Source: Planctomycetia bacterium
GTDB lineage: Bacteria; Planctomycetota; Planctomycetia; Pirellulales; UBA1268
Length of the DNA: 40,491 bases
Reading direction: 5' to 3'
NCBI GenBank assembly: GCA_014192425.1
Contig: BJHK01000022.1
Span: 5,026 to 45,516, forward strand
Shown here: one piece after another, positions 1 to 40,491 of the stretch
Numbering within the stretch: the first letter of the stretch is position 1
How the letters are laid out: each line of letters opens with the position of its first letter
The notes under the pieces: generated by a model
Seen by the model: the letters and a program-made list of their open reading frames with translations, nothing else
Database searches by the model: none
What the model was told of the DNA's origin: nothing
Made by a program: the position numbers and the translations under genes

Positions 1-1982
1 GTGCGATCGAGCACCGTCGCCACCGCGTCGTCGAGTGAACGTGCGCTGCGGGCGGCGGCGTCGGCGAAGCCGTCACCGGGCACGGCCGCAGCGGCGCCGT
101 TCCACACCACGCGTGCGAACCACGAGTCTCTGCCGGCGGCGGCTTCCGCTGCCGGCTGCTCCGGCCGGCGCGGCTCCGTGTCGGGCACGACGCAGACGCC
201 CCGATCCGGTCGCTCCACCGCAGCCGCGGCGATGCGGTCGGCGTGGACGGTGGTGATCACGCGCCGCACCAGCTTGAGCGACTCCGTGACCTCGCCGCGG
301 TCCGGCTCGAACGGCCGCGTGAGGAGGAACACCCGGTGCACCCGCCACGCCCGCGGCAGGTGCCGCTGCCGACGCGCGATCCGCCGCCCCAGCCAGGCGA
401 GCAGCCGCGGATGACGCACCGCGCCGGACTTGGAAAAAACCCGGATCCCGATCCGCGCCAGCGCCTCCCGGAGCACGGCCGGCTCCGGCACCACGATCGC
501 GATCGGCCGCGCAAGCCCGTCGCCGACCACGCACACCTGAGCGACGGCATCGTCTTCCGCGAGCGCCCGCTCCACCTCGGCCGGCGGCAGTTTCACGCCG
601 CTGGAAAGCACCAGTGTCTCGCGCAGCCGGCCCACGATCGTCACATGGCCGTCGGCGTCGATCTCGGCGAGATCGCCGGTCTCGATCCAGGCATCGGCAG
701 CGGGCACGACCACCGGCGTCGCCCCGCTTCCGGCGTCGGACGGGACGAGAATGCCACAGGCGCGGCTCGGCGAGCGCACGAGCAGTTGCCCCCGCGAGCC
801 GGGACGCTCGTCGAGGCGGACGTCGATCCCGGCCAGCGGCGGTCCCACCGTGCCGGGCCGGGCGATCCGCGGATTGGAAACCGCCACGACCGGTCCCGCT
901 TCGGCGAGCCCGTATCCCTCGACCAACGGCACGCCGGCGGCGGCGAAGCACTCGGCCGTGCGCCGCCGCAGCGGAGCGCCCCCGGAAACACAGACGCGGA
1001 TGCCGCCGCCGAGCGCGGCCCGCAGGTCGGCGATCCGGCCCGATCGGACGCCGCGCTCCAGCCGCTCGAACGCGGCCGGCACGCCGAGCATCACCGTGGG
1101 GGAGAGGCCGCGACAGGCGTCGAGCAGCCGCGTCCGATCGCGGACGACGTTGAGGCAGCCGCCGCGGACGAGCGTGGTGTAGAGATCGCCGGTGCGGGCC
1201 ACGGCATGGCTCAGCGGCAGCCAGGAAAGCCGCACGTCCCGCGGATCGTCGAGAAACACCTCGGCCGCCGCCGCGGCGTTGATCGCCAGCGCCCGCTGCG
1301 AATGCATGAAGCCGTGCGGATGGCCCGTCGTACCCGACGACAGGAGGATCGTGCAGCAGGCGTCCGGATCGCAGGCGGCGACGCGGGCGGCGAGTTCGTC
1401 CCGCAGCAGCGGCAGGTCGGCGGCAAGCGGTCGCCACTCCGCCGGGACGAGCGCGGTGGCGACGCGGATCCGCGCCGGTGCACCCGGCGCGGCATCGCGC
1501 CCCAGCGGCGCTTCCGCGAGTCCGACGCCTCGTGCGGCCCCGACTGCAACTCCACGCGGATCGAGCCAGTCGACGAGCCGGCGCTGCTCCTCGAGCCCGC
1601 TCCCCGCATGCAGCGCCACGTGCACGATCCCCGCCAGCAGGCAGGCGAGGTCGACGACGATCCACTCCGGCGCATGGGGGGCGGCGTGGACGAGCCGGTC
1701 GCCGGGACGCAGGCCGGCGGTCTCGAAGCGGCGCGCCAGCACGACGGCGGCCGCCGCGAGTTCGGCCCACGTGAAGACGCCAGGTTCGTCGGGCGACGGG
1801 CCCGGGGTGGCGGCTGCGGCGGTGGCCGCTTCGGCCATGCGAAGTCCGTCCACGATCGCCCTGCGGTCCGGGCTCTCGACGACCCGGGCGGCAAGCAGCG
1901 CGACGAGGGATTGGCAACCGGTCGGCAGCGGAACAGCCGGAGGCGCGTTCTCCTGTGCGGCGGGGGCGAGGAGCGGGTTCAT
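1..1982 (-). CDS. AMP-forming acyl-CoA synthetase (ligase), 3' end cut by window edge
   Basis: This protein should activate a fatty or other carboxylic acid as acyl-AMP and then acyl-CoA, feeding the fadB/fadA enzymes encoded just upstream. The frame is open from ATG 1982 to the window edge (660 codons, no stop seen). Adenylation-domain motifs are in order: the phosphate loop SSGTTGHPHG around residues 214-224, the YGLAEAGP motif, TGDLAEID with the AMP-ribose aspartate at D437, a GR.RE..V..G.K.PP hinge, and the C-terminal SLKLVRR with the likely catalytic lysine K570. The phosphate loop has histidine (H223) where the family normally has lysine. About 90 further residues follow the adenylation fold before the edge, longer than a plain ligase. 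A GGAG sits about 10 nt before the start, and the thiolase stop is 7 nt upstream, so the genes are very likely co-transcribed. The exact substrate cannot be read. Confidence 0.88.
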   Translation of the reverse strand, partial: MNPLLAPAAQENAPPAVPLPTGCQSLVALLAARVVESPDRRAIVDGLRMAEAATAAAATPGPSPDEPGVFTWAELAAAAVVLARRFETAGLRPGDRLVHAAPHAPEWIVVDLACLLAGIVHVALHAGSGLEEQRRLVDWLDPRGVAVGAARGVGLAEAPLGRDAAPGAPARIRVATALVPAEWRPLAADLPLLRDELAARVAACDPDACCTILLSSGTTGHPHGFMHSQRALAINAAAAAEVFLDDPRDVRLSWLPLSHAVARTGDLYTTLVRGGCLNVVRDRTRLLDACRGLSPTVMLGVPAAFERLERGVRSGRIADLRAALGGGIRVCVSGGAPLRRRTAECFAAAGVPLVEGYGLAEAGPVVAVSNPRIARPGTVGPPLAGIDVRLDERPGSRGQLLVRSPSRACGILVPSDAGSGATPVVVPAADAWIETGDLAEIDADGHVTIVGRLRETLVLSSGVKLPPAEVERALAEDDAVAQVCVVGDGLARPIAIVVPEPAVLREALARIGIRVFSKSGAVRHPRLLAWLGRRIARRQRHLPRAWRVHRVFLLTRPFEPDRGEVTESLKLVRRVITTVHADRIAAAAVERPDRGVCVVPDTEPRRPEQPAAEAAAGRDSWFARVVWNGAAAAVPGDGFADAAARSARSLDDAVATVLDR

Positions 1983-1989
1983 GCGCCGA

Positions 1990-3186
1990 TCACTCCAGCC
2001 GTTCCACGAGCACCGCGATCCCCTGGCCGAGGCCGATGCACATCGTCGCCAGGCCGAGCCGGCCGCCGCCGCCGGCCAGCTCGTGAACGAGCGTGGTCAT
2101 GATTCGGGCGCCCGTCGCCCCCAGCGGATGACCGAGCGCGAGCCCGCCGCCGCGGACGTTGACCCGCGCGGGATCGAGCCCGAGCTCGTCGATGCAGTGG
2201 ATCACCTGGGCCGCGAACGCCTCGTTGATCTCGACGCGGTCGACGTCCGCAAGTGCGATCCCGGCCGCCGCGCCGCGGCCGAGGAGCTTTCGCGTGGCGG
2301 CGATGGGACCGGTCCCCATCGCGGCCGGCGGCACGCCGACCACGGCGCTGGCCACGACGCGGGCCAGCGCCGCGAGCCCCTGGCGCCGGGCCTCGGCGAG
2401 CGACATGACCACGACCGCGGCGGCCCCGTCGCTCACAGGCGCGCTCGTCGCGGCGGTGATCGTGCCGATCCGCGGCAAGAACACTGGCTCGAGCGCGGCC
2501 ATGCTCTCGAGGGTCGTGTCGCGCCGGATCGACTGGTCGGCCGCGGCCTCGACCGCCGCCCCCGCCTCGTCGTGGCCGAAGATGCGCACGATCTCGTCGT
2601 CGAACAGGCCGGCGTCTTCGGCCCGTGCCGCCCGGGCATGGCTCTCCAGCGCGTAGGCCTCCTGCCGGCGTCGATCGATGCCGTGCGCGGCGGCGAGGTG
2701 CTCGGCCGTCAGCCCCATCGACAGCATCCCGCGGCTGGAGCGGGCGAGGGCCCGCGGATGGATGTCGACGGCCGACTCCATCGGCAGGTGGTGCATGTGC
2801 TCCACGCCGGCGACCACCTGCACGTTCTCGGCGCCCGCCGCGATCGCGTGGCAGGCCTGGGCGAGCGCCTGGAGCGACGAGCCGCAGAGCCGGTTGACCG
2901 TCGTGCCGGCGACGGACAGCGGCAACCCCGCCATCAGGGCGGCGGTGCGGGCGACGTTGCCTCCCAGTTCGCCGCGCTGCTGCGTAACGCCGACGATCAC
3001 GTCCTCGATCGTGGCCGGATCGACGCCGCTGCGGGCCACCGCTTCGGCGATCACGGCCGCCAGCAGCTCGTCGCCGCGGACATTGCGAAACAGGCCGCGC
3101 TCGGCATGCGCCCGGCCGATCGCCGTGCGGCAGCAGGCGACGATCACGGGTGTCGTCTCGGGATGGCTGGGCGGGGCGTGATGCAT
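1990..3186 (-). CDS. fadA: Acetyl-CoA C-acyltransferase (3-ketoacyl-CoA thiolase)
   Basis: The enzyme makes the last beta-oxidation cut, splitting 3-ketoacyl-CoA with CoA to acetyl-CoA and a shortened acyl-CoA in the cytoplasm. The 398-residue length is normal for a thiolase. The active-site residues are all visible: nucleophile C101 in NRLCGSS, H353 in ALGHPLGATGAR and C383 in the C-terminal CIGLGQG. GVEHMHHLPMES and the MCIGLGQGIA ending resemble FadA more than biosynthetic acetoacetyl-CoA thiolases. It lies 19 nt after the fadB-type gene and 7 nt before the acyl-CoA ligase, a compact degradation operon in the order fadB-fadA-ligase. A biosynthetic thiolase role is less likely given this context. 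Confidence 0.95.
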   Translation of the reverse strand: MHHAPPSHPETTPVIVACCRTAIGRAHAERGLFRNVRGDELLAAVIAEAVARSGVDPATIEDVIVGVTQQRGELGGNVARTAALMAGLPLSVAGTTVNRLCGSSLQALAQACHAIAAGAENVQVVAGVEHMHHLPMESAVDIHPRALARSSRGMLSMGLTAEHLAAAHGIDRRRQEAYALESHARAARAEDAGLFDDEIVRIFGHDEAGAAVEAAADQSIRRDTTLESMAALEPVFLPRIGTITAATSAPVSDGAAAVVVMSLAEARRQGLAALARVVASAVVGVPPAAMGTGPIAATRKLLGRGAAAGIALADVDRVEINEAFAAQVIHCIDELGLDPARVNVRGGGLALGHPLGATGARIMTTLVHELAGGGGRLGLATMCIGLGQGIAVLVERLE

Positions 3187-3205
3187 GACGAAGCGAACTC
3201 GGTGC

Positions 3206-5410
3206 CTAGAGCGTGAACCGTCCGCCGCTCGCGGCGATGGCCCGCAGGCGGGGTGTGGGATGCATCCGCGGGCCGAGATCCGCCAGTGGCTCGAGCCGGC
3301 GCAGGATCTCCGCCGCGCCGAGTGTGTCGGCCCAGGCGAGGAGGCCGCCGCGGAACGGCGGGAAGCCGAGGGCGTGGATCACTGCCAGGTCGATGTCGCG
3401 GCCGTCGCGCACGATCTCCTCGTCGAGGGCCCGCAGCGCCTCGAGGAGCATCGGCAACAGGAGCCGATCGACGATCGTGCGGTCGTCGCTGGCCCGCGGG
3501 GCCACGGCGTAGCGGGCGACGATCTCCCGGCCGGCGTCGTCGGGGCCGAGAGTGCGCGGCTTGCCCCGCGAGACGTCGTAGCGAAAGAAGCCCGCGCCAG
3601 ACTTGTGGCCGAGCCGGCCCGCCTTGACGAGCGCGGGAATCACCGGTGAGGCCTCGATCCGGTCGCCGTAGGCGGCGTTCATGACGAGCCCGGCGTAGAA
3701 GGCGGTGTCGAGGCCGATCAGGTCGTAGAGCTCGAGCGGGCCGAGCGGCATGCCGAAGCTGCGGGCCACGCGGTCGATCCGGCGCCAGTCGATTCCCTCG
3801 CGGACCAGTTCCACCGCCTCGTGCAGGTAGGGATTGAGCACCCGGTTGACGAGGAATCCCGGGCTGTCGCGGACGACGATCGGGCACTTGCCGAGCCGCT
3901 TCGCGTGGGCGACGACGGCGGCGACGGTGGCGTCGCTCGTGGCCGGACCGCGGACCACCTCGACGAGCGTCATGCGCCGGACGGGATTGAAGAAGTGCAT
4001 GCCGCAGAACCGGGCCGGGTCGGCGAGCGGCTCGGCCAGCCGGGCGATCGGGTTCGTCGAGGTGTTGGTGGCGATGATCGTCGTCGGCGACACCACCCGC
4101 TCGATGTCGACGAGCACCTGCCGCTTGACGTCGGTTCGCTCGGTGACGCTCTCGATGACGAGATCGGCGCCGGCCGCCGCGGCCGTCGAGGTCGCGGTCC
4201 GCAGCCGGCCGGCGAGGGCCAGGGCCGCGGCCGGGTCGGTGGCCCGCGTCGCCCGATCCCAGGCCGCCTCGGCGAGAATCTCCGGCACGGCCCCCTCGAC
4301 CACCGCCGCGTTCACGTCGCAGAGCGTCACCGGCAGGCCGGCGCGGAGGTGGGCCGCGGCGATGCCCGCGCCCATGATGCCGGCGCCGATGATGGCGGCC
4401 GAGGCGAGCGGGGCGGCCTCCGGCGTCGCGCCCGCGGCCGTCTCGGCGGTCGTCGCCACGCCACTGTCGCGCCGGTTCCGCTCCCCGATCTGGAACACCC
4501 GCAGCAACTGCGTGGCCACCGGCGTCCGCGCGAGCCGCGCGAATGCTTCCGATTCGATCCGACCGGCTGCGGCGGCGTCCACCTCCGCGCCGGCGAGGAT
4601 CGTCTCCAGGATGCGCGGCGGCGCCGGATAGTGGCCGCCGGTGCGGCCGAGGATCACGGCCGACGACGTCGCCTCGAGGAAGTCGCGCTCGATCGGGTGG
4701 ATGTCGATGCGTTCGGCCTGCCGCCGGCGGCGGGCGGCGATCCGGTTGCCGGCCCGCCAGGCGTCGATCATGCGGCGCGCGGTTTCCAGCGCCTGCTCGG
4801 CGGGCACGCAGGCATCGACGAGGCCGGCCCGCTCGGCCGCGGTGCCGCTGATCGGCTCACCAGCCGCGATCAACTCCACGGCAGGACCCGGGCCGATCAG
4901 CCGCGGCAAGCGCACCGTGCCGCCCCAGCCGGGCAGGAGGCCGAGCTTGACCTCGGGAAACCCGAGCGACGTGTGAGTGGCCGCCGTCGCGATGCGCAGG
5001 TCGCAGGCCAGCGCCAGTTCCAGTCCGCCGCCGAGGCAGACGCCGTCGATGATCGCCACGCTCGGCCAGCTCGCGGCCGAAAGACGGGCGAACAGGCCGC
5101 GGCCGGCGTCGCAGATGGCCGCGATCTCGGCCTCGGGCAGGAGGCGAAGTTTTTCCAGCCGGGCGACGTCGGCTCCGGCGAAGAACGACCCCGGTCGGCC
5201 CGAGAGCAGGACGACGCCGCGCAGGTACTGGCTGCCGCTCAGGCCCTCGATCGCGTCGATCGCGGTAGCCAGATCGGCGATCACCTGCGGCGTGATCACG
5301 TTGTAACGGTGGTCGGGGACCGCGAAAGCGAGGGTCACGAGCCCGTCGTCGTGCCGGTCGAGGGCAACCGTCGTGCGCGTGGTCCCGGGTGCGGTCGAGG
5401 CTGTCGGCAT
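3206..5410 (-). CDS. fadB: Multifunctional enoyl-CoA hydratase / 3-hydroxyacyl-CoA dehydrogenase
   Basis: This 734-residue protein should carry the two middle steps of beta-oxidation, hydrating trans-2-enoyl-CoA and then oxidising 3-hydroxyacyl-CoA with NAD. Residues 1-about 200 are a crotonase domain with FAGADV (oxyanion loop), GGGLELA (E131) and LGFPEVKLGLLPGWGG (E153), so both catalytic glutamates are present. From about 337 a Rossmann domain begins with the NAD loop IGAGIMGAGI (342-347), followed by the dehydrogenase signature with catalytic histidine in GMHFFNPVRR, then the C-terminal dehydrogenase repeats. The frame stays open upstream to 5824, but similarity begins at ATG 5410, so that start is preferred; the upstream part would run into the divergent gene. 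A TACACT hexamer at 5460-5455 could be a -10 box, without a clear -35. It is first in the beta-oxidation operon. Confidence 0.94.
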   Translation of the reverse strand: MPTASTAPGTTRTTVALDRHDDGLVTLAFAVPDHRYNVITPQVIADLATAIDAIEGLSGSQYLRGVVLLSGRPGSFFAGADVARLEKLRLLPEAEIAAICDAGRGLFARLSAASWPSVAIIDGVCLGGGLELALACDLRIATAATHTSLGFPEVKLGLLPGWGGTVRLPRLIGPGPAVELIAAGEPISGTAAERAGLVDACVPAEQALETARRMIDAWRAGNRIAARRRRQAERIDIHPIERDFLEATSSAVILGRTGGHYPAPPRILETILAGAEVDAAAAGRIESEAFARLARTPVATQLLRVFQIGERNRRDSGVATTAETAAGATPEAAPLASAAIIGAGIMGAGIAAAHLRAGLPVTLCDVNAAVVEGAVPEILAEAAWDRATRATDPAAALALAGRLRTATSTAAAAGADLVIESVTERTDVKRQVLVDIERVVSPTTIIATNTSTNPIARLAEPLADPARFCGMHFFNPVRRMTLVEVVRGPATSDATVAAVVAHAKRLGKCPIVVRDSPGFLVNRVLNPYLHEAVELVREGIDWRRIDRVARSFGMPLGPLELYDLIGLDTAFYAGLVMNAAYGDRIEASPVIPALVKAGRLGHKSGAGFFRYDVSRGKPRTLGPDDAGREIVARYAVAPRASDDRTIVDRLLLPMLLEALRALDEEIVRDGRDIDLAVIHALGFPPFRGGLLAWADTLGAAEILRRLEPLADLGPRMHPTPRLRAIAASGGRFTL

Positions 5411-5612
5411 GGGGGATTTCGGCGGTTTCGCTTGCCCTGAGGCCGGAAACCGGTAGTGTATCGGGGTCGCCGCGGTGCGGAGAGGGCCTTTTTGGGCTTC
5501 GAGCACGCGGATTCCGCACGCACGGATGCCGAGGTCGTCGATGTCGTCCATATCATTGTCCCTGTCGCCCTCAGCCGAACACACCCGGTGGCCCGCTGGC
5601 CCGGCGACGGCC

Positions 5613-6236
5613 ATGCTTCGGGATGGTGGCGGCCCGGCCATCGCCCTGGCCTGGACGGCGCTTGTGGCCGTGGCTGTCGCCGGCAGGCTCTGGCAGCCGG
5701 AGTGGAACGGCGTTCGTCTCTGGAACGTGACCCCGCTCGTCGCCGTGGCCCTCGCCTCCGGGGCGCTGTTCGGCAATCGCCTCGTTGCCGCCGCCGTGCC
5801 GCTCCTGGCGCTCGCGATCAGCAATGTCTTCGAACCGCCTTATAGAAGCCTCGTGGTGGCGGCCGCCGTGTTCGCCGCAAGTGCGGTGCCAGTGCTGCTG
5901 GGCGGCGTCGCACGCCGGGGTGGCTGGCTCGGCGTCCTCGGCGGGGCGGTTGCCAGTTCGCTCGTCTTTTTCGTCGTGACGAACTTCGCCCACTGGGCCG
6001 CGATGGGCGACTATCCGCTCGATTGGGCCGGGCTTGTCGAGTGCTATCGCCAGGCAGTGCCGTTCTACCGCCCGCTGGGAGACGTTCTCTGGAGCCTCGC
6101 CTTCTTCGCCGGGATCGCCGCCGTGACGGTCGCCCTCGGTCGCCTCGACGTGGCGTTCGGCGGACGGCCGAGTGCCGTGCGGTTGCCCGGTGCGCGGGCT
6201 GCCGCCGTCGAGTCCCGCCAGGGGCGGCTTGACTGA
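5613..6236 (+). CDS. DUF6580-family integral membrane protein
   Basis: A 207-residue, very hydrophobic protein with about five or six membrane segments. The pattern fits the DUF6580 family: a TPLVAVALASGALFG segment near the N terminus, then SSLVFFVVTNFAHW, DYPLDWAGLVECYRQAVPFY and a final GDVLWSLAFFAG helix. The family is common in Bacteroidetes, Planctomycetes and Verrucomicrobia and has no established biochemical role; resemblance to ECF-transporter substrate-binding subunits is only a guess. The frame is open from 5475, but ATG 5613 leaves about 30 residues before the conserved TPLV motif, as in the family, and avoids a low-complexity leader. It is divergent from fadB with about 200 bp between the starts. 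Its stop overlaps the -35 box proposed for the following tRNA. Confidence 0.75.
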   Translation: MLRDGGGPAIALAWTALVAVAVAGRLWQPEWNGVRLWNVTPLVAVALASGALFGNRLVAAAVPLLALAISNVFEPPYRSLVVAAAVFAASAVPVLLGGVARRGGWLGVLGGAVASSLVFFVVTNFAHWAAMGDYPLDWAGLVECYRQAVPFYRPLGDVLWSLAFFAGIAAVTVALGRLDVAFGGRPSAVRLPGARAAAVESRQGRLD

Positions 6237-6256
6237 CGAGCAGCGTGGCTGAGAAT
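6229..6256 (+). promoter_or_regulatory. Candidate sigma70-type promoter of tRNA-Leu
   Basis: TTGACT at 6229-6234, a 16-nt spacer and GAGAAT at 6251-6256. The -35 matches consensus at five of six positions; the -10 is weaker at four of six. It lies about 28 nt before the tRNA 5' end, and the -35 overlaps the last codons of the DUF6580 gene. Confidence 0.45.
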
Positions 6257-6283
6257 GCACGTGCAGCGAATCGCTGCAGGATC

Positions 6284-6367
6284 GCGGGAATGGCGGAATT
6301 GGCAGACGCGCCAGGTTGAGGGCCTGGTGGTAGAAATACCGTGCAGGTTCAAGTCCTGTTTCCCGCA
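6284..6367 (+). tRNA. tRNA-Leu (anticodon GAG)
   Basis: An 84-nt class II tRNA. The acceptor strands GCGGGAA and TTCCCGC pair fully, with discriminator A at 6367. The anticodon stem is CCAGG/CCTGG around loop TTGAGGG, giving anticodon GAG for CUC and CUU. A long variable arm (GGTAGAAATACC region) and T-loop TTCAAGT confirm a leucine type. No CCA is encoded. The S1-domain gene starts 48 nt downstream on the same strand, so read-through from the tRNA promoter is possible. Confidence 0.97.
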
Positions 6368-6415
6368 CTCGATCGATGGTCGGTGTGACACGCGCGGCAG
6401 AGCAAGCGGCGGAAG

Positions 6416-8179
6416 ATGACCAGTCCTGATCAATCAGCCGCGAACGAGCCCGCGGACGCCGATTCGTCGGCGCCGCGGCGCATCCCGATCGGCACCCAGC
6501 GGCCCGGCGTGAAGCCGCCGTCGCTGGCGCCGAAGTATCAGTACGTGACGCCGTCCAAGCCCGTGGCGGAGCCGGCCGATGCGTCCGCAGAACCGCCGGC
6601 CGCGGCAGAACAGGGAGCGGATGAGGTCGTTGCCCAGACCGGCGCACCGGCCGTCGTCACCCAGACCGGCGCACCGGCCGTCGTCACCCAGACCGGCGCA
6701 CCGGCCGTCGTCACCCAGACCGGCGCAGCGGCCGTCGTCGGCCAGACCGGCGCACCGGCCCCTGCCCCCGGGACTTCCGCCGCTCAGCCGTCGGCCACAC
6801 CCGGTGCCGCCGACGCCGATGACAAGCGTGGCCGGGGCGGCCGCCGCGACCGGCGCCGCGACTCGGGCAACAAGGCCGCCTTCGCCGACACGCTGCCGCC
6901 GTCGCGCCGCGTGGCCGTGCCGAATCTCCGCGCCGATCTCGACGAGGAGTTGGAAGCCGACTTCGAGGCGGCCGTGGCCGGCATCGAGGTCGAGGACCTG
7001 CTGACCACGTCCGCCTCCGCCCGCGTCGATGCCCCGCTCGAGCCGGGCGCTCGGGTCAATGGCCGCGTCCTCGCGATCGGCCCCGACACGGCGTTCATCG
7101 ATCTCGGCCTGCAGCGGCAGGGGGCGATGAAGCTCGCCGGCCTGATGGAAGCCGGCATCGACATCCCGGAGGTCGGCCAGAGCATCGATGTCGCCGTCGG
7201 GGCTCGCAACGAGGAGGACGGCCTGTACGACGTCGCACTTGCCAACCGGGCGGTCGCCGTCGAGGACTGGTCGCAACTGCAGGCGGGCATGGTCGTCGAG
7301 GCCAAGGTCACGGCGGCCAACAAGGGGGGCCTGGAGTGCCAGGTGGCCGGGCTGCGCGGCTTCATGCCGGCGAGCCTGGTGAGCACGTGGCGAATCGAAA
7401 ACCTCGAGGAACTCGTCGGACAGACGCTGGAAAGCCTGGTGACCGAACTCGCCCCCGAGGCCCGGCGGCTCGTGCTCTCGCGACGGGCCGTGATCGAGCG
7501 GCAGGCGGCCGATGCCAAGGCGAAGCTGCTCGAGACGCTGGAGCCGGGCACCGAGCTCGACGGCATCGTGAGGAGCGTCCGCGAGTTCGGTGCCTTCGTC
7601 GACATCGGCAACGGTGTCGAGGGGCTCGTCCACGTCAGCGAACTCTCCTGGGAGCGGGTGGCGAACCCGGCCGACGTCCTCCAGCAGGGGCAGAAGGTCC
7701 GCGTCGTCGTCAAGAAGATCGACCGCCAGACCGGCAAGATCGGCCTCTCGGCCCGCGACCTGATCGAAAGCCCGTGGAAGCGGGCTGCCGACAAGTATCA
7801 CGTCGGGTCGACGGTCCGCGGCACGGTCAGCCGGATCGCCCAGTTCGGCGCGTTCGTCAGGCTGGAGCCGGGCGTCGAGGGGCTCGTGCACATCTCGGAA
7901 CTGGCGACGCGGCACATTCGCAGCGTCGGCGATGTCGTGCGCGAAGGGCAGCCGGTGGAGTGCCGCGTGCTCGACGTCGATCCCGACGCGCAGCGGATGT
8001 CGCTGTCGATCAAGGCTCTCGCTCCGGCGCCGGCGTCCGCCCAGTCCGCGGAGCAGGATGCCGCGGAGGCCGACGAGCCAGAGGCCGTGGCACCGCCCGC
8101 GGCGCCGAAGCGGACCGGTCCGCTCAAGGGTGGCCTCGGCGGCCGGTCGGACGGCGCGAAGTTCGGCCTCAAGTGGTGA
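6416..8179 (+). CDS. S1 RNA-binding domain protein, ribosomal protein S1-like
   Basis: A 587-residue cytoplasmic protein with four S1-type OB folds at about residues 208-277, 287-356, 377-446 and 463-533. The last two are the clearest (FGAFVDIGNGVEGLVHVSEL and FGAFVRLEPGVEGLVHISEL). This resembles a shortened S1, which in bacteria helps mRNA binding to the 30S subunit; classical S1 has up to six domains, so either the S1 orthologue or a paralogue is possible. Residues 1-200 are a disordered, Ala/Pro-rich and charged leader containing tandem QTGAPAVVT repeats (73-115) and an arginine-rich patch (138-148). The C terminus is another low-complexity tail ending in FGLKW. It follows tRNA-Leu and is convergent with serS, 27 bp apart. 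Start ATG 6416 is preceded by GCGGAAG. Confidence 0.85.
   Translation: MTSPDQSAANEPADADSSAPRRIPIGTQRPGVKPPSLAPKYQYVTPSKPVAEPADASAEPPAAAEQGADEVVAQTGAPAVVTQTGAPAVVTQTGAPAVVTQTGAAAVVGQTGAPAPAPGTSAAQPSATPGAADADDKRGRGGRRDRRRDSGNKAAFADTLPPSRRVAVPNLRADLDEELEADFEAAVAGIEVEDLLTTSASARVDAPLEPGARVNGRVLAIGPDTAFIDLGLQRQGAMKLAGLMEAGIDIPEVGQSIDVAVGARNEEDGLYDVALANRAVAVEDWSQLQAGMVVEAKVTAANKGGLECQVAGLRGFMPASLVSTWRIENLEELVGQTLESLVTELAPEARRLVLSRRAVIERQAADAKAKLLETLEPGTELDGIVRSVREFGAFVDIGNGVEGLVHVSELSWERVANPADVLQQGQKVRVVVKKIDRQTGKIGLSARDLIESPWKRAADKYHVGSTVRGTVSRIAQFGAFVRLEPGVEGLVHISELATRHIRSVGDVVREGQPVECRVLDVDPDAQRMSLSIKALAPAPASAQSAEQDAAEADEPEAVAPPAAPKRTGPLKGGLGGRSDGAKFGLKW
6635..6766 (+). repeat. 27-bp in-frame tandem repeat, about 4.9 copies
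   Basis: Unit CAGACCGGCGCACCGGCC followed by GTCGTCACC, encoding QTGAPAVVT. Copies lie at 6635-6661, 6662-6688 and 6689-6715 (identical), 6716-6742 (three changes) and a partial fifth from 6743. Identity of the first three copies points to recent slippage or unequal exchange. It lies inside the disordered leader of the S1-domain protein. Confidence 0.95.
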
Positions 8180-8206
8180 GCCGCGCGGACGCCGCGGCCC
8201 GCTACG

Positions 8207-9487
8207 CTAGCGCGGCTCGATGCGGCGCTTCCCCATCCAGGGCACGAGCGGCTCGGGCACGTTCACCGAGCCATCGGCGTTCTGGTGGTTTTCCAGGATC
8301 GCGATGATGCCGCGGCTGATGGCGATCGCCGTGCCGTTGAGCGTGTGGACGAAGTGCGTCCCCTTCTCCCCGGGCTTTCGGTATCGCAGCCCGAGCCGGC
8401 GCGACTGGTAATCGGTGCAGTTGGACGTGCTCGTCACCTCGCCCCACTCGCCGCCGGCACCGCGGCCGGGCATCCAGGCCTCGAGGTCGAATTTTCGATA
8501 GGCCGGTCCGCCGAGGTCGCCGGACGGTGTGTCGATCACCCGGTAGGGAACGCCGAGGCCGTCGAACAGACGGCATTCCAGGTCGAGGAGCGTGTCGTGC
8601 AGCGCCGCGCTCTGCTCGGGCGCGGCGAAGGCGAACATCTCGACCTTCGTGAACTGGTGGACGCGGTACAGGCCGCGGGTCGCCCGGCCGTGAGCGCCGG
8701 CCTCCGTGCGGAAGCAGTGGCTGATGCCGCAGAGCTTGAGCGGCAGCTCCTCGGCGCCGAAGATCCGCTCGTGGTACGCCCCCCCGAGCGTGATCTCGGC
8801 CGTGGCCACGAGCGACAGGTCGGATCCGGTGATCGAGTAGATCTGCGACTCCGGGCCGCGCGGCATGAAGCCGGTGCCTTCGAGGATCGTGTCGCGGGCC
8901 AGGTCGGGCGTCGTCATCACGGTGAACCCCTCGCGCTGGAGGACGTCGATGGCGTACCGCTGCAGGGCGAGCTCGAGGAGCACGGCTTCGTTCTTGAGAA
9001 AGTAAAAACCGTGGCCGGCGACCGTGGCCCCGGCCTCGAAGTCGAAGAGGTCGAGGCCGGCGCCGAGATCGACGTGGTCGCGGGGGGCGAAGTCGAACGT
9101 CGGCAGTGGCGTGGCCCCGCGCCGGACTTCGACGGCGGCATCCTCGCCGCCGACGGGCGCGGATGGATGCGTCAGGTTGGGGATCGTCCTCAGGATCACC
9201 TCGCTCTCGGCCGAGATCTCGGCAGCCTTCGACTCCAGGGCCGAGACCTCCTCGCGGAGCCTGCGGCCCTCGGCCTTCTTGGCCTCGCGGTCGGCGGCGT
9301 CGGTCGCCTGGCCGATCGACTTGCTCACCAGGCCGGCCTGCTGGTTGAGCCGGTCGACGTCGGCCTGCAGCTGGCGGCGCAGCCGGTCGAGGGCGGCGAA
9401 ACGGGGCACGTCGGCGGCCGAGCCGCGGGCCCGGCAGTTGGCGGCGACGAGGTCGACGTTGTCGGCGACGAAACGGCGGTCGAGCAC
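8207..9487 (-). CDS. serS: Seryl-tRNA synthetase
   Basis: Charges tRNA-Ser with serine through a seryl-adenylate. The 426-residue length is typical. Residues 1-about 110 form the helical hairpin arm (VLDRRFVADNVDLV at the start, then a long Arg/Glu/Lys-rich coiled coil). The class II catalytic core follows: TAEITLGGAYHERIF, motif 2 CFRTEAGAHGRATRGLYRVHQF, and motif 3 LNGTAIAISRGIIAILENHQ. A GTG start at 9487 is chosen because it gives the family N terminus VLDRRF and has GGAGA 8-11 nt upstream; the frame remains open upstream to 10867, but that part is antisense to clpS and the next gene and has no SerRS similarity. It is divergent from clpS and convergent with the S1 gene. Confidence 0.96.
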   Translation of the reverse strand: MLDRRFVADNVDLVAANCRARGSAADVPRFAALDRLRRQLQADVDRLNQQAGLVSKSIGQATDAADREAKKAEGRRLREEVSALESKAAEISAESEVILRTIPNLTHPSAPVGGEDAAVEVRRGATPLPTFDFAPRDHVDLGAGLDLFDFEAGATVAGHGFYFLKNEAVLLELALQRYAIDVLQREGFTVMTTPDLARDTILEGTGFMPRGPESQIYSITGSDLSLVATAEITLGGAYHERIFGAEELPLKLCGISHCFRTEAGAHGRATRGLYRVHQFTKVEMFAFAAPEQSAALHDTLLDLECRLFDGLGVPYRVIDTPSGDLGGPAYRKFDLEAWMPGRGAGGEWGEVTSTSNCTDYQSRRLGLRYRKPGEKGTHFVHTLNGTAIAISRGIIAILENHQNADGSVNVPEPLVPWMGKRRIEPR

Positions 9488-9538
9488 GGCGTTCTCCGAA
9501 AGGGGGGCGCGGTCTGACGTGGCCGCGCGGCCGGGATG

Positions 9539-9546
9539 TTTATACT
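9539..9546. promoter_or_regulatory. Overlapping divergent -10 elements between serS and clpS
   Basis: GTTTATACTTC contains TATACT on the plus strand (9541-9546) and TATAAA on the minus strand (9544-9539), each a good -10 hexamer. It is one of the few AT-rich spots in the 111-bp gap. No convincing -35 is at 16-18 nt on either side. A perfect 12-bp palindrome GGCCGCGCGGCC lies next to it at 9521-9532 and could be an operator or chance in such GC-rich DNA. Confidence 0.35.
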
Positions 9547-9598
9547 TCACGCTCCACCGGCGGATGCCCGACCGGCGGCCCCGAAGTGTGCCAGACAG

Positions 9599-9946
9599 AT
9601 GCCCGACTCCGCCAGTGCCGCCGTCGCCGAGCCCACGACGACCGTGCCGGTCGCTCAGCCCCGCGAGAAGCCGCGCCGCCAGCCGCGGTATCACGTCATT
9701 CTCTGGAACGACGACGACCACTCGTATCACTACGTGATGGCGATGCTCAAACAGCTCTTCGGCCATCCGCACGAGCGTGGCTTCAAGCTCGCCGAGCAGG
9801 TCGATCGCAGCGGCCGGGCGATCGTGCTCACGACCACCAAGGAACATGCCGAGCTGAAGCGCGACCAAATCCACGCCTTCGGCGCGGACCGGCTCGTGGC
9901 CCGCTGCAAGGGGTCGATGAAGGCGTCGATCGAGGCGGAGGGCTGA
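9599..9946 (+). CDS. clpS: ATP-dependent Clp protease adaptor ClpS
   Basis: ClpS delivers N-degron proteins to ClpAP-type proteases by gripping a bulky N-terminal residue. The 115-residue product has a Pro/Arg-rich leader (1-30) and then a ClpS core: YHVILWNDDDHSYHYV (31-46, with the conserved N37 and D38), the MLKQLFGHP helix, GRAIVLTTTKEHAELKRDQI (72-91) and a C-terminal CKGSMKASIE. Aligned without gaps to E. coli ClpS, the position of pocket residue H66 is D69 here (QVDRSGRA in place of AVHYQGKA). The frame opens earlier (9536), but ATG 9599 gives the usual spacing. The 1071-residue unknown gene begins 36 nt downstream, probably co-transcribed. No clpA is in the window. Confidence 0.88.
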   Translation: MPDSASAAVAEPTTTVPVAQPREKPRRQPRYHVILWNDDDHSYHYVMAMLKQLFGHPHERGFKLAEQVDRSGRAIVLTTTKEHAELKRDQIHAFGADRLVARCKGSMKASIEAEG

Positions 9947-9982
9947 CGTGCCCTGGCGACTGGTGGTGGATCGAAGGACCGG

Positions 9983-12900
9983 ATGAGCGAACGCTCCGCA
10001 CCATTCGACGTCTTCCGCATCGAGCAGGAGATCCGGGCACGGCACCCGGAGGTGGTATTCGCGAGCCCGCGGACGCTGCGCCGCGTGATCCGGGCCGACC
10101 GCGGCCTGCCCGCCTTCTGGCCGCGCATCCCCCATCGCGAGATCGTCGTCATCGCGGCCCGCCGGCTGGCGGAGATCGCCGATGACTTCTGGGCGTTTCC
10201 CGCCGATCTGCCGGAGACGATCCTGCTCGTGGCCCGGCCCGATGCCGACCGGTATCAAACGCAGGGTCTCGAAGCCCTGCTGCGGGCCTACTGGCGGCGG
10301 CTGTTCCACGGGCAACTCGACGCCCGTCTGGCCGGCCTCGATGCCGCGGCCCGCGCGCGGATCGCGGCGGCCGTTCCCCCGGACATCCTCGGTGAGGCCC
10401 GCGCGGTGCTCGAGCAGGAACTGGCCGTCGGCCGCGACGCCGGCGACGACGCGGTCCGCGCCGAGTTCGTCGCGACATTTCTCGAGCTTCGCGGCTTCGC
10501 CCCGGACGTGGTCGGCGACTGGTTTCCCGCGATCGCCGATGCCGACGCCCTCGCCGACGTGCTGGGCCCGGAGGTGGCGGCCGGCGACCTGTTCGCCGCC
10601 ACGCGGCCGGCCGGGATCGAATCCGACGACGATCCCGCGGAGCCCGTCGCCATCCGCCCCGTGGCGGCGGCCCGCGGCATGCTGCCGGCGTGGTGGCCGC
10701 GGCCGACGGCCGCATTCCTCCGCCGCGGAGCCGACCGGGCGGCCGCCCGTGGCAACCTCGTGCGGGCGATCCTCGACGAACTTCGCGCGGCCACGGCCGG
10801 CGACCGCAGCGGAGCGGCCGAACCGCGGGCCGATCACGTCGCCGCCTTCGCGCGGCGGGTCGTGCACGCCAGCGGAGCCGGCGAGGAGGCCGTTGCCAGA
10901 TGGGCGGCGTTCATCCGCGGAGTCGCGGTCGTCAGCGGCGGCTCCGCCTGGACGGCCTCGGCCCGGCTGCTCTTCGACCTGCAGAAACTGTGCGTCGACG
11001 CGGAGCGGGAGAGCTACGCCACGCGGCTGCTGTCATGGCTCGCGAGCGCTGGCCGGCGCCCGCTCACGAAGCCGCTTCCCTGCCAGCGGCTGCTGGCCAT
11101 TCACCGCCATGCAGTGAAGGCGTCGACGCGCCTGGCCCGCCTCGGTGCCGAGGTGGGCGGTGCCGACGGGGCCGACCTGCTCGCCGGCGCGGTGTCTGCC
11201 ACCGGCCGCGCGGCCCGCAGCGGCCTGCAGCCGCGGGTCGAGGCGGCGATCCACGGCGCCGGCCTCGTCCCCGGCTGCCTCGTCGAAGAGGCGGCCTTCG
11301 ACACGCTGGTCGACGAGCTGCTCGACGGCATGCTCGACCGTGGTTTCATCTCCTTCGGCGACCTCCGCGATACCGTGTCGCGCAACCAGCTCAAGCTTCC
11401 CGACCTCGCCGGCATTGGCGAGTGGCTGGCTGGCGACCAGTTGCTGCGGGCCGATCGGGCGCTCGGGGCGGCGCTCGACGGGGCCTACCGGCCCGCGCCG
11501 GTGTATCTCGCGGTGCTGCAGCGGCTCAGCGCCCCGTTCTTCGGCGTCGGCGCGGGGCGGCTATTGACGACGCATCTGCTTCTTCCCTTCGGCGCGGCAT
11601 GGATCGCGCTGCACGGGGTCGATCACGTCATCGAGCCGCTGACCGCGTATTCGCTCGGTGAAACCTGGCACATCTACACGACGGTGCGGATGCTCGCGAT
11701 CGGCATCCTGCTCTGGGCGATGCTGCACGTACCGGCCGTTCGCACGGCGCTGCGGACGGTGGCGGGCATGGTCGGCGGCGTGCTCTACGAGCTGGCCTTC
11801 GTGCTACCCGCCCGGCTGCTGCGGCTGCCGGCCGTGGCCGCGATACTGTCGAGCCTGCCCGTGGCCTGGTTTCGGCGTTATCTGGCGAGCCCGCTCGTGC
11901 TGACCGGCGCCGCCTGGCTCTGCCTGCCACACCACGGGGGGGCGGTCTCGCGGAGCACGCCCTGGGTGCCGCCGGCCCTGTTCGCGGTCGCCACGACGCT
12001 GCTCAGTTCCCGGGTCGGCCGCCTCGCCCAGGAGCGGATCGTGGAGGGGATCGGGCGGGCCGTACACCAGTTCCACATCCACATCCTCACGGGGCTCGTC
12101 GCCTGGATCATCGACCTCTTCCGCCGGGCCGTGGATGCCGTGGAGGGGACGCTGTACGCGGTGGACGAGCAGCTCCGCTTCCACTCCGGCGAGTCGCGGG
12201 CGGCCCTGGCGGTGAAGTCGGTGCTGGCCGCGGCCTGGTCGGTGGTCGATGCCGGCGTCCGGTTCTGCGTCACGCTCCTCATCGAGCCGCAACTCAACCC
12301 GATCAAACATTTCCCCGTCGTCACGGTGTCGCACAAGCTGCTCGTGCCGATGATTCCCATGGTGGCCGGGCAGCTCGTGGCCACGACCGGCATGGAGAAG
12401 GGGCTGGCACTGACGGTCGTGACGTTCGTTTCCACGTGCATCCCGGGCGTGTTCGGGTTTCTGGCCTGGGAATTGAAGGAGAACTGGCGGCTGTACGCGG
12501 CCAACCGGCCGGGCAGCCTGCGGCCCGTCCAGGTGGGACCGCACGGCGAGACCGTCCGGCGGCTGCTTCTCCCCGGCTTCCATTCGGGCACGATCCCCAA
12601 GCTGTTCGCCAAGCTGCGACACAGCCGCGCGGCGTCGCGCGGTTCGGCGCAGCGGCGGGCCGCGCTGGCGGAGCATCACCTGCACGACCTCGAGTCGGAG
12701 GTGAGCGAGTTCGTCGAGCACGAGTGCCTCGGGCTCGTGCGCCGGGCCGCCGGCTTCGATGGCGTGGTGCTGCGGGTCGCCGACGTGGCGCTCGCGGTCG
12801 ACCGGATCGGCATCGCGGTGGCGGCGGACGCCCTCGGCCCGGAGCCGCTCGAGATCGAGTTCGTTCGCCGGGACGGAGGGATCGAGTCGCGTGTCCGCGC

Positions 12901-13198
12901 GGCTGGCTGGCTGACCGCGCTCGACGGTCCGCGGCAGGCGGCCGTGCGGCTGGCGATCGCGGGTCTGCATCGGCTGGCGGGCGCCGACCGGGCCACGGCG
13001 GCCTTCGTGGATCCGGCGGCGGACCCGCAGGATCGACCGCAGCCCGGCAGCGACGGCCTCGCGCCGGTCACGCCGTTTCCTTGGGCGACGTGGCGGGACG
13101 CCTGGGACGCTGTTGCTGGGGTTTCGCCGCGGGCAGCACACCCGGGCTTTCCACAGGCTGTCGGGGAGCCGGTCGGGGGCACGCGCAGGAGCCGGTGA
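9983..13198 (+). CDS. Large membrane protein of unknown family
   Basis: A 1071-residue protein I do not recognise. Residues 1-about 500 are soluble, mostly helical and rich in Ala/Arg, with many W/F positions near the start (FWPRIPHREIVVIAARRL, YWRRLFHGQL). Residues about 525-830 hold roughly eight hydrophobic stretches, including LLTTHLLLPFGAAWIALHGV, VRMLAIGILLWAMLHVP, LVPMIPMVAGQLVATTGM and LALTVVTFVSTCIPGVFGF. The last about 240 residues are soluble, contain paired basic and acidic helices (SEVSEFVEHECLGLV) and end in a Pro/Gly-rich tail. Between the membrane segments lies a run resembling an amphipathic gate region (FHIHILTGLVAWIIDLFRRAVD). It starts 36 nt after clpS on the same strand and has no nearby downstream partner. 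It could be an envelope scaffold or channel; no enzymatic motif was seen. Confidence 0.8.
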   Translation: MSERSAPFDVFRIEQEIRARHPEVVFASPRTLRRVIRADRGLPAFWPRIPHREIVVIAARRLAEIADDFWAFPADLPETILLVARPDADRYQTQGLEALLRAYWRRLFHGQLDARLAGLDAAARARIAAAVPPDILGEARAVLEQELAVGRDAGDDAVRAEFVATFLELRGFAPDVVGDWFPAIADADALADVLGPEVAAGDLFAATRPAGIESDDDPAEPVAIRPVAAARGMLPAWWPRPTAAFLRRGADRAAARGNLVRAILDELRAATAGDRSGAAEPRADHVAAFARRVVHASGAGEEAVARWAAFIRGVAVVSGGSAWTASARLLFDLQKLCVDAERESYATRLLSWLASAGRRPLTKPLPCQRLLAIHRHAVKASTRLARLGAEVGGADGADLLAGAVSATGRAARSGLQPRVEAAIHGAGLVPGCLVEEAAFDTLVDELLDGMLDRGFISFGDLRDTVSRNQLKLPDLAGIGEWLAGDQLLRADRALGAALDGAYRPAPVYLAVLQRLSAPFFGVGAGRLLTTHLLLPFGAAWIALHGVDHVIEPLTAYSLGETWHIYTTVRMLAIGILLWAMLHVPAVRTALRTVAGMVGGVLYELAFVLPARLLRLPAVAAILSSLPVAWFRRYLASPLVLTGAAWLCLPHHGGAVSRSTPWVPPALFAVATTLLSSRVGRLAQERIVEGIGRAVHQFHIHILTGLVAWIIDLFRRAVDAVEGTLYAVDEQLRFHSGESRAALAVKSVLAAAWSVVDAGVRFCVTLLIEPQLNPIKHFPVVTVSHKLLVPMIPMVAGQLVATTGMEKGLALTVVTFVSTCIPGVFGFLAWELKENWRLYAANRPGSLRPVQVGPHGETVRRLLLPGFHSGTIPKLFAKLRHSRAASRGSAQRRAALAEHHLHDLESEVSEFVEHECLGLVRRAAGFDGVVLRVADVALAVDRIGIAVAADALGPEPLEIEFVRRDGGIESRVRAAGWLTALDGPRQAAVRLAIAGLHRLAGADRATAAFVDPAADPQDRPQPGSDGLAPVTPFPWATWRDAWDAVAGVSPRAAHPGFPQAVGEPVGGTRRSR

Positions 13199-13324
13199 AC
13201 TTTGCCTGCACCACACGACGCACCATGCCGCAAGAGCCCGCGACGGCAAAGTCCGCCGGCGACGAGCATGCTCCCGATCGGCGGACCATCGCCACCGGCC
13301 GCGAGGGGTCCGCGCGGCACCCTT

Positions 13325-13365
13325 CAAAAAGCGAGCGGCCCGGACCATCGGGGTCCGGGCCGCTC
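13325..13365 (-). terminator. Intrinsic terminator of the YTV-repeat gene
   Basis: A perfect 14-bp inverted repeat, GAGCGGCCCGGACC (13333-13346) and its complement (13352-13365), with a 5-nt loop. Read on the minus strand it is followed by GCTTTTTGAAGG, a five-T tract, which is the classic Rho-independent form. It begins 30 nt after the stop of the YTV gene. On the plus strand there is no T tract after the hairpin, so it is directional. Confidence 0.88.
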
Positions 13366-13394
13366 GGCATCGACAGGGGACGATCAGGCCGCGA

Positions 13395-15704
13395 TCATTC
13401 GCAGCAGGGAACCTCGCGGTACACCGTCTTCGGCACGCACCGGGTCACCGTGTAGGCGACCTTCTTCGGCACCAGCCGGACGACGTCGACCGTCTTCGTG
13501 AAGTGCACGGGCCGGGTGACACAGACGGGAACCTGCTTCGTCCGCGTCTCCCGCACCATCGTGCACACCTTGTAGCACTCCTCGCGTGACCGCTCCTCGC
13601 GGACCATCTTGCAGACCCGCGACGTGCAGGTCTTGACCCGCTGCTCCGCGACCATCGTGCACACCTGGTAGGTGCAGGTCCGGACCTGCTCCTCCGGCAC
13701 CATCCGGCAGACCTGATAGCTGCAGGTGCGAACCCGCTGCTCCGGCACCATCCGGCACACCTGGTAGGTGCGAACGCGCTGCTCGGGCACCATCCGGCAG
13801 ACCTGGTAGGAGCAGGTGCGCACATGCTGCTCGGGGACCATGCGGCACACCTGGTAGGTGCGGACCCGCTGCTCGGGCACCATGCGGCAGACCTGGTAGG
13901 TGCAGGTGCGGACGCGCTGCTCGGGGACCATCCGGCACACCTGGTAGGTGCAGGTCCGCTGCTCGGGGACCATCCGGCAGACCTGGTAGGAGCAGGTGCG
14001 GACGCGCTGCTCGGGGACCATCCGGCACACCTGGTAGGTGCGGACACGCTGTTCCGGCACCATCTGGCAGACCTGGTAGGAGCAGGTGCGGACGCGCTGC
14101 TCGGGGACCATGCGGCACACCTGGTAGGTGCAGGTCCGCTGCTCGGGGACCATCCGGCAGACCTGGTAGGTGCAGGTGCGGACGCGCTGCTCGGGGACCA
14201 TCCGGCAGACCCGGTAGGTGCGGACCCGCTCCTCCGGCACCATCCGGCAGACGGTGTAGGTGTAGGTCTTGAGCCGCTGCTCCGCGACCATCGTGCACAC
14301 CTTGTAGCACTGCTTCTCGACGACGGTCTCCTTGACGTGACGGATGCACTCGATCTCCTTCTCGTGCACCTCGGGCACCCAGACCTTCTTGGTGATCGTC
14401 CGCGGCGGGCACTGCTCCTCGATCGTGCACACCTCACCGGGCACGAAGCACTTCCGGCCCGTGCACGGGTCGCAGACCCAGCAGCCCGGCTCACGGATGC
14501 GACGGGTCACCACCGGTCCGGGGACCTCGCAGGTCTCCGTCTCCCAGCGGCCGCTGCAGACCTTGACCGTCTTCGTGAAGCGGACGGGCTTGCAGACCGT
14601 CCGGCACACGTCGCGCTCCCGCGTCTCCCACACCGGCTTGCAGACGGTGTAGGGGATCTCCTTCGTGCACACCTCCTTGACCGGCTTGCAGACGGTGTAG
14701 GTCTCCTGCCGCTCCTCGTAGACCGGCTTGCAGACGGTGTACGGGATCTCCTTGGTCATCGTCTCGGAGACGGGCCTGCAGACGGTGTACGTCCGCTCGC
14801 GGGTCTCGTAGACGGGCTTGCAGACCGTGTAGGGGATGTCGCGGGTCCGCGTCTCGTAGACCGGCTTGCAGACGGTGTACACCTGCTCGCGGGTCTCGTA
14901 GACGGGCTTGCAGACGGTGTAGGGGATCTCCTTGGTCATCGTCTCGTAGACGGGCTTGCAGACGGTGTAGGTCCGCTCGCGGGTCTCGTAGACGGGCTTG
15001 CAGACGGTGTACGGGATCTCCTTGGTCATCGTCTCGTAGACCGGCTTGCAGACGGTGTACGCCTGCTCGCGGGTCTCGTAGACGGGCTTGCAGACCGTGT
15101 AGGGGATTTCCCTGGTCCGCGTCTCGTAGACGGGCTTGCAGACGGTGTACACCTGCTCGCGGGTCTCGTAGACGGGCTTGCAGACCGTGTACGGGATCTC
15201 CTTGGTCATCGTCTCGTAGACGGGCTTGCAGACCGTGGAGCGGATCTCGCGGGTCCGCGTCTCGTAGACGGGCTTGAGCACCGTGTAGGGAACTTCCCTG
15301 CTGATCGTCTCCCAGACCGGCTTGCAGACCGTGTAGTTGACGGTCCGGCTCCGGGTTTCCCAGACCGGCCGGCTGACGGTGTATTCGACTTCCTTGACCG
15401 ACCGCTCCGTCTCGTAGCGGACGCAGTCGATCTCACGCTGCTCGACGACCCGCTCGCAGACCGTCTTGTAGCAGGTGTATTGCTGCTGCTCGTAGACGAC
15501 GTCCTTGACGAGCCGCGTGCCCGTGCACGGCGCGGGATCTTCGCAGCCCGTGCAGCCGGCGCGGGCCTCGGCGAAGCCGACCGCCGTCATCTTCGCTCCG
15601 GCGTGCCGGAAACTGGCCAGCCCGCAATAGCCGGCGTCAGCCGCGTTGCTCCACGTCACCATGCCGGTCAACGCCAGCACACACCACAACAGCCTGCTTT
15701 TCAT
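13395..15704 (-). CDS. Exported cysteine-rich YTV-repeat protein
   Basis: A 769-residue exported protein of the planctomycete YTV-repeat type (PF07639-like), probably a cell-surface or envelope structural component; its function is not known. The start is ATG 15704, which yields signal peptide MKSRLLWCVLALTGMVTWSN with cleavage near ADA-GYC; the frame is open to 15875 but without a signal there. Residues about 115-400 hold about 17 copies of YTVCKPVYET units, alternating 16 and 14 residues. A distinct linker (about 400-480) contains WVCDPCTGRKC and other Cys pairs. Residues about 480-700 hold about 14 copies of a second unit, YQVCRMVPEQRVRTC. A short tail ends in PCCE. Nearly every repeat carries one cysteine, so a ladder of disulfides or metal sites is plausible. 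It has its own terminator and is divergent from rex. Confidence 0.85.
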   Translation of the reverse strand: MKSRLLWCVLALTGMVTWSNAADAGYCGLASFRHAGAKMTAVGFAEARAGCTGCEDPAPCTGTRLVKDVVYEQQQYTCYKTVCERVVEQREIDCVRYETERSVKEVEYTVSRPVWETRSRTVNYTVCKPVWETISREVPYTVLKPVYETRTREIRSTVCKPVYETMTKEIPYTVCKPVYETREQVYTVCKPVYETRTREIPYTVCKPVYETREQAYTVCKPVYETMTKEIPYTVCKPVYETRERTYTVCKPVYETMTKEIPYTVCKPVYETREQVYTVCKPVYETRTRDIPYTVCKPVYETRERTYTVCRPVSETMTKEIPYTVCKPVYEERQETYTVCKPVKEVCTKEIPYTVCKPVWETRERDVCRTVCKPVRFTKTVKVCSGRWETETCEVPGPVVTRRIREPGCWVCDPCTGRKCFVPGEVCTIEEQCPPRTITKKVWVPEVHEKEIECIRHVKETVVEKQCYKVCTMVAEQRLKTYTYTVCRMVPEERVRTYRVCRMVPEQRVRTCTYQVCRMVPEQRTCTYQVCRMVPEQRVRTCSYQVCQMVPEQRVRTYQVCRMVPEQRVRTCSYQVCRMVPEQRTCTYQVCRMVPEQRVRTCTYQVCRMVPEQRVRTYQVCRMVPEQHVRTCSYQVCRMVPEQRVRTYQVCRMVPEQRVRTCSYQVCRMVPEEQVRTCTYQVCTMVAEQRVKTCTSRVCKMVREERSREECYKVCTMVRETRTKQVPVCVTRPVHFTKTVDVVRLVPKKVAYTVTRCVPKTVYREVPCCE
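13640..14290 (-). repeat. Coding repeat block 2 (YQVCRMVPEQ units)
   Basis: About 14 units of 42-48 nt encoding YQVCRMVPEQRVRTC and shorter variants. The DNA shows a higher-order period of 180 nt (four units): 13861-14040 is nearly identical to 14041-14220. This level of identity, including third codon positions, suggests recent duplication or gene conversion within the array. Confidence 0.9.
14590..15340 (-). repeat. Coding repeat block 1 (YTVCKPVYET units)
   Basis: About 17 units that alternate a 48-nt form (YTVCKPVYETMTKEIP) with a 42-nt form (YTVCKPVYETREQV), giving a 90-nt period; compare 14761, 14941 and 15121, which start nearly identical stretches. The outer copies are more diverged (YTVLKPVYE, YTVCKPVRFTKT), as expected if the array grows from the middle. 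Confidence 0.9.
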
Positions 15705-15851
15705 CTCTGTAGCCGCTCTCGGGGAGGGCTCCTGCGAACGGAATGGGATCCACGCGAACCGACCCGCGGTCCGCCACCCAAACCATCGGCCACAAACTCG
15801 ACGCAGATCGACCATTTCCCGCGACCCTCCGGCTTTTTCCAGAGTCCCGCC

Positions 15852-15872
15852 GGTGGTACAACCGTTACCACC
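15852..15872. promoter_or_regulatory. Inverted repeat between the YTV gene and rex (possible operator)
   Basis: GGTGGTA-N7-TACCACC, a perfect 7-bp dyad with a 7-nt centre, in the 252-bp divergent gap. It lies about 85 bp before the rex start and about 150 bp before the YTV start. Its size suits a dimeric regulator. It does not match the TTGTGAA-type Rex consensus of other phyla, so the partner is unknown. Confidence 0.35.
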
Positions 15873-15956
15873 CATCCCCCGGGAAGAGGATCGTTGGTGT
15901 TTCCCAGGCGGGGGGGTAGAGTCGACGCGGTTTTCCTGGGTCTGCCGGCCGCTGCC

Positions 15957-16661
15957 ATGACTGAATCCCGTCCTTCATCCGCCCCGCCGGGAGACGTGCC
16001 GTCGGATGCGACGGTTCCCAAGGTCGTCGTCAACCGGTTGTCGCTCTATCTGCGCGAACTGCAGCGACTGGTCGCGTCCGGCGAGCACACGATCTCCTCG
16101 GGGCAGTTGGGCACGTTGCTCGGCTTCAGCGACGCCCAGGTTCGCAAGGACCTCGGCTTCTTCGGGCAGTTCGGCTACCCGGGCGTCGGCTACCGCTGTG
16201 AAGAACTGATCCGGGCGATGCGGGACATCCTCGGCACGAACCACCCGTGGGCCGTGGCGATGGTCGGGGTGGGCAACCTCGGACAGGCGTTGCTCGGCTA
16301 CCGCGGCTTCGGCCGGCAGAACTTCAGGATTGCCGCCGCCTTCGACGCCGATCCGGCCAAGGTGGGACGAACGATCCAGGGGATCCGTGTCCAGCCGCTC
16401 GCCGAACTGGCGGAGACCGTCCGATCCCAGGGCCTCCGCCTGGGGATGATCGTCGTGCCGGCCGATCGGGCGCAGGAAGCGGCGGATCTGCTCGTGGCCG
16501 CCGGGGTCGAAGGGATCGTGAATTTCGCCCCGGTCACGCTCGCGCTGCCCGCCGGCGTGGAGAACGTCGGCGTCGACCTCGCCATCGAACTGGAGCAGCT
16601 TTCGTTCGCGGTGACGAACCGTCCGGGCAAGGGGCCGGCCGAGGCCGCGCCGGCGGGCTAG
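15957..16661 (+). CDS. rex: Redox-sensing transcriptional repressor Rex
   Basis: Rex binds operator DNA when NAD is abundant and lets go when NADH rises, controlling fermentative and respiratory genes. The 234-residue length is somewhat longer than the usual about 210 because of a 20-residue N-terminal tail. Residues 22-80 form the winged helix (RLSLYLRELQRL, then SSGQLGTLLGFSDAQVRKDL and FGYPGVGY). The Rossmann domain begins at 98 with VAMVGVGNLGQALL (GxGxxG 104-109), and the characteristic GVEGIVNFAP segment and C-terminal swapped helix VGVDLAIELEQLSF follow. ATG 15957 is the start that places the winged helix normally; the frame is open much further upstream only because it is antisense to the repeat gene. 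It stands alone as a monocistron, with tRNA-Gln downstream. Confidence 0.95.
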   Translation: MTESRPSSAPPGDVPSDATVPKVVVNRLSLYLRELQRLVASGEHTISSGQLGTLLGFSDAQVRKDLGFFGQFGYPGVGYRCEELIRAMRDILGTNHPWAVAMVGVGNLGQALLGYRGFGRQNFRIAAAFDADPAKVGRTIQGIRVQPLAELAETVRSQGLRLGMIVVPADRAQEAADLLVAAGVEGIVNFAPVTLALPAGVENVGVDLAIELEQLSFAVTNRPGKGPAEAAPAG

Positions 16662-16795
16662 CAGGGCGGAATGCCCCGCACGTCCGCGGGCGGTCCGGCC
16701 GCCGTGCCTGCGCTTGCTCCCAGAGCCCGGCGGCATGGCCAGGGCACCCTCCAGAACCCTGCCGCGCGGTATCATAGAGTGCGGTTTTTCCGCGA

Positions 16796-16866
16796 TACCC
16801 GGTGGTGTAACGGTAGCACAAGGGATTTTGGTTCCCTTTGTCTAGGTTCGAATCCTAGCCGGGTAA
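16796..16866 (+). tRNA. tRNA-Gln (anticodon TTG)
   Basis: A 71-nt tRNA. Acceptor strands TACCCGG and CCGGGTA pair fully, with discriminator A at 16866. The anticodon stem AGGGA/TCCCT encloses loop TTTTGGT, giving TTG for CAA and CAG. The T arm is CTAGG-TTCGAAT-CCTAG. TATCAT at 16770-16775, 21 nt upstream, is a good -10 without a clear -35, and GCGGTTTTTCCGC lies directly before the gene. A 6-bp hairpin CCCGCT-CA-AGCGGG (16869-16882) follows without a T tract. argB starts 97 nt downstream. Confidence 0.97.
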
Positions 16867-16963
16867 TTCCCGCTCAAGCGGGCGAAAGCCCAGCCGTTTG
16901 CCCCGGCCGGCGTGGTGGTAGACTGCCGGGTTTCGTTTCTCCAGCACCAGGACGGTCCGCGAC

Positions 16964-17923
16964 GTGCCCAGTTCTCCCAGCGTCAGCAAGGCCCAGCAGA
17001 AGGCGATCCAGAAGGCCGACACGCTCATCGAGGCCCTCGGCTGGATCCGCAAGTTCCGCGACACCACCACCGTGATCAAACTCGGCGGCAGTGTCGTCGA
17101 GCACCCGGACTCGCTGCGGCACCTGCTCATCGACATCGTCTTCCTGTCCACCCTCGGCATGCGGATCGTCGTCGTCCATGGCGGCGGCAAGGCGATCAGC
17201 CGGGCCATGGACAAGGCGGGGCTCGAGCCGCGGTTCGTGCAGGGCCGGCGCTACACCGACGCCGCCACGCTGGCGATCGTGGAGAAGGTGCTCGCCACCG
17301 AACTCAACCACGAACTCGTGGCCCGCATCGAGGAGTACGGCGGACGCGCCATGTCGCTCAACTTTCTCTCCACCAACGTGCTATTCGGCGAGCGAATCAC
17401 GCTCCCCGGCCCGGACGGCGACCGGCTCGACCTCGGTCACGTCGGCGAGGTGACCCGCGTCGACCGCCTGACGATCGACAACCTCACCTATGCCGGCCAG
17501 GTGCCGGTGATCCCCTCGATGGCCCTGTCGACGGAGGGGGAAAAGCTGAACGTCAACGCCGACACGGCGGCCACGGCGGTCGCGGCGGCGATCGGCGCGG
17601 AGAAGCTCGTGGTCCTGAGCGACATCCCCGGCGTGCTGCGGGACGTCGCCGATCACGAGAGCCTGATCCACTCGCTCCGCGCCTCCGAGGCCCGGCGGCT
17701 GATCGCCGACGGCACCATCTCCGCCGGCATGATTCCCAAGATCGAGGGCTGCCTGGAAACCCTCGACCGGGGCGTCAAGAAGATCCACATCATCGACGGC
17801 CGGCTTCGGCACTCGCTGTTGCTCGAAATCTACACGACCAGCGGCGTGGGCACGGAACTGACACGCGACGATGCCGTCGCTGCCGGCGCCCGGCCCGCGG
17901 CCGCACCCATGGCCGTCCGCTGA
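16964..17923 (+). CDS. argB: Acetylglutamate kinase
   Basis: Phosphorylates N-acetylglutamate with ATP, the second step of arginine synthesis. The 319-residue product has the amino acid kinase fold: KLGGS (39-43) for phosphate, HGGGK (72-76) for the substrate, the [21 protein letters not shown] core and DIPGVL near the ATP site, then GGMIPK-like AGMIPKIEG. An N-terminal helix of about 25 residues ([20 protein letters not shown]) before the core resembles the extension that mediates arginine feedback in hexameric enzymes. It begins an argB-argD-argF run with 46-nt and 4-nt gaps. A weak promoter (TTTGCC-16 nt-TAGACT, 16897-16924) lies before it, or it may be read through from tRNA-Gln. Confidence 0.96.
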
Positions 17924-17969
17924 CCCCTTCCCCCGCTCCCCCTCCATCACCGCGATCACAGGAGCCTGC

Positions 17970-19205
17970 ATGGCCACCATCGATCAGCCGTCCACCGCGA
18001 TCGGAGCGAAGACGCAGGCCGTCATCGACACGTTCTCCCGCTACGTCGTCCCCAACTACCGCCGGTTTCCGGTGTGCCTCGTTCGCGGCGCCGGCTCCCG
18101 GGTGTGGGATGCCGAGGGCAACGAGTACCTCGACCTGTTCCCGGGCTGGGGCTGCAACCTGCTCGGGCACTGCCCCGGCCCGGTCGTCCGTGCGGTGCAG
18201 GAGCAGGTGGCCCGGCTGATCCATGTGCCCAACACCTGGTACACCGAGCCGCAGGGGGAGTGGGCCCAGTTGCTCGCCGAGCGTTCCTTCGGCGGCCAGG
18301 CCTTCTTCTGCAATTCCGGCACCGAGGCCAACGAGGCCGCGATCAAGCTCGTCCGCCTCCGGACCGACGGCCGGAAGTACAAGATCGTCACCTTCAGCGG
18401 CGGCTTCCACGGCCGCACGATGGGGAGCGTGACGGCCACCGCGCAGCCCAAGTACCACGAGGGCCTGGGGCCGATGCTCGCGGGCTTCCACTATGTCCCC
18501 CACGGCGACCTGGAGGCGGTGGAACGGGTCATCGACGACCAGACCGGCGCGATTCTCGTGGAGCCGATCCTCGGCGAGGGGGGCGTGGTGCCGGCGCCGC
18601 CGGGCTTCCTCGAAGGGCTGCGCCGGATCGCCGACGACCGCGACCTGCTCCTCGTGTTCGACGAGGTGCAGTCGGGCTGCGGCCGCACCGGCCGCTGGTT
18701 CGGCTACCAGCACTTCGGCGTCGTGCCCGACGTGATCACGCTTGCCAAGAGCCTGTGCGCCGGCATCGCCGGCGGCGCGCTGCTCACGACCGCCGAACTC
18801 GCCAGGCACCTCCGGCCCGGCATGCATGCCGCGACCTTCGGTGGCAACCCGGTGGCCGCCGCGGCGGGCATCGCCGCGGTGCGGATGATCGAGGACGAGG
18901 GGCTGCTCGGCAACGTGGAGCGGGCGGCATCCGACTTCCGCGGCCGGCTCGAGGTCCTCCAGGCCCGGTGTCCGGCCGTCCGCGCCGTCCGCGTCATCGG
19001 CATGATGATCGGCATCGAGCTCTCGATCGACGGTGCCGCGGTCGTGCAGGAGTGCCTCGACCGGCAGCTGCTCGTGAACTGCACGCAGGGGCGGGTGATC
19101 CGCCTGCTGCCGGCCATAAACATCACGCCCGCCGAGGTCGCGGAGGGATGCGACCGGCTCTGTGCGGCGATCGAGGCGGTCGTCGAGCGGACCGCCGGGG
19201 GCTGA
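17970..19205 (+). CDS. argD: Acetylornithine aminotransferase (class III, PLP)
   Basis: Transfers an amino group from glutamate to N-acetylglutamate semialdehyde, making N-acetylornithine. The 411-residue fold-type-I enzyme shows FFCNSGTEANEAAIKLVR (112-129), the GGFHGRT motif (144-150), the PLP aspartate in LVFDEVQSGCGRTG (228-241) and the Schiff-base lysine K260 in ITLAKSLCAG. Start ATG 17970 is preceded by AGGAG at the right distance and sits 46 nt after argB. The following argF starts 4 nt after its stop. Related class III enzymes act on other omega-amino acids, but the operon supports arginine synthesis. Confidence 0.95.
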   Translation: MATIDQPSTAIGAKTQAVIDTFSRYVVPNYRRFPVCLVRGAGSRVWDAEGNEYLDLFPGWGCNLLGHCPGPVVRAVQEQVARLIHVPNTWYTEPQGEWAQLLAERSFGGQAFFCNSGTEANEAAIKLVRLRTDGRKYKIVTFSGGFHGRTMGSVTATAQPKYHEGLGPMLAGFHYVPHGDLEAVERVIDDQTGAILVEPILGEGGVVPAPPGFLEGLRRIADDRDLLLVFDEVQSGCGRTGRWFGYQHFGVVPDVITLAKSLCAGIAGGALLTTAELARHLRPGMHAATFGGNPVAAAAGIAAVRMIEDEGLLGNVERAASDFRGRLEVLQARCPAVRAVRVIGMMIGIELSIDGAAVVQECLDRQLLVNCTQGRVIRLLPAINITPAEVAEGCDRLCAAIEAVVERTAGG

Positions 19206-19209
19206 CGTC

Positions 19210-20124
19210 ATGCGGCACATCGTCGTTCCGGAAGATCTGACGGCCGCCGAGATCGAGGCGGTGTTCGCGATCTCCCGCGACCTGCAGGTGAAGTACGAGG
19301 CCGGCCGTCGGGACGCCCTGCTCCCCGGCCGGGTGCTGGCCCTGGTCTTCGAGAAGCCGAGCCTGCGGACGCGGGCCAGCTTCGAGGCAGCGATGGCCCA
19401 CCTCGGCGGCACGAGCCTGTTCCTCGGCGCTGACTCGGGGTTCGCGTCGTCGCGGGAGAGCATCGTGGACTACGGTCGGGTGCTCAGCGAATACGTTGAC
19501 GCGATTGTCTGCCGCTCGAAGGCGCACGACACGATCGTGCGGCTGGCGTCCGCCGCCAGCGTGCCGGTGATCAACGGCCTCTCCGACTACTGTCATCCCT
19601 GCCAGGCGCTGGCCGACATCTACACACTTCGCACCCGGGTGGGCCGGCTGGCCGGGCTGACGCTGGCCTTCGTCGGCGACGGCAACAACATGGCCCGGTC
19701 GCTGGCCGTGGTCTGCGGGCTCCTCGGGATGCGGTTCGTGCTCGCGGCGCCAGCCGCATACCAGTTCGACGCCGGCTTTCGTGCCCACCTGCGGCGGATT
19801 CTGCCCGACGCCGACATCTCCGAGACCACCGACCCGCAGGCCGCCGTCCGCGGCGCGGCCGTGGTCTACACCGATGTCTGGACCAGCATGGGGCAGGAGC
19901 AGGAGCGGGCGGAGCGGCTGGCGGCGCTCGCCCCCTATCAGGTCAACGAGCGGCTCATGGCCGCCTGCCCGGACGCGGTCTTCATGCACTGCCTCCCCGC
20001 CCGCCGCGGCGAGGAGGTCACCGACGGCGTGATCGACGGCCCGCAGAGCGTGGTCGTCGAGGAGGCGGCGAACCGGATGCACGTCCAGAAGGGCCTCTTG
20101 GCCTGGCTCCTCGGCCATGCATGA
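19210..20124 (+). CDS. argF: Ornithine carbamoyltransferase
   Basis: Joins ornithine and carbamoyl phosphate to give citrulline. At 304 residues it is a normal anabolic enzyme. Visible signature residues are SLRTR (51-55) for carbamoyl phosphate, HPCQ (129-132), FVGDGNNMARSL at the domain hinge and FMHCLPA with the catalytic cysteine (HCLP 260-263). The SMG-loop motif appears as DVWTSMGQE (222-230), which favours ornithine over acetylornithine or aspartate. ATG 19210 is 4 nt after argD, so translation is probably coupled. No argC, argJ, argG or argH lies in the window, so the pathway is split in this genome. Confidence 0.96.
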   Translation: MRHIVVPEDLTAAEIEAVFAISRDLQVKYEAGRRDALLPGRVLALVFEKPSLRTRASFEAAMAHLGGTSLFLGADSGFASSRESIVDYGRVLSEYVDAIVCRSKAHDTIVRLASAASVPVINGLSDYCHPCQALADIYTLRTRVGRLAGLTLAFVGDGNNMARSLAVVCGLLGMRFVLAAPAAYQFDAGFRAHLRRILPDADISETTDPQAAVRGAAVVYTDVWTSMGQEQERAERLAALAPYQVNERLMAACPDAVFMHCLPARRGEEVTDGVIDGPQSVVVEEAANRMHVQKGLLAWLLGHA

Positions 20125-20125
20125 T

Positions 20126-20252
20126 GCGGCAGCATTCGCGCCGGCGCCGCCGTCCCGGCGTCGGCACCGGCTTACCGTCGCCGGGCGAAGCCCGCCGACG
20201 CAGGGCAACAGTTGCGGCGTGATTCGCGGCAGCATTCGCGCCGGCGCCGCCG
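20126..20252 (+). repeat. Pair of 27-bp direct repeats exactly 100 bp apart
   Basis: GCGGCAGCATTCGCGCCGGC plus GCCGCCG occurs at 20126-20152 and again at 20226-20252, both preceded by TGAT(T/C)-like bases. The first copy begins one base after the argF stop. The 179-bp gap between argF and the convergent hydroxylase-like gene has no ORF of its own. The repeats may be remnants of a dispersed intergenic element or an unequal-exchange product. Confidence 0.75.
20177..20199. terminator. Hairpin between convergent genes, possible terminator
   Basis: GTCGCCGGGC-GAA-GCCCGCCGAC forms a 10-bp stem with one mismatch and a 3-nt loop, 53 nt after the argF stop and between the two 27-bp repeats. There is no T tract on either side, so an intrinsic terminator is only a possibility; it may instead be part of the repeat element. 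Confidence 0.35.
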
Positions 20253-20303
20253 CTGGCACGTCGTCGGGCGTCAACACGGCGTTCGGCCGCCGACCTGGCC
20301 GGA

Positions 20304-20867
20304 TCAGGCGATGCCCTCGGCCCGCATCGCCTGCCAATCGGCGGTGGTGGGCTTGGCGACCGTGCCGAAGAGGTAGTCCCCGATCGGCAGCGCCACGTTG
20401 AAGTTGGTATTCGGATAGCGGTGATGGAGGAAGTGGTGACGGGCGACGTGCTTGAACACCGCCCATTTGGCGAACGCCCGGTTCGCCGGCTTGTGCATCT
20501 CCAGGTGGATCAGGTTCCAGAGCACGTGGTGCATGCAGACGACGAGCGGAAACATGACCGCGGCCGTGGTCGACACGCACGCCAGCAGCAGGCTCACCGG
20601 CAGCGACTCGAGCAGGCCCTCGCTGACATTCAGGCGGATGCCGCGGTCCTCGCCGTGGGGGACCGGATGGTCGTGGAACGACCGGCGGTACTGGGTGTGA
20701 TGCTCGACGGCATGGCTGGTGAACATCCGGCGCCGGGCATGCAGGAACCGAAAGGGGAAGTGCCGCGGCTTGCGGTGCATGAGCCGGCTGTGCACCTGAT
20801 GCTCGATGAGGGACATGAGCACGACGAGTGCGCCGAACCAGCAGACCAACTGGAGGACGAACGGCAT
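20304..20867 (-). CDS. Fatty acid hydroxylase / sterol desaturase superfamily membrane protein
   Basis: A 187-residue integral membrane protein with two or three hydrophobic helices (FVLQLVCWFGALVVLMSLIE; SLLLACVSTTAAVMFPLVVC). Three histidine clusters fit a di-iron hydroxylase or desaturase: H52 with EHH55-57, H121 with MH125, and HHFLHH (144-149) near the C terminus. The superfamily oxidises lipids, sterols or carotenoids with oxygen at the membrane; the substrate cannot be read. It is short for the superfamily (usually 200-300), but the histidine pattern looks complete. ATG 20867 has GGAG upstream and begins at the first hydrophobic helix; the open frame to 21227 is antisense-like low-complexity sequence. 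It follows the helicase gene on the same strand with a 136-bp gap. Confidence 0.72.
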   Translation of the reverse strand: MPFVLQLVCWFGALVVLMSLIEHQVHSRLMHRKPRHFPFRFLHARRRMFTSHAVEHHTQYRRSFHDHPVPHGEDRGIRLNVSEGLLESLPVSLLLACVSTTAAVMFPLVVCMHHVLWNLIHLEMHKPANRAFAKWAVFKHVARHHFLHHRYPNTNFNVALPIGDYLFGTVAKPTTADWQAMRAEGIA

Positions 20868-20901
20868 GACGGGGCTCCGCGTGGCACGAAGCGGCCCGGA
20901 T

Positions 20902-20920
20902 GTTGGCACAGAGTGCCAAC
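20902..20920. promoter_or_regulatory. Perfect 8-bp dyad GTTGGCAC-AGA-GTGCCAAC
   Basis: A perfect inverted repeat with a 3-nt centre, extended by CCGG on both flanks with a 2-nt bulge. It lies 35-53 nt before the hydroxylase-like gene start and 83 nt after the helicase stop. It could be an operator, an mRNA leader hairpin or a helicase terminator lacking a T tract. Confidence 0.4.
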
Positions 20921-21003
20921 CGGCTGCATCGGACGGCGAATGTGTAGCAGAATGCCGGGCACGACGGCAGGCCGATTTCGGGCCGCCAAGCCGCCGCCCG
21001 GGG

Positions 21004-22530
21004 TCAATTCGCCGGCCGTTTCTTCCCACCCGGGCCGATCGGCCGCGGATGCCCGGGGCGGCGCGGTCCGCCGCCGTGGGCGGGCCGCGCCGCCGGCGGG
21101 CGTCGGCCGGGTGGCCGCCGGCCGGGCGACCGCCGTGGCTCATGGGGCGCATCGAGGAGCTCGTCGCCGACGGTGGCCGGTGGTGCGAAGTGGTGGAGGA
21201 TCGCCGCCGCCACGTCGGTCGGCGCATGCCCCGCGGCGACGAGCCGCTCCACCACGTGCGCGGCGGCGGGGAACGGTCCTGCGCCGAGCGTCTCGCGGAG
21301 CCGGGCCACGATCGCGTCGGCGCGACGCCGGGCCACCATCTCGGCGGTCGGGACGGGAACGCGGCGAATCGGCGTCCCCGTGAACCGCTCGATCGCCCGC
21401 AGCCCGTAGCTGGCGCCGCCGGAGACGAGCGTCACCGCGCGGCCCGCCCGGCCGGCGCGACCCGTCCGGCCGATGCGATGCACGTAATCCTCGCCGTCCT
21501 GCGGCAGGTCGTAGTTGACCACGAGTTCGAGATCGTTCACGTCGATCCCCCGGGCCGCCACGTCCGTGGCGACGAGAAAGCGAAATGCCCCGCGCTTGAA
21601 GCCCTCCATGACCCGCGTCCGCTGGGGCTGGGCCATGCCGCCGTGGAGCCGCTCGGCGGCGAAGCCGCGGCCCGCCAGCGACTCGGCCAGTTCCTCCACC
21701 ATGCGCTGCGTGTTGCAGAAGATCAGGCCGCTGCGGGCGTCGTGATACTCGATCACCCGGCAGAGGGCGGCGAGTTTGGCCTGATGCCGCACCTCGTGGC
21801 ATACCTGCTCGACCAATGGCGGCCCGGCGGCGGGCCGCCTGGCGATGGTCACCATCCGCGGATCGCGTGACTGCCGCCGGACGAGCGCCTGCACGGGAGG
21901 GGAGAACGTCGCCGAGAAGAAGACGGTCTGCCGGGCGGCAGGAGCGGCGCCGAACAGTTTCTCGACGTCCTCCAGGAAGCCCATGTCGAGCATCCGGTCG
22001 GCCTCGTCGAGAACGAGCAGCGAGATCGACGCCAGGCCGAGCGTGCCGCGGGCGAGGTGGTCCACCAGCCGGCCCGGTGTGCCGACGACGATCTGCGGGC
22101 CGCGGCTCAGTTCGGCGAACTGCCGTTCGTACGAGTCGCCGCCGTAGAGCGTCGCCACCCGGAGGCCCGTCTTGAACCGGCCGAGCTTGCGGGCCTCGGT
22201 GCTGATTTGCATCGCCAGTTCCCGCGTCGGGGCCAGGATCAGCACCTGCGTCGCCCGCTCGTCCGGCACGATCCTCTCGATCGCCGGGATGCAGAAGGCC
22301 GCGGTCTTGCCGGACCCGGTCTCCGACTGGCCGACAACGTCGTGCCCCGCCATGATCGCCGGGATCGCGGCCGCCTGGATGGGCGACGCGGCCGCGAAGC
22401 CGAGTTGCTCGACCGCCTGGAGCACGGCGGGCGAGAGGCCGAGGTCCGAAAACGACGGCCCCGCGTCACCGGTCGGAGCGGGGCCGGCTGGGGAAACGTC
22501 GGGCTCGGGATTGGCAGGACCGCGGTGCAC
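21004..22530 (-). CDS. DEAD-box ATP-dependent RNA helicase
   Basis: Unwinds short RNA duplexes, probably in ribosome assembly or cold adaptation (RhlE/DeaD-like). All motifs appear in the 508-residue product: Q motif FSDLGLSPAVLQAV (27-40), I SETGSGKT (69-76), Ia APTRELA, Ib GTPGR, II DEAD, III SAT, IV LIFCNT, V ATDVAARGIDV and VI HRIGRTGR. The C-terminal about 60 residues are Arg/Pro/Gly-rich, typical of RNA-binding tails. The start is GTG 22530, whose G is the last base of the TAG stop of the upstream RRM gene (TAGTG); no in-frame ATG lies before the Q motif. This overlap implies coupled translation of an RNA chaperone and a helicase. Confidence 0.94.
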   Translation of the reverse strand: MHRGPANPEPDVSPAGPAPTGDAGPSFSDLGLSPAVLQAVEQLGFAAASPIQAAAIPAIMAGHDVVGQSETGSGKTAAFCIPAIERIVPDERATQVLILAPTRELAMQISTEARKLGRFKTGLRVATLYGGDSYERQFAELSRGPQIVVGTPGRLVDHLARGTLGLASISLLVLDEADRMLDMGFLEDVEKLFGAAPAARQTVFFSATFSPPVQALVRRQSRDPRMVTIARRPAAGPPLVEQVCHEVRHQAKLAALCRVIEYHDARSGLIFCNTQRMVEELAESLAGRGFAAERLHGGMAQPQRTRVMEGFKRGAFRFLVATDVAARGIDVNDLELVVNYDLPQDGEDYVHRIGRTGRAGRAGRAVTLVSGGASYGLRAIERFTGTPIRRVPVPTAEMVARRRADAIVARLRETLGAGPFPAAAHVVERLVAAGHAPTDVAAAILHHFAPPATVGDELLDAPHEPRRSPGRRPPGRRPPAARPAHGGGPRRPGHPRPIGPGGKKRPAN

Positions 22531-22829
22531 TAGAACCGGCGCCCGCCGCGGCCGCCACCACCGCCACCACCGCCACCGGACTCGCGCGGCTTGGCCTCGT
22601 TGACGGTCAGCGCTCGGCCGCCGAAGTCCTTCTCATGCATGCCGGCGATCGCCTGCTGGGCCGCCTCGTCGGTCTGCATCTCGACGAACCCGAAGCCCTT
22701 GCTGCGGCCGGTGTCGCGATCCTGGATGACCTGGGCGCTGACCACGTTGCCGAATTCGAGGAACATTTGCTCCAGCGACTCGCTGGTCACGCTGTAGGCG
22801 AGGTTTCCGACGTAAAGCTTCTTTCCCAT
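22530..22829 (-). CDS. Small RRM RNA-binding protein with glycine tail
   Basis: A 99-residue RNA-binding protein like the cold-induced Rbp proteins of cyanobacteria. It has one RNA recognition motif: RNP2 LYVGNL (5-10) and RNP1 KGFGFVEM (44-51), then a Gly-rich tail (GGGGGGGGG, RGGRRF). It probably binds single-stranded RNA as a chaperone. ATG 22829 is preceded by CAGGAG ten nt upstream, a clear ribosome binding site. It is followed without a gap by the DEAD-box helicase. A leader of about 150 nt with a hairpin lies between a candidate promoter (22988-23016) and the start, reminiscent of cold-shock mRNAs. Confidence 0.93.
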   Translation of the reverse strand: MGKKLYVGNLAYSVTSESLEQMFLEFGNVVSAQVIQDRDTGRSKGFGFVEMQTDEAAQQAIAGMHEKDFGGRALTVNEAKPRESGGGGGGGGGRGGRRF

Positions 22830-22931
22830 GACACGCACACTCCTGAGGATGACCCGGTTGATTTCGGGGTCACTGCGAAAGGGCCAAAAATGGCAGCCCG
22901 CCAGAGGGTCAAGGCGAGCAAAAGGGGGCTC

Positions 22932-22952
22932 GGGCGGGAAGAGATCCCGCCC
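22932..22952 (-). promoter_or_regulatory. Leader hairpin upstream of the RRM gene, or terminator of the gene before
   Basis: GGGCGGGA-N5-TCCCGCCC, a perfect 8-bp stem. Read on the minus strand it is followed by GAGCCCCCTTTTGC, so the T tract is weak and displaced. It could end transcription of the repeat-protein gene (stop 125 nt upstream) or, if the proposed promoter is real, lie about 30 nt into the RRM mRNA leader as a regulatory hairpin. Confidence 0.5.
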
Positions 22953-22987
22953 TGCCTCGAGGAGCGTCGTCCGAAACCAACCGTAGA

Positions 22988-23016
22988 AATGTAACCCCGG
23001 ATAGGACGACACGCAA
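22988..23016 (-). promoter_or_regulatory. Candidate promoter of the RRM-helicase operon
   Basis: On the minus strand TTGCGT (23016-23011), a 17-nt spacer and TACATT (22993-22988). The -10 matches four of six and the -35 three of six consensus bases, with ideal spacing. It predicts a leader of about 150 nt before ATG 22829. Confidence 0.4.
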
Positions 23017-23076
23017 ATCGGTCGACGTGGCGAGCGGCGGCACCGCTCCGGGGCGGGACGCCTCCGCCCGGCCGAT

Positions 23077-24408
23077 TCATGCCGCGTGGGCGAGGAGCCG
23101 GCGCGGCAGTTCGATGGACGGATTGCGTTGCAGCCTCGCCAGGCCGGCTCCGCTCACGTCGCGCAGGCCGCGCAGCGAGAGCAGTGCGCCGGCATGCAGC
23201 GACACGATCGCGGCCACGTCGTCGGTCAGGCTTTCGACCCAGTCGAGGGCCAGGAACGGGTGGCGGACGATCTCGCGCGCCACGTCAGCCGAAAGCCGGC
23301 GCAGCCCCGTCAGGGCCAGGCCGCCGGCCCGGTGCGTGGCGAGGATCGCTGCCACGCCGGGCGTGATCGTCGTCACGTCGAGGAACAGCCCGGACAACCC
23401 CTCGATGCCCCGGACCGCGGGCTGGGCGGCGAGCAGCGCCGCCCGCGGCTCGTCGATCTGCGCGAGTCCCGTGAACTGGATGGGCCCCCGGTGCCGCAGC
23501 AGCTGCCGCAGCCGGGGCAGGGGAACGTCGTTCCCGGCCTGGATGATCAGCGCCCCGACGTGGTCGCCGAGGTTCTCGGCGACGGTGTCATCGACGGGCA
23601 AGGCGTCGAGGTGCAACGCGCCGGTGTGACGGGCCAGGTGACGGGCCTGCCGCGGCGTCAGCCGCTCCAGGTGGTTGAGGCACAGATGCCCCGACCGCGC
23701 GCCGAACGCCGCGGCGGAGGCGTCGTTGAGCCGCCTGACGCCGTGCAGGTGGAGGTGGCCGCGGTGTCGCGCGAGGTGGATCGCCACCCGCGCCGGCAGC
23801 TGCACCAGGCCGCCGAGAAACAGGTTGCCACGATGCTGCGCGAGCGCCGCGGCCGCGGCGGGATCGAGCCGCCGCAGGCCGTCGAGATGCAGGTCGTTGG
23901 CGTGGCGGGCCAGGCCGACGGCGGCGGCGGCGTCGAGCGCGGCCAGCCGGTCGAGGGACAGCTCGCCGCCATGGCCGCCGAGCGCGCGGGCGGCGGCCGG
24001 GGATAGGCGGCGGAGATGGTTCAGCGACAGGCCTCCGGGATGATGGCGGCCGAGCTCGGCTGCGACCGCGTCGGTGATCGATGTCAGCGCGTCGAGGTAC
24101 AGGTGCCCCCGATGCTCTGCGAGCTCGCGGGCCACCGACAGCGGCAGCCGGAGGAGCCCGTGGAGGTAGAGGTGGGTCTTGGCCTGGCCGACGACGTCCG
24201 GCGGGTGGCCGGCGTGCGATCGGTCGAGCGCCAGCCAGCCGTACGCCGCGGCGGCGATCGGATCGGCGTCGCTCGGGCCGTTGCCGGAGTCGTCCGGAGC
24301 GAAAGGCCGCGAGAAGCGGGCCACGAGTTCACGGGCACCGGCAGCATCGAGCCGCTGGATCCTCCCCGTCTCGTCTCGCAGCGACTGACTTCCCCTCGAT
24401 GCATCCAT
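23077..24408 (-). CDS. Leucine-rich-like repeat protein
   Basis: A 443-residue protein made almost wholly of about 14 repeats of about 23 residues, each of the form LxLxGLxxLxxxxAxxLAxHxG (for example DLHLDGLRRLDPAAAAALAQ and NLFLGGLVQLPARVAIHLAR). The pattern resembles the leucine-rich-like repeats abundant in planctomycete genomes and predicts a solenoid of short strands and helices, suited to protein binding. Repeats 10-12 are degenerate (ALIIQAGNDVPL, PIQFTGLAQI). There is no signal peptide or membrane helix, so it is probably cytoplasmic. The N-terminal 70 residues are not repetitive. No partner gene is next to it: the RRM gene is 247 bp downstream and msrB lies upstream on the same strand. 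Function unknown. Confidence 0.8.
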   Translation of the reverse strand: MDASRGSQSLRDETGRIQRLDAAGARELVARFSRPFAPDDSGNGPSDADPIAAAAYGWLALDRSHAGHPPDVVGQAKTHLYLHGLLRLPLSVARELAEHRGHLYLDALTSITDAVAAELGRHHPGGLSLNHLRRLSPAAARALGGHGGELSLDRLAALDAAAAVGLARHANDLHLDGLRRLDPAAAAALAQHRGNLFLGGLVQLPARVAIHLARHRGHLHLHGVRRLNDASAAAFGARSGHLCLNHLERLTPRQARHLARHTGALHLDALPVDDTVAENLGDHVGALIIQAGNDVPLPRLRQLLRHRGPIQFTGLAQIDEPRAALLAAQPAVRGIEGLSGLFLDVTTITPGVAAILATHRAGGLALTGLRRLSADVAREIVRHPFLALDWVESLTDDVAAIVSLHAGALLSLRGLRDVSGAGLARLQRNPSIELPRRLLAHAA

Positions 24409-24554
24409 CGCGCCGCTCCTCGGGTCCGAGCCGACATTGTATCGGCTCGGCGCCGGAGCGGACCGGTGCTCGGCGGCTATGACACGGTTCGTCGTGCCTG
24501 CCTGCCCGGCGGGCGCGGCGCAGATGTCGGGCGAGTGACCTCAGGAGCGAACGG

Positions 24555-25214
24555 TCATTTCGTCGCCGGCGCGTCCTTCTTCGCCCCCTTCTCCTCGAGG
24601 ATGATGGATGCGGAGTTGATGCAGTAGCGGAGGCCCGTCGGCGGCGGGCCGTCATTGAAGACGTGGCCGAGGTGGGCGCCGCAGCGCCGGCAGGTGACCT
24701 CGGTGCGGACGCCGAAGCCGGGGACGGCGGCCAGCGAGCGGTCCGCGTGCTCGGCGATCGCCTTCCCCTTCACGCCGTCGATCGGGGCCGTGAAGCTCGG
24801 CCAGCCGCAGCCGCTGTGGAACTTTTCGCCGGAGGCGAACAGCGGCTCGCCGCAGCAGACGCAGCGGTAGGTGCCGGGCGTCTTGGTGTCGGTGTATTTG
24901 CCGGTGAAGGCCCGCTCTGTCCCCTTCTTGCGGGTCACCTCGAACTGCAGGGACGTAAGCCGCTTCTTCCACTCCTCGTCGTTGCGGGGCAGCTCTGCAT
25001 CGGGGACGCGGCCCTTCGCGGCCGGGTTCTTCTCGGCATCGACCGTTTCATTCTCTGGTACCGACACGGGTCTGGACTCCTGTTTGGCCGGCGGTGCGGC
25101 CGACGCCGAGGGAAGGAAACAGGCCGCGGCCAACGGCAGCGTGCACGTGAACACGGCCTGCCACGACGGACGATGCCTGCTGATCCGATGCCCGGTTATC
25201 TGGTGCCTGGTCAT
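24555..25214 (-). CDS. msrB: Exported peptide-methionine (R)-S-oxide reductase
   Basis: Repairs the R form of methionine sulfoxide in proteins. The 219-residue product has an N-terminal basic region and hydrophobic stretch ([20 protein letters not shown], 21-40), so it is likely exported, then a linker and a full MsrB domain. Zinc ligands are C118/C121 and C175/C178 (CVCCG, CRRCG), with HSGCGWPSF (133-141) and the catalytic C198 in RYCINSAS. The C terminus has a charged tail. ATG 25214 has GAGAGG upstream; the frame is open to 25895 but that part is antisense to the next gene's frame. It starts 24 nt after the cyclophilin stop, so both probably form an operon for folding and oxidative repair of exported proteins. 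Confidence 0.93.
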
Positions 25215-25223
25215 CTGATGCCT
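25171..25223 (-). repeat. 15-bp imperfect tandem repeat across the msrB start codon
   Basis: On the minus strand AGGCATCAGATGACC, AGGCACCAGATAACC and GGGCATCGGATCAGC follow one another, with a partial fourth AGGCATCG. The first copy contains the ATG start; the rest encode [10 protein letters not shown] and RHRPS-like pentads. The repeat may have arisen by slippage and sets the length of the basic N region of the signal peptide. Confidence 0.7.
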
Positions 25224-25237
25224 CTCCTGCGAACGGA

Positions 25238-26437
25238 TCACTGCGGTTTCGCCCGCGGGTCGGGCAGGACCTTCGGCTCGTAGGGGTGGTTGCGACGCCG
25301 GACCACCTCCGCCTTGACGATTGTATCCGGTTTGAGGCCGGGGAGCGGCCGGCCCTGTTCGTCCTGCGTGCGGATCAGTTTGGGGAGCACGTCGAAGCCG
25401 CTGATAACGCGGCCGAAGACCGTGTGCTTGCCGTCGAGGTGCTCCGTGGGGCGAAAGGTGAGGAAGAACTGGGATCCGCCGGTGTTCTTCCCCGCATGGG
25501 CCATCGACAGCGAGCCAAGAAAGTGCCTGCGGGAGCCCGGCGCACCGCACTCGCACTCGATCGCGTGCCCGGGGCCGCCGCGGCCCGTGCCCGTGGGATC
25601 CCCCCCTTGTGCCATGAAGCCGCCGATCACGCGGTGGAACGGGGTGCCGTCGTAGAACTTCCGGTCGACGAGGGCGATGAAGTTGGCGACCGTGTTCGGC
25701 GCCTCGTTCTCGAACAACTCCACGACCACGTCTCCCGCCGAGGTCGCGAGCTTCACTCGCGGCAGGTCGTCGGCCTGCGCCTCCGCCTGCCGCTTGGTCA
25801 TCTCCTCGGCCACCTTGGGCCGCTCCCGTTCGATCGCCCCCCGCAGGTCCTCGAGATTGGCATCGCTCCCCACCTTCCCGGCCTTGGCGAGCCATGCTTC
25901 CGCCGCGTCGAGCCGCGACAGGACCATCGCCGCCGTGGCGGCCATGAGCAGCACGTTGCCGTCGGCGGCTCCGGCCCGGTCGAGCCGTTCGACGACCTCC
26001 AGCGCCTTCGCCGGCGCATCCCCCTGCAGCATCCGGGCCACCACCGCGCCGGTGACCTCGCCGGCCGCCTTGTTCTTCGGATCGACATCAGCCAGCGCGA
26101 AGGCCGTCTCTTCCAACCGCTCGCTGGCGGCCCGCAGTTTCTTCTCCAGTGGCTGGGCCTTGGCGATGATGGCCTGCTTGTCGGCCTCGGGCTGCTGGTA
26201 CTGGGCCTCGAGCAGCGTGAGCTCACCGAGGAGTGCCTTGAGGTCCTTGCTGGCGGCCGCGAAGGCGGCCCGTGATGCACCGACATCGGCGCGGGCGGCC
26301 GCCGCCGCCGGCTGGGCCGCCGTCACCGTGCCCGTCCAGACCGTTGCCCAGGCCGTCCCCCAAGCCGTCGTCACGACGACGGCCCAGGCCGCGGTCAAGC
26401 GCTCATTCCCCGCTCCCTGAAATCGTGCGGCATACAT
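25238..26437 (-). CDS. Exported cyclophilin-type peptidyl-prolyl cis-trans isomerase
   Basis: Speeds up proline isomerisation during protein folding, here outside the cytoplasm. The 399-residue product has a signal-like hydrophobic stretch at about residues 15-42 ([20 protein letters not shown]), a helical, probably coiled-coil region (about 52-120), a second helical region, and a cyclophilin domain at about 225-390. Cyclophilin motifs include [19 protein letters not shown] (with the catalytic arginine of FHR), GGSQFFLTF and [12 protein letters not shown] short Pro-rich tail follows. CAGGAG precedes ATG 26437 by nine nt. It leads the operon with msrB. The helical N-terminal half is not part of standard cyclophilins and may mediate dimerisation or substrate binding. 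Confidence 0.9.
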
Positions 26438-26500
26438 GCCCGGGGTCTCCTGTTTTCCGGTACGATAGCAGGTTTTCCCAGCGTCAGTGAACGTCTTTCG

Positions 26501-27178
26501 ATGCGCCGAACAGGCCCCCCATCAGACCGTCGCCGGTCCGCCACCGGCGGGTCTGCCGACCCATCGTCGCCGGCCAGCCCGCCCCGGATCATCGGCGGCG
26601 ACCTGCGCGGCCGACGGCTGGCGTTCATGCCCGACGGGCCCACGCGGCCGATGAAGGACCGCGTCCGCGAGATGCTCTTCGACCTGCTCGGTACGACCGT
26701 CCGCGGCAGCGTTGCCATCGACCTGTTCGCCGGCACCGGTGCCCTCGGCTTCGAGGCCCTGAGCCGCGGCGCCACGGCCGTCGTCTTCTGCGAGCGTCAC
26801 TTCCCCACCGCCGCCGTGCTGCGCCGGTCCGCCGCCGCGCTCGACGTCGTCGCGCGGACCGACGTGCGGACGGGCGACGTGCTCCTCTGGGCACGCCGCC
26901 TGCCGGTGCTCCCGATGGCGGCGCCGTGGACCGTCTTCATCTCGCCCCCGTGGGAGATGTTCGCGGAGACGTCGGGCCAGCGGGCCGATCTCATGGCACT
27001 CGTGGCCGTCGTCATGCGGGCCGCCCCGGCCGGCAGCACCCTCGTCGTCGAGTCCGACGTCTCCTTTTCTGCCGCGGCGCTGCCCGCAGCGGAACGCTGG
27101 GAAACCCGACCAGCACCCCCCGCCGTCCTGCATCTGCTCAGTCTGCCCGCCGGAGCCGCGGATGCGTCGTCAGGCTGA
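26501..27178 (+). CDS. rsmD: RsmD-family 16S rRNA (guanine-N2)-methyltransferase
   Basis: Likely methylates G966 of 16S rRNA in the 30S subunit. The 225-residue product has the RsmD-type N terminus RIIGGDLRGRRL (29-40), the substrate motif TRPMKDRVREMLFDLL (48-63) and the SAM-binding loop DLFAGTGALGFEALSRGA (74-91). The catalytic motif IV, usually (D/N)PPY, reads SPPW (148-151). The N-terminal 27 residues are a disordered basic leader. It diverges from the cyclophilin gene with 63 bp between starts, containing TACGAT at 26461-26466 as a possible -10. Its stop overlaps the convergent HTTM gene by 9 bp. Confidence 0.85.
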   Translation: MRRTGPPSDRRRSATGGSADPSSPASPPRIIGGDLRGRRLAFMPDGPTRPMKDRVREMLFDLLGTTVRGSVAIDLFAGTGALGFEALSRGATAVVFCERHFPTAAVLRRSAAALDVVARTDVRTGDVLLWARRLPVLPMAAPWTVFISPPWEMFAETSGQRADLMALVAVVMRAAPAGSTLVVESDVSFSAAALPAAERWETRPAPPAVLHLLSLPAGAADASSG

Positions 27179-28081
27179 GCCGTCCGCGGGCGGGGTGAAG
27201 AACTCGCAGGTCGGCACCGCGAAGATCGCCAGCGCCAGTCCCCACAATGGCTCGCCGGCAAGGACGCCGATCAGCGGCCAGGCGATGAGGCCGGCGCGGG
27301 ACACGGCCCGGCGCACGGCCACGATCCACAGGCCGGCCATGAACACGATCGCGAACGCGGTGATCGCGTGGGTCACCAGGTTCATGAACAGTTCGGAGCG
27401 GGCGTAGAGGCCGGTGAGGTCGATGATTCGCGACTCGCGTCGCGCGGCCAGCCACCAGGCGGCCGTGCCGTCCCACCAGACGTCGCCACGGAGTTGGGCG
27501 ATTGCGGTGGCCGCGGCGATCGCCGTGGCATGAATCAGGATCAGGCCGAGGGCGACCCGCGCCCGGACTGATCCTCCCGTCGGCAACGGACGGCCCCGCC
27601 ATGCCGCCAGCGCCCGGTCGACGGAGAAGCACCGGCCCGCCGGCCCGATCGCCAGGCACCACAGGAGCACGGCGAGGCAGTCGTCGGCGCCGCCGGCGAG
27701 CATCGGGCCGCGGTGCATGAGCGCGGCCCAGAGAACAGCGGCCGCGACGGCGACGACGTTCGTGCACAGGCCCACGAGCAGGCAGACGAACACGAGCACC
27801 GTGCAGGCGAAGGAGACGTGCAGGCCGGGTGTCGCCGCCAGATGATCGAACAGGGAAAACCCCCCGGCCGCGCGCCAGCGGGCCGCCGTGGCGACGGGGA
27901 TCGCTCCCGCGGCCCCGAACCAGTCGACGAGGTCGGCGGCCGCGCTCCAGAGCAGGAGCAGCCCGAGCGCGGCGCTGAGGATCCGCACCACGGCGAGTGG
28001 CCGGGGGTCGGCCGGCGTGAACCAGAACCGGTTCCAGGCGGCCGCGAGGCCGCCGGCAGGGGGCGTGCGGGTGTCGCTCAT
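27170..28081 (-). CDS. HTTM-domain membrane protein
   Basis: A 303-residue polytopic membrane protein of the HTTM type (the horizontally transferred transmembrane domain related to vitamin K-dependent gamma-carboxylase). It begins with the typical AAWNRFWFTPADPRPLAVVRI (residues 13-33), followed by about seven hydrophobic helices, including LGLLLLWSAAADLV and AVLLWCLAIGPAGRCFSVD. The carboxylase-specific catalytic part is absent; bacterial HTTM proteins are of unknown activity. ATG 28081 overlaps the stop of the preceding gene (ATGA), so the two are co-translated. Its end overlaps rsmD by 9 bp in convergent orientation. Confidence 0.8.
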   Translation of the reverse strand: MSDTRTPPAGGLAAAWNRFWFTPADPRPLAVVRILSAALGLLLLWSAAADLVDWFGAAGAIPVATAARWRAAGGFSLFDHLAATPGLHVSFACTVLVFVCLLVGLCTNVVAVAAAVLWAALMHRGPMLAGGADDCLAVLLWCLAIGPAGRCFSVDRALAAWRGRPLPTGGSVRARVALGLILIHATAIAAATAIAQLRGDVWWDGTAAWWLAARRESRIIDLTGLYARSELFMNLVTHAITAFAIVFMAGLWIVAVRRAVSRAGLIAWPLIGVLAGEPLWGLALAIFAVPTCEFFTPPADGSA

Positions 28082-28704
28082 GGTCGCCTCCCCGCCTCCG
28101 GCACGAGGGGCGCCACCTCGCCGCGTGGCTCCACCTTCAAGAGGTGGAGTTCGTCGGCGACGCGACGGACGCGGGCCGCGAAGACGCGTTCATCGGCCAC
28201 GCTCGCCGCCGGTTCGGCGCGGCCCGGCCGTGCCGAACGCATCACCCGCAGGTCGACGTCCGCGCAGCCCAGCCTGGCAAAACTCCAGGCCGCCACGGCG
28301 GCGGCGAGGTCGGCCGCATCCTCCTCGGCGGTCTCCGCGCTGGCGATCGCCCGCGCCAGTCGCCGCCAGCGGGCGGCGCGTTCGCCACGCAGTTCGCCGG
28401 GAAGCACGACCGCAGGAGGGGTTCCCGGTTGGCCGCCATGCGGCCCGATCTCGATGCGGTGATCGGCGTCGGCGGGCTCGCCGTAGGTCAGGGGGGTGGC
28501 GAAGCCGAGGTCGAGCCAGGCTGGCACCATCCATGGCGAGAACAGGCGGGCCTTGAGCGTGCCAACCAGCCGTGATGTGCCCGCGTCGGTGTTGGCGAGC
28601 ATCGTCAACAGCAGTCCGGCGAGGTAGCAGACGATGGCAGTGCTGACGAGGCGTCGTGCCGGGTCGGAAGGAGCCGCGGTTTCTTCGCCGGGACGTGGTG
28701 ACAT
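28078..28704 (-). CDS. Small membrane-anchored protein of unknown family, partner of the HTTM gene
   Basis: A 208-residue product with one membrane segment near the N terminus (STAIVCYLAGLLLTMLAN, about residues 21-38), preceded by a basic, proline-rich cytoplasmic tail. The rest is soluble and helical, with many Ala/Arg/Glu residues (ARWRRLARAIASAETAEEDA) and a conserved-looking FSPWMVPAWLDLGFATPLTYG. I know no family for it. Its stop overlaps the HTTM start by 4 nt (ATGA), which strongly suggests that it works with the HTTM protein, perhaps as a subunit. ATG 28704 is the only good start before the hydrophobic segment. Confidence 0.75.
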   Translation of the reverse strand: MSPRPGEETAAPSDPARRLVSTAIVCYLAGLLLTMLANTDAGTSRLVGTLKARLFSPWMVPAWLDLGFATPLTYGEPADADHRIEIGPHGGQPGTPPAVVLPGELRGERAARWRRLARAIASAETAEEDAADLAAAVAAWSFARLGCADVDLRVMRSARPGRAEPAASVADERVFAARVRRVADELHLLKVEPRGEVAPLVPEAGRRP

Positions 28705-28830
28705 GACGATGGCCAGGGGGGTGGCGGATGTGCCGAGCGGCAGTCAGCACTCGAGCCCGACAGTCTGCTTCGTGAGCGGCGTTGCCGCCAGCGGCGTTTC
28801 CCGGGGCCGGCCGGGGCATCGACGCCAGCG

Positions 28831-28859
28831 TTGACAGGCGGCGTCCGCGGCGATAGTTT
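28831..28859 (+). promoter_or_regulatory. Promoter of tRNA-Ala and the aminotransferase
   Basis: TTGACA (28831-28836, perfect -35), a 17-nt spacer and TAGTTT (28854-28859). This is the best sigma70-type promoter in the window. The predicted start is near 28866, about 57 nt before the tRNA. Confidence 0.72.
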
Positions 28860-28922
28860 CCAAGTGTTCGTCGTCCGATCCCAAGGACCCGCTGGCAGGC
28901 ATCGCGACCCGCACGCTTCCTC

Positions 28923-28995
28923 GGGGGATTAGCTCAATTGGGAGAGCGTCTGGCTGGCAGCCAGAAGGTCAGGGGTTCGAATCCCCTATCCTCCA
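28923..28995 (+). tRNA. tRNA-Ala (anticodon GGC)
   Basis: A 73-nt tRNA. Acceptor strands GGGGGAT and ATCCTCC pair with one G-U. The anticodon stem TCTGG/CCAGA encloses CTGGCAG, so the anticodon is GGC for GCC and GCU. The T arm is AGGGG-TTCGAAT-CCCCT, discriminator A at 28995. No CCA is encoded. The following coding region starts only 8 nt downstream. Confidence 0.97.
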
Positions 28996-29003
28996 CTGAC
29001 GTG

Positions 29004-29960
29004 ATGTCCGCCAGCGACGTGATACCCGGGGATGTGGCGTGGCGGAACGGGACGTTCGTCCCGCGTGCCGACCTGGCCCTTTCCGTGGGCGACTCCGGCT
29101 TCGTGCTCGGGGCGACCGTCACCGAGCAGTTGCGGACGTTTCACGGCCGCCTGTTCCTGCCGGCGGCCCACGCCGAGCGTCTCCAGGCTTCGCTCACCGC
29201 CATCGGCATCCGGCCGTCGGCGACCGTGGACGACCTGCTCGCGGCCGCCGACAAGGTCGCCGCACACAACCACCGGCTGGCACTGGCCGCCGCCCGTGGC
29301 AACGCTCTCGCTCCCGACCTGGCCGTGGTGATCTTCGTGACGCCGGGCGACCATCCGGCGCAGCACGGCGGGAGGCCGGGTGCGCCCGTGGCCGTCGTTC
29401 ATTCCTTCCCGCTCGCCTTCCGGGCCTGGGCCGCGGCCTACGAGGAGGGCATCGCGCTGCGAAGCGTGTCGATCACGCAGGTGCCGACGACGTGCTGGCC
29501 GCTCCACGCCAAGGTCCGCAGTCGCCTGCACTACTTCCTCGCCGACCGCGAGGCCTCGTCGGCCGAGCCGGGTGCCCGGGCATTGCTCGCCCATGCGGAT
29601 GGGCGGATCAGCGAGACCACGACGGCGAACGTCGCCATCGTGCGGCGCGGGATGATCGTTGCGCCTCCGGATGCCGACGCGCTCCCCGGCATCAGCCTGG
29701 CGCATGTCGAACGGCTGGCGGCCCGGGAAGGCATCGCCTGCCGTCGCGAGTCGCTCCGGGCGGCCGATGTCTGCGCCGCGGACGAGATGCTGCTCACGAG
29801 CACGCCCAGCTGCCTGCTGCCGGCGACGCGGTTCGACGGGCATCCGATCGGCACTGGTCGCGCCGGACCGGTGTACCGTCGCCTGCTCGCCGCCTGGAGT
29901 CACGACGTTGGCCTCGACATCGAGGCGCAGGCCCGCCGGCACGCCGGCGGCGGAGGCTGA
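29004..29960 (+). CDS. Class IV aminotransferase (branched-chain / D-amino acid / ADC-lyase superfamily)
   Basis: A PLP enzyme of fold type IV; the substrate may be a branched-chain amino acid or aminodeoxychorismate, and sequence reading does not settle it. The 318-residue length fits. The likely Schiff-base lysine is K170 in CWPLHAKVRSRLHYFLADRE, and the cofactor-binding glutamate is E204 in ADGRISETTTANVAIV. LTSTPSCLLPATR near residue 273 is the class IV C-terminal signature. ATG 29004 is only 8 nt after the end of tRNA-Ala, with an in-frame GTG at 29001 as an alternative; no Shine-Dalgarno fits outside the tRNA. Transcription probably comes from the tRNA promoter. It is convergent with glnE. 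Confidence 0.85.
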   Translation: MSASDVIPGDVAWRNGTFVPRADLALSVGDSGFVLGATVTEQLRTFHGRLFLPAAHAERLQASLTAIGIRPSATVDDLLAAADKVAAHNHRLALAAARGNALAPDLAVVIFVTPGDHPAQHGGRPGAPVAVVHSFPLAFRAWAAAYEEGIALRSVSITQVPTTCWPLHAKVRSRLHYFLADREASSAEPGARALLAHADGRISETTTANVAIVRRGMIVAPPDADALPGISLAHVERLAAREGIACRRESLRAADVCAADEMLLTSTPSCLLPATRFDGHPIGTGRAGPVYRRLLAAWSHDVGLDIEAQARRHAGGGG

Positions 29961-29982
29961 CCGGCCGCTCGCGGAGTGCCGG

Positions 29983-32900
29983 TCAGTTCGCCGCCGACCC
30001 TTCCGGCGTTGATCCGCGGCCCTGCAGCCAGGTCTCGGTCTCGTTGAAGATCCGCTCGAACTCGGCCCGCGTCCGCGACGTGATCGCCTGCACGTCCTGC
30101 ACGAGCAGGTCGGGCAGGGCGTAACCGAGCAGGTGGGCGAGCTTCCGCTGCTCGTCGGGCGTGGCGGGGAAGTCGTGCCGGGCGGCCGCGTCGAGGAGCC
30201 GCAGCCGCCCCTCGATCGTGCGCAGCGTGAAGTAGGCCCGCTCCAGGAACGCGAACCGCTCCGCCGACAGGTGCCCGGCAGCCTGGAGCATGCCGAGCCC
30301 GCGGAGCGTTTCGGGCGTGCGCAGGCCCGGCTCGCGGCCGCCGTGCACGAGCTGGAGCAGCTGGACGATGAACTCGATGTCCACGACGCCGCCCGGGCCG
30401 CGCTTGAGGTTGCTCGTCCGTGCGCCCTGCTCCATCCGGTATCGCATCCGGCGGATTGCCGCCACGTCGTCAGCCGTCCACCGTCGATCGTAGGCGGCGG
30501 CCGCGATCGTCGCCTCGATGCGGGCGATTGCCTGCGCCGGACCGACGATGGTCCGGGCCTTGACGAGCGCCTGCCGCTCCCAGACGGCGGCCGGGCCGTC
30601 GGCGGCGAAGTAGCGGGCGAAGTCGGCGAGCGACACGGCGGCGGGACCGCTGCGGCCGCTCGGCCTGAGCCGGGAGTCCATCTCGTACAGCCGGCCCTGC
30701 GGGCCGAAGGCGTTGAAGACCCGCATGGTGCGCTGCGCGAGCTCGCCGAAGAAGTGGGCGTTGCTCGTGCCGGCCATGCCGCGGCGTCGCGGCGTGGACT
30801 CGCCGTCGTGGTCGTACAGGAACACGACGTCCACGTCGCTGGCGTAGTTCATCTCCCGGCCGCCGAACTTGCCCAGCGCGAGGACGACGGCGGCGGCCGG
30901 GCCGCCGTCGGCGGCACGCGGCTCACCGAGCCGTTCGGCGAGCCGATCCCGTTCCCGAACGACGACCACGCGCACGACCGCTTCGGCGATCGCCGTCAGG
31001 GCGCCGGTCACGCTCGCCGCGTCCTGGCGGCCGAGGATGTCGCGGACGCCCACGCGAAGCTGCTGCGACGCCTTGAAGGAGTGGAGGATCGGTTCCGCAT
31101 CGACGGCGTTGCGACACAGTTCCTCGAGGCTGGCCTCGACGGCCGCAGGCGTCGGCAGCCGATCGATCAGCAGGCTGTCGAGGAGCTCGTCGATCATGCC
31201 CGGGTTGCCCACCAGCAGCCGGGCGAGGAACGGGCTCGACGAACAGAGCTTCACCGTCAGGTCGAGCGAGGCGGGATTGAAGCTGAACAGCTCCCAGAGC
31301 ACCCCCTTGCCCCCGAGCGAGTCGCTGACGGCGGCGAGGTTGCCGAGCGTCGCGTCCGGGTCGGGCGTCCTCCCGATCGCGGCCAGCAGCCGGGGGGCGA
31401 TCGCGGCGAGGAAGTGACGGCAGCGGCGCGTGGAGAGGAATCGGACCCGCTCCTCGCCGAGCCCGGCCAGCGCCCGGTGGGCGGCGACGACGTCGCGAAA
31501 CCCGTGCCGCCCGAGGACCGCGCGGACCGTGTCAAGAGCGGGCTCCGGATCGAGCACCAGATCGACCTCGGGTTCGGGGGCATGGTCGTCAGGAAAGGCG
31601 TCGTGGAGCAGGTGATCGAGGATCTTCCGGTTGAGGGCCGCCGCCTCGGCGAGCTCGGCCCGCAGCCGGCCGCACCCCTCACTGTCACCGCCATAGCCCA
31701 TTCTGGCGGCGAGACGGGCGAACTCCGTCTCGTCGGCGGGCAGGGCGTGCGTCTGCCTGTCGTAGAGGACCTGGAGGCGGTGTTCGGTGGTTCGGAGGAG
31801 CGTGTAGGTGCGTTCGAGAATCTCGCGTTCCTGGTCGGTGAGCCCCCCGGCGCCCGCCAGCCGGCGGATCGCCTCCAGCGTCGTGCCGGTGCGCACCTCG
31901 GGCGTGTCGCCGCCGCCGAGCAGCTGCAGGAACTGGATCGTGAACTCCACGTCCCTGATCCCCCCCCGGCCATGCTTGACGTCGGTGGATTCCGTGCCGG
32001 CATCCCGCGACCGACGCTCGATTCGGCGTTTCAAGGCCTTGATGCCGCTGATGTCGGCACGCGTAAGCCAGCGGCGATAGATCCACGGCTGGAGTTCGTC
32101 GAGCAGGCGCTGGCCGAGCGCCCGATCACCGGCCACGCAGCGTGCCTTGACCCAGGCCTGCCGCTCCCAGGTGCGGCCAAGCCGGTCGTAGTATTGGAGC
32201 ATCGCCTCGAGGGAGAGTGCGGCGGGGCCGGCCGTGCCGTGCGGCCGGAGCCGCAGGTCGACCCGATAGGCCGCCCCGAGGTCGGTCGTCTCCGTGATCA
32301 GCCGCACCGCCTCCTGGACGACGCGGTCGAAGAACTCCTGGTTGGTGCAGGGCTTGGGACCCTGCACCCGTCCGTCGGCGGAGAAGACGAAGACGAGGTC
32401 GATGTCGCTGGAGTAGTTGAGCTCCGCGCCGCCGAGCTTGCCGAGGGCGATGACGGCGAGGGTCGCACGCTCGCCTCCGGGACCGCACGGCACGCCGCGC
32501 CGCTCCTCGACGCGGGCCAGCGCCGCCTCGACGGCCGCCTGCACGACGCAGTCGGCCACGTGCGAGAGCTGTCCGACGACCGTCTCCAGCCGCTGGTCCG
32601 TCACGATGTCGCCGTAGGCGATCCGGAGTATCTCGCGGCGCTTGAAGCGACGCAGCGCCCGGAGCACCGCCTCGCCGTCGGCCGCCGCACCGCGGCCCAG
32701 CAGCCGCACCTCCGCGGACAGCGCCGCCGCCAGCGCCGCGGGCTTCTCCGGCCGGCCCCGTTCCAGCCGGACCCGCTCCCAGGCCTCGGGGTCGGCGATC
32801 ACGATCTCGGCCAGGAACGGGCCTGCGGCCAGCAGCCTGAGCAGCGTTTCCAGGGCTTCCGGATCGCGCTCGAAGAGCGCCGCCGCCGCGAGCGGGTTGC

Positions 32901-33195
32901 GGACCGCCCCCAGGAATCGCTCGACGGCCACGAGCACGCGGTCGGGATCGGCGAGCCGGGGGAGGAGTGCAGCGAGCCGTCGGCAGAGCGGCGCGAGCAG
33001 ATCCGGCGCGAGTCCGTGTGCGGCGAGGCTGGTGAGCGTGCGCTGCGCCGCGTCGGGGGCGGCGAGCCCGGCAGTGCGTCCCCAGGCGGCGGCGGCGGAA
33101 GGATCGGCGAGCAACGCGGCGACGTCGACGGTGTCGGGAGCCGCGTCTGCCGGCGCGTCGGCCCGACTCGCGTTGCGTCCGCCGGGGGGCGTCAC
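29983..33195 (-). CDS. glnE: Bifunctional glutamine synthetase adenylyltransferase/adenylyl-removing enzyme
   Basis: Controls nitrogen assimilation by adenylylating and deadenylylating glutamine synthetase, usually under PII control. The 1070-residue length is slightly above the usual about 950. Both nucleotidyltransferase centres are intact: GKLGGAELNYSSDIDL (252-267, N-terminal deadenylylation domain) and GKFGGREMNYASDVDVV (775-791, C-terminal adenylylation domain). Each is followed by the conserved RLRP and KRGPGG/KHGRGG-type segments. The start is GTG 33195, with GGAGG ten nt upstream. It begins 1 nt after the miaB stop, so the two are co-transcribed. Neither glnA nor glnB is in the window. 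It converges on the aminotransferase, 22 bp away. Confidence 0.95.
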   Translation of the reverse strand: MTPPGGRNASRADAPADAAPDTVDVAALLADPSAAAAWGRTAGLAAPDAAQRTLTSLAAHGLAPDLLAPLCRRLAALLPRLADPDRVLVAVERFLGAVRNPLAAAALFERDPEALETLLRLLAAGPFLAEIVIADPEAWERVRLERGRPEKPAALAAALSAEVRLLGRGAAADGEAVLRALRRFKRREILRIAYGDIVTDQRLETVVGQLSHVADCVVQAAVEAALARVEERRGVPCGPGGERATLAVIALGKLGGAELNYSSDIDLVFVFSADGRVQGPKPCTNQEFFDRVVQEAVRLITETTDLGAAYRVDLRLRPHGTAGPAALSLEAMLQYYDRLGRTWERQAWVKARCVAGDRALGQRLLDELQPWIYRRWLTRADISGIKALKRRIERRSRDAGTESTDVKHGRGGIRDVEFTIQFLQLLGGGDTPEVRTGTTLEAIRRLAGAGGLTDQEREILERTYTLLRTTEHRLQVLYDRQTHALPADETEFARLAARMGYGGDSEGCGRLRAELAEAAALNRKILDHLLHDAFPDDHAPEPEVDLVLDPEPALDTVRAVLGRHGFRDVVAAHRALAGLGEERVRFLSTRRCRHFLAAIAPRLLAAIGRTPDPDATLGNLAAVSDSLGGKGVLWELFSFNPASLDLTVKLCSSSPFLARLLVGNPGMIDELLDSLLIDRLPTPAAVEASLEELCRNAVDAEPILHSFKASQQLRVGVRDILGRQDAASVTGALTAIAEAVVRVVVVRERDRLAERLGEPRAADGGPAAAVVLALGKFGGREMNYASDVDVVFLYDHDGESTPRRRGMAGTSNAHFFGELAQRTMRVFNAFGPQGRLYEMDSRLRPSGRSGPAAVSLADFARYFAADGPAAVWERQALVKARTIVGPAQAIARIEATIAAAAYDRRWTADDVAAIRRMRYRMEQGARTSNLKRGPGGVVDIEFIVQLLQLVHGGREPGLRTPETLRGLGMLQAAGHLSAERFAFLERAYFTLRTIEGRLRLLDAAARHDFPATPDEQRKLAHLLGYALPDLLVQDVQAITSRTRAEFERIFNETETWLQGRGSTPEGSAAN

Positions 33196-33196
33196 C

Positions 33197-34693
33197 TCAT
33201 CCTCCGACCTGCCGGCCCGGCAGCGACGTCGCGATCTGGTAGAGCGGTTGCGGCTCCGCGCCGAACTGCAGCCCGTCGAGCGGCACCGCGTCGGCGAGCC
33301 CGTCGGCGACGACGCCGGAGAGCGACCAGGCGGCCGCGGAGACGACGTCCACGTCGACGATCCGGCCCACGAGCCGCAGCGGGGCGTCGAAGACGACGAT
33401 CCGGTCGCACATCGTCCGGCCCGTCAACTGTGGCATCTGGGCAGAGTCGAGCTCTCCCATTCGCTTCTCATCCCGAACCGAAAGCCCTTCGACGAGCACC
33501 TGCTGCCGCGTCCCCACGAACCGCCGGTTGCCCGCCAGGCTCACCTCCTCCTGGGCCTCGAGCAGCAGCCGGTGCCGCTCCTTCTTCACGGGCTCGGGCA
33601 CGTCGTCGGCAAGCCGCTCGTGGGCCTTGGTGCCCGGCCGCGGGCTGTACTTGAAGATGAACGAGTTCTTGAAGCCGGCCGTGCGGACAAGATCGAGCGT
33701 GGCCTGAAACTCACCATCGGTCTCGCCGCAGAAGCCGACGATGAAGTCGCTCGTGACCGCCGCCTCCGGCAGCGCCGCCCGGATCCGGCCGAGCATCTCC
33801 ATGTATTCGCCGATCGTGTAGCCGCGCTTCATCCGCGCCAGCGTGGCGTCGGAGCCGTGCTGGGCGGGCACGTGCAGGTAGTGGCTGACCGTGGGGAGGT
33901 CGCGGACGGCCGCGATCAGGTCGTCGGTCATGTCCCGCGGATAGTTCGTCACGAACTTGATCCGGTCGAGGCCCTCGACGGCGGCGAGCCGGTCGAGGAG
34001 GTCGGCGAGCCGGGTGGTCCGGCCGCCGTCGCTCCAGCGGTAGCTGTTGACGGTCTGGCCGATGAGCGTGATCTCGCGGCAGCCCTCGGCAACGAGCTTG
34101 CGGGCCTCGGCGAGGATCGTGTCGGGGGACCGGGCCTGCTCCGGCCCGCGGACGTGGGGCACGACGCAGAAGGCACAAAACTTGTCGCAGCCGGTCTGCG
34201 TGCGGACGAAGGCCTGGAACGGGGTGGGCCGCATGCCAGGGTCGCGGTCCGGGTCGTAGCTCTCGAAGCTGCGGGCGATCACCTCGCGGCTCGCCCCCTT
34301 GCGGTCGAGGCTGACTTCGAGCCGGGGGCCGCCGCCGGCGAGTATCTCCTCGACGAGCACCGGCACCTGGTGCAGCTGCCCGGGGCCGACGACGAGGTCG
34401 ACCCAGGGGGCCCGGCGCCGGATCAGTTCCTGGTCCTTCTGGGCCATGCAGCCGAGCACGCCGACGACGAGACCGGGCCGCTTCGCCTTTTCGATCCGCA
34501 CCCGGCCAAGTGCCGAGTAGACCTTGTCCTCGGCATGCTGGCGGACGCTGCAGGTGTTGTAGAACACCGCATCCGCCTCGGCGCCGGAGCGGGCGAGGTC
34601 CCAGCCCTGGCGGCGCAGGGCCGCCACGACGAGCTCGCTGTCGAGCACGTTCATCTGGCAGCCGACGGTCTCGATCCAGAGCCGCTTCGTCAT
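33197..34693 (-). CDS. miaB: tRNA-2-methylthio-N6-dimethylallyladenosine synthase
   Basis: A radical SAM enzyme that adds the methylthio group to i6A37 of tRNAs reading UNN codons. The 498-residue product has the N-terminal MTTase domain with cluster cysteines C12 (GCQMN), C48 (NTCSVR) and C82 (GCMAQ), then the radical SAM triad C169/C173/C176 (TGCDKFCAFC) and a C-terminal TRAM region. ATG 34693 places GCQMN at the normal distance; the frame is open to 34861 but that stretch is hairpin-rich non-coding DNA. It leads a miaB-glnE unit. The MTAD-type paralogues RimO and MtaB differ in the N-terminal motif, so MiaB is preferred. Confidence 0.94.
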   Translation of the reverse strand: MTKRLWIETVGCQMNVLDSELVVAALRRQGWDLARSGAEADAVFYNTCSVRQHAEDKVYSALGRVRIEKAKRPGLVVGVLGCMAQKDQELIRRRAPWVDLVVGPGQLHQVPVLVEEILAGGGPRLEVSLDRKGASREVIARSFESYDPDRDPGMRPTPFQAFVRTQTGCDKFCAFCVVPHVRGPEQARSPDTILAEARKLVAEGCREITLIGQTVNSYRWSDGGRTTRLADLLDRLAAVEGLDRIKFVTNYPRDMTDDLIAAVRDLPTVSHYLHVPAQHGSDATLARMKRGYTIGEYMEMLGRIRAALPEAAVTSDFIVGFCGETDGEFQATLDLVRTAGFKNSFIFKYSPRPGTKAHERLADDVPEPVKKERHRLLLEAQEEVSLAGNRRFVGTRQQVLVEGLSVRDEKRMGELDSAQMPQLTGRTMCDRIVVFDAPLRLVGRIVDVDVVSAAAWSLSGVVADGLADAVPLDGLQFGAEPQPLYQIATSLPGRQVGG

Positions 34694-34746
34694 GTCGACG
34701 AGTGTAGCAGGCAACGGCTCGGCCACCTGCTGGCAGCGCTCGCAGA

Positions 34747-34826
34747 CTGCAGACTGTGGAACAAGTCTGCAGCCGCACGATGCGGCGATTGCCGACCATG
34801 GAAAACCTTGGTTCTTCCATGGTCGG
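34747..34826. repeat. Three adjacent palindromes upstream of miaB
   Basis: CTGCAGACT-N8-AGTCTGCAG (34747-34772), GCCGCA-CGA-TGCGGC (34772-34786) and CCGACCATGGAA-N11-TTCCATGGTCGG (34792-34826), all perfect. They fill the 174-bp gap between the DUF1552 gene and miaB almost end to end and are followed by a fourth hairpin that looks like a terminator. They may be part of the miaB leader, a dispersed palindromic element or operators. Confidence 0.75.
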
Positions 34827-34829
34827 CGA

Positions 34830-34862
34830 CGTGGAAAAAGGCCAGGGATGGCTTTTTCCACG
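34830..34862 (-). terminator. Intrinsic terminator of the DUF1552 gene
   Basis: CGTGGAAAAAG(G)CCA-GGGA-TGGCTTTTTCCACG, a 14-bp stem with one bulge. On the minus strand it reads AAAAAGCCA-TCCC-TGGCCTTTTT, the usual GC stem with A and T tracts, and starts 5 nt after the DUF1552 stop. The symmetry would allow function in both directions. Confidence 0.75.
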
Positions 34863-34867
34863 GACAG

Positions 34868-36229
34868 CTAGGCGAGGATTTCGGCGAGCGGGCCTTCCTG
34901 CGCCTTGACGTCCATCTGCGGATCGATTTCGCCGAACTTCTCCCGCTTGTCGCCCACGGCGTGGAGTAGGGCGAGGTAGAAGTTGCGAATCGTGCGGTTG
35001 CCGGCCGTTTCGTAGCCGGGGTACTGGAGGAACCGGCCGGTCTTGAGCCGGTTGCCGAGGCCGCCCACGAGCACCAGCGGCCACTCGTTGCAGAACCCGT
35101 GATGCGCTTCGCCGGAGTCGCTCATCCAGACGATGAGCGTGTTGTCGAGCATCGTGCCGTCGCCCTCCTTGATCGAATCGAGCCGGCGGGCGATATCGGC
35201 CACCCGCTCGGCGTGGTACTTGCGGATCGGCACCGACAGGTGGTCTGGACCGTCCTGGTGACCGATGGCATGGCCGTCGGTGTCGATGCCAAGCGCCTTC
35301 CAGGTGTGGTATGAGTGGCCGCACGAGGCGTCGATCGTGACCACGTTCGTCAGGCCGCCGGCGAGGGCCGCGGCGGCGATGGCGCACTGCGACTCGAACC
35401 GGTCGGTGTTCTTCTCGCTCCTGAACTTGTCGGTGGCCGGCTGGTGGGTCTTGAGCCGGTCCTTGATCGTCACCAGGTTGTCTTGCCGGCCGCGCATCTG
35501 GTCGAAGGCGTCGAGGTAGGCGTCGAGCTTCTCCCGGTCCATCGAGGGCAGCGACTCGCGAACGCGACGCACGTCGGCGCGGACCCAGTCGAGGAGTTTG
35601 TTTCGCGAATTGAAGACGCGGGCCGCCTCCCCCTCCGCCACGCTGCCGAACAGCGACTGGAAGGCGACCTGCGGCTGGCAGATCAACGACAACGGCTTTC
35701 TGGCCGCTATCGCCGAAACGCTCTGGGTGAACACAGATCCGGCTCCGGACGGCACGCCGAGTCCGACGACCGGGATGATGCTCGGCGTCGCACCGGCGAA
35801 GGCGTGGTCGATGGTCTGCCCGGCCGGACCCTTCCGCCACTGGTAGCAGCCGAGGCCACCGAATTGCTTGCTGTGGTCGCCAGCTCCGGAGACCTTGTGC
35901 GAGAGCTTTTGAATGATCGTCATCCGGCTCTTGAACGGCGCGAGGGCGCCGATCGGTTCGGGCAGTTCGAGGTCGGCGAGCGGACGGTCGATCATGCCCT
36001 GCTTGCCGTCAGCGGGGACACCCTTGGGCTGCACATGACGCGGAGCGAGGCCGTTTTGCTCCATCACGAACACGAGCCGCGGCGGCGCCGCTTGTCCGGC
36101 GGCCTGGGCGGCGAGGGAATTGAGGAACGGCTGCAGGACCACGGCCCCGGCGCCGAGCGTCACGCCCTTGAGGACAGCCCGGCGGTCGATCAGGTCGGGG
36201 GTCAGCAGCGAATGCGGAAAGGGGTGCAT
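34868..36229 (-). CDS. DUF1552-family exported protein
   Basis: A 453-residue protein of the DUF1552 family, common in planctomycetes, related by fold to the alkaline-phosphatase-like DUF1501 proteins and of unknown function. The N terminus (DRRAVLKGVTLGAGAVVLQP, 15-34) looks like a Tat-type signal with twin arginines. Family features follow: LVFVMEQNGLAPRHVQPKG, MTIIQKLSHKVSGAGDHSKQ, VTIDASCGHSYHTWK and GNRTIRNFYLALLHAVGD. DUF1552 genes usually follow a gene with cytochrome-like DUF1587/1592/1588/1585 domains; here none is next to it. An AAGGCAGG lies before ATG 36229. Its own terminator follows. A periplasmic hydrolase role is an inference from related families. Confidence 0.85.
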   Translation of the reverse strand: MHPFPHSLLTPDLIDRRAVLKGVTLGAGAVVLQPFLNSLAAQAAGQAAPPRLVFVMEQNGLAPRHVQPKGVPADGKQGMIDRPLADLELPEPIGALAPFKSRMTIIQKLSHKVSGAGDHSKQFGGLGCYQWRKGPAGQTIDHAFAGATPSIIPVVGLGVPSGAGSVFTQSVSAIAARKPLSLICQPQVAFQSLFGSVAEGEAARVFNSRNKLLDWVRADVRRVRESLPSMDREKLDAYLDAFDQMRGRQDNLVTIKDRLKTHQPATDKFRSEKNTDRFESQCAIAAAALAGGLTNVVTIDASCGHSYHTWKALGIDTDGHAIGHQDGPDHLSVPIRKYHAERVADIARRLDSIKEGDGTMLDNTLIVWMSDSGEAHHGFCNEWPLVLVGGLGNRLKTGRFLQYPGYETAGNRTIRNFYLALLHAVGDKREKFGEIDPQMDVKAQEGPLAEILA

Positions 36230-36484
36230 GCGTCAACCTGCCTTCTTGCCTGGGGTTGGTGGTGATCCAGAAGCGGACGACGAAACCGATTACGTTACAC
36301 TCAGGAAAGCCTCGGCGGCCAGAGGCGGAATCGTCAAAGCCTCGGTCTCAGCGTTATTCCTTTAGTATACGCCATGCGCGGCCTGCGGGGTCGCGGCATC
36401 GACGGAGTGGCCTTTCGGCCGAAAAAGCAGCGGAAACCTGCCGGATAAAGCCATGGGGGATCCGGTCGGGTGCCGGGGCTCCCG
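36230..36484. other. 255-bp intergenic region with the likely DUF1552 promoter
   Basis: No gene is seen. It is less GC-rich than its surroundings. TATACT on the minus strand (36369-36364) is a strong -10 box with no good -35. A 10-bp direct repeat AAAGCCTCGG occurs at 36306-36315 and 36336-36345. The rest, next to the fmt stop, shows nothing recognisable. Confidence 0.4.
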
Positions 36485-37459
36485 TCAGCCCAGCCGCAGG
36501 CCGGGACGGAGCGGGCTGCCGCGCAGGTAGTCGGCCGCCGACATGCTCCGGCTGCCCTCCGGCACGAGCCTGTGGATTTCGAGGACGGTGCCCTCGCCAC
36601 AGGCCACCGTGATGCGGCCGTCGGTCGCCAGAACGGTGCCCGGATCTGCGCCGCCGTTCGCCGCGGGGGCGATCGTGACATCCTCGAGCACCAGCCGCTG
36701 CGTGCGGCCGTCGTCCCTGGTGAAGGTCGTCGTCGTCCGCGGCCATGGCTCGAGCGCGCGGCGCATCCTTTCGATCTGCACGGCGGGCAGCGACCAGTCC
36801 ACGATGCCTTCGGCCTTGGTGAGCCGCGGCGCCCGCGTCGCGAGTGCCGGATCCTGCGGGACACCGAGTTCGCCGACCGACTGGCCGGCGCCGGTCGTTG
36901 CCGCGATCCGCTCGATCGCCTCGGTGACGGCGTCCGCGCCCAGCAGGGCGAGCCGGGCCTCCAGCTCCGGCGCGGTCTCCCGTGGTCCGATCGCGGTCGG
37001 GCGGGCGACGATCACGCTGCCGGCGTCGAGCGCGGGCGTCATCCGGATCACGCTCACGCCGGTTTCCGCGTCGCCGGAGCGGATCGCCCACTGCACCGGG
37101 GCGGCACCGCGATGCCGTGGCAGCAGCGAGCCGTGGAGGTTGATCGCGCCGAGCGGCGGCACGGCGAGCAGCTCGGCGGAGAGGATCTGGCCGTAGTCGC
37201 AGACGACGAACAGATCGGCGCCGAGGGCCGCGAGCGACTCGCGGGCGGCCGGGTCGTTCACCCGCTCGGGGTCGAGGACCGCGAGGCCCGCGGTCGTGGC
37301 CGCATCGCGGACGGGGTTCGGCGCCGGTCGGCGGCCCGGCGGGGCATGGTCGGGCCGCGTCACGACCGCGACGATCTCGTGCCCCGACCGCCGCAGGGCG
37401 GCGAGCATCGGCACCGCGAACGGGCCGGTCCCCATCACGACGATGCGCAGCCGACTCAC
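36485..37459 (-). CDS. fmt: Methionyl-tRNA formyltransferase
   Basis: Formylates the initiator Met-tRNA using 10-formyltetrahydrofolate. The 324-residue product shows the catalytic region INLHGSLLPRHRGAAPVQWA with N107 and H109, and D145 in TPALDAGSV, all as in the family; the C-terminal OB-like tRNA-binding domain is the rest. The start is GTG 37459, which overlaps the def stop as GTGA and gives VSRLRIVVMGTGPFA like known Fmt N termini; a GTG at 37468 would add three residues. The def-fmt pair is a common bacterial arrangement joining formylation and deformylation of initiator methionine. Confidence 0.94.
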   Translation of the reverse strand: MSRLRIVVMGTGPFAVPMLAALRRSGHEIVAVVTRPDHAPPGRRPAPNPVRDAATTAGLAVLDPERVNDPAARESLAALGADLFVVCDYGQILSAELLAVPPLGAINLHGSLLPRHRGAAPVQWAIRSGDAETGVSVIRMTPALDAGSVIVARPTAIGPRETAPELEARLALLGADAVTEAIERIAATTGAGQSVGELGVPQDPALATRAPRLTKAEGIVDWSLPAVQIERMRRALEPWPRTTTTFTRDDGRTQRLVLEDVTIAPAANGGADPGTVLATDGRITVACGEGTVLEIHRLVPEGSRSMSAADYLRGSPLRPGLRLG

Positions 37460-38103
37460 GCCATGCACCGGGCGGCTTCGAGCCGGTCAAGGTCCGAGGC
37501 CATGTCGGCGAGCGGCGGCAGCTCGCCCCGCGACAGCCGGCCGGCGAAGACCTCGCGAAAACTGTCGAGCGCCCGGCGCGCCTCGAGCGCCGCCGCGTCG
37601 GTGAGACGGTCGGTGAACAGCTTGCCCTCGAGGTGATCGAACTCGTGCTGCACGACGCGGGCGAAGAGGCCGTCGAGATCGAGGCGGAGCGGCGTGCCGT
37701 CGATCGACCAGGCGTCGATGACGATCCTCTCCGGACGCCGCACGTCCATCCGCACGCCCGGCAGGCTCAGGCAGCCCTCTTCCTGCACGGCCGAGCCGCG
37801 CGGCCGGCTGAGGGTGGGATTGATGAACACGAACTCCTCGCCGTCGCCGCGCCGGCCGGCCGTGTTCACGACGAACAGCCTGTAGGGGAGCGCGACCTGG
37901 GTGGCGGCGAGGCCGATTCCCTGGGCCTCGTACATGATCTCGAACATCCGTCCCACCACGTCGCGGATCGCACCGTCGATCCGCACCAGCGGCTTGGCCC
38001 GCCGGGCCAGGGCGGGGTGCGGATACTCGACCAGATGGAGCGGCCCGATGGCGGCCGGGTCGGAGGGCGGGGCGGCAGGAGTGGGCGGGGGTGAAGCAGG
38101 CAT
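37456..38103 (-). CDS. def: Peptide deformylase
   Basis: A metalloenzyme that removes the N-formyl group from new proteins. The 215-residue product has all three motifs: GIGLAATQ (62-69), EEGCLSLPG with metal ligand C111, and QHEFDHLEG with H153, E154 and H157. ATG 38103 gives a Pro/Ala-rich leader of about 20 residues before LHLVEYPHPALARRA; the frame is open to 38226 but that part runs through the divergent promoter region. Its stop overlaps the fmt start by 4 nt. A short divergent gap (38104-38224) separates it from the next gene. Confidence 0.96.
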   Translation of the reverse strand: MPASPPPTPAAPPSDPAAIGPLHLVEYPHPALARRAKPLVRIDGAIRDVVGRMFEIMYEAQGIGLAATQVALPYRLFVVNTAGRRGDGEEFVFINPTLSRPRGSAVQEEGCLSLPGVRMDVRRPERIVIDAWSIDGTPLRLDLDGLFARVVQHEFDHLEGKLFTDRLTDAAALEARRALDSFREVFAGRLSRGELPPLADMASDLDRLEAARCMA

Positions 38104-38224
38104 GGCTGGCGGATTCCGGACACGGAGTGGGCGGGCGGGGTTTGCCCGCCGCGGCGACTTTTCTGGCATCATACTCGACCGTCCGATCGGAAGCCTTCGG
38201 CCGGAGCGCCAGCGCGAAAAAGGC

Positions 38225-38878
38225 ATGCGGATTCTGCTCGTCGACCACGCCTGCTGCGACCATCCGGCAACCCGGATTCACCGCGTGCGCGAGGGCCTGG
38301 AGGCGATCGGCATGGAGGTGGCCGTCTGCGGCCCCTCCAGCGTGCCCGGCTTCGCCGTGCGGCCTCCCGGCATGTTCGGCATTCACCTCGACGACGTGGC
38401 CGCCGGCTCGCGGGTCTTGCTGGCCGCCGTCCGTGAGGGATCGGCCGCGGCGCTGCTCGAAGCCGTCGCGGGCGTGAAGTCGCGGCTTCTCGGGCTGGCG
38501 CGGGAGACTGCCCGGCAGATGATCGTCGAGGCCGCCGACGTGCTCTATCCCGACGCGATCTTCGTGGCCCATGCAGGCATCCTCACCGACCTGGCCGTGG
38601 AGACCGGGGCCCCGGTCGTGGTGCACGTCTCCGCCGTCGATCTCGCTGCCGCCGCGGGCCGCCCGTCGCTCCGCCGCCTGGTGAGCGGGGCGATCGGCTC
38701 GAGCGGCGTCGTGGTCGCGGCCGACGACGAGACCGCCGCGACCCTGGAACGCGACTGGATCGGCGACGCGGCCGACGCGGCCCGTCGCCTCCAGGTCTGG
38801 CCGCTCGCGGCCGACGCGGCGCCGCGGATCGCCGCGGCCTGTGGCCTCGCGGTGGCCCGGCGACGCGGCGCGGCCTGA
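38225..38878 (+). CDS. Short GT-B-like protein (glycosyltransferase N-terminal half?), function unknown
   Basis: A 217-residue product beginning MRILLVDHACCDHPATRIHR, which resembles the first Rossmann half of GT4-type glycosyltransferases (strand, glycine or histidine loop, then REGLEAIGMEVAVCG). A second strand block follows (ADVLYPDAIFVAHAGILTDL, APVVVHVSAVDL) and a segment like the end of a GT-B N-terminal domain (SSGVVVAADDETAATLERDW). The nucleotide-sugar-binding C-terminal half is missing, so it may be a remnant, a stand-alone domain or a different Rossmann protein. The start has AAAAAGG a few nt upstream. It is divergent from def and convergent with the next gene. Confidence 0.6.
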   Translation: MRILLVDHACCDHPATRIHRVREGLEAIGMEVAVCGPSSVPGFAVRPPGMFGIHLDDVAAGSRVLLAAVREGSAAALLEAVAGVKSRLLGLARETARQMIVEAADVLYPDAIFVAHAGILTDLAVETGAPVVVHVSAVDLAAAAGRPSLRRLVSGAIGSSGVVVAADDETAATLERDWIGDAADAARRLQVWPLAADAAPRIAAACGLAVARRRGAA

Positions 38879-38899
38879 CCGCGAAGGAGCGGGCGGGAT

Positions 38900-39346
38900 T
38901 CAGGGGGCGCGGGGGCCGCGCGCGTCCGCGAGGAGCCGGTCGATCGCGCCGCTGGTGACGGCGTGGCGGAAGGCGTCGAAATCGCGATACACCGCGGCGC
39001 TGGTCAACTGCACCACCCAGTTGTGGACCAGCGGCGTGATCGTGACCACGGTCCGGGCATGCCGCTGCGCCTCCCACATCTCGATCGCCGTCCCCATCGA
39101 GGCCTCGGGGACGTAGGCCACGAGGAGGTCGAAGACGCGGCACATCTCCACGTGGCCGAGGAACACCTCGCGCGCCCGGCGCACGTCGTAGCCCACCGAC
39201 GTGGCATGGCTGGCGAACGGATCGTAGACTTCGGCCTCCGGCCAGTGCTCCTGCACGAGGTCACGGAGGGTGTTCCGATAGGTCTGATCGTGCACGAGGG
39301 CCGCCACGTGCGAGCCCTGCATGATCCCCGCCAGAAAGATCCGCAT
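38900..39346 (-). CDS. Nucleoside 2-deoxyribosyltransferase-like protein
   Basis: A 148-residue product beginning MRIFLAGIMQGSH, like the first strand and loop of the nucleoside deoxyribosyltransferase fold. VFDLLVAYVPEASMGTAIEMWEA (about residues 88-110) fits the conserved D..VA......GT..E...A, in which the glutamate would be the nucleophile. RNTLRDLVQEHWPEAEVYDPFA is the segment after the first strand. Such enzymes exchange bases between deoxynucleosides, but many relatives are of unknown substrate. The ATG (39346-39344) shares the CATG with the divergent peptidase start at 39345. It is convergent with the upstream plus-strand gene, 21 bp away. Confidence 0.6.
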   Translation of the reverse strand: MRIFLAGIMQGSHVAALVHDQTYRNTLRDLVQEHWPEAEVYDPFASHATSVGYDVRRAREVFLGHVEMCRVFDLLVAYVPEASMGTAIEMWEAQRHARTVVTITPLVHNWVVQLTSAAVYRDFDAFRHAVTSGAIDRLLADARGPRAP

Positions 39347-40491
39347 GCCTGTTTCCCGGAAGACGAAGACGCCGGCCCCGAACGCCGCCAGGTCCGCCAG
39401 TGTACGGGGCGGTGCGAAGGGGGGCAGGCCGCCCGCGGTCAACGCCGGCCCCGATCCAGCCGCCGCGCGCCGCGTGCTCCTCGACCTGCTGGCGATTCCG
39501 GGCGTCTCCGGAAAGGAGCGGGCCGTCGCGGAGCGGATCGTGCACTGGCTGCGCGAGGCGGGCTGCCCGGCCGAAGCAATTGCCTTCGACGCGGCGCACA
39601 CGAAGACGCCGCTCCGCGGCGAGGTCGGCAACCTGATCGTGAAGCTGCCCGGCACGCTTCCGGGGCCGCGTCGGCTGCTGATGGCCCACATGGACACGGT
39701 GCCGGTCTGCCTCGGGGCCAAGCCGGTGGTTCGGGGCGGCCATGTCGTCAGTGCCGATCCGAAGACCGGCCTCGGCGGCGACGACCGGGCGGGGGTGAGC
39801 GTGGTGCTCGCGACGGCGCTCGAGATCCTGCGCCGCGGGCTTCCCCATCCGCCGCTCACGCTCCTGTTCGCGATCCAGGAGGAGGTGGGGCTGTACGGCG
39901 CCCGGTTCGTCAAGGCCGCCGACCTCGGTCGGCCGAAACTGGCCTTCAACTTCGACGGCGGTGCCGTGGAGAAGATCACCGTCGGCGCCACCGGCGGCTA
40001 CCGCATGGACATCGTCATCGAGGGCATTGCCAGCCATGCCGGCGTCGCGCCGGAGAAGGGCGTGTCGGCGATCGCGATCGCTGCGCTGGCGATCGCCACG
40101 CTCGTGGAGCAGGGCTGGCACGGCCTCGTGGCGAAGGATGGCAAACGCGGCACGAGCAATGTGGGCACCATTCAGGCCGGCGCGGCGACCAACGTGGTGG
40201 CCGAGTCCGCCACGCTCCGGGCCGAGGCCCGCAGCCACGACGCGGCGTTCCGCGGCCGGATCGTCAAGGCGATCGAGAAGGCGTTCGCCGACGCCGCGCG
40301 GAAGGTGCGGAGCGTCGATGGCAAGGCCGGTCGGGTGACGTTCGACGGCCACCTCGACTACGAGGCCTTCCGGCTCGATGCCGCCGAGCCGTGCGTCGTC
40401 GCGGCGCAGCAGGCGGTGCGGGCGGTCGGCCTCACGCCCCGGCTCGACATCTCCAACGGCGGACTCGACGCCAACTGGATGTTCGCCAACG
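39345..40491 (+). CDS. M20-family metallopeptidase, 3' end cut by window edge
   Basis: A zinc peptidase of the M20 family, closest in motif to tripeptide aminopeptidases (PepT) and other di-zinc exopeptidases. The frame is open from ATG 39345 to the edge (382 codons). Metal and catalytic motifs are in order: MAHMDTVP (first His and catalytic Asp), GGDDRAGVSVVL (bridging Asp), QEEVGLYGA (catalytic Glu pair) and FNFDGG (zinc Asp); the last zinc His would lie beyond the edge. The dimerisation lid is visible (ASHAGVAPEKG). The ATG gives a 47-residue leader with basic repeats before VLLDLLAIPG; a GTG at 39474 is a possible shorter start. The chosen start shares a CATG with the opposite gene. Confidence 0.85.
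   Translation, partial: MPVSRKTKTPAPNAARSASVRGGAKGGRPPAVNAGPDPAAARRVLLDLLAIPGVSGKERAVAERIVHWLREAGCPAEAIAFDAAHTKTPLRGEVGNLIVKLPGTLPGPRRLLMAHMDTVPVCLGAKPVVRGGHVVSADPKTGLGGDDRAGVSVVLATALEILRRGLPHPPLTLLFAIQEEVGLYGARFVKAADLGRPKLAFNFDGGAVEKITVGATGGYRMDIVIEGIASHAGVAPEKGVSAIAIAALAIATLVEQGWHGLVAKDGKRGTSNVGTIQAGAATNVVAESATLRAEARSHDAAFRGRIVKAIEKAFADAARKVRSVDGKAGRVTFDGHLDYEAFRLDAAEPCVVAAQQAVRAVGLTPRLDISNGGLDANWMFAN

Follow-up and report, generated by a model that had tools for sequence, protein, structure and literature searches.

Planctomycetes have been proposed since the 1980s to carry a wall made of protein (as cited in the openly available text of PMC8567305), and how this wall holds together is not settled. 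The locus considered here lies in a 40,491-nucleotide stretch of a planctomycete contig (BJHK01000022.1), referred to below as the window, and encodes a protein in which a cysteine-rich linker separates two different arrays of cysteine-containing repeats. How might two such arrays, carried by a single chain, be arranged with respect to each other and to the wall? We consider it likely that the protein is exported, serves as a building element of the wall and adopts the fold of a single giant antiparallel beta-hairpin, with disulfides that probably run between neighboring ribbons. The case for a hairpin draws on the matched arms, the mirrored unit order and a register constant found in two orders, all of them read from sequence; the fold itself is predicted, and the wall location is carried over from the literature on the family.

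Gene, family and probable location

The first-pass annotation had described a YTV protein with two cysteine repeats at this locus, and an apparently exported, cysteine-rich YTV wall protein is supported: the reading frame at 13395-15704 is real and codes, on the minus strand, for 769 aa, the linker with WVCDPCTGRKC is present (Table 1), and YTV proteins of relatives have been found in walls by proteomics, according to the available text of PMC8567305 and PMC5287468. The YTV model PF07639 matched the window protein with 586 bits over 25 stretches (E = 9.9e-181; gathering score, 21 bits), so the repeat match is not due to chance, and by this similarity the gene is a member of the known YTV cell-wall protein family of planctomycetes. 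Enoyl-CoA hydratase also came up in NCBIfam, but at 24 bits (cut-off, 260) this hit was taken as chance, and a sequence search for a homologue of solved structure returned none that was convincing (best hit, HeliScrew4; E = 0.0011).

All 79 genomes of the class contained matches to the window protein (P0001), as did all 40 of a sample that included the source genome, and none of the 14 named control genomes contained a match to the YTV family; YTV proteins are described as restricted to planctomycetes in the available text of PMC8567305. The named relatives (43 loci) are nearly all from metagenome-assembled planctomycetes, several of them with lake names, and also include Lacipirellula limnantheis. 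In the source genome (3.98 Mb in 70 contigs), three further YTV loci encode products with cysteine contents of 0.9, 4.4 and 5.2%, below that of the window protein, whose 68 cysteines in 769 aa amount to 9% of the presumed mature chain.

The window protein is apparently exported and located in the wall, a placement taken from published work on family relatives and from an N-terminus that looks Sec-like by eye. With the YTV proteins of Rhodopirellula, Gemmata, Tuwongella and Planctopirus, it shares the sequence family, a signal-like N-terminus and cysteine-rich repeats. According to published reports, Gemmata walls prepared by boiling in 10% SDS contain YTV proteins as major constituents (PMC5287468), the essential genes of Planctopirus limnophila include a YTV protein (PMC10632474), and two cysteine-rich YTV proteins, top-scoring in a Tuwongella wall preparation, occurred exclusively in the Tris/SDS-soluble fraction (PMC8567305), which fits badly with a fully SDS-resistant network.

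Table 1. Features of the YTV gene, its predicted protein parts and its upstream region, in window coordinates
Feature	Position	Strand	Basis or remark
YTV wall-protein gene	13395..15704	-	769 aa, ATG start, stop included; translation and PF07639 match (586 bits)
Sec-like signal peptide, about residues 1-24 (MKSRLLWCVLALTGMVTWSNAADA)	15633..15704	-	by eye; the weak full-length model has a helix at 3-13
N-terminal leader strand, residues 63-107, conserved TCYKT motif	15384..15518	-	predicted partner, C-terminal cap
Block 1, residues 108-367, 17 YTVCKPVYET units, spacing 16/14	14604..15383	-	core positions
Linker, residues 368-466, including the 18th block-1 core	14307..14603	-	predicted hairpin top and turn
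Predicted hairpin tip CDPCTGRKC, residues 411-419	14448..14474	-	predicted strands 103-106 / 113-116 (fragment numbering) flank the turn
Block 2, residues 467-710, 16 YQVCRMVPEQ units, 16/14 spacing, mirror order of block 1	13575..14306	-	core positions
C-terminal cap, residues 711-769, 17th block-2 core followed by VAYTVTRCVPK	13398..13574	-	predicted partner, N-terminal leader
Shine-Dalgarno-like AGGAG, 24 nt upstream of the ATG	15729..15733	-	distance of 23-25 nt in all 23 compared sequences
Small hairpin between AGGAG and ATG	~15709-15724	-	
Conserved non-coding upstream block (TGGAAAA...GTCAACCTGCGGGGAGTTTGTGGCCGAT in relatives)	15781..15848	-	alignment of 18 intergenic regions
rex (redox-sensing repressor), divergent neighbor, conserved in the order	15957..16661	+	named from two Pfam domains; synteny

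Mirrored arms and the predicted hairpin

All core spacings within the two blocks of the window protein are either 16 or 14 aa. Block 1 has 17 cores at residues 108 to 352, in agreement with the earlier estimate, plus an 18th with which the linker begins at residue 368; 17 cores were likewise found for block 2, at residues 467 to 711, the last of which opens the cap, rather than the approximately 14 units counted before. Read backwards from the core at 352 or forwards from the core at 467, the gaps follow one and the same order (16,14,16,14,16,14,16,14,16,14,16,14,16,16,16,16), with agreement at 16 of 16 positions, and the starts of paired cores sum to 819 in 17 of 17 pairs. The two blocks had been thought to evolve separately; while their sequences do differ, the lengths and order of their 14- and 16-residue units are mirror images, and that view had to be given up. 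The published descriptions of YTV proteins, in their accessible parts, deal with the repeat domain and its cysteine content, to which the window protein would add two blocks serving as mirrored strands of a hairpin. We found no description of mirrored arms or of a hairpin in YTV proteins in the openly accessible papers searched, and while the family is known, the mirrored two-arm architecture appears to be new.

When AlphaFold2 was given residues 306 to 545 together with 24 relatives, it returned a single long antiparallel hairpin (mean pLDDT, 79; pTM, 0.26) in which the end of block 1 pairs with the start of block 2 and the linker serves as the turn. The strand pairs of this fragment (2-89/130-217, 93-99/120-126 and 103-106/113-116) each sum to 219, i.e., 829 in full numbering, and the same value was obtained for the two ladders of the full-length model (pLDDT, 35; pTM, 0.22), one at the base (63-112/717-766) and one at the tip (368-394/435-461). 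AlphaFold2 may be biased towards hairpins for such sequences. Comparison of the predicted fold with the PDB by Foldseek yielded no convincing match (best TM-scores, about 0.1 to 0.2); the beta-barrel pore-forming stems that it brought up (lysenin, aerolysin and anthrax PA pores) resemble the YTV model in being long antiparallel beta-hairpins, but with whole-fold TM-scores of ~0.1 to 0.2 and 5 to 14% identity in the aligned parts, we claim no homology. The stem hairpins of these pores are far shorter than the hairpin proposed here.

In the arrangement that we propose, the N-terminal leader and block 1 would form one strand, the cysteine-rich linker (about 95 residues, between leader plus block 1 and block 2 plus cap) would make the turn, and the return strand, made up of block 2 and the C-terminal cap, would lie core-to-core with block 1 such that residue i faces approximately residue 829 minus i. 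At a beta-strand rise of ~0.33 nm per residue, arms of 350 residues would yield a ribbon of roughly 115 nm, or about 100 nm in round terms.

A hairpin in the fragment model leads to a test that does not depend on structure, since the two arms should then match in length and their unit spacings be mirrored. In a first mixed set of 40 proteins, all anchors were found in 20, and 10 of those 20 had matched arms. An order-wide linker search then gave matches in 128 of 196 genomes (E <= 1e-8), and 100 of the 127 other genomes were analysed, with four anchors placed by profile (an N-terminal motif, the two halves of the linker and a C-terminal motif); G009 and G011, the genomes of the unmatched proteins L062 and L053 from the first mixed set, lie outside the order-wide anchored set. 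The length of the C-arm minus that of the N-arm was exactly -13 in 60 of 101 proteins of the order. Twelve proteins with low anchor scores, none of them at -13, were dropped by cut-offs chosen after the scores had been viewed, which left 89 anchored proteins, 60 of them with matched arms, at 20 distinct lengths and with N-arms of 118 to 360 aa. In 20,000 permutations of the 48 distinct length pairs, matches averaged 1.08 and never exceeded 6, compared with the 20 observed. Proteins of one order are related, so they are not independent, and the distinct lengths and distinct orders provide the fairer count.

These counts bear on a simpler reading, namely, that this is an ordinary tandem-repeat wall protein without a long-range fold, of which only the cysteines matter and in which arm matching is inherited rather than selected. 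Such a reading is in line with a known family whose arrays grow and shrink, with the 29 unmatched proteins among the 89 anchored ones and with three proteins of other families that lack mirroring, but it leaves unexplained why there are 20 distinct matched lengths rather than the 1.08 expected by permutation, why an identical register constant recurs in a second order and why the protein of G030 keeps its arms matched though its block-1 cysteines have all been replaced. We regard it as very improbable.

In the 29 proteins with unequal arms, the deviation from a match ranges from -96 to +92 aa and is mostly near multiples of 30. The match rate falls with fragmentation of the assembly, from 20/22 in assemblies of 10 contigs or fewer, through 10/15, 9/14 and 12/17, to 9/21 in those with more than 200 contigs (contig numbers rounded), and for this reason assembly collapse may be behind part of the unequal arms, with family and assembly quality being confounded. 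The two unequal cases among the 22 good assemblies are G167 (one contig) and G198 (~10 contigs). All 48 distinct N-arms are even in length and 47 of 48 C-arms are odd, so that the face of the ribbon would be preserved even where the lengths are unequal.

As for the spacing of units within the arms, a block-2 core was present at the mirrored position for 509 of 602 block-1 cores in the 60 matched proteins, whereas offsets of 1 to 13 or 15 gave no more than 1; shifts by a whole unit (14 or 16) left 127 to 381 mirrored cores because the arrays are periodic. Where the spacing is mixed (22 distinct proteins), mirroring held for 241 of 262 cores, while shuffling the gap order of block 2 gave 118.9 +/- 10.2 (maximum, 155; 2,000 shuffles). 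The irregular order 14,14,16,14,14,14,14,16,14,14 is found on both arms in G227 (one contig), and G022 has 16,16,16,14,16,16,16,14,16,16,14,16,16,16,16 on both arms, after the first block-1 gap. It is at this point that a second alternative has to be weighed, in which block 1 and block 2 fold separately into compact repeat structures, for example beta-solenoids or rods, that are packed alongside each other. Pfam does model the repeats as a domain, and packing would give matched lengths; for rods to pack, however, neither residue-exact matching nor a mirrored 14/16 order is needed, and the fragment model contains long continuous strands (the full-length model is too weak to decide). This makes a pair of rods improbable in our view.

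Block 1 might also be brought opposite block 2 by running antiparallel to block 2 of another chain, resulting in a dimer or polymer. Pairing between chains predicts matched arms and mirrored order equally well, and wall proteins polymerise. The linker points the other way: the distance between its anchors is 46 in 91 of 101 proteins, i.e., its length is near-constant, its predicted form is a tight beta turn between the strands, and the register continues through the tip. We consider intermolecular pairing unlikely and retain the single-chain hairpin as the preferred reading.

In a second (Gemmata-like) order, a search with the linker of G076 gave matches in 70 of 81 genomes, and 40 loci were analysed, 14 of which had no frame containing the VWV anchor and 4 more no N anchor, leaving 22 anchored proteins. 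The register constant (sum-2v) equalled -53, the value of the window protein, in 20 of these 22, placing the tyrosine of (P/A)YTV (PYCV in one) exactly opposite the first residue of a CYRPVYKT-type motif at a local identity to the window protein of ~40-44%. Since arm length hardly varies in this order (it is constant among the 20), these proteins support the register and not co-variation. Two proteins of the Gemmata-like order scored best at the predicted register, with 6/26 and 7/21 mirrored cores (the latter tied with one other shift). Outside the order of the window protein, mirrored cores at the predicted register numbered 1/25 in G112, 0/20 in G043 and 0/7 in G109, which represent three other families, and G067 was 8 residues off register; all four misses count against a universal mirror rule. 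The paralogues C11 and C20 from the source genome had 0 cores at the predicted register, 5/16 and 3/8 one residue off and 6 and 3 at +13.

Charge pairing was compared across registers. At the AlphaFold2 register (shift 0), there were 168 opposite-sign and 10 same-sign pairs, compared with 1174 and 20 at +2, 1077 and 39 at +8 and 1387 and 300 at -6; at -4, like charges outnumbered opposite ones (931 versus 225), and position-4 cysteines faced each other 444 times, with 123 expected. Among registers with many charge pairs, opposite charges outweighed like ones by the largest factor at +2. The AlphaFold2 register is not the best for charge, +8 and -6 are acceptable as well, and it is one of several candidate registers.

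Repeat DNA and the divergent rex gene

Periods of 90 and 180 nt had been noted at the DNA level and attributed to arrays that are still being homogenised. The periods themselves were recovered, with Tandem Repeats Finder reporting arrays of 90 nt in each block, together with a 270-nt period in block 1, and with the longest exact DNA repeat, of 58 nt, at an offset of 180. On homogenisation, the two tests applied to the window gene diverged. Its longest exact repeat exceeded the maximum of 51 nt in 40 codon-shuffled genes, as did exact repeats relative to their shuffles in 8 of 11 genes tested, but synonymous-codon identity among units was not above 300 codon shuffles in either block 1 (0.798; shuffled mean, 0.786; maximum, 0.810) or block 2 (0.784; shuffled mean, 0.789; maximum, 0.824). 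Across the 11 genes, at least one block exceeded all codon shuffles in 5. Homogenisation at the DNA level does occur in the family, but for the window gene the support is no more than moderate. Among 11 full-length close sequences (window protein included), block 1 comprised 11 to 20 units and block 2 comprised 11 to 19 (one block-1 count, 13, is owing to two merged units), with a linker of 93-94 residues by the cut used, an N-terminal part of 107-125 and a C-terminal part of 58-62 residues. Array size also differs between the close relatives L054 (18/17 units) and L070 (16/11 units), which are 98-100% identical outside the arrays and are both metagenome assemblies, in which repeat arrays can collapse.

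A distance of 252 bp separates the YTV gene from the divergent rex gene. Of the 29 named loci with 900 bp or more of upstream sequence, 28 share this arrangement (14 further loci are too short to tell), the exception being L056, where, by eye, a gene for the carbamoyl-phosphate synthase small subunit takes the place of rex. Within the sampled order, a Rex match was found in 15 of 18 genomes and was divergent within ~2 kb in 14 of those 15 (coordinates read by hand); no rex-YTV pair from the other sampled orders was among the matches listed. The consensus of the Rex operator is TTGTGAANNNNTTCACAA. The window contains 14 loose matches to it, none of them between rex and the YTV gene, and 72 rex upstream regions had 405 mismatches to the operator, versus 414.5 when shuffled; a near-perfect site occurs in L095 (1 mismatch), and L104 to L107 have sites with 3-4 mismatches. 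While the synteny is strong, no consensus operator was found beside the gene, and we do not claim that Rex regulates it; that redox state might act on a disulfide wall through rex is an attractive but speculative idea. An upstream RNA element was considered as well and set aside, the RNAalifold consensus being weak (-11.6 kcal/mol over 387 columns); a search of positions 13190-16000 against Rfam gave two matches, both below gathering scores.

Cysteine placement and the wall

One cysteine per unit had been taken to suggest a disulfide-linked fibre. Such a spacing describes most of block 1, in which 15 of 17 units have a cysteine at position 4 (it is absent from units 108 and 140, and units 336 and 352 have a second cysteine), but not block 2, where an additional cysteine, at position 15 or 13, is present in 10 of 16 units. 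Since unit lengths are always even, the position-4 cysteines would all lie on one face of the ribbon; that face has 16 of the 17 cysteines of block 1 and 17 of the 27 of block 2, the other 10 being on the opposite face. Facing cysteine pairs are scarce, with 1 at the AlphaFold2 register and 36 at +2 (124 expected in each case), and this avoidance disfavors intra-hairpin disulfides between position-4 cysteines at both registers. With cysteines so rarely opposed within the hairpin, disulfides, if formed, would be mostly between ribbons. A disulfide-linked structure is plausible, and disulfides probably join the ribbons into a wall: after export, the thiol ladders on one face would be oxidised and would staple neighboring ribbons into a sheet or mesh. 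OmcB-type envelope proteins of Chlamydia are disulfide-linked. The likeness to these is functional and lies in a cysteine-rich envelope layer; OmcB is not known to be a YTV repeat protein.

Cysteines that are not conserved in homologues would, according to the first-pass annotation, have spoken against such a fibre, and this is in part the case, with the two blocks differing. In some families of the order, block-1 cysteines are replaced by Met, Asn or Leu (11 of 17 by Met in G100; 9 of 9 by Met or Asn in G030), so that the block-1 ladder appears dispensable, while the block-2 cysteines are kept in both G100 (11/11) and G030 (9/9).

We lean, if only slightly, towards the view that YTV proteins of this kind constitute a structural class of their own: single-chain, mirror-symmetric hairpins of ~50 to 130 nm, with two diverged arrays whose unit lengths would co-vary like the base pairs of an RNA stem, with one-sided cysteine ladders that would polymerise the wall, and with array changes that would be matched on both arms, making the length of the hairpin tunable. 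If this is true, a main component of the planctomycete wall would gain a concrete geometry open to testing, from the length of the ribbon and the spacing of its thiols to its tip and base, knowing either array would be enough to predict its partner, and sequence lengths by themselves would reveal how two long strands pair. As a beta-hairpin it would also be of unusual length, which would make it relevant to materials and to protein export, and the strand would presumably have to remain unpaired and reduced until it is across the inner membrane.

Cysteine content of relatives and paralogues

In some families of the order Pirellulales (loci L124, L132, L133 and L045), Met, Leu or Asn stands in place of the cysteine of block 1, the YTVCKPVYET-type array, and the cysteine of block 2, the YQVCRMVPEQ-type array, is retained in these same families. 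The genome from which the window derives encodes three YTV paralogues of lower cysteine content (L125, L126 and L127; 0.9, 4.4 and 5.2% Cys), two of which have a linker-like centre (VWV or RKWV).

Gene neighbourhood

The divergent rex next to the YTV gene is kept in this order: among L051 to L091, it is present in 28 of the 29 loci with at least 900 bp of upstream sequence. No recognisable Rex operator was found beside the YTV gene of the window. In genome G038 (one locus read, L103), a frame whose N-terminus looks pseudopilin-like by eye separates the two genes. Elsewhere in the window, the YTV gene and the SelR-domain gene are about 9 kb apart, and the S1-domain protein gene contains five copies of a 27-nt repeat (6626-6760, 94% matches).

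Features of the window and of locus L103 (genome G038)
Feature	Position	Strand	Remark
S1-domain protein gene	6416-8179
AGGAG-to-start region of YTV gene	15705-15733	-
Conserved block upstream of YTV gene	15781-15848	-	nearly gap-free
rex (redox-sensing repressor)	15957-16661	+	divergent from YTV gene
Gene with SelR (methionine sulfoxide reductase B) domain	24555-25895	-
Open frame, pseudopilin-like N-terminus	L103 2376-2813	-	by eye

The upstream region of the YTV gene

The conserved stretch at 15781-15848 is apparently non-coding, since in-frame stops were seen by eye in some relatives. In all 23 sequences (23/23), the start codon lies 23 to 25 nt downstream of the Shine-Dalgarno-like AGGAG, and between them is a small hairpin with a stem of mostly CCUC/GAGG or CCCC/GGGG and variable loops. 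Alternatively, as in the predicted fold of locus L055, AGGAG could in some sequences pair with CTCCT; folding of the small hairpin, on the other hand, would restore the normal spacing between AGGAG and the start codon.
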